Source: Pseudomonas sp. MM211
Lineage (GTDB): Bacteria; Pseudomonadota; Gammaproteobacteria; Pseudomonadales; Pseudomonadaceae
Assembly: GCF_020386635.1 (NCBI RefSeq)
Contig: NZ_CP081942.1
Span: 434,001 to 498,000 of the forward strand
Direction of reading: 5' to 3'
DNA: 64,000 nucleotides
Below, piece by piece: positions 1 through 64,000 of this stretch (the stretch's first letter is position 1; each line of letters opens with the position of its first letter). The notes under the pieces were generated by a model. The model made no database searches. It saw only the letters and a program-made list of their open reading frames with translations, and was not told the DNA's origin. The translations under genes were made by a program, and so were the position numbers.

Positions 1-767
1 CTCAGTACGTAGGTGCCCTGCCCCTGGCGTTCGCGCCACAGGTACCAGGCGAATGCCCCGGCCATGCCGAGCAACAGGAGCAGCCCTGTAAAGAACAGGG
101 TGCGTGCCCGCGACACGCTTTCATCGAGCATCCAGATACCCAGGAAGGAGCTCAGCGGCGGCCGGGCATCGTCACGCAGATTGCGCATCGCCGCCTTGAT
201 CGCGGTGACCGAGACGCCGTCGTAGTTCAGCCCGGAAATGCTGTTGGCGACCAGGGTCTTGATCTGCGGAATCAACTGGTCGACATCGGTATCCGGCTCA
301 TAGCGGATCAGCACCGATGCCGACGAAGGCGAAATCACCCGTTTGAGCAGGTCGTTGTCCGGCAATACCACGTGCACCCGTGCCGACAGCACGCCATCGA
401 TCTGCGACACGGTGTGCGACAACTCCTCGCTGAGGGCATAAACCATCTGCGCCCGCTCCTGCACCGGCGAGGACACCAGCCCGTTGTTCTTGAACACCTC
501 GCCCATGTTGGAAAACTGCTGTTGCGGCAGGCCGGCTTCGTCGAGCAGCGCCACGGCGTCGGAAAGCCGCTCCTGGGGCACGCTGACGGTGATGCGGCCA
601 TCCTCCTGCACCTGGCGCTGGGCGGCGATGCCCTCACGCAGCAATGCAGCGACCATGCTGTTGGCTTCACGCTCGCCCAGGTTGCTGTACAGCACCATGC
701 CGTCACAGGCCTGCAGCAGCAGCGTCAGCATCAACAGCGCGACCAGCCGAAAAGGATGCCCGCGCAT
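1..767 (-). CDS. sctJ: T3SS inner-membrane ring lipoprotein SctJ (HrcJ/YscJ family), C-terminus cut by window edge
   Basis: SctJ forms the periplasm-facing inner-membrane ring of the type III secretion basal body. The reading frame from ATG at 767 runs through the left window edge without a stop, giving about 255 residues. It opens with a lipoprotein signal peptide ending in LLQAC, so Cys21 would be lipidated. The ring-building segments follow, including YSNLGEREANSMVAAL and the NNGLVSSPVQERAQMVYALSEEL region typical of the family, and a hydrophobic segment (FFTGLLLLLGMAGAFAWYLW) near residue 230–245 is the C-terminal membrane anchor. It starts 2 bases after the sctI stop, the usual sctI–sctJ order. 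Only the last few residues should be missing. Confidence 0.93.
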   Translation of the reverse strand, partial: MRGHPFRLVALLMLTLLLQACDGMVLYSNLGEREANSMVAALLREGIAAQRQVQEDGRITVSVPQERLSDAVALLDEAGLPQQQFSNMGEVFKNNGLVSSPVQERAQMVYALSEELSHTVSQIDGVLSARVHVVLPDNDLLKRVISPSSASVLIRYEPDTDVDQLIPQIKTLVANSISGLNYDGVSVTAIKAAMRNLRDDARPPLSSFLGIWMLDESVSRARTLFFTGLLLLLGMAGAFAWYLWRERQGQGTYVL

Positions 768-769
768 GG

Positions 770-1177
770 TCACTGGCCCCTTAGCAGGGTGTTGGCAGAA
801 CCGGAAATCTGCGTGGCGCCACGCACCACCATCTGGGTTTCGATGGAGTAATCGAAGACCCGGCTGAGGGAGCCGACCAGGCGATCGATCTGCTGTTCGT
901 TGACCTTACCCGGCTCGACACCAGCGCCCTTGTCCACCGGCGAGCTGCTGACGTAGGGCGTGCGCTCCACCGCGGCTGCGTCGGAGAACCCCCGCGAGCG
1001 GTCGATGAAACCGTTGAGTCGTTCCATCAGGTTCTCACCGATCTGGTTCGGACTGGCGCCCTGAGGCATACCCTTGGCCTGGCTGGCCATGTGCTCGAAC
1101 AGGTTCTGCGAGACCTGGGCGACATCCTGGCCGGCGGCCGAAGGGGCCGCCGTGGCAACTGCTGCGCTGACTGTCAT
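770..1177 (-). CDS. sctI: T3SS inner-rod protein SctI (YscI/HrpB/NolB type)
   Basis: A 135-residue protein placed directly before sctJ, where the inner-rod subunit lies in most T3SS operons. The C-terminal third (around VFDYSIETQMVVRGATQISGSANTLLRGQ, split here: VFDYSIETQMVVRG then ATQISGSANTLLRGQ) has the amphipathic helix and the TQ…S…N.LLRGQ ending seen in YscI-family rod proteins. The N-terminal half is Ala/Gln/Gly rich and probably disordered, as expected for a protein that is itself secreted. There is no signal peptide. The assignment rests on the C-terminal motif and gene order; the N-terminus is not informative. Confidence 0.8.
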   Translation of the reverse strand: MTVSAAVATAAPSAAGQDVAQVSQNLFEHMASQAKGMPQGASPNQIGENLMERLNGFIDRSRGFSDAAAVERTPYVSSSPVDKGAGVEPGKVNEQQIDRLVGSLSRVFDYSIETQMVVRGATQISGSANTLLRGQ

Positions 1178-1192
1178 GGCCGATCCCCGTGG

Positions 1193-1396
1193 TTATTCTT
1201 CGTCGTCCGCGGTGGCTTCCTTGAGGATCTCCTGGGCCCGCGGCATGACGATGAACTGGCCGCCGAGGATGATCGCCTGAGTGATCATGTCGTCGGTGAG
1301 GTCGTCCCCGGCCTGTGCGTTCTCGAGCGCCTGGTCGAACTCGGCCTCAGGGGTGTTCTCTACCGTGCTGTTGCCATCTACCGAACTGACTGCCAT
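1193..1396 (-). CDS. Small acidic T3SS-linked protein, unknown (candidate needle subunit or chaperone)
   Basis: A 67-residue, strongly acidic protein with a very good ribosome binding site (AAAGGAGAG, 5–10 bases before ATG), lying between sctC1 and sctI. Residues 30–60 (DDLTDDMITQAIILGG, then QFIVMPRAQEILKEA) are predicted helical; the ends are polar. In many T3SS operons the gene before sctI encodes the needle subunit SctF (about 60–85 residues), so this is the best positional candidate in the window. It lacks a sequence signature I would trust for SctF, and a small SsaE/HrpF-like chaperone is equally possible. No function is assigned. Confidence 0.7.
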   Translation of the reverse strand: MAVSSVDGNSTVENTPEAEFDQALENAQAGDDLTDDMITQAIILGGQFIVMPRAQEILKEATADDEE

Positions 1397-1435
1397 GGGA
1401 TCTCTCCTTTCACCTGAATATTGAAAAGCTACCTG

Positions 1436-2107
1436 CTATTCGTCCGCACCCTTGACCACCTGGATGCCGGCACTACCGCGAAACACCCGCACACCCCGCT
1501 CGCGAACCACTTCGGGCTCTGCCACCACCGGGCTCTGCAGTTGATCGATACGTTGCTGAACCAGCGCCATGTAGGGCGGCGGCCCGGAAATCAGCATGCC
1601 GTCGCCGTGAAAACTGCTGCGCAGGGACAGGTGCTTGCCTGCTACTCCCAGCTCGTCCAGGGAGGCCTGCAGCTCGTCGAGTTGGAAACCGCTGGGTTCG
1701 AACTGGCGAATCTCGATCTCTTCCTCACTGTTCACGTGCAGCATGTTGCCGTCGAAAAACCAGGTCAGGCCGCTGTTGCCACACAGCGCGTCGAGAAACT
1801 CGCCTGCGCTGGAAGCCCGCAGATTGCTCTGCGCCCGCCCCTTGACCCGGTTGGAAATCGCCATAGGCAGACCGAGGTTGCGCCCGAAGGCTTCCAGCGC
1901 ACTGCGCAGATCCTGATTGATCACCACGTAGGCATAGGGCTGTTCGTACCACTGCGGCGTCGCCTCGGCGCGTGCCAGCCCCGCACTGCCCGCCAGCAAC
2001 AGCAGGGACAGCGCCAGACCACGCCTGACGAAACCACTATCGGCGCAGGCAGGGCGATGAAACAACCGCCGGCCGGCAACAATCACAAGATTTCGCAGCC
2101 GCTTCAC
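1436..2107 (-). CDS. sctC1: T3SS split-secretin N-terminal piece (SctC1; RhcC1/NolW-like)
   Basis: A 223-residue exported protein carrying only the periplasmic N0/N1 domains of a T3SS secretin (…YVVINQDLRSALEAFGRNL, NLRASSAGEFLDALCG, LTWFFDGNMLHV, then DELGVAGKHLSLRS and MLISGPPPYMALVQQRIDQL). It stops there, with no outer-membrane secretin domain. Rhizobial T3SSs are known to split the secretin in this way (NolW/RhcC1 plus RhcC2), and the same order rhcC1–sctI–sctJ is found there. I chose the GTG at 2107, which gives a long basic n-region before the hydrophobic LALSLLLLAGSAGLARA signal peptide; upstream residues in the same frame are not plausible. The ribosome site is weak, so a start at a later GTG or TTG is possible. 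Confidence 0.82.
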   Translation of the reverse strand: MKRLRNLVIVAGRRLFHRPACADSGFVRRGLALSLLLLAGSAGLARAEATPQWYEQPYAYVVINQDLRSALEAFGRNLGLPMAISNRVKGRAQSNLRASSAGEFLDALCGNSGLTWFFDGNMLHVNSEEEIEIRQFEPSGFQLDELQASLDELGVAGKHLSLRSSFHGDGMLISGPPPYMALVQQRIDQLQSPVVAEPEVVRERGVRVFRGSAGIQVVKGADE

Positions 2108-2173
2108 ATACCCCGCCGAAGATGGCTCTATAGAATGCCCAGCACGTGCCGGATCAACCCAGGAGCAGCGCCT

Positions 2174-2983
2174 TTGCCGTCGATTTCCCCCCGCCACATC
2201 CTGCTGCTCGCCAGCTTCGCCCTGCTGGGCGCCTGCAGCAGCAACGCGCCCAGCAATGCGTCCGCGCCAGCGGGCGATGACGCCTACCAACGCCTGATGA
2301 AACTGGCCAACGATGTCGAGGCACGCGGTGACCGCGGTACCGCCGCGACTCTGTATCAGCGCGCCGCCGAACAGCCCGGCGCCGGTTTCGAGGCCTGGCA
2401 GCGACTGGGCCGCGCGCGGCTGGACAGCGGTAATACCCGCGGCGCGGAAGAGGCCTACCAGAAAGCCGTCGCGCTGGAGCCGGACAACCCTCTCGGCTTG
2501 CTCGGCCTGGGCACTGCACAGTTGCGCCTGGGTTACCCGGAACGCGCCCAGCCGCTGCTTGCCAGCGCTGCCGAACAGCTGCCCACCGACGCCCAGGCCT
2601 TCGCCCGCCTGGGCGCCGCCGAAGCGCAGCTGGGCAATATCGCCGCCATGCAACGTGCCTTCGCCACCGCGCGCAAGCTGGCTCCCGGCGATCTCGATGC
2701 GCGCAGCAACCTGGCGCTGTCCTATGCCCTCAATGGCGACAATGCCAATGCGCTGCGCGAGATCGACGGCATCGACCGCGCGCCCACCGCGCAACTGCGC
2801 CACCAGCGCAATGCACTGCTGATCCAGGTGCTGGCTGGCAAGAGCGGCAAACCGGCCAGCGTGCAACTCGACGACACCAGCGCGGCTGAGCGCCAGGTGC
2901 TGATCGCCGAAGCCCGGCGCATCGCCGCCATCACCGACCCTGCCGAACGGGCGCGTGCCCTGGGCCTGAGCGCCGGCAAATAG
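2174..2983 (+). CDS. TadD-like TPR lipoprotein embedded in the T3SS cluster
   Basis: A 269-residue lipoprotein on the strand opposite to its T3SS neighbours. The TTG at 2174 is chosen because AGGAG lies 9 bases upstream and the signal peptide then ends in LLGAC (Cys20 or so lipidated); the in-frame ATG at 2135 has no ribosome site. Four or more TPR units follow (YQRLMKLANDVEARGD, WQRLGRARLDSGNTRGAEEAYQKA as separate stretches, and so on). The region RSNLALSYALNGDNANALREI followed by RHQRNALLIQVLAG resembles the signature of TadD, the TPR lipoprotein of Tad pili. An oppositely oriented TPR gene between the two secretin pieces has been described for the second T3SS of some P. syringae. A role in secretin assembly is inferred. 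Confidence 0.8.
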   Translation: MPSISPRHILLLASFALLGACSSNAPSNASAPAGDDAYQRLMKLANDVEARGDRGTAATLYQRAAEQPGAGFEAWQRLGRARLDSGNTRGAEEAYQKAVALEPDNPLGLLGLGTAQLRLGYPERAQPLLASAAEQLPTDAQAFARLGAAEAQLGNIAAMQRAFATARKLAPGDLDARSNLALSYALNGDNANALREIDGIDRAPTAQLRHQRNALLIQVLAGKSGKPASVQLDDTSAAERQVLIAEARRIAAITDPAERARALGLSAGK

Positions 2984-3009
2984 AGGCTTCTGCCGTGTGA
3001 TGGCGAGGC

Positions 3010-3405
3010 TCATTGGCCGCCTCCGGTATCGCTCTGCGCCGCCTGCTCCTGCCGGCGGCGGCGCTTCTCATCGGTTTCGTAGCCCTCAAGATACGACTGC
3101 GCCGCCCGCCCCACCGGCGCGGCCAGCGTCGGGCCGGTCTGCCGGCCGCGCAGCAGGTCACCACGGCGCTCGACCATCTGCAGCAGATTGGCGTTGTTGG
3201 CGCAGCCGGGCGGTAGTGGCAATAGCTCACGCTCGTCGACCGGCTGGCCCTCATCGCTGACGCGACGGCAGGCATCCGGCACCAGCAAGGTCTGGCCGCT
3301 ACCGTCGACGATGGTCTGGTAGCCGTGGGAATAGCTCGGCGCCTGCAGCTCGGTCTGGCAGGCGCCCAGCAGCAGGCAGATGGACAACACGCTCAGACGC
3401 GTCAT
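3010..3405 (-). CDS. Short CpaD-like pilus-type lipoprotein in T3SS cluster
   Basis: A 131-residue lipoprotein: the signal peptide MTRLSVLSICLLLGAC gives lipidated Cys16. The ATG at 3405 has GGGAG 7 bases upstream; an earlier ATG at 3423 overlaps the sctC2 stop and has no ribosome site. The C-terminal half (LPPGCANNANLLQMVE, RRGDLLRGR, then PVGRAAQSYLEGYE) matches the conserved end of CpaD, the lipoprotein partner of the Tad-pilus secretin CpaC (known pattern GCA..NLA.MV..P.DL). It is shorter than usual CpaD (about 200+ residues), so the N-terminal part is reduced. It follows sctC2 at once, which suggests a partner or pilotin role for that secretin. Confidence 0.72.
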   Translation of the reverse strand: MTRLSVLSICLLLGACQTELQAPSYSHGYQTIVDGSGQTLLVPDACRRVSDEGQPVDERELLPLPPGCANNANLLQMVERRGDLLRGRQTGPTLAAPVGRAAQSYLEGYETDEKRRRRQEQAAQSDTGGGQ

Positions 3406-3419
3406 CGCGGTACTCCCGT

Positions 3420-4697
3420 TCATTGCACGTGGAACCCGAAAGAACTGCTGCGCGCCGGTGCATCGGCACGCGCACCGACGGTGCGGTCGAGTGGCGTGAG
3501 CATGGCCTGGGTCTGCACCGGTTCGACCAGATAGGGCGTGATCAGGATCACCAGCTCGGTTTCGTTCTGCTGGAAACGCTTGGAGCGGAACAGGTTGCCG
3601 AGGATCGGCATGTCACCGAGCAGTGGGACTTTCTCCAGATCCTGGGAATTCTCTCGCTGGAACAGGCCGGCGATGGCGAAGGTCTGCCCGCTGCCCACCT
3701 CGACACGGGTATCAGCGCGGCGCACGCGGAACGACGGCACGCGGAACCCGGACACCTCCAGGGTGCTGCCGCCCATCAGGCTGCTGACTTCCGGACGCAC
3801 CTGCAAACCGATGCGGTTATTGGGCAGCAGTGTCGGGCTGAACAGCAGCGACACGCCGTAGGATTTGTATTCGACGCCAACCAGATCGCTGTTCACCGGC
3901 ACCGGCACCGGCACTTCGCCGCCCGCCAGGAAGCTCGCCGTTTCACCGGTCATGGCGGTGATGTTGGGTTCGGCGAGAATCTCCAGCACACCATTGCTCT
4001 GCAGCGCCTCGAGCACGGTGTCGATATTGAAGTTGCCGCTGTCCAGACCGGCACTGATCAAATTGGAAGCGCCGCTCGCCGCTTCCGCAGCCAGGTTGCC
4101 GCCGGTGAGCAGGCCGAAGGAAAAGGTGCCGTTGTTGAATAACGCATTCCAACTCACGCCGTAGCGCAGCAGTTCCTCGCGGGACACTTCGGCGAAGCGC
4201 ACGCGAATGTTGACCTGCGCCGATCCCGGATAGGTCGCGGTGTTCACCGCGCCCTGCCACTCCTGCCCGGTAGGGTCGAGCATGGCATTGAGATCCAGCG
4301 CCTCGCCGACGCTGCTGACCTGGCCGCGGGCCGCCAGGCGGTTGCCCACGCCCTTCACTTCGGTGCGGCTCTGCGGATGGCTGCTGCGCAGCGCGCTGCT
4401 GATCGGCCGGCCATTACTGCCGACGTTGATCTGCAGCGAGGCGATCTCCCGCTCGTCGCTGCCCAGCGCTACCAGCGTGGTGTGCCCGGCACGCTTGCCG
4501 AACAGGTAGATGACGCCAGGTGACACCACCTGCAGGTCGGCGACGCCCGGTTCGGCGACCATCACCGCGTCCACCGGCTCGGCGAAACGCATGATGCGCC
4601 CCTCCCCCGTCGCCAGATCGATGCTGCCGCCCAGCGGCGCCTGCGCCACGGCCAGCAACGGCATGCAGCAGAGCATCAGCAACAGCCCACGCATCAT
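3420..4697 (-). CDS. sctC2: T3SS outer-membrane secretin (SctC2/RhcC2), CpaC-like
   Basis: A 425-residue secretin with a cleavable signal peptide. The N-terminal domain (about residues 22–95: IDLATGEGRIMRFAEPVDAV, MVAEPGVADLQVVSPG, VIYLFGKRAGHTTLVAL) is the domain of Tad-pilus CpaC/RcpA, not the N0/N1 pair of ordinary T3SS secretins. A further periplasmic region contains VNIRVRFAEVSREELLRYGV, and the outer-membrane secretin domain (ILAEPNITAMTGETASFLAGG to about residue 400) includes VEYKSYGVSLLFSPTLL. Rhizobial RhcC2 proteins have the same character. The start overlaps the sctV stop by 4 bases, so translation is coupled. The T3SS-type N0/N1 domains are supplied separately by sctC1. Confidence 0.92.
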   Translation of the reverse strand: MMRGLLLMLCCMPLLAVAQAPLGGSIDLATGEGRIMRFAEPVDAVMVAEPGVADLQVVSPGVIYLFGKRAGHTTLVALGSDEREIASLQINVGSNGRPISSALRSSHPQSRTEVKGVGNRLAARGQVSSVGEALDLNAMLDPTGQEWQGAVNTATYPGSAQVNIRVRFAEVSREELLRYGVSWNALFNNGTFSFGLLTGGNLAAEAASGASNLISAGLDSGNFNIDTVLEALQSNGVLEILAEPNITAMTGETASFLAGGEVPVPVPVNSDLVGVEYKSYGVSLLFSPTLLPNNRIGLQVRPEVSSLMGGSTLEVSGFRVPSFRVRRADTRVEVGSGQTFAIAGLFQRENSQDLEKVPLLGDMPILGNLFRSKRFQQNETELVILITPYLVEPVQTQAMLTPLDRTVGARADAPARSSSFGFHVQ

Positions 4698-6832
4698 GTC
4701 GCACCTGCCAGAGCAGCAGGTGCGGGTTCATTTCTTTCCGCCCGCGTGGTGGCCGGCGTGCCGATCACCTTGATCGCCTGCAGGCTGTATTCCGGAGCCA
4801 GTTCGGTAAAGGACAGCACGGCCATCTCCAGTTCGTCACGAATGCACAGGCGCAAGATCCGACGGCGTAACTCGGGGTGTACCACCAGGGTCGGTTTGAT
4901 CTGTTCGGGGAGTTGCGCGCACTGCTGACGCAGCGCCTTGAGCAGGCCGCGGGTAGCTTCCCGAGCGCGGATTTCACCGCGGCCGGTGTCTTGCTGACGC
5001 GCCGCCTCGAGCAGCTGAGCCTCAAGGGCCGAGCCCAGCACAAAAGCGGCGATCACCCGTTTTTCATCGGCGTGCTGATGGCTGATCTGACGAGCCAGCG
5101 CGCTGCGCAGGTGGTCGCTGAAACGCCCGACGTCACCTTCGCGACCACCCCACTCGACCATCGCTTCGAGCAGCGCACGGCGGTTGCGGATCGATACACC
5201 TTCGGCGACCAGCCGACGCAGCGCATCGGCGATACGCTGCAAGGGCACGGCACGCAGGGCTTCCTTGACCAGCTCGCCGTGGCTCTCCTCGAGATGGGCG
5301 AGCAACTGGCGGGTTTCCTGGATACCAAGAAAGTCCCCGGCGTAACGGCGCAGGGTGCGCGCCATCAGGTCACGGAGAATTTCGTCAGGCCGCAAATAGA
5401 CGATGCCGGCATCACTCAGATCGGCCTGGTGTTCACCGGCAATCCACAGACCTGGGCGGCTGCTCAGCGGTGATGCGCGCTCCTCGCCCTGGATGTCGAG
5501 CAGTTGCAGGTGCACCGGGTCGTCGCGCAGCAGTACCTGGGCAGGGTTCAATTCGCCCTGATCCACCGGCACGCCTTCCAGTTCGACACGGTAGCTGCCC
5601 GCCGGAGCGGCCATGTCGACCAGCACCGACGGCATCGGAAATTCGATGCCCAGCTCGTTGTGTAAATCGTGACAGAGCACCTCGAGGCGCTGCTTGAAGG
5701 GCTGCAGAGGTACAGCCTCGGCCAGCGCCGGGCCGAGGGACACGAGCACACGTGAGTCAGCCGCTGCGGACGACGCTTGCGCTTCGCTTTCGGGCTCGAC
5801 CTCGCTGGTTTCCTCGACCACCTCGGGCAGCGTCATGTCGGCTTCCAGCTCACGATTCTGACGCCGCCGCAGCATCCAGGCGCACAGGCCGAGCACCGCT
5901 GACAAACCGAGAAACACCGCAGCTGGAAAACCGGGAATAAAAGCTACCGCGAGCAGAATCAATGCCGTGATCGTCAGCGCACGCTGGCTATTGCCCATCT
6001 GGCGGATGATCTCGGTACCCAGGTCGACCTGCTCAGCCTCGTTGTTGACCCGGGTGACCACGGTACCGGCCGCGACAGCGATCAACAGCGCGGGAATTTG
6101 CGAGATCAGGCCATCACCAACAGTGAGCAGCGAGTAGGTATGGCCCGCGTCGGCGAACGACATACCGCGTGACAGCATGCCAATCAGCAATCCGCCGATC
6201 AGGTTGACAAAAAGGATGATCAGGCCGGCAATGGCATCGCCTTTGACGAACTTCATCGAGCCGTCCATGGCGCCGAACAGCTGGCTCTCGCGTTGCAGAT
6301 CGGAGCGCCGACGACGGGCCTCGTTGGCATCGATATCGCCGTTACGCAAGTCGTTGTCGATGCTCATCTGCTTGCCGGGCATGGCATCCAGGCTGAAGCG
6401 TGCGGCCACCTCGGCAACCCGTTCGGCACCCTTGGTGATCACCACGAACTGCGCCACGGTGATGATCAGGAAGATCACCAGCCCCACCACCACCTCGCCG
6501 GCAATCACGAACTTGCCGAAGGCTTCGATGATATGCCCGGCATCGGCGTGCAACAGAATCAGCCGTGTGGTGCTGATCGACAGGGCCAGACGGAACAGGG
6601 TACTGAGCAGAATCAGCGCCGGCAGTGCCGACAATTCCAATGGTTTTCTGATGTAGAAGGCCACCACCAGCACCAGAATGCTCAACGCGATGCTGATACC
6701 GATCAGGGTATCGACCAGATAGGTCGGCAGCGGGATGATCATCATCACGATGGCCATCATCATAAAGGCGATGACCACCACCTCGGTGCGCTGCGCGGCC
6801 ATGCTCGCCAGAGCACTGAGGCGCGCCATCAT
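4694..6832 (-). CDS. sctV: T3SS export gate protein SctV (FHIPEP family)
   Basis: A 712-residue export gate protein. About eight membrane helices occupy residues 20–330, and the FHIPEP-family signature ARFSLDAMPGKQMSIDNDL lies at 144–162. The large cytoplasmic domain (about residues 360–712), which forms the nonameric docking ring for chaperone–substrate complexes, is intact. Its length is close to the usual 680–710. The start overlaps the preceding sctY-like stop by 4 bases and has GGAG upstream. A charged stretch (EVVEETSEVEPESEAQ) at about residues 335–350 links membrane and cytoplasmic parts. Confidence 0.97.
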   Translation of the reverse strand: MMARLSALASMAAQRTEVVVIAFMMMAIVMMIIPLPTYLVDTLIGISIALSILVLVVAFYIRKPLELSALPALILLSTLFRLALSISTTRLILLHADAGHIIEAFGKFVIAGEVVVGLVIFLIITVAQFVVITKGAERVAEVAARFSLDAMPGKQMSIDNDLRNGDIDANEARRRRSDLQRESQLFGAMDGSMKFVKGDAIAGLIILFVNLIGGLLIGMLSRGMSFADAGHTYSLLTVGDGLISQIPALLIAVAAGTVVTRVNNEAEQVDLGTEIIRQMGNSQRALTITALILLAVAFIPGFPAAVFLGLSAVLGLCAWMLRRRQNRELEADMTLPEVVEETSEVEPESEAQASSAAADSRVLVSLGPALAEAVPLQPFKQRLEVLCHDLHNELGIEFPMPSVLVDMAAPAGSYRVELEGVPVDQGELNPAQVLLRDDPVHLQLLDIQGEERASPLSSRPGLWIAGEHQADLSDAGIVYLRPDEILRDLMARTLRRYAGDFLGIQETRQLLAHLEESHGELVKEALRAVPLQRIADALRRLVAEGVSIRNRRALLEAMVEWGGREGDVGRFSDHLRSALARQISHQHADEKRVIAAFVLGSALEAQLLEAARQQDTGRGEIRAREATRGLLKALRQQCAQLPEQIKPTLVVHPELRRRILRLCIRDELEMAVLSFTELAPEYSLQAIKVIGTPATTRAERNEPAPAALAGAT

Positions 6833-7170
6833 GCTTCACGCTCCTGGCGCAGTTGCCGGTAGCGGGCGAAACAGGTGCGGGCCTCGGCGTGCTGGCCGGT
6901 GCTCCACAGGGCACGGCTGCGCAGCAGCAGCCAGGCGGCCGATTCGCCCTGCAGCGCATGCAGGCGATCCAGGGTACGCAACGCCCGCTCGCCATCGCCG
7001 ATGGCAGTGAAGGCAGCGGCCAGGCGGGCCAGCAGCACGCGGTCGTCCGGGTTTAGTTGCACGGCCAGCAGCAACAGCACCAGCGCGCGCTGCCCCTGAC
7101 CAACCCGCAGATAGAGATCGCCCAGGCCTTGCAACAGCTTGGCGGCATCATGATCGTCGCGCGGCATCAT
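6829..7170 (-). CDS. sctY: Small TPR protein, SctY (YscY)-like T3SS chaperone
   Basis: A 113-residue cytoplasmic protein made of about three TPR helix pairs (LLQGLGDLYLRVGQGQRAL, LLLAVQLNPDDRVLLARLA, then AAFTAIGDGERALRTL). Length, fold and position directly before sctV match YscY (about 114 residues), which in the Ysc system binds YscX and SctV. Rhizobial clusters also have a small TPR gene (y4yS) beside rhcV. It overlaps both neighbours by 4 bases. The family call rests on fold and context rather than on diagnostic residues. Confidence 0.6.
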   Translation of the reverse strand: MMPRDDHDAAKLLQGLGDLYLRVGQGQRALVLLLLAVQLNPDDRVLLARLAAAFTAIGDGERALRTLDRLHALQGESAAWLLLRSRALWSTGQHAEARTCFARYRQLRQEREA

Positions 7171-7535
7171 TCCCCCGTCTCGGTTTCGACCCGCTGCCGA
7201 TCCAGAGCCTGACGGGTGTCGAGCTCTTCGCGGACGAGGGCCATGGCCAGCGTTCTGGTTTCGCCGTCGAGCGGCAGCGTCGGCAGGATACGTTCGAGAA
7301 TGTCCTCGAGAATTTCCGCGGGTCGCGAGCCAGCGAACAGCCCAGGCTCCACACCAGCAGCCAGCTCCAGCGCCTGCAGGTCATCCTGCACCGACGGCAG
7401 CGGCGGCGTGCGCGGCAGGCTAGGCTCACGAGGAGCAGGTGAAGGCTTTATCGATGTGGGTAGCAGATCGGCTCGGTTACTAACCTGCGAAGCCGAATCG
7501 ACATGGGCCAGTGGGGCGCGTGAATCGATCTTCAT
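7167..7535 (-). CDS. T3SS-linked protein, possible SctX (YscX)-like export substrate
   Basis: A 122-residue protein between sctD and the sctY-like gene. The first half is Pro/Ser-rich and probably unfolded (PTSIKPSPAPREPSLPRTPP); the second half is helical (ILEDILERILPTLPL and TLAMALVREELDTRQAL). YscX has the same length, a disordered N-terminus and a helical C-terminus that binds YscY, and it is encoded next to yscY and yscV. No diagnostic YscX residue is clear, so this is mainly a positional inference. Two bases separate it from the sctD stop. Confidence 0.5.
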   Translation of the reverse strand: MKIDSRAPLAHVDSASQVSNRADLLPTSIKPSPAPREPSLPRTPPLPSVQDDLQALELAAGVEPGLFAGSRPAEILEDILERILPTLPLDGETRTLAMALVREELDTRQALDRQRVETETGE

Positions 7536-7536
7536 G

Positions 7537-8490
7537 CTAGCCCTCAGGCACTGGCGAAGGCCCGAGTGTGAGAGCGAAGCGCTCATCGCCAAGCGCCAGC
7601 ACCACCTGACCGTCCTCGATACGTTCGAGCTTCCAGCCACCTTCCAACGGTGCACCGGGATACAGGCGCGCACCCGATGCATTGATCACGTAGGGGTTGT
7701 CGCCGAACCACACGGCCTGGAAATTGACCCGTGGGCGGACGGCGTTTTCGCGCACGCTGACATCGCCGCGCAGTACGTACTGGCGCCCGTAACGGCCATC
7801 GAAGTACTGCTGCAGGGCCAGCCAGTCCTGCTTCTGTCCTGGCTCCACAGTGCCACTGACGCGTACCTGACCGGCACTGGCGTCAAGTTTGAGATTGTTC
7901 AGCCCGGCGGCCTTGGCCTGGCTGGCCAGGTCGGCGCGGGCCAGTTGCAGTGACGCTGCCTTGGGCGCCTCTGCCGGCTGCTCCTCGGCAATAGTCAGGC
8001 GCTGCAGCGACTCGGGCTCAGAGGCGTATATCGGGGTGTCGCGCAGCATCGCTAGCGCGCCCGCACAAATGAACATGAACAGCGCGGCGATTGCCCATTG
8101 CGCCTTGCCGTACCACACGGGGTTGGCAGCCGGGCCACCGCGCTGGGGCATGGCGAGGCGCAGGGTCGCTTCGCCGATGCGGATATCTACTGGCAGTCGG
8201 CCGCGGTAGCCGTGCCCGCGCGCGATTGTGGTTTCACGACCGGCGCGGATTACCCGCACGTCGCCGCCAGTGGCTTCGACGCCGACGTGGCGGGCACTGA
8301 AACGCAGGGTCAGGTGACGCTCCGCAACCCCGGCGTCACGCAGCATCAGATTCGCCGCAGCGCCACTGCCGATGCTGTACACCGCTTCATCCAGTGGCAG
8401 GGAAACACCACGGTGAACGCCTGCGGTCACATCCAGACGGGGCAGGTCGCCGCTGTTCGGCAGGACGGAACTAGAGGCTATCGCAGTCAT
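7537..8490 (-). CDS. sctD: T3SS inner-membrane ring protein SctD (FHA domain)
   Basis: A 317-residue single-pass protein. An N-terminal cytoplasmic FHA-like domain (about 18–115, with YSIGSGAAANLMLRD and VAERHLTLRF) precedes one membrane helix (about 131–149), and a periplasmic ring-building part contains a BON-like unit (LKLDASAGQVRVSGTV). This is the SctD order. The ATG at 8490 is preferred because GGTGAG lies just upstream; a GTG three codons earlier lacks a ribosome site. It is the first large gene of the sctD–X–Y–V–C2–cpaD-like chain. Confidence 0.9.
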   Translation of the reverse strand: MTAIASSSVLPNSGDLPRLDVTAGVHRGVSLPLDEAVYSIGSGAAANLMLRDAGVAERHLTLRFSARHVGVEATGGDVRVIRAGRETTIARGHGYRGRLPVDIRIGEATLRLAMPQRGGPAANPVWYGKAQWAIAALFMFICAGALAMLRDTPIYASEPESLQRLTIAEEQPAEAPKAASLQLARADLASQAKAAGLNNLKLDASAGQVRVSGTVEPGQKQDWLALQQYFDGRYGRQYVLRGDVSVRENAVRPRVNFQAVWFGDNPYVINASGARLYPGAPLEGGWKLERIEDGQVVLALGDERFALTLGPSPVPEG

Positions 8491-8631
8491 AGGACTCACC
8501 AGGGCTCGGGGATCGCGCTATCGAACGACATATCCAGCCAGAACGGCCAGACCATGCACTCGATGGAAAAGGTGCCGATAACGGCGCAGACGCAGGTTGC
8601 AGGCGACGCCGAGCGCCGCCTGCAGCCCGGG

Positions 8632-8793
8632 TCAGTTCTGCGGACGCTGCTTGGTCGCGTCGAGCTCGGCTTTCTTGGCCGTGGTGATTTCGGTGATCTT
8701 GGCGGATTTCTCGATCGCCATATCGAACACTGCGGACATCTTGTCGATGGCGGCGTCTGAGTTGCCACTGTTTACTGCAGGAGTCTCAGCCAT
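8632..8793 (-). CDS. Very small T3SS-cluster protein, unknown
   Basis: A 53-residue protein starting MAETPAVNSGNSD, with ribosome site GGAGAT before the ATG at 8793. Residues 14–45 (AAIDKMSAVFDMAIEKS and AKITEITTAKKAELDA) form a likely amphipathic helix; there is no signal peptide. It is the outermost gene of the T3SS cluster in this window and is read in the same direction as sctD, 141 bases upstream of it. It could be a needle or pilin-type subunit or a small chaperone; I see no signature to decide. Confidence 0.6.
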   Translation of the reverse strand: MAETPAVNSGNSDAAIDKMSAVFDMAIEKSAKITEITTAKKAELDATKQRPQN

Positions 8794-8924
8794 GGGATAT
8801 CTCCGAACGAATCTAAGGGTAATTGGCGGCACCACCAGCGGTGATAACCGGTTTCAGGAAAACCACCTCGATGAGCGGGCTTTCCTGCAACGACTCGAAG
8901 CCTAGGGAGGGATGGCAGAGCGGT

Positions 8925-8944
8925 GTTGTTAAAGGTTGTTAAAG
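8925..8944 (+). repeat. Tandem 10-base duplication
   Basis: GTTGTTAAAG occurs twice in direct succession. It lies in the roughly 285-base gap between the last T3SS gene and the sRNA. In the rest of that gap (8794–9078) I see only a possible GacA half-site near 9017. Confidence 0.7.
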
Positions 8945-9004
8945 CTTGTAGGGAGGTGTTTAACAGGGCGAGCGCCCGTGAACCGGTCGATGCTCCAGCG
9001 CAGC

Positions 9005-9022
9005 TATAGCGAAAGGCTTACA
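9005..9022 (+). promoter_or_regulatory. Possible degenerate GacA upstream activating site
   Basis: CTTACA at 9017–9022 is a perfect right arm of the known GacA box (TGTAAG-N6-CTTACA). The left arm (TATAGC) matches only 3 of 6. Its distance of about 60 bases to the predicted start of the sRNA fits known rsm promoters. Weak evidence alone. Confidence 0.3.
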
Positions 9023-9078
9023 CGACAACGCGCGGGTTCGCTCTCGCCGACAGATCGATGACACCGTAATCTAACCAC

Positions 9079-9190
9079 ATTCCCGCAGCACAGGACGTGC
9101 TCGGGGTCATGGATGACGTGACCATAGCCAGGATGGCAGCCGACAGGATGTTGGCATTGGTCAGTAAAAGCCCGCTTCGGCGGGTTTTTT
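9079..9190 (+). ncRNA. Rsm-type (RsmX/Y/Z-like) sRNA with four GGA-loop hairpins
   Basis: Four consecutive short hairpins each present GGA in the loop: AGCAC/GTGCT at 9087–9101 (loop AGGAC), GTCA/TGAC at 9106–9117 (loop TGGA), GCCA/TGGC at 9127–9137 (loop GGA), and GCCGACA/TGTTGGC at 9139–9155 (loop GGA, one G·U pair). A rho-independent terminator follows. RsmA/CsrA dimers bind exactly such GGA loops, and RsmX/Y/Z RNAs are 110–130 nt of repeated GGA hairpins plus a terminator, so the role as an RsmA decoy is well supported. The 5' end is estimated from a TAATCT -10-like hexamer at 9067–9072; no good -35 is seen, as is usual for GacA-activated promoters. The gene lies between the T3SS and a convergent acetyltransferase gene. 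Confidence 0.82.
9166..9190 (+). terminator. Rho-independent terminator of the Rsm-type sRNA
   Basis: CCCGC-TTCG-GCGGG stem with a UUCG tetraloop, then TTTTTT. AAAA before the stem lets it also work for the convergent acetyltransferase gene ending at 9214. Confidence 0.9.
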
Positions 9191-9213
9191 ATTGCCTGAA
9201 ATAAAGTGGTTGA

Positions 9214-9666
9214 TCAAAGGTCACGCGCCATCACCAGCGTGCGCTCATCATTGTCCACAACCTCGCGAACCAGGGTATAGCCTTGCGCAACATAAAACGC
9301 CTGGGCCGTCAGCGAGGAGGGAACAGATAACCGTCGCACGCCTGCCTGCAGCGCAGCCTGCTCGATCGCACACATCAACGCCCGGCCAATACCGCGCCCT
9401 TGCACAGCAGGCGCTACGAAAACCGTTCTTACCACCTCACCATCCAGACTGGCGGTGCCGACGATAGCGTTCTCGATCTCAGCTACCAGCACTAAACGGA
9501 TCGCAAGCAGCTGCACAATCGCAGCTGGCGTAAAATTGCACGCTACGCGCTCGATCACCGATGGTGGATAGTCCAGCGCATTGCTTTGCCGCAAAGCCTG
9601 GACGATAACCTCACTGATCGCGTCGGCATCCGCAGCGCAGGCTGCCCGTATATGCAGTTCATTCAT
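9214..9666 (-). CDS. GNAT family N-acetyltransferase
   Basis: A 150-residue acetyl-CoA-dependent acetyltransferase of unknown substrate. The GNAT core is clear: motif A VRTVFVAPAVQGRGIGRALM (acetyl-CoA loop QGRGIG), then LSVPSSLTAQAFYVAQGYTL. The ATG at 9666 overlaps the end of the upstream membrane-protein gene by 8 bases; a longer frame back to 9807 only overruns that gene. The two genes form a small operon. Confidence 0.85.
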   Translation of the reverse strand: MNELHIRAACAADADAISEVIVQALRQSNALDYPPSVIERVACNFTPAAIVQLLAIRLVLVAEIENAIVGTASLDGEVVRTVFVAPAVQGRGIGRALMCAIEQAALQAGVRRLSVPSSLTAQAFYVAQGYTLVREVVDNDERTLVMARDL

Positions 9667-10075
9667 CAGCTGCTCGCACCTGTGGCTGGCGACGTTCACG
9701 CAAGCACTGCAACGCCCACCCGGCAAGACCGGCGGATACCACTTCGAACAACGTTGCCCAAAGGTTGAAGGTCTGCTGCGCGCCGCCATCAAGCCACATA
9801 CCGACAATGCGCCCCAGTGCCAGGCTGACGTAAAGCACCAGCAGCAGCGTCAACGCCGGGCGGGTCAGCTCGCGCAGCCACAAACCCAGCGCAAGAAAGA
9901 CCGCCACACCGACCTGCAAGGCGCCGTAATAGGCCCTTACATCTGTCACCGCCGACGCCTCCATCAGCAACATGCCGCTGATTGCGCCCATCTCTTGCGG
10001 GCGCAGGAAATAAGCCACGCCAAAGCCGGCGAGCACCAGGATCTGCACAGCGAGAAAAACACGGGCAAACAACAT
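9659..10075 (-). CDS. Small DUF4345-like membrane protein
   Basis: A 138-residue protein with four predicted membrane helices: residues 5–23, 45–63 (YYGALQVGVAVFLALGL), 72–92 and 108–125. Pattern and length resemble the DUF4345 family, whose function is unknown. It is co-transcribed with the overlapping acetyltransferase. Confidence 0.7.
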   Translation of the reverse strand: MLFARVFLAVQILVLAGFGVAYFLRPQEMGAISGMLLMEASAVTDVRAYYGALQVGVAVFLALGLWLRELTRPALTLLLVLYVSLALGRIVGMWLDGGAQQTFNLWATLFEVVSAGLAGWALQCLRERRQPQVRAADE

Positions 10076-10227
10076 GGCAGAACTCCTCTAATCACAGGCA
10101 GTGAGCATAGGCCACTCAATGCGGCGGCTGGAAGGCGTTGGCGTAGCGGGCCGCAGCAAACCATCCAAATGAGGTAAACACTGCGTCCCGGCGCTATGCT
10201 CGCGAAACACCATGGAGGATTTCCAGC

Positions 10228-10662
10228 ATGCGCCCATTGCTTCTGCTCGCCGGCTTGTTCGCCAGCATCGTTCAGGCCGCCGAGCCGCCCACCATCGACG
10301 TGCACCGCGATGCCAACTGCGGCTGCTGCAAAGGCTGGATCAGCCACCTGCAGGCCAACGGTTTCCAAGTCAACGATCATGTCGAAACCGATATGCACGC
10401 GGTCAAGCAGCGCTTGGGCGTGCCCGAGCACCTGGGCTCATGCCACACCGGCGTGATCGACGGCAAATTCGTCGAGGGCCATGTCCCGGCGGCCGACATC
10501 CTCAAACTGCGTGAGCGCCCTGATCTGCTCGGCATCGCCGCCCCTGGAATGCCCACCGGCTCGCCGGGCATGGAACGCGGCAATATTCGCGATGCCTATC
10601 AGGTCATCGGCCTGGACGCACAAGGCGACGAAAGCGTGGTCAGTAGCTATCCGGGCAACTGA
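10228..10662 (+). CDS. DUF411 family exported, probable metal-binding protein
   Basis: A 144-residue protein with a signal peptide (about residues 1–18). It has the DUF411 thioredoxin-like fold markers: TIDVHRDANCGCCKGWISHL with Cys31, Cys33 and Cys34, a later SCHTGVIDGKFVEGHVP, and PGMPTGSPGME near the end. DUF411 proteins are often found beside copper-resistance genes and are thought to bind metals, but no copper gene is nearby here. The start has GGAGGA upstream. Confidence 0.85.
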   Translation: MRPLLLLAGLFASIVQAAEPPTIDVHRDANCGCCKGWISHLQANGFQVNDHVETDMHAVKQRLGVPEHLGSCHTGVIDGKFVEGHVPAADILKLRERPDLLGIAAPGMPTGSPGMERGNIRDAYQVIGLDAQGDESVVSSYPGN

Positions 10663-10687
10663 ATCGCCCCATTAAAAGGACATCACC

Positions 10688-11551
10688 ATGCGCTGGAAAC
10701 GAGCACGACGCAGTGACAACGTGGTGGATGCCCGCGGCGGCGGAGGGTCGCGCTTCGGTGGTGGCCGCGGCCTGGGCCTGGGCGGTATCGCCATTGTCGT
10801 GGTGGTCGGCCTACTGATGGGCCAGGATCCGCTGCAGATATTGGGTCAATTGGCGGGCCAATCGGGAGGTTACTCCAGCAGTCAGACGGATAATCCCGCC
10901 GCCAATGACGAGCAGTCGGAGTTCGTGCGGGCAGTGCTCGGGGATACCGAAGATACCTGGCGCGAGATCTTCCTGTCCGCCAATCGCCAATACCAGGATC
11001 CTACCCTGGTGCTGTTCGATGGCGGCGTGAACTCGGCCTGCGGTTTCGCCAGTTCGGCAGTTGGCCCCTTCTATTGCCCAGGCGACAAGCAGGTCTATCT
11101 GGATCTGAGTTTCTTCCGCGATCTGGAGCAGCGCTACGGCGCAGCGGGCGACTTCGCACAGGCCTACGTGATCGCCCATGAGGTCGGCCATCACGTGCAG
11201 ACCCTGCTGGGCGTCTCCGCCAAGGTCAATGCGGCGCGCCAGCGCGGTGAGAGCCTGGAGGGTGCCAACGGTCTGCTGGTTCGCCAGGAACTTCAGGCCG
11301 ACTGCCTGGCCGGAATCTGGGCACACCACGCGCAGCGTCGACTGGACTGGCTTGAGCCCGGCGATCTGGAAGAGGCCCTGAACGCCGCCAACGCCATCGG
11401 CGACGACCGCCTGCAACAAAAAAGCCGCGGCCAGGTGGTACCGGACTCCTTCACCCACGGCACCTCGGCACAACGCGTGCGCTGGTTCACCACCGGTTTC
11501 GAAGGCGGCCAGGTCAGTGCCTGCGACACCTTTTCCAGCACGCAGCTGTGA
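10688..11551 (+). CDS. ypfJ: YpfJ-like neutral zinc metallopeptidase
   Basis: A 287-residue membrane-anchored protein. A Gly-rich, basic N-terminus is followed by one membrane helix (about 31–45); the globular domain has the zinc-protease motif HEVGHH at 164–169 with a downstream acidic helix (LQADCLAGIWAHHA) that supplies the third ligand. Length and motifs match the YpfJ/putative neutral zinc metallopeptidase family. The substrate is unknown. It follows the DUF411 gene by 25 bases with AAAAGGA upstream, so co-transcription is likely. Confidence 0.88.
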   Translation: MRWKRARRSDNVVDARGGGGSRFGGGRGLGLGGIAIVVVVGLLMGQDPLQILGQLAGQSGGYSSSQTDNPAANDEQSEFVRAVLGDTEDTWREIFLSANRQYQDPTLVLFDGGVNSACGFASSAVGPFYCPGDKQVYLDLSFFRDLEQRYGAAGDFAQAYVIAHEVGHHVQTLLGVSAKVNAARQRGESLEGANGLLVRQELQADCLAGIWAHHAQRRLDWLEPGDLEEALNAANAIGDDRLQQKSRGQVVPDSFTHGTSAQRVRWFTTGFEGGQVSACDTFSSTQL

Positions 11552-11561
11552 GCGTCTAGAC

Positions 11562-11594
11562 TGAAGGGCATGTGGGTTACTCGCATGCCCTTCA
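11562..11594. terminator. Perfect 11-bp stem-loop after ypfJ
   Basis: TGAAGGGCATG and CATGCCCTTCA flank an 11-base loop. It lies 10 bases past the ypfJ stop. There is no T-run, so it may be a transcript-stabilising hairpin or an operator for the next gene rather than a terminator. Confidence 0.5.
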
Positions 11595-11644
11595 CGGTTG
11601 CCAGGATCGGCAACCGCCCCACTCCACGGACAAGGAATGTACCG

Positions 11645-12208
11645 ATGCCTATCCGCAACGACCGCGTCATCCACAACACCGAAGACAAAGGCTGGTGGTG
11701 CCACCACGGCCTGCATCTGGAGCGCAGCTTCGTCGAGCTGTGTAGCCGCCACCTGCGGCTAACCGCGATGGAAAACCCGGAAAAATCGCACAACCCCTAC
11801 GCCCCGGATCTACTGGTAGAGGGTCGGCTGGCCGATCTAAAGGTGCAGAACACGCCGTTCTTCGTCAGCGCCCGCTATGGTCTGAACCCACGGCGCACGG
11901 TCACATTCAACCGTAAGGACTACGAGCGCTATTCGCGGCTTTATCCACAGATCGACATCTATTACTGGGTCGATTGGACGCAAACCGAATCGCGCTTCGG
12001 CCGTGTCGATTACCTGGCCGGCATCTATCGACTGCCCTTTGCACAGCTCGCCAAGCTGATCGAAGCGTCCGCGCCAGAGCACTTCTACGCGCACCGCATG
12101 CACGACACCCAAGGCAACGCCAAGTCTTCTTTCCTGCTCGATCTGGATCATTTCGAAACCCTGCTGGAGCGCGACACGATCACTGCACCGCAGATCGGCC
12201 AGGGCTGA
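11645..12208 (+). CDS. Conserved hypothetical protein with a PD-(D/E)xK-like motif
   Basis: A 187-residue soluble protein, with AAGGA before the ATG. I do not recognise a named family. Residues 52–68 (YAPDLLVEGRLADLKVQ) show PD at 54–55 and D64-x-K66 nine residues later, the spacing of PD-(D/E)xK nuclease-fold active sites, with a possible helix glutamate at E27. The rest is rich in aromatic residues (SARYGLNPRRTVTFNRKDYERY; DIYYWVDWTQTES). A nuclease-fold role is only suggested. It sits alone between ypfJ and the rhamnose operon. Confidence 0.65.
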   Translation: MPIRNDRVIHNTEDKGWWCHHGLHLERSFVELCSRHLRLTAMENPEKSHNPYAPDLLVEGRLADLKVQNTPFFVSARYGLNPRRTVTFNRKDYERYSRLYPQIDIYYWVDWTQTESRFGRVDYLAGIYRLPFAQLAKLIEASAPEHFYAHRMHDTQGNAKSSFLLDLDHFETLLERDTITAPQIGQG

Positions 12209-12271
12209 CCGGCTGTACGCAAAACCCGATGGGCAGGCATACTTCACACTTTTACCGTCGGGCTATCTTCA

Positions 12272-13339
12272 ATGCGTATTCTCGTCACCGGCGGCGCGGG
12301 CTTCATCGGCTCCGCGCTGATTCGTCATCTGATCAACGATACCGATCATGAAGTGCTCAACCTCGACAAGCTGACCTACGCCGGCAACCTGGAATCCTTG
12401 CAGCAGGTCGAGAGCGACCCGCGCTACAGCTTCCTGCAGGCCGACATCGGTGATCAGGCCGCGGTGGCCGATGCCCTGCAACGCTTCCAGCCGGACGCCA
12501 TCATGCACCTGGCTGCCGAGTCCCACGTCGACCGTTCCATCGACGGCCCGGCAGCGTTCATCCAGACCAACATCGTCGGCACCTATGCGCTGCTCGAGGC
12601 CACCCGCGCTTACTGGCTGGGCCTGGACGAACAGCGTCGTCAGGCATTCCGCTTCCACCACATTTCCACCGACGAGGTGTACGGCGACCTGCACGGCGTC
12701 GACGACCTGTTCACCGAGCAGACGCCCTACGCACCCAGCTCGCCCTACTCGGCCAGCAAGGCCGCCTCCGATCACCTGGTACGCGCCTGGCAGCGCACCT
12801 ATGGCCTGCCGGTGCTGCTGACCAACTGCTCGAACAACTACGGCCCGTATCACTTCCCGGAGAAGCTGATCCCGCTGGTGATCCTCAATGCCCTGGATGG
12901 CAAGGCGCTGCCGGTGTATGGCAACGGCCAGCAGGTACGCGACTGGCTGTTCGTCGAGGATCACGCCCGCGCCCTGCTGCAGGTGGTCACTCGCGGCGCG
13001 GTTGGCGAGACCTACAACATCGGCGGCCACAATGAGCAGAAGAACCTCGACGTGGTGCATGCCATCTGCGACCTGCTCGACGAGCTGCAACCGCGTGCGG
13101 CGGGCTCTTACCGCGAACAGATCACCTTCGTCACCGACCGCCCCGGCCATGACCTGCGCTACGCCATCGACGCCAGCAAGATCGAGCGCGAACTGGGCTG
13201 GACGCCGGAAGAGACCTTCCCCAGCGGCCTGCGCAAGACCGTGCGCTGGTACCTCGACAACCTCGACTGGTGCCGCCGCGTACAGGACGGCAGCTATCAA
13301 CGTGAACGGCTCGGCGCCCCCAAGGAGCAAGCACAGTGA
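12272..13339 (+). CDS. rmlB: dTDP-glucose 4,6-dehydratase
   Basis: Second enzyme of dTDP-L-rhamnose synthesis, converting dTDP-glucose to the 4-keto-6-deoxy sugar. It has 355 residues with the NAD-binding [11 protein letters not shown] at residues 7–17, the [11 protein letters not shown] active-site segment and the catalytic YSASK. It is first in an rmlB–A–C–D operon; the stop overlaps the rmlA start by 4 bases. The product feeds LPS core/O-antigen and rhamnolipid sugars. Confidence 0.97.
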
Positions 13340-14205
13340 AAGGCATCATTCTCGCCGGAGGCTCCGGCACCCGCCTGCACCCGATCACCCTGGGCGTGTC
13401 CAAGCAGCTGCTGCCGATCTACGACAAGCCGATGATCTACTACCCGCTGTCGGTGCTGATGCTGGCTGGCATCCGCGAGATCCTGATCATTTCCACGCCC
13501 CACGACCTGCCGCAATTCCAGAAGATGCTTGGCGACGGCAGCCAGTTCGGCCTGCAACTGAGCTACGCCGAACAGCCTGAGCCAGACGGCCTGGCGCGCG
13601 CCTTCATCATTGGCGAGCAGTTCATCGGTGACGACTCGGTGTGCCTGATCCTCGGCGACAATATCTTCCATGGTCAGCACTTCACCGAAAAACTGCTGCG
13701 TGCCGCAGCCGCGGACAAGGGCGCCACGGTGTTCGGTTACTGGGTTCGCGATCCCGAGCGCTTTGGCGTGGTCGAGTTCGATGCTCAGGGCCAGGCCATT
13801 TCCATCGAAGAAAAACCGGCCCAGCCGCGCTCTCAATACGCGGTGACCGGGCTGTATTTCTACGACAACGATGTGATCGAGATCGCCAAGGCGGTCAAAC
13901 CGTCGCCGCGTGGCGAACTGGAGATCACCGACGTCAATAATGCCTACCTGCAACGTGGTGATCTGCGCGTGGAACGCCTCGGCCGTGGCTTCGCCTGGCT
14001 CGACACTGGCACCCACGACAGCTTGTTGGAAGCGTCGCAGTACGTGCAAACCATCGAACATCGCCAGGGTCTGAAAGTCGCCTGCCTGGAGGAAATCGCC
14101 TATGGGCAGGAGTGGATCGACCGCGACCGCTTGCTGCTGCAGGCCAAGGCGTTCGGCAAAACCGGCTATGGCCAGTACCTGTTCGGTCTGGCTGAGGACA
14201 ATTGA
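13336..14205 (+). CDS. rmlA: Glucose-1-phosphate thymidylyltransferase
   Basis: First enzyme of the dTDP-L-rhamnose pathway. It has 289 residues, the nucleotide-binding [11 protein letters not shown] at the N-terminus, and LGDNIFHG and EEKPAQPRS further on. Translation starts at GTG 13336, overlapping rmlB. No sign of damage. Confidence 0.96.
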
Positions 14206-14752
14206 TGCAAGTCATCCAAACCGAAATCCCCGATGTACTCATTCTGCAACCGAAGATATTCGGGGATGAGCGGGGGTTCTTCTTCGAGAGTTTCAATGCC
14301 CAGGCCTTCACCGAAGCGACCGGCCTGAACCCCACCTTCGTGCAGGACAACCATTCCCGCTCGCAGCGCGGTGTGTTGCGCGGCCTGCACTATCAGGTGC
14401 AACAGGCCCAGGGCAAGCTGGTTCGCGTCAGCGCAGGCGAGGTGTATGACGTCGCCGTGTGCACCTGCGCCGCCAGTCGCCGACCTTCGGCCAGTGGGTC
14501 GGTGCCCACCTGTCCGCCGACAACAAGCGGCAGATGTGGGTACCGAAAGGCTTCGCCCATGGCTTTCTGGTGCTCAGCGAGTTCGCCGAATTCCTCTACA
14601 AGACCACCGATTACTACGCGCCGGCCCACGAGCGCTGCATCCGCTGGGACGATCCCAAGCTGGCCATCGACTGGCAGCTGCAAGGCGACCCGAAACTCTC
14701 GGCGAAGGATCAGCAGGGTCTGCGCTTCGACGAGGCCGAGCTGTTTCCATGA
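14205..14752 (+). pseudogene. rmlC: dTDP-4-dehydrorhamnose 3,5-epimerase, frameshifted
   Basis: The frame from ATG 14205 encodes a normal RmlC start (IFGDERGFFFESFN, NHSRSQRGVLRGLHYQ, VSAGEVYDVAV) and then shifts. The rest (LRRQSPTFGQWVGAHLSADN, then WVPKGFAHGFLVLSEFAEF) continues in another frame to the stop at 14752. The break is at GTGTG, 14457–14461. Removing one TG gives 181 residues, the usual RmlC length, with the join V-H-L-R-R where the family usually has V-D-L-R-R. As written, the first frame continues to 14861, giving a hybrid protein that lacks the epimerase C-terminal half. Either a real 2-base duplication or a sequencing error. Confidence 0.9.
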
Positions 14753-15663
14753 AGATCCTTCTGCTCGGCCAGCACGGCCAGGTCAGCCGCGAGCTGCAAT
14801 TGCTGCTCAACAATCCTTTGAGAAACGTAGGCGAAGCAGCGGCAACGCAGGTAGTTTCTGAGCACGAGCTGATCGTGCTGGGCCGCGAACAACTGGACCT
14901 TGCCGATACCGGGCGCATTCGTGAGGCCGTGCGCCATCTGCGCCCAGAACTGATCGTCAATGCCGCCGCGCACACGGCGGTGGATGCGGCAGAAAGCGAG
15001 CCGGACGCCGCCTTCGCGATCAATGCCACCGCCCCCGGCGTGCTCGCCGAGGAAGCGGCCGACCTCGACGTGCCGCTGATCCACTATTCCACCGATTACG
15101 TGTTCGACGGCAGCAACCCCGCCGCCTATCACGAGGAGGACACGCCCAATCCGCTCGGTGTGTATGGGCGCAGCAAGCTGGCCGGCGAGCAAGCCATCGC
15201 CGCAGTCGGCGGCAAGCACCTGATCCTGCGTACCAGCTGGGTGTATTCCCTGCACGGGCGCAACTTCCTGCTGACCATGCAGCGCCTGCTGCAGGAGCGC
15301 GAGCAGCTCAGCGTGGTGGCCGACCAGATCGGTGCGCCGACCTGGGCCGGTAGTATCGCCGCCGCCACGCAGCAGTTGATTGAGCGCTGGCAAACTGAGC
15401 GAACCGAAGCCTGGGGCCTCTACCACTTCACCGCTCGCGGCGAGACCTCCTGGTTCGGCTTCGCCGAAGCCATCGCCGCGCAGTTGCGGGCCCAAGGCAA
15501 ATCCGTCGCACACCTGACGCCGATTACCACCAGCGACTACCCGACACCTGCGCAGCGCCCACTCAATTCGCGGCTGGACGGCACTCGCCTGGAGCGCGAC
15601 TGGGGCGTGCGCCTGCCGAAATGGCAAGACGGATTGCTGGAGTGTCTGGGTAACCCTCGCTAA
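14749..15663 (+). CDS. rmlD: dTDP-4-dehydrorhamnose reductase
   Basis: Last step of dTDP-L-rhamnose synthesis. It has 304 residues with the NADPH-binding start MKILLLGQHGQVSREL, HYSTDYVFDGSNP, and the catalytic YGRSK. The last Gly of the usual GxxGQVG loop is Ser here, and about 15 extra residues (around NNPLRNVGEAAATQVV) lie after the first helix, but total length is normal. The start overlaps the end of rmlC by 4 bases, so loss of rmlC reading could weaken its translation. Confidence 0.94.
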   Translation: MKILLLGQHGQVSRELQLLLNNPLRNVGEAAATQVVSEHELIVLGREQLDLADTGRIREAVRHLRPELIVNAAAHTAVDAAESEPDAAFAINATAPGVLAEEAADLDVPLIHYSTDYVFDGSNPAAYHEEDTPNPLGVYGRSKLAGEQAIAAVGGKHLILRTSWVYSLHGRNFLLTMQRLLQEREQLSVVADQIGAPTWAGSIAAATQQLIERWQTERTEAWGLYHFTARGETSWFGFAEAIAAQLRAQGKSVAHLTPITTSDYPTPAQRPLNSRLDGTRLERDWGVRLPKWQDGLLECLGNPR

Positions 15664-15738
15664 GCAGCAACCGATCGTCTGAGCGCCAGTGACGACTACT
15701 TGCGTGCATAATGCGCAGGTCTCTCTGGCGCCTATTTC

Positions 15739-17556
15739 ATGAACACGATTCCCACCACCATGCCCAAACGCCCACGCTGGCGCAGCCTGGCCCTGCTGGC
15801 GCTGCTGCTGGCACCGCTGCTGTGGCCGCTGCAGTACATTGCCGAGCGCTACTACCGCACCGAGCTGACCGAGCAGAATCGCCAGACCCTCGACCTGTAC
15901 GTGGCCAACCTGCTGGGCACCTTACGCCGTTACGAAGTGCTGCCACCGATTCTTGGCGACCTGCCGGGCCTGCGTACCGTACTGGCGACGCCAGGAGACG
16001 AGGCCGCTCAGGCTGCTGCCAACCAATTGCTCAAGCGGGTGCGCCAGCAGACCGGTGCCGACGTGATCTACCTGATGAACCCCGCCGGGGAAACCCTGGC
16101 CGCCTCCAACTGGGATCAGCAGGACACCTTCGTGCGCGGCAACTTCGCCTTCCGGCCCTACTTCCAGGAAGCCCTGGCCGGCCGCTTGGGGCGCTTCTTC
16201 GGTCTTGGCACCACCTCTGGCAAGCGTGGCTACTACTTCGCCTCCGCCGTTTACGATGGCAACCAGAAGATTGGCGTGATGGTGATCAAGGTCGACCTCG
16301 ACCACACCGAGAGCCTGTGGGGCAATACCCCGGAGCAACTGCTGGTGACCGACGGCAATGGCGTAGTGATCCTCACCTCGCGACCGGACTGGCGGTTTCA
16401 CGCCAGTCGCCCGCTGGACAAGGCCGAGCGCGCCTCTATAGCCGCCATCCAGCCGTATCCGACCCAGTCCCCGCCGCCCCTGCACCTCGATGCCGATGTC
16501 TGGCTGACCCAAAGCCGGGTGCTCGACGAGACCGGCTGGAGCGTCAGCATTCTCGCCCCCCGCGTGGTGCTCGACCGCTCGGTACGCACCGTGGTGGCCA
16601 TCGGCGGCGGTGCCCTGCTGGTGCTGATTCTGCTCCTTGGCCTGATGATGCAGCGGCGCCGTCACTACCTCGACCGCATCGCCCTCAGCACCCGCGCTCG
16701 TCAGGAACTGGAGCAGCGTGTGCAGGAGCGTACCCAGGATCTGGAGCGCCTCAACAGCCGCCTGAAACAGGAGGTACTGGAGCGCGAGCAGGCCCAACAG
16801 GAGCTGGTACAGGCCCAGGACGAACTGGTGCAGGCCAGCAAGCTGACGGCCCTGGGCACCATGAGCGCCAGCATCAGCCATGAGCTCAATCAGCCACTGG
16901 CAGCCATCCGCAGCTATGCGGAAAACGCCGGCGTGCTGCTCGATCACCAGCGCACCGAAGATGCTCGCGGCAATCTGAAGCTGATCAGTCAGCTCACCGA
17001 GCGCATGGCCTCGATCATCGCTCACCTGCGCGCCTTCGCCCGTCGCGACCGCCATGCCCCGGAAAGCGTGGCCCTGCAACCGGCCATCGACGATGCTCTG
17101 GCGCTGCTGGCCAAGCGCCGGCGCGCCATGGACGTGGAGCTGATCCGCGACCTTCCCGATGCCACGCTCTGGGTACAGGCCGGCGAAACTCGCCTGCGCC
17201 AGGTGCTCAGCAACCTGCTGGCCAATGCCCTCGACGCCCTTGGCGAACGGGCGCAGCCGCGGCGCATCTGGATCAGCACTGAGCTGCACGACAACCTGGT
17301 CGAGCTGCACCTGCGCGACAATGGCCCAGGCTTTTCCGAGACCGCTCTGGCCCACGCCCGGGAACCCTTCTTCACCACCAAGACCAGTGCCCAGGGCCTC
17401 GGCCTTGGCCTGGCGATCTGCGACACCCTGATGCGCGCCCTGGGTGGCGAGTTGCTGTTTAGCAACCATCCCAAAGGGGGCGCTCACCTGATCCTGCGCC
17501 TGCACACCGCCGAAAATGGCGTGAACATCCAGCCGCCCGAGGACTTCGCCGTATGA
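15739..17556 (+). CDS. dctB: C4-dicarboxylate sensor histidine kinase DctB
   Basis: A 605-residue membrane sensor. TM helices at about 17–32 and 282–303 flank a periplasmic double-CACHE ligand domain (about 40–280), which in known DctB binds succinate, malate or fumarate. A coiled coil (318–368) leads to the kinase core with phospho-acceptor His381 in SISHELNQPLAAIRSYAENA, and the ATP-binding part has DNGPGFSE and GLGLGLAICDTL. It overlaps dctD by 4 bases. Confidence 0.94.
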   Translation: MNTIPTTMPKRPRWRSLALLALLLAPLLWPLQYIAERYYRTELTEQNRQTLDLYVANLLGTLRRYEVLPPILGDLPGLRTVLATPGDEAAQAAANQLLKRVRQQTGADVIYLMNPAGETLAASNWDQQDTFVRGNFAFRPYFQEALAGRLGRFFGLGTTSGKRGYYFASAVYDGNQKIGVMVIKVDLDHTESLWGNTPEQLLVTDGNGVVILTSRPDWRFHASRPLDKAERASIAAIQPYPTQSPPPLHLDADVWLTQSRVLDETGWSVSILAPRVVLDRSVRTVVAIGGGALLVLILLLGLMMQRRRHYLDRIALSTRARQELEQRVQERTQDLERLNSRLKQEVLEREQAQQELVQAQDELVQASKLTALGTMSASISHELNQPLAAIRSYAENAGVLLDHQRTEDARGNLKLISQLTERMASIIAHLRAFARRDRHAPESVALQPAIDDALALLAKRRRAMDVELIRDLPDATLWVQAGETRLRQVLSNLLANALDALGERAQPRRIWISTELHDNLVELHLRDNGPGFSETALAHAREPFFTTKTSAQGLGLGLAICDTLMRALGGELLFSNHPKGGAHLILRLHTAENGVNIQPPEDFAV

Positions 17557-18938
17557 CCACCATCGACGCCCGCACCCAGGTTCTGCTGATCGACGACGAC
17601 CCGCACCTGCGCCAGGCCCTCAGCCAGACCCTCGACCTGGCAGGGCTCAAGGTCACCACCCTGGCCGATGCCAAAGGCCTCGCCGAGCGTATCGACCGCG
17701 ACTGGCCCGGCGTGGTGGTCAGCGATATCCGCATGCCCGGCGTCGACGGCCTGCAGTTGCTGCAGCAATTGCACGAGCAGGATCCCGAGCTGCCGGTGCT
17801 GCTGATCACCGGCCATGGCGACGTACCCCTGGCCGTGCAAGCCATGCGTGCCGGTGCCTACGACTTCCTGGAGAAGCCCTTCGCCAGCGAAGACCTGCTG
17901 GAAAGCGTACGCCGCGCCCTGGCTCTGCGCCGCCTGGTACTGGACAACCGCAGCCTGCGTCTGGCCCTGGCCGACCGGCAACAGCTATCAGGCCGCCTGA
18001 TCGGCCACTCACCCGCCATCCTGCGACTGCGCGAGCAGATCGGCTCCCTCGCCAGTATCAGCACCGATGTACTGATCCTCGGCGAAACCGGTGCTGGCAA
18101 GGAAGTGGTAGCGCGCGCCCTGCATGACCTGTCGAACCGGCGCGACGGCCCTTTCGTGGCGATCAACGCTGGCGCCCTGGCCGAGTCTGTGGTGGAAAGT
18201 GAGTTGTTCGGCCACGAGCCTGGCGCCTTCACGGGTGCACAGAAGCGCCGTATCGGCAAATTCGAATTCGCCAATGGTGGCACCCTGTTCCTCGACGAGA
18301 TCGAGAGCATGAGCCTGGACGTACAGGTCAAGTTGCTGCGCCTACTGCAGGAGCGCGTCGTCGAGCGCCTTGGCGGCAACCAACTGATCCCTCTGGATAT
18401 CCGCGTGATTGCCGCGACCAAGGAAGACCTGCGCACCGCCGCCGACCAGGGCCGTTTCCGTGCCGACCTCTATTACCGGCTGAACGTCGCGCCACTGCGT
18501 ATTCCACCGCTGCGCGAACGCGGCGAAGACATTCTGGTGCTGTTCCAGCACTTCGCCAACAACGCCAGTACCCGCCACGGCCTCACACAGCACGAGTTGC
18601 AGCCTGGCCAGAGGGCCATGCTGCTGCGCCATCCCTGGCCGGGCAACGTACGCGAGCTGCAAAATGCCGGCGAGCGCTTCGCCCTGGGGCTGGATCTCGG
18701 CCTGGAGCTGTCGATCAACAGCCAGCTGCATAGCGCGCCATTAGCAGGCAGCCTCAGCGAACAGGTAGAGGCCTTCGAGCGCGCGTTGATTGCTGCCGAA
18801 CTGACCCGCAATCACGGTTCATTGCGCAGCCTGGCCGAAGCTCTCGGCGTACCGCGCAAGACCCTGCACGACAAATTGCGCAAGCATGGCCTCAATTTCG
18901 CTGATGCTGGCGGAAGCTCGCCAGAGGACGCCGACTAA
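17553..18938 (+). CDS. dctD: Sigma-54-dependent response regulator DctD
   Basis: A 461-residue NtrC-class activator. Receiver domain residues 8–120 have phospho-acceptor Asp58 in VVVSDIRMPG and Lys108. The AAA+ domain has Walker A GETGAGKE at 177–184 and the sigma-54-contacting GAFTGA at 224–229. A Fis-type HTH (SLRSLAEALGVPRKTLHDKL) closes the protein. It should activate dctP from the dyad and sigma-54 promoter found just downstream. Confidence 0.95.
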   Translation: MTTIDARTQVLLIDDDPHLRQALSQTLDLAGLKVTTLADAKGLAERIDRDWPGVVVSDIRMPGVDGLQLLQQLHEQDPELPVLLITGHGDVPLAVQAMRAGAYDFLEKPFASEDLLESVRRALALRRLVLDNRSLRLALADRQQLSGRLIGHSPAILRLREQIGSLASISTDVLILGETGAGKEVVARALHDLSNRRDGPFVAINAGALAESVVESELFGHEPGAFTGAQKRRIGKFEFANGGTLFLDEIESMSLDVQVKLLRLLQERVVERLGGNQLIPLDIRVIAATKEDLRTAADQGRFRADLYYRLNVAPLRIPPLRERGEDILVLFQHFANNASTRHGLTQHELQPGQRAMLLRHPWPGNVRELQNAGERFALGLDLGLELSINSQLHSAPLAGSLSEQVEAFERALIAAELTRNHGSLRSLAEALGVPRKTLHDKLRKHGLNFADAGGSSPEDAD

Positions 18939-19026
18939 ATAAGCGGATTCTTGCCGACCAAACCTTATCCTCAGCCACTCATCTCGTATCACCGCCAGCA
19001 TCCAGGTTCAAAGAGCTTCCGCCTGA

Positions 19027-20262
<1,236 letters not shown>

Positions 20263-20300
20263 GGCCGGGCTGTAATAGCCCACCCGGCGGCGGCGGCTCA

Positions 20301-20440
20301 GAGCCTGTTCACGATCTCGCGAGCTAGAGCCATACAAGGCAAAAACAGGCGAGGAAGCGGAGTTTACGAGTTGTAAATGAGCATTCCGAGCCTGTTTTTA
20401 ACGCAGTAGGGCCGACGCGCAGCAGATCGTGAACAGGCTC
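20301..20440. mobile_element. 140-bp MITE with IS5-family-like ends
   Basis: The element has perfect 17-base terminal inverted repeats (GAGCCTGTTCACGATCT) and is flanked on both sides by TCA (20298–20300 and 20441–20443), a 3-base target duplication. A second internal inverted repeat (AAAAACAGGC at 20341–20350 with GCCTGTTTTT at 20390–20399) lets the whole element fold into a long hairpin. It encodes no protein. GAGCCTGT ends and 3-base TNA target sites are typical of the IS1031 group of IS5, so mobilisation by such an IS is inferred. It lies between dctP and dctQ. Confidence 0.85.
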
Positions 20441-20563
20441 TCAGCGGGGTCGCTGCCCGCTTTACCGACACTGACACCTGATGGCTGCAGCGCCGCTGCC
20501 GAGCCCCAGGTGTCGCTGTCTCTTACGTCGCTTCGCGACCGCTCTTATACACGGAGATAACCC

Positions 20564-21196
20564 ATGCACGCTGTCGCTCGTGTCTGGAACAAAGCCGAAG
20601 AGATGATGGTGGCGTTCCTGCTTGCAGGCATGACCCTGGTCACCTTCTCGTACGTGGTGTTCAACAACCTCTACGGGCTTTTCTACGCCCTCGGCGATTC
20701 CCTGCCGTTCGCCAACGATGCGATGTTCAGCATCGGCGACGGCATCCTTTATGTCGCCCAGGAAATGACCTGGAGCGTGGCCCTGACCAAGGCCATGTTC
20801 GGTTGGCTGATCTTCGTCGGCCTGGCCTGGGGCGTGCGCATCGGTGCGCACATCGGCGTCGACCTGCTAGTGCGCCTGTTCAAACCCGCTCTGCAGAAGG
20901 CCGTGGCGATTCTTGCGCTGGTCATCTGCCTGGCGTACTGCGCGCTGATGGCCTACTCCAGCGAGCAGTGGGTCGCGGTGCTGTTCAACATCGGCACCGG
21001 TGCCGAGGATCTGGATCGCTTCGGCGTTCAGCAGTGGCACATCGTGATGATCGTGCCGATTGGCTTCTCTCTCATGTTCCTGCGTTTCGCCCAGGTGTTG
21101 GTGCGGGTGATTCAGGACAAGCAGATTGGTTTTGGTGGTCACGGCGAAGTCGAAGACGCCATCAAACTCGCCGAAGAGACGGAGGCTAAACGATGA
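20564..21196 (+). CDS. dctQ: TRAP transporter small membrane subunit DctQ
   Basis: A 210-residue protein with four membrane helices (about 16–38, 75–95, 108–128 and 145–168), the DctQ topology. CGGAGATAACCC precedes the ATG. The stop overlaps dctM by 4 bases. The 300-base gap to dctP is unusually long for this operon because of the MITE. Confidence 0.93.
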   Translation: MHAVARVWNKAEEMMVAFLLAGMTLVTFSYVVFNNLYGLFYALGDSLPFANDAMFSIGDGILYVAQEMTWSVALTKAMFGWLIFVGLAWGVRIGAHIGVDLLVRLFKPALQKAVAILALVICLAYCALMAYSSEQWVAVLFNIGTGAEDLDRFGVQQWHIVMIVPIGFSLMFLRFAQVLVRVIQDKQIGFGGHGEVEDAIKLAEETEAKR

Positions 21197-22473
21197 CCAT
21201 CGCATTTCTGTTCGTCGCCCTGTTCGCGCTGATGTTCATCGGCATTCCGGTGGCGATTTCCCTGGGGCTGTCCGGGGCCATGACCATCCTGTTCTTCAGC
21301 AACGACTCGGTGCGTTCGCTGGCGATCAAGCTGTTCGAGACCAGCGAGCACTACACGCTGCTGGCGATTCCATTCTTCCTGCTGTCGGGTGCGTTCATGA
21401 CCAGCGGCGGCGTGGCCCGTCGGCTGATCGATTTCGCCAACGCCTGCGTCGGTCACATCAAGGGTGGCCTGGCCATCGCCGCGATTCTGGCGTGCATGCT
21501 GTTCGCTGCGCTGAGCGGCTCGTCGCCGGCCACGGTAGCGGCGGTCGGTTCGATCGTCATCGCCGGCATGGTGCGCTCGGGCTACAAGAAGGAGTTCGCT
21601 GCCGGTATCGTCTGTAACGCCGGTACCCTGGGCATCCTGATTCCGCCGTCGATCGTCATGGTGGTCTACGCCACGGCGACCGAGACCTCGGTGGGCAAGC
21701 TGTTCATGGCCGGTGTGGTGCCGGGCCTGCTGCTGGGCGTGTTCCTGATGATCACCATCTACATCATCGCCCGGGTGAAGAACATGCCGTCGCTGCCGCG
21801 CGCGTCGATGGCCGAGATCCTCACCGCCGGGCGCAAGGCCGGCTGGGGTCTGGCGCTGATCGTGATCATCCTCGGTGGCATCTACTCGGGTATGTTCACG
21901 CCGACCGAAGCCGCTGCGGTGGCTGCGGTGTATGCGGCGTTCGTGGCGATCTTCATCTACAAGGACATGACCGTTCGCGAGTGCCCCAAGGTGTTCGTCG
22001 AGGCCGGCAAGCTGAGCGTGGTGCTGATGTTCATCATCGCCAACGCCATGCTGTTCGCCCACGTGCTGACCACCGAGCAGATCCCGCAGTCGATCACCGC
22101 CTGGGTCGTCGATCAGGGCTTCAGCCCGATCGAGTTCCTGATCGTGGTGAACATCGTGCTGCTGGTTGCCGGTACCTTCATGGAGCCGTCGGCGATCATC
22201 CTGATCCTGGCGCCGATCCTGTTCCCGATCGCCATGCAGCTGGGCATCGATCCGATCCACCTGGGCATCATCATGGTGGTGAACATGGAGATCGGCCTGA
22301 TCACGCCGCCTACAGGCCTCAACCTGTTCGTCACCTCGGCGGTCACCGGCATGCCGCTGACCCGCGTGGTACGCGCGGTATCGCCGTGGCTGCTGGTGAT
22401 GCTGGCGTTCCTGATCCTGGTCACCTACGTGCCGTTCATTTCGCTGGGCTTGCCGAACTTCCTGGGCATGTAA
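21193..22473 (+). CDS. dctM: TRAP transporter large permease DctM
   Basis: A 426-residue permease with about 12 membrane helices; DctM-family segments include ALSGSSPATVAAVGS, LGILIPPSIVMVVYA and MEIGLITPPTGLNLFV. It uses the sodium gradient to import succinate, malate or fumarate delivered by DctP. It is the last gene of the operon; a hairpin and a terminator follow. Confidence 0.96.
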   Translation: MTIAFLFVALFALMFIGIPVAISLGLSGAMTILFFSNDSVRSLAIKLFETSEHYTLLAIPFFLLSGAFMTSGGVARRLIDFANACVGHIKGGLAIAAILACMLFAALSGSSPATVAAVGSIVIAGMVRSGYKKEFAAGIVCNAGTLGILIPPSIVMVVYATATETSVGKLFMAGVVPGLLLGVFLMITIYIIARVKNMPSLPRASMAEILTAGRKAGWGLALIVIILGGIYSGMFTPTEAAAVAAVYAAFVAIFIYKDMTVRECPKVFVEAGKLSVVLMFIIANAMLFAHVLTTEQIPQSITAWVVDQGFSPIEFLIVVNIVLLVAGTFMEPSAIILILAPILFPIAMQLGIDPIHLGIIMVVNMEIGLITPPTGLNLFVTSAVTGMPLTRVVRAVSPWLLVMLAFLILVTYVPFISLGLPNFLGM

Positions 22474-22487
22474 GACGTTCCACTTTA

Positions 22488-22533
22488 TGGGGGTTCGCCC
22501 CCATTACGCCCGGCCTCAGTGCCGGGCTTTTTT
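22488..22533 (+). terminator. Double hairpin terminator after dctM
   Basis: TGGGGG-TTCG-CCCCCA (22488–22503) is followed by GCCCGGC-CTCAGT-GCCGGGC and TTTTTT (22508–22533). The second is a standard rho-independent terminator. Confidence 0.9.
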
Positions 22534-22750
22534 GTTTCAGGCGGATCGCATGCGAGTCGTGCCGCCGCAACCGATAACGGGTAACCTTGTATCAAGTCGT
22601 GACTCGTGGGTCATGGATCGCGTCAGCATAGGCACCTGAATTTCCATCATGGCGCCTCTCGCCAGAGACGCGCGCCTCGCCTCGATCCGCTGACCCGGCA
22701 TCCGCTCGATAATGGCGCGTGCTGATCTAATTAGTTGAAGGAGTGTCCGC

Positions 22751-24652
22751 GTGAAGTCTCGTTTGCCTGTGATCGTCGGTTTCGGTGGCTACAATGCCGC
22801 CGGCCGCAGCTCCTTCCACCACGGTTTCCGCCGCATGGTGATCGAATCGCTGGACGAACAGGCACGCCGCGAAACCCTCATCGGTCTGGCCGTTATGACC
22901 AAGCTGGTACGCGTGGTCGACGGCGACTACCAGAGCCTGGACGGCGAGCCGTTGTCCGGCGTGGAGATCGAGCGTCGCTATGGCGAGCAGGTGCTGGCTT
23001 CCACCCTGGTGCGCCGTATCGAGAAACAGCACCTCGACCCCGACGCTGCCCACTGGCACAAGAGCATCGCCCTGAACGGCGAAGGCGGCAGCCTGACCTT
23101 CGTCAGCACCCGCAAGCAATTGCCCGAGCCGCTGCCAGCCAACTGGTCGGTCGAAGAACTCGAAGGCAACGACGTGCGCGTCACCCTGCATGACAGCTGT
23201 GAATTCAAGGTCGACAGTTACCGCGCCCTGCCGGTGAAGTCCGCGGGGCAGCTGCCGACCGGCTTCGAGCCAGGCGAACTGTACAACTCGCGCTTCCACC
23301 CGCGTGGCCTGCAGATGGCCGTGGTTGGCGTTACCGACGCCCTGCGCGCCACTGGTGTGCCGTGGCAGACCATCGTCGACCAGGTTGCGCCGGACGAGAT
23401 CGCAGTATTCGCCGGCAGCATCATGAGCCAGCTCGACGAGAACGGCTTCGGCGGTCTGATGCAGTCGCGCCTCAAGGGCCACCGCGTCAGCTCCAAGCAG
23501 TTGGCCCTGGGCCTGAACACCATGCCTGCGGACTTCATCAACGCTTACGTGCTGGGCAGCGTCGGCACCACCGGCAGCGTCACCGGCGCCTGCGCCACGT
23601 TCCTCTACAACCTGCAGAAAGGCATCGAGCAAATCAATGCCGGCAAGGCGCGAGTAGTGATCGTTGGCAACAGCGAGGCGCCGATCAACGCCGAGTGCAT
23701 CGAGGGCTATGGCGCCATGGGCGCACTGGCTACCGAAGACGGCCTGCGCCTGATCGAAGGGAAAGATGACGTCGACTTCCGCCGTGCCAGCCGCCCGTTC
23801 GGCGACAACTGCGGTTTCACCCTGTCGGAAGCCTGCCAGTTCATCGTGCTGATGGACGACGAGCTAGCCCTGCAACTGGGTGCCGACATCCACGGCGCCG
23901 CCACCGACGTGTTCATCAACGCCGATGGCTTCAAGAAATCCATTTCTGCGCCGGGCCCAGGCAACTACCTGACCGTCGCCAAGGCCGTGGCCAGCGCTGT
24001 GCAACTGCTGGGTGTCGATGCCGTGCGCCAGCGCAGCTTCGTGCATGCCCACGGCTCCAGCACGCCAGCCAACCGGGTCACCGAATCCGAACTGCTGGAT
24101 CGCGTAGCGGCGGCTTTCGCCATCGACAGCTGGCCAGTAGCGGCAGTGAAAGCGTTCGTCGGCCACTCCCTGGCAACCGCCAGTGGCGACCAGGTGATCT
24201 CCGCGCTGGGTACCTTCAAGTACGGCATCATTCCTGGCATCAAAACCATCGATGAAGTGGCTGCGGACGTGCACCAGCAGCACCTGAGCATCAGCAACGT
24301 GGATCGCCACGACCAGCGCATGGACGTGTGCTTCATCAACTCCAAGGGTTTTGGCGGCAACAATGCCAGCGCCGTGGTGCTCGCCCCCCACGTGGTCGAG
24401 CGCATGCTGCGCAAGCGCCACGGCGAGGCAGCCTTCAGCGCCTACCAGCAGCGTCGCGAGCAAACCCGCGCGACGGCGCGGGCCTACGACGAGCAGGCAC
24501 TGAAAGGTCAGCTGGATATCATCTACAACTTCGGCAACGACCTGATCGACGACACGCAGATCGATATCGGCAGCGAGCAGATCAAGGTACCGGGCTTCGC
24601 CCAGCCGCTGGTGTTCAAGCAGGATGACCGCTACCGCGACATGCTCGACTGA
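22751..24652 (+). CDS. fabY: Beta-ketoacyl-ACP synthase FabY
   Basis: A 633-residue condensing enzyme, the length of P. aeruginosa FabY, which starts fatty acid synthesis by condensing acetyl-CoA with malonyl-ACP in place of FabH. The active site is complete: Cys281 in GSVTGACATFLYN, His434 in VHAHGSSTPAN and His472 in VKAFVGHSLATASG. Translation starts at GTG 22751 after GAAGGAG. The position between dctM and cysQ/nudE matches P. aeruginosa. Confidence 0.93.
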   Translation: MKSRLPVIVGFGGYNAAGRSSFHHGFRRMVIESLDEQARRETLIGLAVMTKLVRVVDGDYQSLDGEPLSGVEIERRYGEQVLASTLVRRIEKQHLDPDAAHWHKSIALNGEGGSLTFVSTRKQLPEPLPANWSVEELEGNDVRVTLHDSCEFKVDSYRALPVKSAGQLPTGFEPGELYNSRFHPRGLQMAVVGVTDALRATGVPWQTIVDQVAPDEIAVFAGSIMSQLDENGFGGLMQSRLKGHRVSSKQLALGLNTMPADFINAYVLGSVGTTGSVTGACATFLYNLQKGIEQINAGKARVVIVGNSEAPINAECIEGYGAMGALATEDGLRLIEGKDDVDFRRASRPFGDNCGFTLSEACQFIVLMDDELALQLGADIHGAATDVFINADGFKKSISAPGPGNYLTVAKAVASAVQLLGVDAVRQRSFVHAHGSSTPANRVTESELLDRVAAAFAIDSWPVAAVKAFVGHSLATASGDQVISALGTFKYGIIPGIKTIDEVAADVHQQHLSISNVDRHDQRMDVCFINSKGFGGNNASAVVLAPHVVERMLRKRHGEAAFSAYQQRREQTRATARAYDEQALKGQLDIIYNFGNDLIDDTQIDIGSEQIKVPGFAQPLVFKQDDRYRDMLD

Positions 24653-24672
24653 GGTGTAAGCCACTGTCCATC

Positions 24673-24874
24673 TAGGAGCGTCGCCCTCGGCACGAACGAT
24701 TGCGGCCATACCGCGATTTTCGCGTTGCCCATACGATTCGCCGCGAGGTCGCGGCTCCTACAGAAAGCGCATCGCCACAACCCCGTAGGAGCGTCGACCT
24801 CGGCGCGAACGATTGTGGCCATACCGCGATTTCCGTGCTGGCCAGACGATTCGCCGCGGGGGCGCGGCGCCTAC
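24673..24874. repeat. Pair of REP-like palindromic repeats
   Basis: Two nearly identical units of about 88–90 bases (24673–24760 and 24785–24874), each starting (G)TAGGAGCGTCG and ending in the complement (GCTCCTA or GCGCCTAC), with a shared ACGATTG.GGCCATACCGCGATTT core. They separate convergent fabY and cysQ. Confidence 0.85.
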
Positions 24875-24907
24875 AATGTTTGGCAAATAGCGGTGACCGG
24901 GGAGGCG

Positions 24908-25738
24908 CTAATTAACTGGCGTTAGCCGCTTGGCTTCTTCCACCAGCACTTCGCGCCACTCGACATCAGCCGGCAAGGCCAGAAAGAAAGGGTTGAGCAG
25001 CGACTCCCGCGCCTCGTAGCGCAGCGGCTCGCCCTGCAGGGTCAGCACCACACCGCCAGCGCCCTCGAGTACGCCCTGGGCAGCAGCGGTGTCCCACTGC
25101 GAAGTCGGCGCCAAGCGCGGATAGAAGTCTGCACTGCCTTCGGCGAGCTGACAGAACTTCAGCGAACTGCCGACACTGATTCGTTCAATATCGCCAAAGC
25201 GCGCAACCAGAGCGGCCAGCAACTGCTCCTGCTCGGCGCTGCCATGACGCCGACTGGCCACCACACTCAAACCGCTCTCGGGGGTTTCACGTACGGTAAT
25301 CGCCTGCGGTTCGCCACCCGGTTCAGCGCGCCAGGCGCCCAGGCCGCTGCCGCCGTAATAAATGACGCCCGAGGCGGGAATACCGACCACGCCGAACACC
25401 ACCTGCCCACGTTCGATAAGCGCCACGTTGACGGTAAATTCTTCGCTGTCGGCGATAAATTCCTTGGTACCGTCGAGCGGGTCGACCAACCACCAGCGAT
25501 CCCAGCCCGCCCGTTGGCTCAGGGCAATATCGGCGTCTTCCTCGGACAACACGGGAATGTTCGCGTCGAGCGCCTGCAGGCCGTCGGCCAGCACACGATG
25601 GGCCGCCAGATCAGCGGCGGTCACCGGCGAGGCATCGGCTTTTTCGATCACCTGAACACCCTGGCGCCAGAACGGCAGAATCACGACGCCCGCCTGCTGC
25701 ACCAGTTCCAGTACCGCAGGCAGTAACGGATGGCTCAT
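24908..25738 (-). CDS. cysQ: 3'(2'),5'-bisphosphate nucleotidase CysQ
   Basis: A 276-residue phosphatase that removes 3'-phosphoadenosine 5'-phosphate made during sulfate assimilation. Inositol-monophosphatase-family metal motifs are present: LSEEDADIAL, DPLDGTKEFIA and, near the C-terminus, WDTAAAQGVLEGAGG. The start overlaps the nudE stop by 4 bases, so both are one operon. Confidence 0.94.
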   Translation of the reverse strand: MSHPLLPAVLELVQQAGVVILPFWRQGVQVIEKADASPVTAADLAAHRVLADGLQALDANIPVLSEEDADIALSQRAGWDRWWLVDPLDGTKEFIADSEEFTVNVALIERGQVVFGVVGIPASGVIYYGGSGLGAWRAEPGGEPQAITVRETPESGLSVVASRRHGSAEQEQLLAALVARFGDIERISVGSSLKFCQLAEGSADFYPRLAPTSQWDTAAAQGVLEGAGGVVLTLQGEPLRYEARESLLNPFFLALPADVEWREVLVEEAKRLTPVN

Positions 25739-26301
25739 CGGCTCAGTTCCCCACGCTGCTCCAGCAGATCGCGCACCAGATACAGAGCGGCCAGAGCTCG
25801 GCCTTCGCTGAACTGCGGATGCTGGATCAGGGCGGACAGCTCACGCAGGCTGACTTTATCCACACGCAGTGGCTCCGGCTCATCGCCGGGCAGTGTTTGA
25901 GGATACAGATCACGGGCCAGTACCACCTGGATCTTCTGGCTCATATAACCGGGAGACAGGCTCAGCTCGGTCAGATGTTCCAGCTTGCGGGCGCCGAAGC
26001 CGGCCTCTTCCTGCAATTCGCGATTGGCGGCATCGAGTACATCCTCGTCCGGCTCGATCAGCCCCTTGGGCAGGGAGATCTCGTATTCGCCAGTACCGCC
26101 GCAATATTCTTCGACCAGCAGAACGTGCTCGTCATCCACCATGGCCACGATCATCACCGCACCATGCCCAGTGCCGCGCCCGACCAGCCGTTCGTAGGTG
26201 CGCTCGGCACCGTTGCTGAAGCGCAACTGGATTTCCTCGACACGAAACAGGCGGCTGCTAGCGACGATTTCTCGGGCGATGACGGTGGGCTTCTGACGCA
26301 T
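25735..26301 (-). CDS. nudE: ADP compounds hydrolase NudE
   Basis: A 188-residue Nudix hydrolase. The Nudix box (Gx5Ex7REUxEExGU) is exact at GLIEPDEDVLDAANREL followed by QEEAGF. The following SPGYMSQKIQVVLA is typical of NudE, which hydrolyses ADP-ribose, NADH and Ap3A. Operon with cysQ as in P. aeruginosa. Confidence 0.93.
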   Translation of the reverse strand: MRQKPTVIAREIVASSRLFRVEEIQLRFSNGAERTYERLVGRGTGHGAVMIVAMVDDEHVLLVEEYCGGTGEYEISLPKGLIEPDEDVLDAANRELQEEAGFGARKLEHLTELSLSPGYMSQKIQVVLARDLYPQTLPGDEPEPLRVDKVSLRELSALIQHPQFSEGRALAALYLVRDLLEQRGELSR

Positions 26302-26437
26302 GGGTGAGTCCTGCTGCTGGGCTGACCGGAACGGTTATCATACCGCGCCTGCCTGGATTGTCTGCGCTCTAAAAGCGCGCATTTGACGACTAGCAGGCCC
26401 CGTCCACCGCATTTCCATCTCAGAGAGCCGCCTTGCC

Positions 26438-27097
26438 ATGAACCTGCCCTGGCCCGAAATCGACACCGTATTGCTGGACATGGACGGCACTCTGCTCGAC
26501 CTGCACTTCGATAACCACTTCTGGCTCGAGCACCTGCCACAGCGCTACGCCGAGCACCACGGCGTCAGCCGTGCCCTGGCCGATGCTGAACTGCAGCCGC
26601 TGTTTACGAAGCACGCTGGCCAACTGAACTGGTATTGCACGGACTTCTGGAGCCGCGAGCTGAACCTGTCGATCCGTGACCTCAAGCGCGAGGTCGCCGA
26701 CCTAATCGCCCTGCGCCCGGACGCCGACACATTCCTCGCCGCCATCCGCCAGGCCGGCAAGCAGGTGGTGATGATCACCAACGCCCACCGCGACTCGCTG
26801 TCCCTGAAGCTGGAGCGCATCGAACTGGCGCCCTACTTCGACCGCCTGATCAGTTCTCACGACTACGGCTTCCCCAAGGAAGACGCGCAGTTCTGGTTCG
26901 CGCTGCAGCAAGACCTGTCGTTCGACCCGGCGCGCAGCCTGTTCATCGACGATAACGTACCGATCCTGCGCAGCGCCCAACGCTTCGGCGTGAAGCACCT
27001 GCTGGCGGTCTATGAGCCGGATAGCCGCAAGGGCGTGAAGGACACCGAAGAGTTCGAGGCCGTGCGGGATTATCGGGCGCTGTTGAGCGGGCTGTAG
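26438..27097 (+). CDS. yrfG: HAD-family GMP/IMP nucleotidase (YrfG-like)
   Basis: A 219-residue haloacid-dehalogenase phosphatase with motif I DMDGTLLDLHFD, motif II VMITNAHRD and the later SHDYGFPKEDAQFW and SLFIDDNVPIL (motifs III/IV). The E. coli relative dephosphorylates purine nucleotides. It is divergent from nudE, with a 136-base gap holding both promoters. Confidence 0.88.
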   Translation: MNLPWPEIDTVLLDMDGTLLDLHFDNHFWLEHLPQRYAEHHGVSRALADAELQPLFTKHAGQLNWYCTDFWSRELNLSIRDLKREVADLIALRPDADTFLAAIRQAGKQVVMITNAHRDSLSLKLERIELAPYFDRLISSHDYGFPKEDAQFWFALQQDLSFDPARSLFIDDNVPILRSAQRFGVKHLLAVYEPDSRKGVKDTEEFEAVRDYRALLSGL

Positions 27098-27150
27098 GTA
27101 GCAAGAGCGGCTGGTGAGTGGCGGGAGCGGACATAGAGCGCTGCTGCTTT

Positions 27151-27222
27151 TGTGGGAGCGGCTTTAGCCGCGAGCTCTTTGTTTGCCTTGATTAAAAGCT
27201 CGTGGCTAAAGCCCCTCCTACA
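27151..27222. repeat. Palindromic intergenic repeat (GTGGGAG…GGCTTTAGCC type)
   Basis: TGTGGGAGCGGCTTTAGCC and its inexact complement GGCTAAAGCCCCTCCTACA bracket an AT-rich loop. The same type recurs at 39051, 39899 and 56234. Confidence 0.85.
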
Positions 27223-27253
27223 AGTTACGCGAACGTCCGCTTCTGCCTTGATG

Positions 27254-27374
27254 ATGGCTCCCACGCTCCAGCGTGGGAGCCCAATCCAGGGCGCTCTGCG
27301 CTCGCCAGGCCTCGACATCGGACGCAGAGCGTCCCTGCAGGCATTCCCACGCGGAGCGTGAGGAACGATCAGAT
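27254..27374. repeat. Second palindromic repeat type (GGCTCCCACGCT)
   Basis: GGCTCCCACGCT-CC-AGCGTGGGAGCC is a perfect 12-base dyad, followed by a region ending CCCACGCGGAGCGTGAGG with the same core. The 490-base gap between yrfG and atzF is filled by this, the 27151 repeat and the atzF regulatory region. Confidence 0.75.
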
Positions 27375-27447
27375 CGAACCCCGCAGCAGATGACCGCTTT
27401 CGCCTGACGCCTGCCCTTATCCCATCTCACACCACGCCGGTCGTCTG

Positions 27448-27464
27448 CGCACCAAAAGGCTTCA
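27448..27464. promoter_or_regulatory. Possible NtrC site upstream of atzF
   Basis: CGCACCAAAAGGCTTCA matches the left half of the NtrC consensus (TGCACC-N4-TGGTGCA) well and the right half partly, 9 of 13 positions. It lies about 83 bases upstream of the sigma-54 promoter. Confidence 0.35.
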
Positions 27465-27546
27465 GCGCGGCTCCGCTACGGTGCAGGAATAGTCCTAAAA
27501 AACCTCCTAATAAAATAAAACTCATAAAAATCATCTAGTTAAAAAC

Positions 27547-27562
27547 TGGCATCGCTCTTGCT
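27547..27562 (+). promoter_or_regulatory. Sigma-54 promoter of the urea-degradation genes
   Basis: TGGCAT-N5-TTGCT has the invariant GG and GC at correct spacing, about 25 bases before the atzF start. Nitrogen-limitation control through NtrC would be expected for these genes. Confidence 0.8.
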
Positions 27563-27587
27563 CTAGCAATTCCAACTTGGATACAAG

Positions 27588-29408
27588 ATGGAATCTCAGA
27601 GTATGTCCAACGCCTCCTTCGCTTTTACCCTCGCCGACTGGCAACAGGCTTACCGCGATGCCGCGCAACCAGCCGAGCTGCTGCACACCCTGCTCGCGCA
27701 ACTGAGCCGTGACGACAACGCCTGGATCTGCCTGGCCAGCACGACCCAGCTCGACGCCCAGTTGAGTAATCTGCAGGCCCTGCTCGACAAGGCCGAAGGC
27801 CAGCAGGACAAGCTGCCGCTGTACGGCGTGCCGTTCGCCATCAAGGACAACATCAACGCAGCCGGCTGGCAGACCACTGCTGCCTGCCCCGAATTCGCCT
27901 ACCAGGCCGAGGCTGATGCCACGGTGGTCGAGCGCCTGCGCGCCGCCGGGGCCATCTTGATCGGCAAGACCAATCTCGATCAGTTCGCGACCGGTCTGGT
28001 CGGCACCCGCTCGCCCCACGGCGCGGTCGCCAACAGCTTCAATCCGCAGTACGTCAGCGGTGGCTCCAGCTCCGGCTCGGCCAGCGTGGTCGCGCGCGGC
28101 CTGGTGCCGTTCTCCCTGGGTACCGATACGGCCGGCTCGGGCCGTGTGCCAGCGGGCTTCAACAATATCGTCGGGCTCAAGCCGACCAAGGGCTGGCTAC
28201 CGAACACCGGCCTGGTACCGGCTTGCCGTACGGTGGATTGCATCTCGGTGTTCGCCCTCACGGTCGGCGACGCCGAAACCGTCGCGCGCCTCGCTGGCGG
28301 TTACGACGCCGACGACGGCTACTCGCGCAGCAACCCCAACAGCGCACCGGTCGGCATGAAGTCCGCACCGACCTTTGCCGTGCCCGACAGCCTGGAGTTC
28401 TTTGGCGATACCCAGACCCAGACCGTGTTCGAGCAGGCGCTGGAGAAACTGCGCGCCCTGGGCGTCACCCTGCAACCCATCGACTTCAGCCCCTTCCGTG
28501 AGCTCGCCGAACAGCTGTATTACGGCCCCTGGGTCGCCGAGCGCACCGTCGCCGTGGAGGGCGTGGCGCCGGAGCATCTCGACCCGGTGGTACGCGGTAT
28601 CGTCGACAGCGGCCACCAATACAGCGCCTGCGACGCCTACAAGGCCGAGTACCTGCGTGCCGAGCTGAGCCGCAAGATCAACGACGCGCTGGCAGGTTTC
28701 GACGCGCTGGTAGTGCCGACTTCGCCGACCATTCGCAGCCTCGACGAAATGCGTCAGGAGCCGGTGCTGTTCAACAGCCAGTTCGGCACCTACACCAACT
28801 TCACCAACCTCGCCGACCTCTCTGCCCTGGCCGTACCCGCCGGCCTGCGCGACGACGGCCTGCCCGCGGGCATAACCCTGCTCGCCCCCGCCTGGCACGA
28901 CCTGGCCCTGGCGGCCTTCGGCAAACGCTGGCAGGCCAGCCTGGAGCTGCCGCTCGGCGCCACCGGTCGCGCGCTGCCGCCACAAACGCTGTCCACAGCG
29001 GTGCCGGCCGGCAGCGTGCGAGTCGCCGTGGTGGGCGCGCACCTGACCGGCATGCCGCTGAATTTCCAGCTGACCACCCGCAACGCGGTGCTGGTCGAGC
29101 AGACCCTGACCTCGCCGGACTATCGCCTCTACGCCCTGGCCGGCACCGTGCCGCCCAAACCGGGCCTGGCGCGTAGCAGCGATGGTACGTCGATCATCGT
29201 CGAGCTGTGGGACATCCCTCTGGCGCGCTTCGGCGAATTCGTCGCCGAAATCCCCGCACCGCTGGGTATCGGCAACCTGACCCTGGCGGACGGGCGCAGC
29301 GTGAAGGGTTTCATCTGCGAGCCCTGGGCGCTGAGTGATGCACGAGACATCACCAGTTTCGGTGGCTGGCGCGCCTTTATTGCCAGCCAGCAAGCAGCCA
29401 AGAACTGA
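27588..29408 (+). CDS. atzF: Allophanate hydrolase
   Basis: A 606-residue enzyme converting allophanate, made by urea carboxylase, to ammonia and CO2. The amidase-signature domain (about 1–450) has the Ser–cisSer–Lys set in AIKDNINAAG, GGSSSGSASVVARG and LGTDTAGSGRVPAG. A C-terminal domain (about 470–600, with GAHLTGMPLNFQLTTRNAVL) completes the usual two-domain form. The start could instead be the ATG at 27603 (MSNAS…); neither has a strong ribosome site. Confidence 0.95.
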   Translation: MESQSMSNASFAFTLADWQQAYRDAAQPAELLHTLLAQLSRDDNAWICLASTTQLDAQLSNLQALLDKAEGQQDKLPLYGVPFAIKDNINAAGWQTTAACPEFAYQAEADATVVERLRAAGAILIGKTNLDQFATGLVGTRSPHGAVANSFNPQYVSGGSSSGSASVVARGLVPFSLGTDTAGSGRVPAGFNNIVGLKPTKGWLPNTGLVPACRTVDCISVFALTVGDAETVARLAGGYDADDGYSRSNPNSAPVGMKSAPTFAVPDSLEFFGDTQTQTVFEQALEKLRALGVTLQPIDFSPFRELAEQLYYGPWVAERTVAVEGVAPEHLDPVVRGIVDSGHQYSACDAYKAEYLRAELSRKINDALAGFDALVVPTSPTIRSLDEMRQEPVLFNSQFGTYTNFTNLADLSALAVPAGLRDDGLPAGITLLAPAWHDLALAAFGKRWQASLELPLGATGRALPPQTLSTAVPAGSVRVAVVGAHLTGMPLNFQLTTRNAVLVEQTLTSPDYRLYALAGTVPPKPGLARSSDGTSIIVELWDIPLARFGEFVAEIPAPLGIGNLTLADGRSVKGFICEPWALSDARDITSFGGWRAFIASQQAAKN

Positions 29409-29412
29409 AACC

Positions 29413-29483
29413 GTAGGGTGGATGGCCGAAGCCATCCACCAACGAACAGCTGGTGGAAAACGCTTCGCGGTTTTCCACCCTAC
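29413..29483. repeat. Palindromic repeat (GTAGGGTGG type)
   Basis: GTAGGGTGGATGGC and GTTTTCCACCCTAC are the outer arms, with two inner short stems. A related element is at 42391. Confidence 0.75.
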
Positions 29484-29498
29484 GTTGAGGACACGAAC

Positions 29499-29624
29499 AT
29501 GTTCCAGACCGTACTGATCGCCAACCGTAGTGACCAGCTGCGCAGCAGCGCAGCGACGAAGTCAAATTGCAGGACGGGCGTAGCCCGTCATGGCGATCTC
29601 GCCACGGAGAACCGCCATGTTTGA
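29499..29624 (+). CDS. 41-codon leader ORF repeating the urea carboxylase start
   Basis: ATG at 29499 has GAGGA 8 bases upstream. The first ten codons give MFQTVLIANR, nearly the start of urea carboxylase (MFETVLIANR), then unrelated residues (SDQLRSSAATKS…) up to TGA at 29622–29624. That stop overlaps the carboxylase ATG at 29617, so translation could be coupled. The copies differ mostly at third codon positions, so this is not a fresh duplication. Either a decayed duplicate start or a leader peptide. Confidence 0.5.
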   Translation: MFQTVLIANRSDQLRSSAATKSNCRTGVARHGDLATENRHV

Positions 29625-32600
29625 AACAGTCTTGATCGCCAACCGTGGCGAGATCGCCGTCCGCGCCATCCGCACCCTCAAGCATCTCGGCGTGAAGAGC
29701 GTGGCGGTGTACTCCGACGCCGACCGCAACGCCCAGCATGTACGTGATGCAGACGTGGCCGTAGCCCTGGGCGGCGACAAGGCCGCCGACAGCTACCTGC
29801 GTATCGACAAGATTCTCGCCGCCGCGAAGGAGACCGGCGCCCAGGCGATCTATCCCGGTTATGGCTTCCTCTCGGAGAGCGCCGAATTCGCCGAGGCCTG
29901 CGAAAACGCGGGCATCGCCTTCGTTGGCCCGACGCCGACGCAGATCCGCGAGTTCGGCCTCAAGCACCGGGCTCGCGAGCTGGCCGCCGAAGCGCAGGTG
30001 CCGATGGCGCCCGGCACCGGCCTGCTGCAAAGCCTTGAAGAGGCCCTGGCTGCCGCCGAGGGCATCGGCTACCCGGTGATGCTCAAGACCACTGCTGGCG
30101 GTGGCGGTATCGGCCTGACCCGCTGCGCCGACGCCGTGGCCCTGGCCAGCGCCTATGACGGTGTCAAACGCATGGGCGAGCAGTTCTTCAGTGATTCGGG
30201 GGTATTTCTCGAACGCTTCGTCGACCAGGCACGCCATGTCGAAGTGCAGATATTCGGTGATGGCAAAGGCCGCGTGGCAGCCCTGGGTGAACGCGATTGC
30301 TCGCTGCAACGGCGCAACCAGAAGGTGGTCGAGGAAACCCCTGCACCGAACCTGCCACAAGCCACCCGCGAGCGCCTGCATGCCGCTGCTGTCGAGTTGG
30401 GCGAGTCGGTGAGCTACCGCAGTGCCGGCACCGTGGAGTTCATCTACGACGCCGCTCGCGACGACTTCTACTTTCTCGAAGTGAACACCCGCCTGCAGGT
30501 CGAGCACCCGGTGACCGAGATGGTCACCGGCCTGGATCTCATCGAGTGCATGCTGCGCGTGGCCGCAGGCGACGAGCTGGACTGGGTCGCCCTGAGCCGC
30601 GCCCCGCAGGGCGCCGCCATCGAAGTGCGCATCTACGCCGAAGACCCGCTGAAGAACTTCCAGCCCAGCCCGGGCGTGCTGACCGACGTGCACTTCCCGG
30701 ACGACGTCCGTGTCGACGGCTGGGTCAGTACCGGCAGCGAAGTCTCGGCCTTCTACGACCCGATGATCGCCAAGCTGATCGTCCACGCCGCCACGCGTGA
30801 AGAGGCCATCGCCAAGCTGAGCAAAGCGCTGGGCGAAACCCGCCTGCACGGTATCGCCAGCAACCTCGATTACTTGCGTCAGGTGGTTGCCGAGCCACGC
30901 TTTCACGACGCGCAGATCTGGACTCGCCTGCTCGACACCTTCAGCTACGCGGCGCAGGTGGTCGAAGTGCTGGAACCCGGCACTTACAGCAGCGTGCAGG
31001 ATTTCCCCGGTCGTCTCGGCTACTGGGACATCGGCGTGCCGCCGTCCGGGCCGATGGATGATTACGCCTTCCGTCTGGCCAACCGCATCGTCGGTAACCA
31101 CGAGAGCGCCGCCGGGCTGGAATTCACCCTGCAGGGCCCGAGCCTGCGCTTCCACAGCGATGCGCTAGTCGCCCTCGCCGGTGCTGACTGCCCTGCCGAG
31201 CTGGACGGTGAAAGCGTGCCCTACTGGGCGCCAATCGCCATCAAGGCCGGCCAGGTGCTCAAACTCGGCCGCGCAACCAGCGGCTGCCGCACCTATCTGG
31301 CAGTGCGTGGCGGCTTCGATGTGCCCGTGTACCTGGGCAGCCGCTCGACCTTCGCCCTCGGCCAGTTCGGCGGCCATGCCGGGCGTACCCTGCGCACCGC
31401 CGACATGCTGGCCATCTCCCAGGATTTGCCCGCCTGCACCACGCCGGCGCCGGTCAGCGAGCCCCAGGCGCTGGATGCCAGCCTGGTTCCCGAGTACGGC
31501 GCGACCTGGAACATCGGTGTGCTCTATGGCCCCCACGGCGCACCGGATTTCTTCACTGCCGAGGCGATCGAGCAGTTCTTCGCCGCCGACTGGCAGGTGC
31601 ACTACAACTCCAACCGCCTGGGCGTGCGCCTGAGCGGGCCGAAGCCAAGCTGGACACGCGCCGACGGCGGCGAAGCCGGCCTGCATCCGTCCAACGTGCA
31701 TGACTGCGAATACGCCATCGGCGCCATCAACTTCACCGGCGACTTCCCGGTGATCCTTACCAAGGACGGCCCGAGCCTGGGCGGTTTCGTCTGCCCGGTA
31801 ACCATCGCCAAGGCCGAGCTGTGGAAGGTCGGCCAGGTCAAGCCAGGCGACACCCTGCGCTTTCATCCCATCAGCTTCGAGCAAGCTCAAGCACTGGAAC
31901 AGGCGCAATTGGGTAGCCTGCAAAGCCTAAGCGCGGTCAATGCCGTAGAGTTGCCGGCGCCCAGCCTGCAGCCAGGCGACACCGTGTCGGCCACCGTGCT
32001 GGCTGAGCTGCCGGCCGATGGCAGCCGCCCGCGCGCGGTCTACCGCCAGGCTGGCGATGCCTACATCCTGCTCGAATACGGCGACAACGTGCTCGACCTG
32101 GCGCTGCGTCTGCGCGTGCACCTGCTGATGGAGGCGCTCAAGGCGACTCCGCTCACCGGTCTGGAAGAGCTGGCGCCGGGTGTGCGTTCGCTGCAGCTGC
32201 GTTACGACAGCCGCGTACTGCATCAGCAGGCGCTGCTCGATCACCTGCTGCGCCTCGAGCGCGAGCTGGGCGACGTGGCGAATCTCAAGGTGCCGACCCG
32301 CATCGTCCACCTGCCGATGGCCTTCGAAGACAGCGCCACCCTCGCTGCCGTCACCCGCTACAGCGAGACCGTGCGCAGCCAGGCGCCGTGGCTGCCAAAT
32401 AATGTCGATTTCATCCAGCGCGCCAATGGCCTGGCCACCCGCGAGCAAGTGCGCGACATCCTCTTCGCGGCCAGCTACCTGATCCTCGGCCTCGGCGACG
32501 TCTACCTCGACGCGCCCTGTGCCGTGCCACTCGACCCGCGCCACCGCCTGCTCAGCTCCAAGTACAACCCGGCACGCACCTACACCGCCGAAGGCACCGT

Positions 32601-33246
32601 GGGTATCGGCGGCATGTACATGTGCATCTACGGTATGGATTCGCCCGGCGGCTACCAGCTGGTCGGCCGTACCTTGCCGATCTGGAACAAGTTCGTGAAG
32701 AACGCCCAGTTCGAGGGCGGCCAGCCGTGGCTGCTGCACTTCTTCGATCAGGTGCGTTTCTACCCGGTCAGCGAAGCCGAGCTCGACGAATTCCGCGACG
32801 CCTTCCGTGAAGGCCGCGCGCAAATAAAGATCGAGCAGAGCACCTTCGATTTCGCCGAATACCAGCGCTTCCTGGCGGACAACGCCAGCAGCATCGCCAG
32901 CTTCCAGCAGCTGCAAAAGCAAGCCTTCGACGCCGAAGTGCAGCTGTGGCGCGACGACGACGACGCCGACAGCCACGCCGCGCCAGTTGCCAGCAGCGAG
33001 GAGGACGAAGCCGTCGATGGTCAGGCCGTCAGCGCCGACATGTGCGGCAGCGTCTGGAAGGTGCTGGTCGAGCCGGGCCAGTACGTCGAAGCCGGAACGC
33101 CGTTGCTGGTGGTCGAGGCGATGAAGATGGAGCTGGCCGTGCTCGCGCCAGTAGCGGGAACGGTCAAGGCCGTGCGCTGCCAGCCGGGCAAGGCGGTCAC
33201 CCCGGGCGACGTGCTGCTGATCCTCGACCCGAGCGAGGCGGCCTGA
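29617..33246 (+). CDS. uca: Urea carboxylase
   Basis: A 1209-residue biotin enzyme that carboxylates urea to allophanate with ATP and bicarbonate. Order: biotin carboxylase domain (about 1–450; EVQIFGDGKGRVAALGERDC, EVNTRLQVEHPVTEMV), a long central carboxyltransferase region of KipA/KipI-like parts (about 460–1060; VQDFPGRLGYWDIGVPPSGP, then GVGGMYMCIYG-type segment GIGGMYMCIYGMDSPGGYQL), and a biotin carrier domain with Lys1170 in VVEAMKME. The ATG at 29617 has GGAG upstream and starts at the normal family N-terminus; 9 extra codons to 29590 are not needed. Confidence 0.97.
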   Translation: MFETVLIANRGEIAVRAIRTLKHLGVKSVAVYSDADRNAQHVRDADVAVALGGDKAADSYLRIDKILAAAKETGAQAIYPGYGFLSESAEFAEACENAGIAFVGPTPTQIREFGLKHRARELAAEAQVPMAPGTGLLQSLEEALAAAEGIGYPVMLKTTAGGGGIGLTRCADAVALASAYDGVKRMGEQFFSDSGVFLERFVDQARHVEVQIFGDGKGRVAALGERDCSLQRRNQKVVEETPAPNLPQATRERLHAAAVELGESVSYRSAGTVEFIYDAARDDFYFLEVNTRLQVEHPVTEMVTGLDLIECMLRVAAGDELDWVALSRAPQGAAIEVRIYAEDPLKNFQPSPGVLTDVHFPDDVRVDGWVSTGSEVSAFYDPMIAKLIVHAATREEAIAKLSKALGETRLHGIASNLDYLRQVVAEPRFHDAQIWTRLLDTFSYAAQVVEVLEPGTYSSVQDFPGRLGYWDIGVPPSGPMDDYAFRLANRIVGNHESAAGLEFTLQGPSLRFHSDALVALAGADCPAELDGESVPYWAPIAIKAGQVLKLGRATSGCRTYLAVRGGFDVPVYLGSRSTFALGQFGGHAGRTLRTADMLAISQDLPACTTPAPVSEPQALDASLVPEYGATWNIGVLYGPHGAPDFFTAEAIEQFFAADWQVHYNSNRLGVRLSGPKPSWTRADGGEAGLHPSNVHDCEYAIGAINFTGDFPVILTKDGPSLGGFVCPVTIAKAELWKVGQVKPGDTLRFHPISFEQAQALEQAQLGSLQSLSAVNAVELPAPSLQPGDTVSATVLAELPADGSRPRAVYRQAGDAYILLEYGDNVLDLALRLRVHLLMEALKATPLTGLEELAPGVRSLQLRYDSRVLHQQALLDHLLRLERELGDVANLKVPTRIVHLPMAFEDSATLAAVTRYSETVRSQAPWLPNNVDFIQRANGLATREQVRDILFAASYLILGLGDVYLDAPCAVPLDPRHRLLSSKYNPARTYTAEGTVGIGGMYMCIYGMDSPGGYQLVGRTLPIWNKFVKNAQFEGGQPWLLHFFDQVRFYPVSEAELDEFRDAFREGRAQIKIEQSTFDFAEYQRFLADNASSIASFQQLQKQAFDAEVQLWRDDDDADSHAAPVASSEEDEAVDGQAVSADMCGSVWKVLVEPGQYVEAGTPLLVVEAMKMELAVLAPVAGTVKAVRCQPGKAVTPGDVLLILDPSEAA

Positions 33247-33247
33247 C

Positions 33248-33970
33248 ATGCAACTGGTCGACCCGATCAAGCGCGGCAAGGAACGCCCGGAGAACCTCGC
33301 CGAGCGTATCTACGGGCAGCTCAAGGACGACATTTCCGAGTTCCGCCTGCTGCCGGGCGACCGTTTCAGCGAAGGTGAAGTGGCCGAGCGCATGGCCGCC
33401 AGCCGCACACCAGTGCGCCAGGCGCTCTATCGCCTGGAGCGCGAGGGTTATCTGGAGGTGTATTTCCGTAGCGGCTGGCAGGTCAAGCCGTTCGACTTCC
33501 ACCATTTCGAGGAGCTCTACGACGTGCGCATCGTGCTCGAACTGGCGGCGGTTCGGCGCCTGTGCGATCGCCCGGCGAGTGAAACGCCTGAGCAATTGGA
33601 AAAACTGCGCCTCATCTGGACGGCACCGCCCGAGCAACGCCCACCAGAAGGCCGCGAAGTGTCGCTGCTCGACGAAAGCTTCCACTGCCAGTTGGTGGAG
33701 GCCACCGGCAACCGCGAGATGGCTCGCCTGCACCGCGAAATCAGCGAAAAGATTCGTATCGTCCGTCGTCTGGACTTCACCAAAACGCCTCGGGTGGAAG
33801 CCACCTACGAAGAGCACGCACGCATCCTCGGCGCGATCCTGTCGCGTCGTTGCGAAGAAGCACAGCTGTTGCTGAAGACCCACATAGAGGTCAGCAAGGC
33901 GGAAGTGCGCAAGATCACCCTGCACATGCTGCACAACGCCCGCGAGCGGGCCGTACAGGCGCAGGGCTGA
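33248..33970 (+). CDS. GntR-family (FCD) transcription regulator
   Basis: A 240-residue regulator: winged HTH about 15–85 (LPGDRFSEGEVAERMAASRT, then PVRQALYRLEREGYLEV) and an FCD ligand domain about 95–225 with metal-binding His/Asp residues (DESFHCQLVEATGN; EEHARILGAI). It begins one base after the carboxylase stop, so it is made with the urea genes and probably controls them or the transporter; its ligand is not known. Confidence 0.9.
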   Translation: MQLVDPIKRGKERPENLAERIYGQLKDDISEFRLLPGDRFSEGEVAERMAASRTPVRQALYRLEREGYLEVYFRSGWQVKPFDFHHFEELYDVRIVLELAAVRRLCDRPASETPEQLEKLRLIWTAPPEQRPPEGREVSLLDESFHCQLVEATGNREMARLHREISEKIRIVRRLDFTKTPRVEATYEEHARILGAILSRRCEEAQLLLKTHIEVSKAEVRKITLHMLHNARERAVQAQG

Positions 33971-34031
33971 TGTGGTGTCCCTTGATCCACTGCCAACAAC
34001 ATAAAACTCGTCAGTCAATGGAGATCGTCCT

Positions 34032-35297
34032 ATGCAACGTCGCAGCCTGATCAAGGCCTTCACCCTTTCCGCATCCATCGTCGCCATGGGCCTGAGCTGG
34101 AGCATCCACGCCGCCGAGACCATCAAGGTCGGCGTCCTGCACTCGCTGTCCGGCACCATGGCCATTTCGGAAACATCGCTCAAAGACATGGCGCTGATGA
34201 CCATCGACGAGATCAACGCCAAGGGCGGTGTACTCGGCAAGCAGCTCGAAGCGGTGGTGGTCGACCCGGCCTCCAACTGGCCGCTGTTCGCCGAGCGTGG
34301 CCGTCAGTTGCTGACCCAGGACAAGGTCGCGGTGACCTTCGGCTGCTGGACGTCGGTGTCGCGTAAATCGGTACTGCCGGTCTACGAAGAACTCAACGGC
34401 CTGTTGTTCTACCCCGTGCAGTACGAAGGCGAAGAAATGTCGCCGAACGTGTTCTACACCGGCGCCGCGCCGAACCAGCAGGCGATCCCGGCGGTGGAAT
34501 ACCTGCTCAGCGAAGACGGCGGCGCTGCCAAGCGTTTCTTCCTGCTCGGCACCGACTACGTCTACCCGCGCACCACCAACAAGATTCTGCGCGCCTTCCT
34601 GCACAGCAAGGGCGTTCAGGACAAGGACATCGAAGAGGTCTACACGCCGTTCGGCCACAGCGATTACCAAACCATCGTCGCCAACATCAAGAAGTTCTCC
34701 GCCGGCGGCAAGACCGCGGTGGTCTCCACCGTCAACGGCGACTCCAACGTGCCGTTCTACAAGGAACTGGCCAACCAGGGCATCGAAGCCACCGACGTGC
34801 CGGTGGTGGCCTTCTCGGTAGGCGAAGAAGAGCTGCGCGGTATCGACACCAAGCCGCTGGTCGGTCACCTGGCCGCCTGGAACTACTTCCAGTCCGTGGA
34901 GAACCCGGTCAACGAGAAATTCGTCGCCGACTGGAAAGCCTACGCCAAGGCCAAGAAGCTGCCGAACGCCGACACCGTGGTCACCAACGACCCGATGGAA
35001 GCCACCTACGTGGGCATCCACATGTGGGCCCAGGCCGTCGAGAAAGCCGGTACCACCGACGTCGACAAGGTGCGTGCCGCCATGGCCGGCCAGGAGTTCG
35101 CCGCACCGAGCGGTTTCACCCTGAAGATGGACGAGAAGAATCACCACCTGCACAAGCCGGTGATGATCGGCGAAGTCCAGGACGACGGTCAGTTCTCAGT
35201 CGTCTGGGAAACCGACGGCCCGGTTCGCGCCCAGCCCTGGAGCCCGTACATCGAAGGCAACGACAAGAAAGGCGACACCCCGGTGAAGTCGAACTGA
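34032..35297 (+). CDS. urtA: Urea ABC transporter substrate-binding protein UrtA
   Basis: A 421-residue periplasmic binding protein with a twin-Arg-like signal start (MQRRSLIKAFTLSAS). UrtA segments are clear: ETIKVGVLHSLSGTMAISE, FGCWTSVSRKSVLPVYEEL, LLFYPVQYEGEEMSPNVFY and the DEKNHHLHKPVMIGEV end. TGGAGATCG precedes the ATG. Confidence 0.95.
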   Translation: MQRRSLIKAFTLSASIVAMGLSWSIHAAETIKVGVLHSLSGTMAISETSLKDMALMTIDEINAKGGVLGKQLEAVVVDPASNWPLFAERGRQLLTQDKVAVTFGCWTSVSRKSVLPVYEELNGLLFYPVQYEGEEMSPNVFYTGAAPNQQAIPAVEYLLSEDGGAAKRFFLLGTDYVYPRTTNKILRAFLHSKGVQDKDIEEVYTPFGHSDYQTIVANIKKFSAGGKTAVVSTVNGDSNVPFYKELANQGIEATDVPVVAFSVGEEELRGIDTKPLVGHLAAWNYFQSVENPVNEKFVADWKAYAKAKKLPNADTVVTNDPMEATYVGIHMWAQAVEKAGTTDVDKVRAAMAGQEFAAPSGFTLKMDEKNHHLHKPVMIGEVQDDGQFSVVWETDGPVRAQPWSPYIEGNDKKGDTPVKSN

Positions 35298-35322
35298 TCC
35301 ACGGGCTCGCCCGGCTCCTCCT

Positions 35323-35413
35323 GTAGGAGCCGGCTTGCCGGCGATCAATCTTGAAGCGCGTAGTGCCCTGACGATCAATCGCCGACAAGAGCTGGGCGCC
35401 CCCCGGCTCCTAC
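35323..35413. repeat. Palindromic repeat (GTAGGAGC…GGCTCCTAC) between urtA and urtB
   Basis: GTAGGAGCCGG and CCGGCTCCTAC form the outer arms; inner GATCAATC direct repeats. It fills most of the 139-base gap. Confidence 0.8.
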
Positions 35414-35436
35414 AAATTGCCATCTAGGACATCCCC

Positions 35437-37008
35437 ATGCCTTACGCCTTTGTCCGACTATTTCTCAGCCTGCTGCTCCTGCTGCCGTTCGCCGCTCAGG
35501 CGGGCGAGGCCGACGACTTCGTCGCCGCCAGCCCGGCACAGCAGGCAAAGTTGCTGGAAAGTTGGGCCGCCATGCCCGACCTGGCGCGCCAACCGCTGCT
35601 CGACGCCCTGCAACAGGGCCGTGTAGCTGCGGATAGCGAAAAGACCGCGTTCATCGAAACCGACGACGGCTACCAGGCTGCCGAAGGTGAAGCTTCCCCT
35701 GTGGATAACCCGCGCAAATTGCGCCTGAACAACCGCCTGCGTGGCCTGATCGCCAACGCCCAGGCCAGCCATCAGCTGCTTGCCGAAGAACCGGCACAGC
35801 GCCTGAGTGCTGCAGTGCAGCTACAAAAGAGCGCCCAGCCGGCGCAACTGCCGCTGCTCGCCCAGACCCTGGAGAAGGAAGACGACGATATCGTTCGCGA
35901 TGCCCTGACCCTGGCTCTTGCCAACCTGCAACTGGTCGACGCCAACCCTGCGGTGCGCCTCGCTGCCGTGCGCCTGCTCGGTGAAACCGGCGAGCCGCTG
36001 GCGCGTACCCGCCTGGAAAATCTGCTGGAGCCCGGCGTGGAAAGCGACGCAGGAGTGCGCACCGCTGCGGAAACCAGCCTGGCTCAGGTCAAGCGCAAGC
36101 TGCTGATCGGCGAGCTGCTCGGCCAGGCGTTCAGCGGCATGAGCCTGGGATCGATCCTGTTGCTCGCCGCTCTTGGCCTGGCCATCACCTTCGGCCTGCT
36201 CGGGGTGATCAACATGGCCCACGGCGAGATGCTGATGCTCGGCGCCTATTCCACCTACATGGTGCAGATCCTGTTCCAGCGCTACGCCCCCGAGGCCCTG
36301 GCGCTGTACCCACTGGTGGCACTGCCGGTGGCCTTCTGCGTGACCGCCGTCATCGGCATGGCGCTGGAGCGCACGGTGATTCGTCACCTCTACGGCCGGC
36401 CACTGGAAACCCTGCTCGCCACCTGGGGCATCAGTCTGATCCTGATCCAACTGGTGCGCGTGCTGTTCGGTGCGCAGAACGTCGAGGTGGCCAACCCCTA
36501 CTGGCTGTCCGGCGGCATCCAGGTGCTGCCCAACCTGGTGCTGCCGTACAACCGCATCGTGATCATCGGCTTCGCCCTGGCCGTGGTGGTGCTGACCTGG
36601 TTGCTGCTGAACAAGACCCGCCTGGGGCTCAACGTGCGCGCCGTCACCCAGAACCGCAACATGGCCGCCTGCTGCGGCGTGCCTACCGGCCGTGTCGACA
36701 TGATGGCCTTCGGGCTCGGCTCGGGTATCGCCGGCCTTGGCGGCGTGGCCCTCAGCCAGATCGGCAACGTCGGCCCGGATCTTGGCCAGAGCTACATCAT
36801 CGATTCCTTCCTGGTGGTGGTACTCGGCGGCGTCGGCCAACTGGCCGGTAGCGTCATGGCGGCCTTCGGCCTGGGCATCGCCAACAAGATCCTGGAACCA
36901 CAGATCGGCGCCGTGCTCGGCAAGATCCTCATCCTCGCGCTGATCATTCTGTTCATTCAGAAACGTCCGCAAGGCTTGTTCGCCTTGAAAGGGAGGGTGA
37001 TCGATTGA
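35437..37008 (+). CDS. urtB: Urea ABC transporter permease UrtB
   Basis: A 523-residue permease. A signal peptide and a long periplasmic N-terminal part with HEAT-like helices (about 25–225) precede the LivH-type membrane domain (about 230–520; GLLGVINMAHGEMLMLGAY, DSFLVVVLGGVGQLAGSV). The long N-terminal part is normal for proteobacterial UrtB. Confidence 0.94.
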   Translation: MPYAFVRLFLSLLLLLPFAAQAGEADDFVAASPAQQAKLLESWAAMPDLARQPLLDALQQGRVAADSEKTAFIETDDGYQAAEGEASPVDNPRKLRLNNRLRGLIANAQASHQLLAEEPAQRLSAAVQLQKSAQPAQLPLLAQTLEKEDDDIVRDALTLALANLQLVDANPAVRLAAVRLLGETGEPLARTRLENLLEPGVESDAGVRTAAETSLAQVKRKLLIGELLGQAFSGMSLGSILLLAALGLAITFGLLGVINMAHGEMLMLGAYSTYMVQILFQRYAPEALALYPLVALPVAFCVTAVIGMALERTVIRHLYGRPLETLLATWGISLILIQLVRVLFGAQNVEVANPYWLSGGIQVLPNLVLPYNRIVIIGFALAVVVLTWLLLNKTRLGLNVRAVTQNRNMAACCGVPTGRVDMMAFGLGSGIAGLGGVALSQIGNVGPDLGQSYIIDSFLVVVLGGVGQLAGSVMAAFGLGIANKILEPQIGAVLGKILILALIILFIQKRPQGLFALKGRVID

Positions 37009-37028
37009 GCACCATGACCTTCTGCACC

Positions 37029-37092
37029 GTGGGAGCTGGCCATGCCAGCGACTGTATCCCCACCATCGTTCGCGCGCATGGCGCGCTCCCAC
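37029..37092. repeat. Palindromic repeat between urtB and urtC
   Basis: GTGGGAGCTGG and GCGCGCTCCCAC are inexact complementary arms of a short hairpin element. Confidence 0.7.
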
Positions 37093-37117
37093 AGGTCGGC
37101 TTACAGGGGGTTCACCG

Positions 37118-38202
37118 ATGAACGCAGCCAACCAAACGTTGCTGGCTCGAGCCAGTGCAAGACTCGGCCCGCAGGTCTCTCTCTTCATCGGCCTGCTGGT
37201 GCTCGTCGTGCTGCTCGCCATGCCGCTGCTGCACCTGCTGCCCGGTGATCATGCGCTGCACGTGTCGGCTTACACGTTGACCCTGGTCGGCAAGATCCTC
37301 TGCTACTGCGTCGTCGCCCTGGCGCTCGATCTGGTCTGGGGCTACGCCGGCCTGCTGTCCCTCGGTCATGGCCTGTTCTTCGCCCTCGGCGGCTATGCCA
37401 TGGGCATGTACCTGATGCGCGAAGCCGCTGGCGACGGCCTGCCGGCGTTCATGAGCTTCCTCGCCTGGACCGAGCTGCCCTGGTATTGGTACGGCACCGA
37501 CAACTTCCTCTGGGCCATGTGCCTGGTGGTGCTGGCGCCTGGATTGCTGGCCTTGGTGTTCGGTTTCTTCGCCTTTCGTTCGCGGATCAAGGGCGTGTAT
37601 TTCTCGATCATGACCCAGGCACTGACCTTCGCCGGCATGCTGCTGTTCTTCCGCAACGAGACCGGCTTCGGCGGCAACAACGGCTTCACCAACTTCCGCA
37701 GCATCCTCGGCTTCGAGATCACCGCCGCGAACACGCGCGCCACGCTGTTCTTTCTAACCGTCGTGTTGCTGGTCAGCAGCCTGTACCTGGGCTGGCGCCT
37801 GGCGCGCAGCAAGTTCGGCCGGGTGCTGACCGCCCTGCGCGACGCCGAGAACCGGCTGATGTTCTGCGGCTACGATCCGCGCGGCTACAAGCTGTTCATC
37901 TGGGTGCTGAGCGCCGTGCTCTGCGGCCTGGCCGGTGCGCTGTACGTGCCTCAGGTCGGCATCATCAACCCTAGCGAAATGGCCCCGACCCAATCCATCG
38001 AAGCCGCCGTGTGGGTGGCGCTCGGCGGGCGCGGCACGCTGATCGGCCCGCTGCTCGGTGCCGGTCTGGTCAATGGCATGAAGAGCTGGTTCACCGTGGC
38101 CTTCCCCGAGTATTGGCTGTTCGCCCTCGGCGCGCTGTTCATCGTGGTCACCCTGTTTCTGCCCAAGGGCGTAATCGGTCTTATCAAGCGAGGGGACAAG
38201 TC

Positions 38203-38206
<4 letters not shown>
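37118..38206 (+). CDS. urtC: Urea ABC transporter permease UrtC
   Basis: A 362-residue LivM-type permease with about ten membrane helices (VWGYAGLLSLGHGLFFALGG, LRDAENRLMFCGYDPRGYKL, VWVALGGRGTLIGPLLGAG). GGGGG lies 8 bases before the ATG. The stop overlaps urtD by 4 bases. Confidence 0.94.
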
Positions 38207-39042
<836 letters not shown>

Positions 39043-39050
39043 CGCCAACC

Positions 39051-39128
39051 GTGGGAGGGGCTTTAGCCCCGAGCTCTCAAAGATCAAAAGCGTTGCGGCT
39101 AAAGCGATCACCGCCCAGCCCCTCCCAC
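39051..39128. repeat. Palindromic repeat between urtD and urtE
   Basis: GTGGGAGGGGCTTTAGCCC and its complement CAGCCCCTCCCAC; same type as 27151, 39899 and 56234. Confidence 0.85.
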
Positions 39129-39149
39129 AAAATGAAAAAGGGCATCGAC

Positions 39150-39848
39150 ATGCTGCAAGTCCAACAACTACACCAGTACTACGGCGGCAGCCATATCCTG
39201 CGTGGCCTGTCGTTCGAGGCCAAGGTGGGGGAAGTCACCTGCCTGCTCGGCCGCAACGGCGTGGGCAAGACCACCCTGCTCAAATGCCTGATGGGCCTGC
39301 TGCCGGCCAAGCAGGGCCAGGTCAGTTGGGAAGGCAAGCCGATCACCGGCTTCAAGCCGCACCAGCGGGTGCACGCCGGCATCGCCTACGTGCCACAGGG
39401 CCGCGAAATCTTCGGCCGCCTGACGGTCGAGGAAAACCTGCTGATGGGGCTGTCGCGCTTTCCCGGCAGCCAGGCAAAGGAGGTTCCGGCCTTCATCTAC
39501 GAGCTGTTCCCGGTGCTGCTGGAAATGAAACACCGCCGCGGCGGCGACCTGTCCGGCGGCCAGCAGCAACAGCTTGCCATCGGCCGCGCCCTGGCCAGCC
39601 AGCCACGTTTGCTGATCCTCGACGAACCCACGGAAGGCATCCAGCCTTCGGTGATCAAGGAAATTGGCGTGGTGATCAAGAAGCTCGCCGCCCGTGGCGA
39701 CATGGCCATCCTGCTGGTCGAGCAGTTCTACGACTTCGCCGCCGAACTGGCCGATCAGTACCTGGTGATGAGCCGCGGCGAAATCGTCCAGCAGGGCCGT
39801 GGCGAAACCATGGAGAAGGATGGCGTGCGCGGGTTGGTGGCGATCTAG
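39150..39848 (+). CDS. urtE: Urea ABC transporter ATP-binding protein UrtE
   Basis: A 232-residue LivF-type ATPase: Walker A GRNGVGKTTL, signature DLSGGQQQQLAIGRAL, Walker B LLILDEPTEGIQPSVIKEIG. The ATG at 39150 has AAGGG 8 bases upstream and begins the family N-terminus MLQVQQLHQYYGGS; an ATG at 39132 is in frame but lies against the repeat. Confidence 0.94.
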   Translation: MLQVQQLHQYYGGSHILRGLSFEAKVGEVTCLLGRNGVGKTTLLKCLMGLLPAKQGQVSWEGKPITGFKPHQRVHAGIAYVPQGREIFGRLTVEENLLMGLSRFPGSQAKEVPAFIYELFPVLLEMKHRRGGDLSGGQQQQLAIGRALASQPRLLILDEPTEGIQPSVIKEIGVVIKKLAARGDMAILLVEQFYDFAAELADQYLVMSRGEIVQQGRGETMEKDGVRGLVAI

Positions 39849-39898
39849 CCTGCGCCGTCATGGCGGCGTAGTGGCGGAAGCTGCCGGTCGCGATCTCG

Positions 39899-39978
39899 TG
39901 GGAGGGGCCGGGCGGCGATCCGCTTTAGCCGCGAGCTCTTTGCTCTTCAATAGAGCTCGCGGCTAAAGCCCCTCCTAC
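39899..39978. repeat. Palindromic repeat after urtE
   Basis: GTGGGAGGGGCCGGGC and GGCTAAAGCCCCTCCTAC outer arms with GAGCTC-centred inner stem (AGCCGCGAGCTCTTTGCTC / AATAGAGCTCGCGGCT). Confidence 0.85.
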
Positions 39979-40021
39979 AAAAAGAAAGCTCTGCATACAC
40001 CGACCGCTTCTACCGGCGGAT

Positions 40022-40804
40022 TCACTCGGCGAAATCCGGCTCCTGCCGGGCGATCTGGCGCTTCACGCTTTCCAGGTGCAGCCGTGCACTCTCGGCATTG
40101 CCTTCGAGCATGATCCGGCAGGCCTTGCGCGCCAGCTCATGGGGCACGGCTTTCAGGGGCCGGCCGCTGGCCATGGCCTTGAGCTGTACTTCGGCGGCAC
40201 GTTCCAGGTAGTAGAGGTCGTCCCAGGCTTCGGCGATGGAGCCACCGAGCACCAGCGGGCCATGGTTCTTGAGCATCACGACATCCGCCTCACCCACGGC
40301 ACCGGCGATGCGTTCGCCCTCGGCGTTACTCAGTGCCAGGCCGTTGTAACGCTCGTCCACGCGCATGCGGTCATAGAACTTCAAGGCCGTCTGCCCCGCC
40401 CAGATGAACGGATCGCCTTCGAGCATGCACAGCGCCGTGGCGTTGGGCATATGGGTGTGGAACGCCGCCTTGGCGCGCGGATGCAGACGATGCAACTGCG
40501 CGTGGATGAAGAACGCGGTGGCTTCCGGCGTGCCCTCACCAGCCACCACACGGCCATGGAAATCGCAGATCAACAGCGACGAGGCGGTCACCTCGGCGAA
40601 CGCCAGCCCATAGGGATTGACCAGAAACAGGTCGTCGTGGCCAGGCACCACAAAGGAAAAGTGATTGCAGATCCCCTCGCCCATACCGAGTCGAGCGGCC
40701 ATGCGAAAGCAGGCAGCCAGGTCGATACGCGCCTGACGGATCGCCGGGCTGTCGACCAGGCGCGGATCGAGTGGCGTGGCGTTGACCTCGAATGCATGTG
40801 CCAT
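40022..40804 (-). CDS. Class II aldolase/adducin-family protein
   Basis: A 260-residue protein of the class II aldolase fold. Zinc ligands are in FHTHMPNATALCM and MLKNHGPLVLG, with the N-terminal catalytic part GEGICNHFSFVVPG. Relatives act as aldolases, epimerases or decarboxylases on sugar acids and hydroxy acids; the substrate here cannot be read. It is divergent from the aminotransferase gene, with a 203-base gap holding two candidate regulatory sites. Confidence 0.88.
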   Translation of the reverse strand: MAHAFEVNATPLDPRLVDSPAIRQARIDLAACFRMAARLGMGEGICNHFSFVVPGHDDLFLVNPYGLAFAEVTASSLLICDFHGRVVAGEGTPEATAFFIHAQLHRLHPRAKAAFHTHMPNATALCMLEGDPFIWAGQTALKFYDRMRVDERYNGLALSNAEGERIAGAVGEADVVMLKNHGPLVLGGSIAEAWDDLYYLERAAEVQLKAMASGRPLKAVPHELARKACRIMLEGNAESARLHLESVKRQIARQEPDFAE

Positions 40805-40880
40805 GGGTACTGATCCTCCAAGTGTGCAGATGACTGCACCCTAGCAAGCTGCCCCCATCGCGCCAGGGACAGATAGAGAC

Positions 40881-40912
40881 AGTCGACGGGCCAGATAGCT
40901 GACCCGTCGACT
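40881..40912. promoter_or_regulatory. 10-base dyad upstream of the aldolase and aminotransferase genes
   Basis: AGTCGACGGG and CCCGTCGACT are perfect complements separated by 12 bases, in the gap between divergent genes. It may be an operator for the MocR or another regulator. Confidence 0.5.
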
Positions 40913-40949
40913 CCAGGCATCTGGCCCTACGGCGGGCCGCGTCTTTATT

Positions 40950-40959
40950 TCTATGGTGA
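40950..40959 (+). promoter_or_regulatory. Shared 10-mer TCTATGGTGA (copy 1)
   Basis: Ten bases identical to those at 44120–44129, each 60–75 bases before the start of a likely co-regulated gene. Candidate MocR binding site or promoter element. Confidence 0.4.
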
Positions 40960-41007
40960 GCCTGTCGCCAGCAACTCAGCAGGCGCTCTTCACGTCACGA
41001 GGTCGCC

Positions 41008-42333
41008 ATGAGCAGCCCAACGCAGATCAGCAACGACTATGTCCATGCACTGGATCGCCAGTACGTTTTCCATTCCTGGTCGACCCAGGGCGCGCTAAAC
41101 CCGCTGGTGATCGCCGGGGGCGCTGGTTGCACGCTGTGGGACTACGACGGCCGCGAGTACCTGGACTTCAGCAGCCAGTTGGTCAACACCAATATCGGCC
41201 ACCAGCACCCCAAGGTGATTGCCGCGATCAAGGCCCAGGCCGACCAGTTGGTGACCATCGCCCCGGCCACCGCCAACCTGATGCGTGGCGAGGCGGCCAA
41301 ACGCATTCTGTCCCACGCGCCGGCCAACTTCAGCAAGGTGTTCTTCACCAATGCCGGTGCCGACGCCAACGAAAACGCCATGCGCATGGCGCGTACCTAT
41401 ACGGGCCGCGACAAGATTCTCTCGGCCTACCGCTCCTACCACGGCAGCACCGGCTCGGCGATCGTCGCCACCGGCGATCCGCGCCGGGTGCCCAATGAAT
41501 TCGCCCGTGGCCATGTGCATTTCTTCAACCCGTACCTGTACCGCAGCGAATTCAATGCCACCAGCGAGGAAGAGGAATGTACCCGCGCGCTGCAGCACCT
41601 GCGCCGGGTAATCGAATGCGAAGGGCCGGCCTCGATCGCCGCGATTCTGCTGGAAACCATTCCCGGCACCGCCGGCATCCTGGTGCCACCGAAAGGCTAC
41701 ATGCAGGGAGTACGCGCCCTGGCCGACGAGTTCGGCATTCTGGTGATTCTCGACGAAGTGATGGCCGGCTTCGGCCGCACCGGCAGTTGGCTGGCACTGG
41801 ACAATTTCGACGTGGTGCCGGATCTGATCACCTTCGCCAAGGGCGTCAATTCCGGCTATGTACCGGCCGGTGGGGTGATGATTGCCCAGCCCATCGCCGA
41901 GTACTTCGACAGCCACTTCTTCCCCGGTGGCCTGACCTACTCCGGTCACCCGCTGGCCATGGCGGCCATCGTCGCCACCCTCGACACCATGGCCGAGGAA
42001 GGCATGGTCGACAATGCCCGGCAGATCGGCCAGGAACTGCTTGACCCGGGCCTCAAGGCGCTCGCTGGCAAATACCCGTTGATCGGGGAAGCGCGCGGCA
42101 TCGGCCTGTTCCAGGCGCTGGAGTTCGTCGCCGACCCGCTGAAGAAAACGCCACTGGCCGCGCCGATCATGGCGCAGATGAAAGCCGCGCTGCTGGAGCG
42201 TGGGTTGCTGGCCTTCGTGGTGGAGAACCGCATTCACGTGGTGCCGCCGTGCATGGTCAACGCGGCCCAGGTGCAGCAGGCGCTGGCGATCTTCGACGAG
42301 GTGATCGGCGAGTTCAGCGCCAGGTACCTGTGA
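41008..42333 (+). CDS. Class III PLP-dependent aminotransferase
   Basis: A 441-residue omega-transaminase-type enzyme. It shows FTNAGADANENAMRMARTYTG, YRSYHGSTGSAI, LVILDEVMAGFGRTG-type segment (ILVILDEVMAGFGRTG) with the PLP-ring Asp, and the PLP Lys in LITFAKGVNSGYVPAGGVM. The taurine/beta-alanine–pyruvate transaminase group is the nearest I can name, but the amino donor is not certain. Neighbouring ABC transporter, SDR and MocR suggest catabolism. Confidence 0.9.
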   Translation: MSSPTQISNDYVHALDRQYVFHSWSTQGALNPLVIAGGAGCTLWDYDGREYLDFSSQLVNTNIGHQHPKVIAAIKAQADQLVTIAPATANLMRGEAAKRILSHAPANFSKVFFTNAGADANENAMRMARTYTGRDKILSAYRSYHGSTGSAIVATGDPRRVPNEFARGHVHFFNPYLYRSEFNATSEEEECTRALQHLRRVIECEGPASIAAILLETIPGTAGILVPPKGYMQGVRALADEFGILVILDEVMAGFGRTGSWLALDNFDVVPDLITFAKGVNSGYVPAGGVMIAQPIAEYFDSHFFPGGLTYSGHPLAMAAIVATLDTMAEEGMVDNARQIGQELLDPGLKALAGKYPLIGEARGIGLFQALEFVADPLKKTPLAAPIMAQMKAALLERGLLAFVVENRIHVVPPCMVNAAQVQQALAIFDEVIGEFSARYL

Positions 42334-42390
42334 CAGACGCGAACCGGATGAGCCGGGCGGCGCAGGTTACCGGCGCCGGGAACACATCCT

Positions 42391-42461
42391 GTAGGGTGGG
42401 TTAGCGGCGCTGGGCTCTGTACGCTCAGTCGACACGGTGATGGAGCGCCGCGTAACCCACC
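42391..42461. repeat. Palindromic repeat (GTAGGGTGGGTTA type)
   Basis: GTAGGGTGGGTTAGCGGCGC with partner GCGCCGCGTAACCCACC: inexact long arms. It lies between convergent aminotransferase and MocR genes. Confidence 0.8.
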
Positions 42462-42513
42462 GAGCGATATCCGTGGCGGTGCAGATCGTGGGTTATCACA
42501 GATTGCAGCGGCA

Positions 42514-44001
42514 TCACTGCCCCTGCAGCACCTCATTGAGAAGACGGATACCCGGTTCGATCAGCGGCACGTCGATGGCGTGAAAGCCCATGCGGAAGTA
42601 GCGCTGCGGCGGATCTTCGTTGAAGAAAAACTGCGCCCCCGGCTCGATCAGCACACTCTGTTGAGCCGCCGCCCAGGCCAGCCGCTGGCTGTCGATGCCG
42701 GCTGGTGCACTGAGCCAGAAGGCGCCAGCGCCAGCACTGCTCACATGTCGACAACCCTCCAGAACGCTATCCAGCGCGCCATGCAGCGCTTCACGACGGC
42801 GACCGTGCTCCTCGCGAAAACGCCGCAGGTGCGCATCGTAATGCCCTTGGGCGAGGAACTGAGCGAGCATGCGCTGATTGTTCAGTGGCGGGTGGCGGTA
42901 CATCAAGCGGCGCAAGGCCCGCAGCTCCTCGACCAGTTCCGCGTCGGCGACCAGGTAACCCAGCCGCAATCCCGGTGAAAAGGCTTTGGACAGGCTGCTC
43001 ATGTACACCACCCGACCACTGCTGTCGCTGGCCTTTAGGGCTGGCTGGGGATGGCTGTCGAGATTCAGTTCGGCGTCGTAGTCGTCCTCGATGAGGATCT
43101 GGTCGTGCTGACGGATCTGTTGCAGCAATTGGCTGCGCCGCGCTGCACTCATGCTCACCCCGGTGGGCACCTGATGCCCGGGCGTGACATAGAGGTATTC
43201 ACAGCTGTTGAGGCGCTCGTCGACGCGCATGCCCTGCTCGTCGACATCCTGCAGATGGATATCCGCGCCCTGCAGGTCGAACACGTTCCAGGCATCACCG
43301 AACCCTGGGTTCTCCAGCGCCACACGGGTGCCCTTGCTCATCAGCAGGGTGGCCAGCAGATACAGGGCATTTTGCGACCCGAGGGTGATGAGGATTTCAT
43401 CGGCGCCGGCCCAGATGCCGCGCTTGGGCAACACCCGGGTACGCAACTGCTCGATCAGCATGGCGTCGTCCTGGTCATGGCTGTCGCGCAGCCACTCCGG
43501 GTTGCGTTCGTTGCGCATGCTGTTGCGTGACACCTCGCGCCAGCGCTCCAGGGGAAACAGGTCGGCAATCGGCTGGCCGTAGATGAAGGGATAAGTGAAA
43601 CGCTGCCAGTTACTGGGGCGCAGCACGCCGTGCCTCATACTCGGCTGGATCTTGAACCTGCCGCTCCATCCTGGTGCACCAACGGCCTGAGGATTGGCGT
43701 CGCTATGGGCCGGCGCCAGGCGCGCCAGGGCGCCTTCACGTTGGCTACCGCAGTAATCCGGGTGCAGGTAATAGCCGCTGCGCGGACGGCTGACCAGGTA
43801 GCCATTGTCGAGCAGGCTCTCGTAGACCAGCGCCACGGTATTGCGGGACACCGACAGCTGCTGGGACAGGCGCCGGCAGGACGGCAAGGGCTCGTCCTGG
43901 GGAAAACCGCCGGCAAGAATGGCGGACACCAGCGACTCGCGCAGTTGCTCCTGCAGCCCACGCTGCTGGTCGAAATTCAGGTGGTAGAAGTGGTCGATCA
44001 T
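42514..44001 (-). CDS. MocR-family regulator (GntR HTH plus aminotransferase domain)
   Basis: A 495-residue MocR protein. A winged HTH (about 10–80; LPSCRRLSQQLSVSRNTVAL, VYESLLDNGYLVSRPRSGYY) is fused to a fold-type I aminotransferase domain (about 130–490) with the PLP-binding Lys in MSSLSKAFSPGLRLGYLV. The ATG at 44001 begins the family N-terminus; the frame continues 54 codons upstream without support. It is divergent from the ABC transporter genes and likely controls them and the aminotransferase, using PLP and an amino compound as effector. Confidence 0.92.
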   Translation of the reverse strand: MIDHFYHLNFDQQRGLQEQLRESLVSAILAGGFPQDEPLPSCRRLSQQLSVSRNTVALVYESLLDNGYLVSRPRSGYYLHPDYCGSQREGALARLAPAHSDANPQAVGAPGWSGRFKIQPSMRHGVLRPSNWQRFTYPFIYGQPIADLFPLERWREVSRNSMRNERNPEWLRDSHDQDDAMLIEQLRTRVLPKRGIWAGADEILITLGSQNALYLLATLLMSKGTRVALENPGFGDAWNVFDLQGADIHLQDVDEQGMRVDERLNSCEYLYVTPGHQVPTGVSMSAARRSQLLQQIRQHDQILIEDDYDAELNLDSHPQPALKASDSSGRVVYMSSLSKAFSPGLRLGYLVADAELVEELRALRRLMYRHPPLNNQRMLAQFLAQGHYDAHLRRFREEHGRRREALHGALDSVLEGCRHVSSAGAGAFWLSAPAGIDSQRLAWAAAQQSVLIEPGAQFFFNEDPPQRYFRMGFHAIDVPLIEPGIRLLNEVLQGQ

Positions 44002-44119
44002 GGTCACTGCCGCTCCACGTGCTGTACCCACCACAAAGCAATTAGTGAGCCATGGCCCGCGCTCCAGGCTGGCCAGGCGAATGCGCCGAACTGCACCTAT
44101 TGCCCGACGCTTTGCGCTC

Positions 44120-44129
44120 TCTATGGTGA
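44120..44129 (+). promoter_or_regulatory. Shared 10-mer TCTATGGTGA (copy 2)
   Basis: Second copy of the 10-mer at 40950, 64 bases before the binding-protein gene and in the MocR intergenic region. Confidence 0.4.
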
Positions 44130-44141
44130 AAAACAGCCACC

Positions 44142-44157
44142 TGGCACGCCCATCGCA
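44142..44157 (+). promoter_or_regulatory. Possible sigma-54-like promoter of the ABC transporter operon
   Basis: TGGCAC-N5-TCGCA has the GG/GC spacing with one mismatch to TTGCA, 36 bases before the ATG at 44193. No sigma-54 activator gene is adjacent, so this is tentative. Confidence 0.3.
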
Positions 44158-44192
44158 AGCCAATCGATCTGTCGACCCCTGGAGCTCTGACC

Positions 44193-45098
44193 ATGACCCA
44201 TGCAGGCATCGCTACCGCAACGCCCATGAACGGATTCGCCCAGTTGCGCAAACTGGCACTCGCAGGTTTGGCCGGCTGTCTGCTGGCCGGTGCCACCAGC
44301 GCTCACGCCGATCTGGCCGACGTCGAAAAACGCGGTTATCTGAGCGTCGCCACCGAGGACGACTACGCGCCGTTCAACTACATCGTCGACGGCAAGCCCG
44401 AGGGTTTCCACAAGGAGCTGCTCGAAGACCTCAAAGCCTACGCCAAGGAAAAAGGCTTCGACGTGAAGCAGGAAATCCTGCCGTGGACGGGCCTACTCGC
44501 CTCGGTGTCTTCCGGGCAGTACGACATGGCCTTCACCGGCGCACTGGTCACCGACGACCGCCTGCGCGTGTTCAACTTCGCCCCGCCTTTCGCCTCGGCC
44601 CAGCACTTCTACGTCAAGCGTGCCGGCGATGACAGCCTCAGCGACATCGCCAGCCTGTGTGGCAAGACCGCTGGCCTGCAGGCCGGCAGCGCACTGCTCG
44701 CCCGTCTGCCGGAACTGAAGAAGATGATGGCCGATGCCGGCTGCGAAATCGGCGACGTGGTCGAGTATCAGTCCTACCCGGAAGCCTATGCCGATCTCGC
44801 CAACGGCCGCCTGGACTACGTGATCAACGCGCTGATCTCGGTCAACGACCTGGTCAAGACCCGCGGCGATACCTTCGCCAAGGGCATCGCCGTATCCGGT
44901 GACGGCTTCGCCGCCTGGCCGGTGCCGAAGAAGAGCCCTGTGCTGCTGAAGCTGATCACCGGCTTCATGGATCAGATCCGCGACAACGGCCGCCTGGCCG
45001 AGCTGCAGACCAAATGGTTCGGCGAGGCCTTCCCGACGATGCCCAAGGAGCCCATCACCGAAGTCGATCAGTTCCATACCCTGGCAGGCATGAAGTAA
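44193..45098 (+). CDS. Amino-acid-type ABC transporter substrate-binding protein
   Basis: A 301-residue periplasmic receptor of the polar amino acid group. Signal peptide about residues 15–39 (LALAGLAGCLLAGATSAHA), then VEKRGYLSVATEDDYAPFNY, LASVSSGQYDMAFTGALVT and ADLANGRLDYVINAL. An Asp/Arg-type amino acid pocket is likely, but the ligand is unknown. First gene of a four-gene transporter operon. Confidence 0.9.
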   Translation: MTHAGIATATPMNGFAQLRKLALAGLAGCLLAGATSAHADLADVEKRGYLSVATEDDYAPFNYIVDGKPEGFHKELLEDLKAYAKEKGFDVKQEILPWTGLLASVSSGQYDMAFTGALVTDDRLRVFNFAPPFASAQHFYVKRAGDDSLSDIASLCGKTAGLQAGSALLARLPELKKMMADAGCEIGDVVEYQSYPEAYADLANGRLDYVINALISVNDLVKTRGDTFAKGIAVSGDGFAAWPVPKKSPVLLKLITGFMDQIRDNGRLAELQTKWFGEAFPTMPKEPITEVDQFHTLAGMK

Positions 45099-45192
45099 CC
45101 CGACGCATCACGGCAGACAGCGAACAGGTGCGGGGATTTACCAGCCGCGCCTGACTCGCTCGCCTCACTCATTTCGTCCCTAAGGAGCTGCC

Positions 45193-45834
45193 ATGAACGG
45201 ACAAGCCTGGCTACTGCTGCTGGAGGGCGCCTGGACGACCCTGTGGATATCCGGCATCGCCATTGCCATCGGTGTGTTCTGCGGGCTCGGCATCACCCTG
45301 TTGCGCATGGCGCGCATCCCCTTTCTGGAACAGTTCCTGATTCTCTACACCAGCCTGGCACGCGCCACGCCGCTGGTGACCCTGGTGCTGTTCATCTTTC
45401 TCTCGGCGCCGATGTTCGGCATCAACCTCGACCGCAACACCGCCGCCATCCTCGCCCTGACGCTCAACACCACCGCCTTCAACGCGGAAATCTGGCGTTC
45501 GGCATTCATCAGTTTCTCCCGTGATCAGAAGGAAGCAGCCCTGGCCTGCGGCATGACCCAGGGCGTGTTCTTCCGTCGCATCATGCTGCCGCAGATGCTC
45601 ACCAGCAGCCTGCCCGGCCTGGTCAACGAAATGTCCTTCCTGATCAAGGGCAGCCCAGCGATCGCCATCATCGGCATCGTCGACCTGACGCGAGTGACCA
45701 ACCGTATCGCGGCCGTCACCTACGACCCGCTGCCGCCGATTCTCGCTGCCGCGCTGCTGTACATGCTGATCATCGGCGTGCTGCTCAAGCTACAGGCGAT
45801 TGCCGAGAAGAAAGCCAACCGACTGGCCATGTAA
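45193..45834 (+). CDS. Amino-acid-type ABC transporter permease (first)
   Basis: A 213-residue HisM/GlnP-type permease with about five membrane helices and the EAA loop (REKEAALACGMTQ-like: DQKEAALACGMTQGVFFRRI, MLPQML). AAGGAGCTGCC precedes the ATG. Confidence 0.92.
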   Translation: MNGQAWLLLLEGAWTTLWISGIAIAIGVFCGLGITLLRMARIPFLEQFLILYTSLARATPLVTLVLFIFLSAPMFGINLDRNTAAILALTLNTTAFNAEIWRSAFISFSRDQKEAALACGMTQGVFFRRIMLPQMLTSSLPGLVNEMSFLIKGSPAIAIIGIVDLTRVTNRIAAVTYDPLPPILAAALLYMLIIGVLLKLQAIAEKKANRLAM

Positions 45835-45846
45835 GGACATTTCAGC

Positions 45847-46509
45847 ATGACCGAATGGAGCATTATCTGGGACGCCCGCGAAGCCTTCTTCAACGGATTC
45901 CTCAACACCCTGGCGCTGTTCGCACTGTCCATCGTCTGCGCCTTCGTGCTCGGCTGCGCGATGCTTTACAGCCTGGAAGAACGCACGCCGCTGTCGATCG
46001 TGGTGCGCTGGCTGGTCAACGGCATGCGCATGTTGCCGTTCCTGATCCTTGCCTACCTGCTGTACTACGGCCTGCCGCGCCTGGGGTTGCGCCTGGACGC
46101 CTGGACGGCCGGGCTACTCGCCCTGATCGTCTACCACGGCGCCTACTTCACCGAGATCCTGCGCGGCAGCCGCCTGGTTCTGCCGGCGGGCTATGTCGAG
46201 GCAGCCAAGGCCCATGGTTTCACGCCCTTCAGGTTGTTCATGCGCATCATCCTGCCGCAACTGGTGATCAAGACCCGACCGTTGCTGGGTAACCAGTTGA
46301 TCATCGCCCTCAAGGACACCGCCTTCCTGACCATCATCACCGTGCAGGAACTGACCGCCGCCGCCAACTCGGTACAGGCCACCTACTTCATTCCCACCGA
46401 AGCCTTCGTGGTGGTGATCGTTCTGTACTGGCTCATCAGCATCTGCCTGGAACTGGCGCTCAAATGGGCGGCGCGTTTCGGAGCGAAACGAGGATTCGAA
46501 CATGGCTGA
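45847..46509 (+). CDS. Amino-acid-type ABC transporter permease (second)
   Basis: A 220-residue partner permease with the EAA loop GYVEAAKAHGFTPFRLFMRI followed by ILPQLVIKTR, and LIIALKDTAFLTIITVQEL. Twelve bases after the first permease; overlaps the ATPase gene by 8 bases. Confidence 0.92.
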   Translation: MTEWSIIWDAREAFFNGFLNTLALFALSIVCAFVLGCAMLYSLEERTPLSIVVRWLVNGMRMLPFLILAYLLYYGLPRLGLRLDAWTAGLLALIVYHGAYFTEILRGSRLVLPAGYVEAAKAHGFTPFRLFMRIILPQLVIKTRPLLGNQLIIALKDTAFLTIITVQELTAAANSVQATYFIPTEAFVVVIVLYWLISICLELALKWAARFGAKRGFEHG

Positions 46510-47263
46510 CATCCCGGCGGTACGCATTCAAAACCTGTCCAAGAGCTTCTCCGACATCGAGGTGCTGCGCGACATCGAACTGACCGTGAACAAAGGCGAA
46601 GTGGTCAGCGTGCTGGGCTCTTCCGGCTCGGGCAAGTCGACCATGCTGCGCTGCATCAACTGGCTGGAAGAGCCGGATCGCGGCAGCATCTACATCGCCG
46701 GGCAACGCATCGGGATCAATGAAGAAGCCGGGCGCAAGATGACCAACCGCGAGCTGGCGGCCATCCGCGCCAAGACCGGCATGGTGTTCCAGGGCTTCAA
46801 CCTGTGGCCCCATCTCAGCGTGCTGCAGAACGTCATGGAGGCGCCGGTGCAGGTCAAGGGCATGGCCAAGGAACAAGCCCACGCGATCGCCATAGAATTG
46901 CTGGAAAAAGTCGGCATGGGCGACAAGCGTGACAGTTATCCTTACACCCTCTCCGGCGGCCAGAAGCAGCGTGTGGCGATTGCCCGCGTATTGGCCATGA
47001 GCCCGGAGGTGATCCTGTTCGACGAGCCTACCTCGGCACTCGACCCCGAACGCGTCGGCGAAGTGCTGACGGTGATGAAGAACCTCTCCGCAGAGGGCTA
47101 CACCATGATCGTGGTCACCCACGAAATGGAATTCGCCCGAGCGGTATCGGATCAGGTGGTGTTCCTGGAAAAAGGTAAGATCATCGAAAAATCCACCCCG
47201 GAAAAGTTCTTCAGCAACCCGGAGACCGAGCGGGTACGCAAGTTCCTCGAGCTCTCCGCCTGA
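46502..47263 (+). CDS. Amino-acid-type ABC transporter ATP-binding protein
   Basis: A 253-residue ATPase: Walker A GSSGSGKSTM, Q-loop GMVFQGFNLWPHLSVLQNV, signature LSGGQKQRVAIARVL, Walker B VILFDEPTSALDPERVGEVL. Typical of HisP/GlnQ proteins. Confidence 0.95.
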   Translation: MADIPAVRIQNLSKSFSDIEVLRDIELTVNKGEVVSVLGSSGSGKSTMLRCINWLEEPDRGSIYIAGQRIGINEEAGRKMTNRELAAIRAKTGMVFQGFNLWPHLSVLQNVMEAPVQVKGMAKEQAHAIAIELLEKVGMGDKRDSYPYTLSGGQKQRVAIARVLAMSPEVILFDEPTSALDPERVGEVLTVMKNLSAEGYTMIVVTHEMEFARAVSDQVVFLEKGKIIEKSTPEKFFSNPETERVRKFLELSA

Positions 47264-47270
47264 CGACGAG

Positions 47271-47292
47271 GCCGGCGCATGCAAGCGCCGGC
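47271..47292 (+). terminator. Hairpin after the ABC transporter operon
   Basis: GCCGGCGC-ATGCAA-GCGCCGGC, then TGTTACT. Strong stem, weak T-run: probably attenuates rather than ends transcription into the SDR gene 30 bases on. Confidence 0.45.
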
Positions 47293-47301
47293 TGTTACTG
47301 A

Positions 47302-48084
<783 letters not shown>

Positions 48085-48092
48085 CCTGATCC

Positions 48093-48112
48093 GGGGCCAG
48101 CCGGCTGGCCCC
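48093..48112. terminator. Perfect 20-base palindrome between SDR and GNAT genes
   Basis: GGGGCCAGCC followed directly by GGCTGGCCCC. No T-run. Possibly a pausing hairpin or a protein site. Confidence 0.4.
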
Positions 48113-48131
48113 ACTCGATAAGAGACGCACC

Positions 48132-48650
48132 ATGCCTGCTGTTATCCGTGATGCCGTTGCTGGCGACCTGCCTGCAATCCTCGCCATCTACAACGACGCC
48201 GTGCTCAACACCACGGCAATCTGGAACGAACGCCCCGTGGATCTGGCCAACCGCCAGGCTTGGTTCGAGGCCCGAGCCACGCAGGGATACCCGATCCTGG
48301 TGGCGGTCAACGAGGCGCAGGACGTCCTGGGTTACGCCTCGTTCGGCGACTGGCGGCCATTCGAAGGTTTTTGCAATACGGTCGAGCACTCCGTGTACGT
48401 GCGCAATGACACGCGCGGCCAGGGCCTCGGCCCGCTGCTGATGCAGGCGCTGATCGAGCGGGCGCGCAAGGGCGGTAAACATGTGATGGTCGCGGCCATC
48501 GAAAGCGGCAATGCTGCCTCGGTGCGCCTGCACGAGCGCCTGGGCTTCGCCATCACCGGACAGATGCCGCAGGTCGGCTGCAAATTCGGCCGCTGGCTGG
48601 ATCTGACCTTCATGCAACTGGTCCTGACGCCACAGCGGAGCACGCCATGA
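48132..48650 (+). CDS. GNAT acetyltransferase, phosphinothricin-acetyltransferase type
   Basis: A 172-residue acetyltransferase. IRDAVAGDLPAILAIYNDAV at the start and YASFGDWRPFEGFCNTVEHS, then VYVRNDTRGQGLGPLLMQAL (acetyl-CoA loop), are typical of the Pat/MddA group, which acetylates phosphinothricin or methionine analogues. Overlaps the next gene by 4 bases. Confidence 0.9.
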   Translation: MPAVIRDAVAGDLPAILAIYNDAVLNTTAIWNERPVDLANRQAWFEARATQGYPILVAVNEAQDVLGYASFGDWRPFEGFCNTVEHSVYVRNDTRGQGLGPLLMQALIERARKGGKHVMVAAIESGNAASVRLHERLGFAITGQMPQVGCKFGRWLDLTFMQLVLTPQRSTP

Positions 48651-49174
48651 CCCTGCAGATCCGCCAGCTCGACGAAGCCGACTTCGACGCTCATCGGCCA
48701 GGTTTGATTGCGCTGCTGCTCGATGCCGTGGCCAACGGTGCGTCGGTAGGCTTTCTTGCCGGTATCGACACAGCGGAGGCGGGCCGTTACTTCAGCGAGG
48801 TTCGCCACAACCTGAACAGCGGTACGTTGGCGATTTGGGTCGCCGAGGACGAGGGGCAGCTACTGGGTTCGGTGCAGCTCAGCCTGTGCCTGAAGCCCAA
48901 CGGGCTCAATCGTGGTGAGGTGCAGAAGCTGCTGGTACTGAGCAGTGCCCGACGCCGGGGCATCGCCCGCCTGCTGATGCAGCACCTCGAAGCACACGCG
49001 AAGGCCTTGCAGCGTGGTCTGCTCTACCTGGATACCGAAGCCGGCAGTGACGCCGAAAACCTCTATCACAGCCTTGGCTACACCTGTATCGGCGGCCTGC
49101 CGGACTATGCCTGCGGGCCAGACGGCCAGTACCGCGCCAACGCCATCTATTACAAGACGTTGTTCCCAGTCTGA
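48647..49174 (+). CDS. GNAT family N-acetyltransferase
   Basis: A 175-residue acetyltransferase with motif A KLLVLSSARRRGIARLLMQ and the C-terminal LDTEAGSDAENLYHSLGYT. Substrate unknown. Coupled to the preceding GNAT gene. Confidence 0.88.
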   Translation: MTLQIRQLDEADFDAHRPGLIALLLDAVANGASVGFLAGIDTAEAGRYFSEVRHNLNSGTLAIWVAEDEGQLLGSVQLSLCLKPNGLNRGEVQKLLVLSSARRRGIARLLMQHLEAHAKALQRGLLYLDTEAGSDAENLYHSLGYTCIGGLPDYACGPDGQYRANAIYYKTLFPV

Positions 49175-49441
49175 CTAACGCAGCTGGCTGTCCTTGCTAC
49201 CACGGCGATTGAAGCCGCCGGCCTTGGCCTGTTCGCTGTCTTCTTGCGCCTGGCAATTCACGCACAGCCGCACGCCGGGAACGGCCTTGCGTCGCGCTTC
49301 GGGAATCGGCGCATCGCATTCTTCGCAGTGGCTGAGGCTTTCGCCCTTGGGCATTTGACTGCGTGCGCGTTGCACGGCGTCTTCGATGGTGCTGTCGATC
49401 TGTTCCTGCACGGCGCCGTCTTGCGCCCAACCGGTGGCCAT
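49175..49441 (-). CDS. ybiI: DksA/TraR-type zinc-finger protein (YbiI-like)
   Basis: An 88-residue protein with a C4 zinc finger: SHCEECDAPIPEARR and VRLCVNCQ. It lacks the long coiled coil of true DksA, as YbiI does. The ATG at 49441 follows GGGAGAGCG; 20 upstream codons in the same frame are unsupported. Convergent with the GNAT pair, stops adjoining. The function of this short family is not known. Confidence 0.85.
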   Translation of the reverse strand: MATGWAQDGAVQEQIDSTIEDAVQRARSQMPKGESLSHCEECDAPIPEARRKAVPGVRLCVNCQAQEDSEQAKAGGFNRRGSKDSQLR

Positions 49442-49572
49442 ATCGCTCTCCCAATGGGTGGTGCTGGCTGGAAGATAGGAGCACTCGGGCGGGATTGGCA
49501 AGCAGCAGCCGACGGCGGACTAATCGGCTCGCGTTGCGCGGCCGCTGTCCGGCGTGGCGGGTGAAGCGGGTG

Positions 49573-50445
49573 TTATTCCTTGACGTTCATGAACTCGTCG
49601 GCCCAGGCCACGTAGTCTTCGGGCTGGGTGTACTTGTGCGACAGCTCGGAAGCGCTGAGGTCGATACCGACCGCACTACGCTGCTCACGCAGGCAATCGT
49701 AGGTGGCCTTGATCGCAGCGAAATAGGCAGCATGGCCGTTAACTACGATGCGCACGCCCAGCTTGGCCAGGCGCGCGTTGTCACGCAGCTTGGGGTTGCC
49801 GTAGGTCACCAGCATCAGCGGTACGCTGAGGTGTTCGGCGATCTTTTCCAGGTGGTCGAAGTCTTCGACACCCACCATGCAGATGCCATCGGCGCCCGCC
49901 TTCTGGTAGGCAACGGTGCGTTTGATCACTTCATCGACACTGAGCACGCCAGCGTTGGTACGGGCGATGATCGCCAGCGCCGAGTCGACACGCGCCTCGA
50001 GGGCTGCACGCACCTTGCCGACGCCTTCGGCGACGCTGATCAGATCCGTCGACTTGCGGTTGAATTGCGCGGGCAGCAGGGTGTCTTCGATGGTCAGCGC
50101 AGAGATACCGGCACGTTCCAGCTCGACCACGGTGCGCATAACGTTCAGGGCATTGCCGTAGCCGTGGTCGGCATCGGCGATCACCGGCAAGTTGGAAACA
50201 CGACCGATACGGGTGGCCTGCTCGACGAACTCACTGAGGGTGATCAGCGCGAAATCAGGCGCGGCAAGCACCTGCAGAGAGGCCACCGAACCACCGAGGA
50301 TACCGACCTCGAAGCCAAGGTCACCAGCGATCCGGGCGGACATCGGGTCGAAGACCGATGCGGTGTGGTAACAGGAGTCCGAAGCCAGCAGCGCACGAAA
50401 GGCGCGCCGCAACTCATGATGGGAAGCACGTTGCATGTTCGACAT
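49573..50445 (-). CDS. Oxaloacetate decarboxylase (isocitrate lyase/PEP mutase superfamily)
   Basis: A 290-residue enzyme resembling P. aeruginosa PA4872, shown to decarboxylate oxaloacetate. Barrel motifs include [21 protein letters not shown], the metal site [27 protein letters not shown] and [12 protein letters not shown]. It lacks the lyase Cys loop (KKCGH), which fits decarboxylase activity. Confidence 0.88.
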
Positions 50446-50643
50446 AAGGCATTGTCCAAAACGTCAGATGAATCGGGTGCCCAGCGGCCTTTTCCTGGCC
50501 GCTTTGAGCGAATTCTCGTGTATGCCGCTACCGGTACGAATGCACGGTGGCCACTGCGTGGGCTGCCTGCTCGCCATCCGTAGGTGTCTCATGCCACCGG
50601 CCATCGGCGCATCCTGACACCCAGCAGCAATTATCCCGCCAAC

Positions 50644-51399
50644 TCAGCGGAGAGCCTCAGGCAGCTCTACATCGGGCAACCACTGGCGGAAAATCGCCGA
50701 AAAGCTGCCGTCACGGCGCATTTCCGCCAATTCACTCTGCCAGGCAGCGACGACCGCCTGGTCGGTGTCCAGGGAGAAGGCGATGTAATACGACGACTCC
50801 ATAAACACCATCTGCGGCTCTACGTCCGCAGGCGTCAGCCCTGCTGGAGCAAGCATGTCGCGCAGCAGGATATCCTCCAGCATGATCAGGCTGACCCGAC
50901 CATGACGAAACATGGTGACCATGGTTTCGGGCGTTGGTACGCCGTAGAGGTTCTGCAGACCCTGATCCTTCAGCACCTCGTAGCTGTACCACTGCTTGGG
51001 CACCGCTAGCGGCCCGCTGGCCGCGACATCCTGGAGGCTGTCCACCTTCAAGCCGCTAGACTTCAGCGAATAAAAGCGCACCTTGCCATGCAGAATCGGG
51101 CCAGCCCATTGAAAGCGCTTCTCCCGGTCGGGCGTACGCATCATGGCGAACAGTGCCACGCCCGGCTCACGCTGGGCGATGGTGTAGGCACGCGTCCAGG
51201 GCATCATTTCGATCTGTGCTTGCGACCCGGTACGGGTTATCAACTCGCGCACTACGTCCACGCCAAAGCCCTGCAACTCGCCGTCCTTCATGAAGGCCGT
51301 CGGCGGGCCGGGCTCGGTAAGGATGCGCAGCCCGGCGGCCGCCTGCGCACAGAACAGCAAAGCGAGAAACAGCACCCCGTAGCGACGTAACAGGCCCAT
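50644..51399 (-). CDS. Orphan periplasmic amino-acid-binding-like protein
   Basis: A 251-residue family-3 solute-binding protein with signal peptide MGLLRRYGVLFLALLFCAQA, then LRILTEPGPPTAFMKDGELQ, MMPWTRAYTIAQREPGVALF. No permease or ATPase gene is adjacent. The WTRAY segment and orphan position are typical of pseudomonad binding proteins of unknown ligand. ATG 51399 has GGGGATGG upstream; the frame also allows TTG at 51423. Confidence 0.85.
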   Translation of the reverse strand: MGLLRRYGVLFLALLFCAQAAAGLRILTEPGPPTAFMKDGELQGFGVDVVRELITRTGSQAQIEMMPWTRAYTIAQREPGVALFAMMRTPDREKRFQWAGPILHGKVRFYSLKSSGLKVDSLQDVAASGPLAVPKQWYSYEVLKDQGLQNLYGVPTPETMVTMFRHGRVSLIMLEDILLRDMLAPAGLTPADVEPQMVFMESSYYIAFSLDTDQAVVAAWQSELAEMRRDGSFSAIFRQWLPDVELPEALR

Positions 51400-51706
51400 T
51401 GGCCATCCCCATAGGTACTTCAAGAAATCAGTCAGCCGGGTACCAAGAAGCAGGCACCAGTGGTCTGTCGACGCAAACCTGACGGCAATAAGCGTCGACT
51501 TTACCGCAGTGCCTGCTCAATTTCAGCTAGCGCTGTGCTTATGCCCCTACAAGCCGGCGCCTCTATCAGCGGGCATATTGTTGCCCACCGGACATTGCTC
51601 AGCAGGACGGGGGCGAAGGACTTTGTGGTGATTGTGCCGACAATCGGGCTGGCGCATGAGCGTCAGGCAGGCGATCATCGGTGCTCGTCCACCCACACCG
51701 AATGAC

Positions 51707-52435
51707 ATGACCGACACCACTCAGACGCCCCCAGCTACACATAAACCTCGCCCATTCATCGATCTGCTGATCAGCATTCTGATCCCTTCGCTGATCCTCA
51801 TGAAACTCAGCGGTGAAGCGCGCCTGGGCCCGGACGGCGCGCTGGTGCTGGCCCTCGCCTTCCCGCTGGGCTGGGGCGCTTTCGAGCTGCTCAAGTACCG
51901 CAAATTCAATTTCGTGGCCCTGCTCGGCCTGGTCAGCGTAGTGCTGACCGGCGGCATCGGCCTGCTGCACCTGGACAACCAGTGGCTGGCGATAAAGGAA
52001 GCGGCAATTCCCGGTCTGATCGGCATCGCCGTGCTGGTGTCGACGCGCACCCGTTACCCGTTGATCCGCACGCTGCTGTTCAACAAGACGGTGCTCAACG
52101 TCGACAAGATTCATGATCGCCTGGAACAGGGTGGCCATACCGAGCGCTTCGAATCGCGCCTGATGCTTGCCACCTACTGGCTCAGCGGTACGTTCTTCTT
52201 CTCGTCGGCAATGAACTACGTGCTGGCCAAGTGGATCGTCACCAGCCCAGCCGGCAGCGAAGCCTTCAACGACGAGCTGGGGCGCATGACGCTGCTCAGC
52301 TACCCGATGATCGCCATTCCATCGATGATCATGCTGATGGCCATCTTCTACTACCTGTGGCGCACCATTAATGGTCTCACCGGCCTCAAGCTGGAAGAGA
52401 TCATGGCCAATGCCGAGCCGGACAAGAAGTCCTGA
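51707..52435 (+). CDS. VC0807-like integral membrane protein
   Basis: A 242-residue protein with about six membrane helices (FIDLLISILIPSLILMKL, VALLGLVSVVLTGGIGLL, YWLSGTFFFSSAMNYVLAKW, MIAIPSMIMLMAIFYYLW). This resembles the VC0807/septation-protein-A-like family of unknown function. The ribosome site is weak; an in-frame ATG at 51656 is an alternative. Confidence 0.8.
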   Translation: MTDTTQTPPATHKPRPFIDLLISILIPSLILMKLSGEARLGPDGALVLALAFPLGWGAFELLKYRKFNFVALLGLVSVVLTGGIGLLHLDNQWLAIKEAAIPGLIGIAVLVSTRTRYPLIRTLLFNKTVLNVDKIHDRLEQGGHTERFESRLMLATYWLSGTFFFSSAMNYVLAKWIVTSPAGSEAFNDELGRMTLLSYPMIAIPSMIMLMAIFYYLWRTINGLTGLKLEEIMANAEPDKKS

Positions 52436-52447
52436 CGACGCCTCGCC

Positions 52448-52888
52448 TTGCTGGACATCTACGCTTATCTGGGGCTGTTCGCCGCCGCATTCAGTGCGGC
52501 GACGCTGCTCCCGCTGCAGTCCGAGGCGCTGCTGGTAGCGCTGCTGCTCGGCGCCGCTCAGCCCGTGTGGGCACTTCTCCTGGCGGCCAGCGCGGGCAAT
52601 GTGCTCGGCTCGCTGGTCAATTGGTGGCTCGGCCGTTATCTCGAACGTTTTCGCGGGCGCCGCTGGTTCCCGGTCAGCGACCAACGCCTGCAGCAGGCGC
52701 AGGTTTGGTTCGGGCGCTATGGACGCTGGTCGCTGCTGTTCAGCTGGCTACCGGTAGTCGGCGACCCGCTGACCCTGGTGGCGGGTATCATGCGTGAACC
52801 GTTGTGGCGTTTCGTGCTTATCGTGACCCTCGCCAAAACAGCACGTTATGCTGTGGTGGCCGCACTGACACTGGGTTTGAGCAGTTGA
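52448..52888 (+). CDS. yqaA: YqaA-type DedA-family membrane protein
   Basis: A 146-residue SNARE-associated/DedA-family protein with about four hydrophobic segments; VWFGRYGRWSLLFSWLPVVG and DPLTLVAGIMREPLWRF are the characteristic stretch. Probable TTG start at 52448, 12 bases after the preceding stop. YqaA function is unknown; DedA relatives move lipids. Confidence 0.85.
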   Translation: MLDIYAYLGLFAAAFSAATLLPLQSEALLVALLLGAAQPVWALLLAASAGNVLGSLVNWWLGRYLERFRGRRWFPVSDQRLQQAQVWFGRYGRWSLLFSWLPVVGDPLTLVAGIMREPLWRFVLIVTLAKTARYAVVAALTLGLSS

Positions 52889-53079
52889 AAGGACACACTC
52901 GGTAACGGCCTGCAAAGCGGTGCCAGTTGAGCAACCGGCCCGCCTCCGTGATACTGCGCACCCTGTACAGCGTCAACCCTGAAGGACATGCGCCCAGGGA
53001 TAAGAAATGAACGATGGCTGTGACAGCTCATCGAATGCAGAGCCAACTGTCCGTAGAGACGTGAAACAGGGGATCGCAG

Positions 53080-54054
53080 TTGCAAGGTACCAAGCCCACG
53101 ATGAAACGCAGTGACCTGATCTGGACGCTGATCGGGTTGTGTGCCGTGGTGGCGTCCTGCTTCTTGCTCTACCGCGAAGTACGCAACATCTCCCTCGACG
53201 AGATCGCTGAAAGCCTCAAGGCCATTCCGCACCTCAACTGGCTGCTTGCCGGCGCGGCGACCTTTGGCGCCTATTGCGCCCTGGCCTGGTACGACCGCAT
53301 CGCCATCGCCCACCTGGGCAAGAAGATTTCCTGGCGCTTCATCACCCTGTGCTCCTTCACTACCTACGCCCTGGCCCACAACATCGGCGCCTCGGTGTTC
53401 TCCGGCGCAGTGGTTCGTTATCGCGCCTACCGCACCAAGGGCCTGACGCCCCATGAGATCGGCATCCTGATCGTCTTCTGCTCTTTCACCTTCGCCCTCG
53501 GCACGCTGTTCGCCAGTGGCTGTGTACTGGTGCTGCAGCCCGATCTGATCCACCGCGTACTGGACGTTACGCCGCTGGTCTCCATTGCCATCGGCTCCTT
53601 GCTGCTGCTGTTGGTTGGCCTGTATGTGCTGGGCTCGTGGCTGCAGTTCAAGCCCTGGAATTTTGGCAAGCTGCGTGTCGAATACCCACGCCTGCGCATC
53701 GTTGGCCGCCAGTTGCTGGCAGGCCCGCTGGAGCTGGCCTGCGCCGCGGCGATCATCTACTTCGCGCTGCCGGAGGCCTACAACCCAGGCTACCCGGTCG
53801 TGCTCGGTGTATTCCTCGCGTCCTTCTCTCTCGCCCTGCTGTCCCATGCGCCGGGCGGTCTGGGTGTACTGGAAGTCAGCTTTCTCGCGGCACTGCCGGA
53901 GATTCCCGCCTCCGACGTGCTGGCCGCGTTGATCGTGTTCCGCGCCTTCTACCTGCTGCTGCCCTTCGCCCTGTCGCTGATCGTGGTGCTGGGCTTCGAA
54001 TGGGGCCAATGGCGCCTCAAACGTACTGAAGCACAAAATCCCCCATTGCCCTGA
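53080..54054 (+). CDS. UPF0104/LPG-synthase-type membrane protein
   Basis: A 324-residue membrane protein with about eight helices, equal to the transmembrane flippase part of lysylphosphatidylglycerol synthase (MprF) without the synthase domain. AWYDRIAIAHLGKKISWRF, TYALAHNIGASVFSGAVVRY and LLSHAPGGLGVLEVSFLAALP are family hallmarks. The TTG at 53080 has AGGGGA 6 bases upstream; the ATG at 53101 has no clear ribosome site, though many annotators would prefer it. Confidence 0.85.
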   Translation: MQGTKPTMKRSDLIWTLIGLCAVVASCFLLYREVRNISLDEIAESLKAIPHLNWLLAGAATFGAYCALAWYDRIAIAHLGKKISWRFITLCSFTTYALAHNIGASVFSGAVVRYRAYRTKGLTPHEIGILIVFCSFTFALGTLFASGCVLVLQPDLIHRVLDVTPLVSIAIGSLLLLLVGLYVLGSWLQFKPWNFGKLRVEYPRLRIVGRQLLAGPLELACAAAIIYFALPEAYNPGYPVVLGVFLASFSLALLSHAPGGLGVLEVSFLAALPEIPASDVLAALIVFRAFYLLLPFALSLIVVLGFEWGQWRLKRTEAQNPPLP

Positions 54055-54121
54055 CGAAGCGGCAGCACAGCGGCTTCATTTCGCCTAGAATGCGCGGCCG
54101 TTTTTCAGGAGCCGCGCGTCA

Positions 54122-55387
54122 ATGTCCTTTTCCACCCCTGCCCGCGCCTGCGGTATCGACTTCGGCACCTCCAACTCCACCGTTGGCTGGCTGCGCCCGG
54201 ACGGCGAAACGCTGATCCCGCTGGAAGACGGCAAGATCACTCTGCCTTCGGTGGTGTTCTTCAATCTCGAAGAGCGCCGCCCGGCCTATGGCCGCATGGC
54301 TCTGCACGAGTACCTGGAAGGCTACGAAGGCCGCCTGATGCGCTCGCTGAAGAGCCTGCTCGGCTCCAAGCTGCTGAAGAGCGAGACTGCGGTCATGGGC
54401 AGCGCCCTGCCCTTCAAGGATCTGCTCGGTTTCTTCATCGGCGAGCTGAAGAAACGTGCCGAAGCGGTTGCCGAGCGCCCGTTCGACGCCGTGGTACTGG
54501 GCCGCCCGGTATTCTTCGTGGATGACGACCCGCTGGCCGACCAGGAAGCCGAGAACACCCTGATCGCCGTAGCGCAGAAGCTGGGCTTCAAGGACGTGTC
54601 CTTCCAGTACGAACCGATCGCCGCGGCCTTCGATTACGAGTCGACCATCGAGCGTGAAGAGCTGGTGCTGATCGTCGATATCGGCGGCGGCACCTCGGAC
54701 TTCTCCCTGGTGCGCCTGGCGCCAGAGCGCCGTCAGCAGGCCGAGCGTCACGATGACATCCTGGCCACCGGCGGTGTGCATATCGGCGGTACCGACTTCG
54801 ACAAGCTGCTCAGCCTGCAGGGCGTGATGCCGCTATTCGGCTACGGCAGCCGGATGAAGAGCGACGCGCCGATGCCGACCAGCATGCACCTCAATCTGGC
54901 CACCTGGCACACCATCAACATGGTCTACGCGGCCGCGTCGCAGCGGGCGCTGCAGAGCATGCGTTACGACATCGTCGACCCGACCGGCATCGATCGCCTG
55001 TTCAAGCTGACCGAGCAACGCGCCGGCCATTGGCTGGCGATGCAGGTGGAAGACAGCAAGATCGCCCTGACCGAACAGCTTCGGCATTCCATCGACCTGC
55101 AACGGATCGAAGCAGGCCTGATCGCCGAACTGACTCGGGAACTGTTCGAAGACAGCATCGCCCCACTGCTCGAACGCATCCGCGGCAGTGTGACCGGGCT
55201 GCTCGCCGATGCCGGCGTAGGCCTCGAGCAGGTCGATACGGTGTTCTTCACGGGCGGCTCCAGCGGTGTACCGGCATTGCGTCAGAGCGTGGCCGAACTG
55301 CTGCCCAATGCCCGCCACGTGGAAGGCAATACCTTCGGCAGTATTGGCAGCGGGCTGGCCATCGAAGCGAAGAAGCGCTACGGCTGA
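54122..55387 (+). CDS. yegD: YegD-like Hsp70-family chaperone
   Basis: A 421-residue protein with only the Hsp70/actin ATPase fold: phosphate 1 GIDFGTSNSTVGWLRP, phosphate 2 VLIVDIGGGTSDFSLV, adenosine motif VFFTGGSSGVPAL. It lacks the substrate-binding domain of DnaK, as E. coli YegD does. Client proteins are unknown. GGAG lies before the ATG. Confidence 0.92.
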   Translation: MSFSTPARACGIDFGTSNSTVGWLRPDGETLIPLEDGKITLPSVVFFNLEERRPAYGRMALHEYLEGYEGRLMRSLKSLLGSKLLKSETAVMGSALPFKDLLGFFIGELKKRAEAVAERPFDAVVLGRPVFFVDDDPLADQEAENTLIAVAQKLGFKDVSFQYEPIAAAFDYESTIEREELVLIVDIGGGTSDFSLVRLAPERRQQAERHDDILATGGVHIGGTDFDKLLSLQGVMPLFGYGSRMKSDAPMPTSMHLNLATWHTINMVYAAASQRALQSMRYDIVDPTGIDRLFKLTEQRAGHWLAMQVEDSKIALTEQLRHSIDLQRIEAGLIAELTRELFEDSIAPLLERIRGSVTGLLADAGVGLEQVDTVFFTGGSSGVPALRQSVAELLPNARHVEGNTFGSIGSGLAIEAKKRYG

Positions 55388-55458
55388 CGCCGAACGGATA
55401 GGGACAAGGGATCGCGACTACTTTATATTCTCGCGATCTCACTCCATGGACGGCCACC

Positions 55459-56184
55459 ATGCACACCCTAGAACGCATCTACCCGCTGAAAATGGACGAA
55501 AGGCTGGCGGCCGACCAAGCGACTCTTGACCTGCACATGCAGCGTTACGAGTTCGCCAGCCGCTCGCTGCATGGCCAGCGCGTGCTCGATATGGCCTGCG
55601 GCTGCGGCTACGGCAGTGCGTTGCTGGCCGAGCAGCACCCGGACAAGCAGATCACCGGCATCGATATCGATCCCGAAGCGATCGCCTACGCCCAGGCGAA
55701 CTACCAGAAAGCCAACCTGCGCTACGTCTGTGCGAACGCGGAAACCTTCGCCGACAGCGAGGGTTTCGACAGCATCGTCAGCCTGGAAACCATCGAGCAC
55801 CTGCCCGACCCGGTTCGCCTGGTGAACAACTACGCCAGCCTGCTGGCCAAGGGCGGGCGCATCATCGCCTCGGTGCCGACCACACCGACCCTGGATGGCA
55901 ACCCCCATCACCTCCACGATTTCAGCCCGCGCAGCTTCTTCGCACTGTTCCGCCGCCACGGCCTGAAACCTCAGGAACGTTTCGAACAGATCCAGCGCTG
56001 GGAGTTTTCCGGGTTGTTCAAGAAGCCCAAGAAAGCCGCCCGCCAGCACCGCTCGGAAGGCGTCGGCAACGCCGTACTGGCGTACTACCGCAGCCACCCG
56101 CTGTACCTGTTCAAGCGGCTTTTCTCAATTTTGCGTTACGGCGCCAGCAACCGTTATCTGACCTGCCGCTTCAGCGTCGACTGA
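55459..56184 (+). CDS. Class I SAM-dependent methyltransferase
   Basis: A 241-residue methyltransferase: SAM motif VLDMACGCGYGSALLAEQ, acidic ribose-binding ITGIDIDPEA, motif IV SIVSLETIEHLPDP and GGRIIASVPTTPTLDGNPHH. This pattern resembles UbiE/Coq-type and LPS-linked methyltransferases; substrate unknown. Confidence 0.87.
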   Translation: MHTLERIYPLKMDERLAADQATLDLHMQRYEFASRSLHGQRVLDMACGCGYGSALLAEQHPDKQITGIDIDPEAIAYAQANYQKANLRYVCANAETFADSEGFDSIVSLETIEHLPDPVRLVNNYASLLAKGGRIIASVPTTPTLDGNPHHLHDFSPRSFFALFRRHGLKPQERFEQIQRWEFSGLFKKPKKAARQHRSEGVGNAVLAYYRSHPLYLFKRLFSILRYGASNRYLTCRFSVD

Positions 56185-56233
56185 GCCTGCGCGACCGCAA
56201 AAAAGGCGAGAGCAGACGGTGAGCAGAGCTTTT

Positions 56234-56317
56234 GTGGGAGAGGCTTTAGCCTCGATTTTGCCTAGCTAGGCGTAAAGAGCTCGCGGCTAAAGCGGATCGC
56301 CGCCCGGCCCCTCCCAC
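56234..56317. repeat. Palindromic repeat between methyltransferase and ygiQ
   Basis: GTGGGAGAGGCTTTAGCC and CGGCCCCTCCCAC arms; same type as 27151, 39051 and 39899. Confidence 0.85.
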
Positions 56318-56356
56318 GAGATCGCGACCGGCCGCTTGCGCCTTTAAGCCACTCGT

Positions 56357-58660
56357 TTAACGCGGCACTGCAGGCTTCTTCGCCGGCTTCTTGCCTTTGC
56401 CCTTGGCGGCATCGGAGCGCTCACGCGCAGCCTGCTGGTTCCTCGCCTGAGCAGCTGCTTTGGCCTGCTCACGCTTATCCCACGGGTTACTGCCGTCACT
56501 GCCACGCGGCGGCAGGCCGGTATGCTGGGTAAGAATCTTGGTGGTGGTTTGCTTGGCGACCTTATGACTGCCGGCCGGCGTCGAATTTTTGCGACGGGCG
56601 CTCTGGTAGCTGTCAGTTGCCGGCTGGTGCAGCGGAATCAACTGCTCCTTGCCCGGCCCGATCAGGTCGGCCCGGCCCATGCGGGTCAGTGCTTCACGCA
56701 GCATCGGCCAGCCTTTCGGGTCGTGGTAGCGCAGGAAGGCCTTATGCAGACGGCGCTGCTCCTCGCTCTTGACGATGGTCACGCCGTCACTCTTGTAAGT
56801 GACCTTGCGCAGCGGGTTCTTGCCCGAGTGATACATGGCCGTGGCAGTCGCCATCGGCGACGGATAGAACGCTTGCACCTGGTCGGCGCGGAAGCCGTTG
56901 CCCTTGAGCCACAGGGCCAGGTTCATCATATCTTCATCGGTGGTGCCGGGGTGGGCGGCGATGAAGTACGGAATCAGGTACTGCTCCTTGCCCGCTTCCT
57001 TGGTGTACTTCTCGAACATGCGCTTGAACTTGTCATAGCTGCCAATGCCCGGTTTCATCATCTGGTTGAGCGGACCTTCCTCGGTGTGTTCCGGGGCAAT
57101 CTTCAGGTAACCCCCAACGTGGTGGGTCACCAGCTCTTTCACGTACTCCGGCGATTCGACCGCCAGGTCGTAGCGCAGACCGGAAGCGATGAGAATCTTC
57201 TTAACGCCCGGCAACGCACGGGCGCTGCGATACAACTGGATCAGCGACGAGTGGTCGGTGTTCAGGTTCGGGCAGATACCGGGGAACACACAGGACGGCT
57301 TGCGGCACGCGGATTCGATTTCCGGGCTCTTGCAAGCGATGCGGTACATGTTCGCAGTTGGACCGCCAAGGTCGGAGATCACCCCGGTAAAGCCCGGCAC
57401 TTTGTCGCGAATCTCTTCGATCTCACGAATGATCGACTCTTCCGAACGGTTCTGGATGATGCGGCCTTCGTGCTCGGTGATCGAGCAGAAGGTACAGCCG
57501 CCGAAGCAGCCGCGCATGATGTTCACCGAGAAGCGAATCATGTCGTAGGCCGGAATCTTCTCATTGCCGTACGCCGGGTGCGGAACGCGCGCATAGGGCA
57601 TGCCGAACACGTAGTCCATTTCCTCGGTGGTCATCGGAATGGGTGGTGGGTTGAACCACACGTCGACATCACCGTGTTTCTGCACCAAAGCACGGGCGTT
57701 ACCCGGATTGGTTTCCAGGTGCAGCACGCGGTTGGCGTGAGCATAGAGCACCGAATCGTTACGCACTTTCTCCATGGACGGCAGGCGGATCACCGTCTTG
57801 TCGCGAGTCATGCGCGGGCTCGCCAGGATCTGCACGACCTTGGCTTCGTTCGGGTCTTCGACCGCGCCCTTTTCCTGCTCGATGGCGCAGGCCTGGGTGT
57901 CCTGGGTATTCACGTACGGGTTGATGATCTTGTCGACCTTGCCCGGACGGTCGATGCGCGTGGAATCGACCTCGTACCAATCTTTCGGCGTGTCGCGGCG
58001 AATGAACGCCGTGCCGCGCACATCGGTGATGTCTTCGATCTTGTGGCCGTAGGAGAGACGCTGAGCGACCTCGACGATGGCGCGCTCGGCGTTGCCGTAG
58101 AGCAAAATGTCGGCGCTGGCATCGATCAGGATCGAGTTGCGCACGCGATCCTGCCAATAGTCGTAGTGGGCGATGCGGCGCAGCGAGGCCTCGATGCCGC
58201 CGAGCACGATAGGCACGTGCTTGTAGGCTTCCTTGCAGCGCTGGCTGTAGACCAGGCTGGCGCGATCAGGGCGTTTTCCAGCCATGCCGCCAGGTGTATA
58301 GGCGTCGTCGGAACGGATCTTCTTGTCCGCGGTGTAGCGGTTGATCATCGAGTCCATGTTGCCGGCCGCGACGCCGAAGAACAGATTCGGCTCGCCGAGC
58401 TTCATGAAGTCGTCTTTGGACTGCCAGTTGGGCTGAGCGATGATCCCGACGCGAAAGCCCTGAGACTCCAGCAGCCGGCCAATGATCGCCATACCGAACG
58501 AGGGATGATCGACATAGGCATCACCGGTGACGATGATGATGTCGCAGGAATCCCAGCCAAGCTGATCCATCTCCTCCCTGCTCATCGGCAGGAATGGCGC
58601 AGGGCCGAAACATTCGGCCCAGTACTTGGGATAGTCAAATAACGGCTTGGCTGTTTGCAT
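56357..58660 (-). CDS. ygiQ: YgiQ-family radical SAM protein
   Basis: A 767-residue radical SAM protein. N-terminal YgiQ region ([35 protein letters not shown]), then the 4Fe-4S motif CFGGCTFC in [18 protein letters not shown], and a lysine-rich disordered C-terminal tail (about 720–767). Function unknown. The ATG at 58660 gives the family start [14 protein letters not shown]; the frame continues 64 codons upstream into the nicD promoter region and should be trimmed. Position beside nicD and dnaB matches P. aeruginosa PA4928. Confidence 0.93.
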
Positions 58661-58817
58661 GACGGTGACCGGTGTTGAGATGGAAAATCGCGGTCGCGGA
58701 ATATAGCACAAATTTTGACCAAACCCGACTGTAGCGCTGGGGTAAAACGTCGCTTGGCGGTCTATCCGATGGCATGCAATATGAGTGCGGACAGTCATCA
58801 AAAATGTGTCGCCTCGG

Positions 58818-58823
58818 TATACT
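58818..58823 (+). promoter_or_regulatory. -10 element of nicD
   Basis: TATACT in CTCGGTATACTCTC places transcription start near 58829, 45 bases before the TTG start. No good -35 is seen. AACAACAA at 58834–58841 in the leader fits the Crc/Hfq CA motif. Confidence 0.5.
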
Positions 58824-58873
58824 CTCAGGGCAGAACAACAACGGTCGTGCACAGGCCACCAAGGAGCCTCCGC

Positions 58874-60730
58874 TTGCAGCGGCTAGCCATATTCCTGATC
58901 TCGCTATTGATGCTCTCAGGCCTGAGCCTGAGCGCTCGGGCTGACATCATCACTCTCGATGCCGGCAGCAGCGGCCTGGCACTCAATCCGCACATCGAAC
59001 TACTCGAAGATCCCGGCGCCCGCCTGAGTATCGAGGATATGGCGGATCCGACCGTGCAGCAGCGCTTCGTTGCCGCCAAGGGTAAGGCAAGCGTCGGCCA
59101 GAGCCCCAACCCCTGGTGGGTGAAGGTCACCCTCCAGGCGAGCCAGGCGGCGCCTGGCCCCTGGTGGCTGGAAGTCGCTGCCGTCAGCCTGCTCGATCTG
59201 CAACTGTTCCTGCCCGACGGCGAACAAGGCTGGCATCTGCGTCAGTCCGGAGAAGTGGTGAGCTTTGACGAAGGCCGTGACCATGCTCACCGGCGCATGC
59301 TCTTCCAACTGCCGGCCCTGGACGAGCAGCCACTGACCTTTTACCTGCGCAGCTTCGACCCCGCCGGTAATTCCTTTCCGCTGAAGGTCTGGCAACTCGA
59401 TGACCTGAGCACCCTAAGCGCCGACGAGAACCTCTGGTTCGGCATCATTTACGGGGTGATCACCGCCCTGCTGCTGTACAACCTGTTCATCTTCTTCGCC
59501 CTGCGCGACTCGGCGTACTTCTGGTACGTGGTCACCACGACGGGCGCTCTGCTGATGATCCTCGGCATGACCGGGCACGGCTTCCAGCACCTATGGCCAA
59601 ACGCCGCGGTACCCTTCTGGCTCGATCGCATCAGCCTGCCAGCGCTATGGGGCTTTGGCGCCTGCCGCTTTACCCAGACGCTGCTGCAAACTCGCCGCCA
59701 TGTGCCCTGGGCCCATCACCTGCTGACCATAAGCTGCGTGCTGTACGTGGTTGCCGTCATGGCCGATGGTTTCGGCCACCGCGCCGTGGGCGCCTGGGTC
59801 TTCGTGCTGCTGTCGTTCACGGCCATCCCCGCAGCACTCTGGGCCTCCCTCATGCGCTGGCGCCAGGGCTACTTTCCGGCCTGCCTGTACTTCTGCGGCT
59901 ACGGCATGATCCTGGCCAGCGTCGTCCTGCTGCTGCTACGCGCCACTGGAGTGATTCAGCCTGCCGCCTGGAGCACCTACGTATTTCCCATCGCGGTGGC
60001 TGCCGAGTCGATCCTGTTCTCCTTCGCCCTGGCCTACCGCATCCAGTTGCTGAAGAACCAGCGCTCCGAAGCACTGCTGCAGGCCAGCCAAGAAAAAAGT
60101 GCACGCCTGGCACAGGTGCAGGCCAGCGCCGACGAGCTGCAACTGGCCGTGGAACACCGCACTGCGGAACTTAAGGCGACCAATCTGCAGCTGTCACAAC
60201 GAGAGCAGGAGCTACGCCACGCCGCGTTCCACGACCCACTCACCGAGCTGCCGAACCGCCGCCACCTGGTCGAACAGTGCGAGCGTGCGCTACAGAGAGC
60301 TCAGCAGTCAGGTGAAACGCTGGCGCTGCTGCTGATCGATCTCGACCATTTCAAACCAATCAATGACCGCTACGGGCACGACGCCGGTGACCTGATGCTG
60401 CAGCACATTGGCAAGCGCATACGCGAACATGTGCGAGCGGGCGACACGGTGGCACGCCTAGGCGGCGACGAATTCGCGGTACTGATAGGCGGAGCGGATG
60501 CGCAAGACCATGCACATGATGTCGCCGAGCGCCTGCTCGCGGAGTTGGCCAGGCCTGTGAGCTATGGCGATCAGGCACTGGCGGTGAGCATCAGCATCGG
60601 CGTGGCGTTCTACCCGCAACACGCCGAGCAGTTCGCCAGCCTCTACAAGGCCGCGGATCAGGCGCTCTATCAGGCCAAGGCAGCCGGGCGCTCAGGCACC
60701 GCCGTATACGGCAGCAATGACGCGCAGTGA
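58874..60730 (+). CDS. nicD: Membrane diguanylate cyclase NicD (7TMR-DISM–GGDEF)
   Basis: A 618-residue c-di-GMP synthase. Signal peptide (1–24), periplasmic 7TMR-DISMED2 carbohydrate-type sensor domain (about 30–150), seven membrane helices (about 175–370), a coiled coil (about 385–440) and a GGDEF domain with GGDEF at 530–534 and inhibitory I-site RAGD at 521–524. P. aeruginosa NicD (PA4929), at the same locus, senses glutamate and other nutrients and drives biofilm dispersal. I chose TTG 58874 because AGGAG lies 7 bases upstream, the signal peptide starts there, and a -10 element lies between it and earlier in-frame ATGs. Confidence 0.9.
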
Positions 60731-60733
60731 AGC

Positions 60734-62128
60734 TTATTCGTCGTCGAACTGGTAACTGCCCGGCGCCAGGTTTTCGAAACGCGAGTATTTACCCAGGAAC
60801 GCCAGCCGCGCCGTACCCAGCGGGCCGTTACGCTGCTTGCCGATGATGATCTCGGCCACGCCCTTGTACTCGGTTTCGGGGTGATAAACCTCGTCGCGGT
60901 ACACGAACATGATGATGTCGGCGTCCTGCTCGATCGCACCGGATTCGCGCAAGTCGGAGTTGATCGGTCGCTTGTTCGGCCGCTGCTCCAGACCCCGGTT
61001 GAGCTGGGAGAGCGCGATAACCGGGCAGTTGAATTCCTTGGCCAGCGCCTTGAGCGAGCGCGAGATCTCGGAAATCTCGTTCACCCGGCTATCGCCGCTG
61101 GAGCCGGGAATCTGCATCAGCTGCAGGTAGTCGACCATGATCAGGCCAATCTCGCCGTGCTCGCGCGCCAAGCGGCGGGAGCGCGCGCGCATCTCCGACG
61201 GCGAAATACCGGCGGTATCGTCGATGAACAGCTTGCGGTCATTGAGCAGGTTGACCGCCGAGGTCAGCCGCGGCCAATCGTCATCATCCAGGCGACCAGC
61301 ACGCACCTTGGTCTGGTCGATGCGGCCTAGGGACGCCAGCATACGAATCACGATGGATTCCGATGGCATCTCCAGGGAATACACCAGAATCGACTTGTCG
61401 CTGCGCATCAGCGCGTTTTCCACCAGGTTCATGGCGAACGTGGTCTTACCCATCGACGGACGTCCGGCGACGATGATCAGATCCGCTGGCTGCAGGCCGC
61501 TGGTCAGATCGTCCAGGTCGGAGAAGCCGGTGGACAGGCCAGTGATCGCATCGCCGTTGTTGAACAGCTCGTCGATCCGGTCGATGGCCCTGACCAGAAT
61601 GTCATTGATACCCACCGGGCCACCGGTCTTTGGCCGCGCCTCGGCAATCTGAAAGATCAGCCGCTCGGCCTCGTCGAGGATTTCCTCGCCGGTACGGCCC
61701 TCGGGCGCATAGGCACTGTCGGCAATTTCATTGCTGATGCCGATGAGCTTGCGCAGCGTGGCGCGCTCGCGAATGATCTGCGCGTAGGCCTTGATGTTGG
61801 CCACCGACGGCGTGTTCTTCGCCAGCTCACCCAGGTAGGCCATGCCGCCGACCTGAGGCAGCTGCCCTTCCTTGTCCAACTGTTCGGACAGGGTCACCAC
61901 GTCGAAGGGTTGATTGCGCTCAGCCAGTTTGTGGATGGCGCGAAACACCAGGCGATGATCGTGGCGATAGAAATCGCCATCGGACACCTGATCGAGCACT
62001 CGCTCCCATGCGTTGTTATCGAGCATCAAGCCTCCGAGCACCGACTGCTCGGCCTCGATCGAGTGCGGCGGCACTTTCAGGGCAGAGGTTTGCAGGTCGT
62101 ACTGTTCAGTGATGCTGATGTCGTTCAT
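60734..62128 (-). CDS. dnaB: Replicative DNA helicase DnaB
   Basis: A 464-residue hexameric helicase: N-terminal domain (about 18–115; PPHSIEAEQSVLGGLMLDN), RecA-like core with Walker A GRPSMGKTTFAMNL and Walker B LIMVDYLQLM, arginine-finger and DNA-loop regions with LSQLNRGLEQRPNKRP. The ATG at 62128 gives the family start MNDISITEQ; 14 upstream codons are not needed. Ends 3 bases from the convergent nicD stop. Confidence 0.97.
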   Translation of the reverse strand: MNDISITEQYDLQTSALKVPPHSIEAEQSVLGGLMLDNNAWERVLDQVSDGDFYRHDHRLVFRAIHKLAERNQPFDVVTLSEQLDKEGQLPQVGGMAYLGELAKNTPSVANIKAYAQIIRERATLRKLIGISNEIADSAYAPEGRTGEEILDEAERLIFQIAEARPKTGGPVGINDILVRAIDRIDELFNNGDAITGLSTGFSDLDDLTSGLQPADLIIVAGRPSMGKTTFAMNLVENALMRSDKSILVYSLEMPSESIVIRMLASLGRIDQTKVRAGRLDDDDWPRLTSAVNLLNDRKLFIDDTAGISPSEMRARSRRLAREHGEIGLIMVDYLQLMQIPGSSGDSRVNEISEISRSLKALAKEFNCPVIALSQLNRGLEQRPNKRPINSDLRESGAIEQDADIIMFVYRDEVYHPETEYKGVAEIIIGKQRNGPLGTARLAFLGKYSRFENLAPGSYQFDDE

Positions 62129-62155
62129 GGGAGCCTGGAAAATATGCGTGCGTTG

Positions 62156-62195
62156 AAAAACAAAAGGCACGGCATCGCTTTCGCAATGCCGTGCC
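62156..62195 (-). terminator. Rho-independent terminator after rplI
   Basis: On the minus strand GGCACGGCAT-N10-ATGCCGTGCC is followed by TTTTGTTTTT. It separates rplI from dnaB. Confidence 0.88.
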
Positions 62196-62243
62196 CGATG
62201 TTAGCGGGATCGCACCTGAGTGCAAGCCCGCTGAGCAGCGCGA

Positions 62244-62690
62244 TTAAGCAGCTACTACGACAACCTTAACGGTTGCTTCGACATCGCTGTGCAGGTGCAC
62301 GGCTACGTCGTATTCGCCAACTTGGCGAATGGTGCCATTCGGCAGACGAACTTCAGCTTTGGCCACTTCAACGCCGGAGGCGGTCAGTGCGTCAGCGATG
62401 TCGTGAGTACCGATGGAACCGAACAGCTTGCCTTCATCGCCCGCGGTAGCGGTGATGGTGACTTCCAGCTCGGCCAGCTGAGCAGCGCGAGTTTCAGCCG
62501 AGGCTTTCTTGTCGGCAGCCGCTTTTTCCAGCTCAGCGCGACGTGCTTCGAAAGTAGCAACGTTGGCTTCGGTGGCAGCAGTAGCTTTGCCTTGCGGCAG
62601 CAGGAAGTTACGGCCGTAACCGGCTTTAACGTTCACTTTATCGCCCAGGTTGCCCAGGTTGGCGACTTTTTCCAGCAGGATGACTTCCAT
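62244..62690 (-). CDS. rplI: 50S ribosomal protein L9
   Basis: 148 residues. N-terminal RNA-binding domain with [20 protein letters not shown] and [13 protein letters not shown] (rplI signature), a long connecting helix rich in Ala/Glu/Lys (about 42–75) and the C-terminal domain. Last gene of the rpsF–rpsR–orf–rplI operon. Confidence 0.98.
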
Positions 62691-62711
62691 TTGGGTGTTA
62701 CCTCTTAACTT

Positions 62712-63605
62712 TTAACCTTCACCGTTGGCAGAGCCCGAACCAGGCTTGTCCGCCAGACGATCACGAAAATCAAACAGACTATCGACGATGGCTAACACCA
62801 CCAGCAAGGGAACGATCAGCTGCATGAATAGCAGCAGCGTGATGTACAGCCCGACCAGCCAAAACTTGGACAGTCGACCCTTGGCTACCAGCCCATGCAA
62901 CAAGGCGATACCCGCAAATGCCAGCGGAACACTGCACAACGGCGTCAGCATCGCCATTTCGACACCCAGATTGGGCCCGAGCAGCATGCCGACCAGCAGT
63001 AACATCGCCAGCATCGGCGGAAATCTCAGTTCACGAAACTCGGAACCGAAACCTCCAGGGTTGTACAACGCCGCTTGCCAAAACCGCCCAAGCATCAGGC
63101 TTAGCAAGCTGACCACCTGCAGCAAAGCTGCCAGCAATCCGGTCAACACCGGTGCAATAAGACTTTGGAGGCGCGCCTGATCATCCACCGACATTTGCTG
63201 GTGAACGCCATCGAACATTTGCGGCAGCAGCTTGATCAGCTCCTGCGCCATGGCTTCGATGGGCGCGCGAAACGTTGCCCCCAATACCAGTCCATACACC
63301 AGGCCCAGTGCGACGCTAAACAACAGCACCCGTCTCCAGGAGTGACTGGCGCGCAATACGCACGCCAGCCCCAGCGCGCCCAGCAACACCAACAAGGTGC
63401 GCGGCTCGCCGAAGTACCACCAACCAATGGCCGGCAGTAACGCCCAGACGAGGATGCCAACGGCATCACCCAGACCACGCCGCAGAAGCACTAGGCATCC
63501 TGCAGCGGCACTCAACCAGAACAGCAGCGGCAATGCCGCAGAAGCGACCACTACAAAAGTGGCCTGCATACGGCCGCGCATAATGAATTCTGCCAAGGCG
63601 CGCAT
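62712..63605 (-). CDS. DUF2232-like membrane protein in the ribosomal operon
   Basis: A 297-residue membrane protein with about eight helices (LLFWLSAAAGCLVLLRRGL, VLLFSVALGLVYGLVLGATF, LLVGMLLGPNLGVEMAML). It resembles YybS/DUF2232, of unknown function. Its place between rpsR and rplI is conserved in pseudomonads (PA4933 position). Confidence 0.85.
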   Translation of the reverse strand: MRALAEFIMRGRMQATFVVVASAALPLLFWLSAAAGCLVLLRRGLGDAVGILVWALLPAIGWWYFGEPRTLLVLLGALGLACVLRASHSWRRVLLFSVALGLVYGLVLGATFRAPIEAMAQELIKLLPQMFDGVHQQMSVDDQARLQSLIAPVLTGLLAALLQVVSLLSLMLGRFWQAALYNPGGFGSEFRELRFPPMLAMLLLVGMLLGPNLGVEMAMLTPLCSVPLAFAGIALLHGLVAKGRLSKFWLVGLYITLLLFMQLIVPLLVVLAIVDSLFDFRDRLADKPGSGSANGEG

Positions 63606-63641
63606 GCGATTTATCCCTTACTACTTGTCGATCGTCCGATC

Positions 63642-63872
63642 TTATCGGCCGTGACCGTCGGTGTAGGGCAGCAGGGCCAGGAAGCGGGCGCGCTTGATAG
63701 CGGTAGCCAGCTGACGCTGATAACGAGCCTTAGTACCGGTGATACGGCTAGGAACGATTTTGCCGGTTTCCGAGATGTAGGCTTTCAGAGTGTTGAGATC
63801 TTTGAAATCGATCTCTTTCACGTCTTCAGCGGTGAAACGGCAGAATTTACGACGACGGAAGAAACGTGCCAT
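63642..63872 (-). CDS. rpsR: 30S ribosomal protein S18
   Basis: 76 residues, full length. [20 protein letters not shown], the S18 signature [17 protein letters not shown] and [14 protein letters not shown] are all present. GAGGAG precedes the ATG. Confidence 0.98.
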
Positions 63873-63900
63873 GGGATTGGCTCCTCAAAAGATCCGTGGA

Positions 63901-64000
63901 TTACTCGTCAGCGTTGTCGCTGTCGTTGTTGTCACTGTCATCGCCGTCATTGGACTCGGCATTTTCAGGACGCTCACGACGCTCACGGCGCTCACTGCGG
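63901..64000 (-). CDS. rpsF: 30S ribosomal protein S6, C-terminal tail only
   Basis: The last 32–33 codons of a gene cut by the window edge: an Arg/Glu repeat (RRERRERPENAES) then an Asp/Asn/Ser tail ending SDNADE. Such a charged tail, 28 bases upstream of rpsR, is expected for pseudomonad S6. The conserved S6 domain lies outside the window. Confidence 0.85.
   Translation of the reverse strand, partial: RSERRERRERPENAESNDGDDSDNNDSDNADE

Follow-up and report, generated by a model that had tools for sequence, protein, structure and literature searches.

The locus at 9078-9190 on the plus strand of the 64-kb window (the window being the whole stretch of DNA that was analysed, 64,000 nucleotides) is almost certainly a chromosomal rsmX gene, a decoy for RsmA/CsrA in its ordinary Gac/Rsm role. 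This reading is the best one because the family match, the upstream box, rsmY, rsmZ, a CsrA gene and a GacA-family regulator are all present. The gene lies at the edge of a T3SS cluster. Sequence comparison indicates that this adjacency is real but lineage-specific, and it is most likely incidental.

Identification of the rsmX gene

A cmscan search of the 64-kb window matches positions 9078-9190 (plus strand) to rsmX (RF02144) with 82.1 bits against a gathering cut-off of 56 (E 1.3e-13). The match runs end to end (model positions 1-114 of 114), and rsmX is the sole Rfam family above its cut-off across the window. The original prediction of an Rsm-type sRNA, for which such a covariance-model search had been proposed, is thereby upheld and given an Rfam identity. 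Its suggestion of a new member of the family holds in that the locus adds one orthologue to a known family, and not in any wider sense. The features of the gene and its promoter side are as follows:

9005..9022 (+), GacA-type upstream activating box TATAGC-N6-CTTACA (motif search)
9067..9072 (+), probable -10 element TAATCT (invariant in a 4-copy alignment)
9078..9190 (+), rsmX sRNA gene (RF02144), ~113 nt (cmscan)
9083..9104 (+), hairpin 1, GGA starting at 9093 (fold)
9105..9123 (+), hairpin 2, GGA starting at 9111, first G paired (fold)
9127..9137 (+), hairpin 3, GGA starting at 9131 (fold)
9139..9155 (+), hairpin 4, GGA starting at 9146 (fold)
9171..9190 (+), intrinsic terminator, G+C hairpin and T run (fold; inside the rsmX model)

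The covariance-model search finds one rsmX place above cut-off in the window's own genome (G000), and its score is below that of many other rsmX copies, which reach 117 bits. Among 57 genomes searched, 36 of them from the window's genus with its own genome counted in, 24 carry rsmX above cut-off, all within that genus. RsmX has been published for P. protegens CHA0, P. syringae DC3000 (rsmX1-5) and P. brassicacearum (rsmX-1, rsmX-2) (PMC7366521, PMC7911923). The present locus shares with this family the full-length model match, the length, the GGA hairpins, the terminator and the upstream box; it differs in being a single above-cut-off copy, in having 4 GGA motifs and in the T3SS cluster alongside.

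Two related RNAs were considered. RsmY (RF00195) is also a CsrA-titrating RNA and the locus cross-matches its model at 42.6 bits; however, this falls under the cut-off of 57, which rules out RsmY, and the genome has a separate rsmY (one, 95.3 bits, above cut-off). RsmZ/PrrB (RF00166), of the same function class, is ruled out as well: the locus is unmatched by its model at E 0.001, and one separate rsmZ is present above cut-off (110 bits).

Fold and GGA motifs

The four GGA-exposing hairpins followed by a strong terminator, on which the original prediction was built, are confirmed by the fold and by the full rsmX model match. The structure occupies 9083-9190 on the plus strand. Folding 9060-9200 gives an MFE of -56.3 kcal/mol (z -3.83), which none of 200 dinucleotide shuffles reaches. 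In the MFE structure every GGA leaves at least two of its three bases unpaired, a pattern of four that is reached by 3 of 500 dinucleotide shuffles. By itself this pattern is no more than moderately rare, and it is the covariance-model match that settles the rsmX identity. A simple terminator scan listed the terminator hairpin (9171-9190) on the minus strand only.

The stems were compared with those of copies of equal length. The pair 9084-9103 in hairpin 1 is C-G in G000 and T-A in all four equal-length relatives, which reads as a compensatory change. Two other pairs differ on one side yet still pair, and in two of five equal-length copies the bases that close hairpin 4 (9145-9149) no longer pair. 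RNAalifold, run on an alignment that took in 37 rsmX copies only, recovers hairpins 2-4 in part and the terminator, with little covariation; hairpin 1 is not recovered in the consensus of these 37. The number of GGA motifs per copy ranges from 3 to 8, and 30 of the 37 copies have at least 5, against 4 in G000, just one of which is a strict ANGGA motif.

Promoter side

The sequence TATAGC-N6-CTTACA, which we take to be the consensus of the GacA-type box under that name, has its only match in the 64-kb window at 9005-9022, with up to 2 substitutions allowed on either strand. The box lies at -72 to -75 from the RNA in 48 of 50 rsmX copies (35/37 and 13/13), the other two having the CTTACA half only, with a poorer first half. 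This count covers 50 of 52 distinct above-cut-off copies, with G419 taken as G001 and two copies, in G022, left out. Downstream, TAATCT at 9067-9072 is probably the -10 element. No promoter was picked up by a simple sigma-70 scan across 8500-10000, and Hrp box and sigma-54 motifs, searched by consensus sequence as a weak test, were not found in 8794-9077. A palindromic upstream activating sequence of rsmX, rsmY and rsmZ is described as a potential GacA site in other work (PMC2375449).

The match, the box and the surroundings bear on two other accounts of the locus. That it is a terminator with chance hairpins, and no RNA gene at all, has practically no probability. Two weak rsmX-model matches elsewhere in G000 (32 bits), both over terminator-like hairpins, do look like artefacts of this kind, but the present locus scores 82.1 bits over the full model with a box at a near-fixed offset, and orthologues at another genomic place keep the GGA loops. 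(The rsmY and rsmZ searches and inspection of the sites ruled out these two weak matches as rsmY or rsmZ.) It is also very unlikely that the RNA belongs to a neighbouring gene, as its 3'UTR, leader or attenuator, rather than acting in trans. Its 3' end is 24 bases from the end of a convergent GNAT gene (9214); however, there is no recognised plus-strand gene immediately up- or downstream, the T3SS-side genes and the GNAT gene are on the minus strand, and the nearby plus-strand ORFs overlap them. Moreover, a relative (G001) conserves the whole box-to-terminator unit although both flanks differ there.

The Gac/Rsm pathway

Besides rsmY and rsmZ, G000 has one detected CsrA gene (named CsrA by NCBIfam) and, beside uvrC, a GacA-family regulator (NF007018, 314.3 bits against a cut-off of 280). 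Having a single above-cut-off copy each of rsmX, rsmY and rsmZ and one detected CsrA gene, the genome carries a compact Gac/Rsm circuit. All five near relatives likewise have rsmY and rsmZ above cut-off and one detected CsrA gene. The single CsrA-family gene detected per genome in G000 and these relatives can be set beside the at least two such genes described in several Pseudomonas species (PMC7366521).

In other Pseudomonas, GacA-controlled RsmX, RsmY and RsmZ, which carry several unpaired GGA motifs, are described as sequestering RsmA-type proteins (PMC2375449, PMC7366521, PMC7911923). For the present gene we infer transcription, GacA control, CsrA binding and an effect on targets from the genome sequence. 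Phosphorylated GacA would turn on rsmX transcription from a start a short way past the upstream box. The RNA of ~113 nt would then fold so that its hairpins offer GGA to the CsrA/RsmA dimer, and RsmX would titrate CsrA/RsmA jointly with RsmY and RsmZ. This titration would alter CsrA control of target mRNAs cell-wide. If RsmX affects the adjacent T3SS at all, it would do so in trans, no differently from its other targets.

Gac/Rsm control of the G000 T3SS in trans is plausible because such control has been published for other Pseudomonas T3SSs. In P. aeruginosa, for example, the RetS pathway is described as lowering rsmY and rsmZ, with activation of the T3SS (PMC2904497), and in P. syringae DC3000 T3SS-related genes are reported to be activated by RsmA2 and RsmA3 (PMC7952654). 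By analogy with these cases, the effect of RsmX in G000 would be a reduced T3SS output; the T3SS type there may differ from the published ones.

Genomic neighbourhood

The T3SS cluster lies to the left of rsmX on the minus strand and includes an SctV match above its cut-off. SctJ spans the left edge of the window, and the stator, ATPase, C-ring and export genes are farther left, beyond the window (L174). An IS110-type transposase gene is found just past the far end of the cluster (L174:1775-2776, outside the window). The genes nearest to rsmX on both sides are:

7537..8499 (-), sctD-like T3SS inner ring gene (TIGR02500, 57.6 bits, below the cut-off of 86)
8632..8793 (-), 53-aa ORF at the T3SS edge, divergent from rsmX (ORF list)
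9214..9669 (-), GNAT gene, on the other side of rsmX (family match)
9659..10075 (-), DUF4345 gene (family match)
10228..10662 (+), DUF411 gene (family match)
10688..11551 (+), zinc metallopeptidase gene, closing the block 9214..11551 (family match)

The T3SS secretin is seemingly split into two minus-strand ORFs (1436-3013 and 3420-4697) that correspond to early and late parts of the SctC model. One section heading in a paper about T3SS-2 of P. syringae, a rhizobial-like system (PMC3574062), names a split secretin, so the T3SS beside rsmX may be of the rhizobial-like T3SS-2 type.

The distance of about 290 bases to the first T3SS gene, as originally given, stands in part. The start of the nearest T3SS-side ORF (8793) is indeed 285 bases from rsmX, but searches of Pfam and NCBIfam assign this 53-aa ORF to no family. 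Going outward from rsmX, a match to a T3SS family first comes with the sctD-like gene, whose start is near 8487, ~590 bases off. The DNA of the 53-aa ORF stretch aligns in G001, G402, G414, G378 and G376. Comparison of window positions 1-12000 with a plasmid collection, bearing on plasmid origin, returned 5 records, none of which matched more than 5% of the query.

On the other side, the order from rsmX to the zinc metallopeptidase gene, its side and its orientation are unchanged in all six close genomes (defined in the next section), and the T3SS is the variable neighbour. Relocation of rsmX to the T3SS, which had been entertained in the original prediction, is rejected on this ground, despite the ~7 kb of extra genes that lie between rsmX and GNAT in G001, G402, G414 and G378. 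In these four (L168 8867-13012 in G001), an enoyl-CoA hydratase gene is followed by rsmX, with GNAT and DUF4345 ~7 kb on, and the distance from rsmX to the metallopeptidase gene is ~11 kb, against ~1.5 kb in the window. The genes between rsmX and GNAT in the four relatives include one for an OprD-type porin. The best matches to the hydratase in G000 and G376 have 34 and 36% identity only.

At greater distance the surroundings of rsmX are different again. The regions around 30 more distant rsmX copies amount to 25, each up to 20 kb. No match to the rsmX-flanking proteins of G000 or G001 was found in 20 of them; the other five have one match each, never to the gene next to rsmX in G000 or G001. 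Across the genomes of the genus sampled here, rsmX therefore sits in widely differing positions.

Conservation of the rsmX-T3SS adjacency

A search of 398 genomes of the genus detected SctD in 41. The close set consists of the six genomes with the nearest SctD (73-100% identity: G000, G376, G402, G414, G001 and G378); the comparison of SctD loci covered these and 24 more distant ones, or 30 of the 41 SctD-bearing genomes. Within the close set, rsmX adjoins SctD in two genomes, G000 and G376, where the genes are adjacent and divergent and the DNA aligns through the whole rsmX-T3SS intergenic stretch. The two genes are 261-262 kb apart in G402 and G414 and on separate contigs in G001 and G378. 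In these four genomes T3SS homology to the window stops at 8949, before the rsmX box, and rsmX homology starts at 9003, at another genomic place; the four have in common most of the sequence flanking the T3SS on the former rsmX side. None of the 24 more distant SctD loci (L119-L142, ~1.5-kb flanks) contains rsmX above cut-off, nor do the 10-kb flanks of two SctV loci, L033 (91% identical; Pseudomonas sp. URMO17WK12:I2, apparently belonging to G001) and L034 (63%). Among the best-listed literature matches for rsmX and T3SS, no title concerns an rsmX gene adjoining a T3SS. T3SS linkage is thus not a trait of rsmX kept among relatives, which weakens the proposal of a linked regulatory pair.

Unrooted trees were used to ask which arrangement is older. 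G000 groups with G376 in the tree of the csrA and rsmZ loci (support 82), in that of csrA, rsmZ and the metallopeptidase gene (95) and with the metallopeptidase gene alone (97); the csrA flanks alone give an unresolved tree in which the two are not grouped. An earlier tree that included the rsmY flanks also joined G000 and G376 (87), with the pair nested inside the others. The rsmY flanks were dropped from the final trees because their identities are uneven (G000 is 85.6% identical to G414 and 71.6-73.0% to the other four). Since G000 and G376 group together, one change between linked and unlinked states is enough. The linked state may be ancestral, in so far as unrooted trees can suggest it, because G376 is the most distant genome in the csrA and rsmZ flanks; the metallopeptidase gene does not clearly set it furthest apart.

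These data also bear on the idea that rsmX and the T3SS are a selected linked pair, with the ~285 bp intergenic region coupling GacA-driven transcription of rsmX to the output of the T3SS operon in cis and RsmX acting in trans as well. The divergent arrangement common to G000 and G376, with intergenic DNA aligning throughout, speaks for it, and the trees allow a single change and possibly an ancestral linkage. However, the genes are apart in the other four close genomes, where T3SS homology ends at 8949, all 24 distant loci lack rsmX above cut-off in their flanks, and rsmX stays with its neighbour on the opposite side, so that we regard this idea as improbable. In its most specific form, one divergent promoter region in the G000/G376 lineage would serve both rsmX and a T3SS operon that may be rhizobial-like, GacA acting in cis at 9005-9022 and RsmX in trans, and the arrangement would have been lost in the four sister genomes by rearrangement. 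If true, this would be a physically coupled Gac/Rsm-T3SS switch, but we think it a long shot. With an ordinary rsmX decoy gene as the preferred reading, the comparison is a caution against inferring regulation from adjacency: the stable neighbour of rsmX lies on the side away from the T3SS.

A minor observation concerns copy number. Besides the T3SS-side copy, G376 carries another rsmX (71.7 bits) that has diverged further and is preceded by an upstream box of its own (L166, C75; L173, C14).
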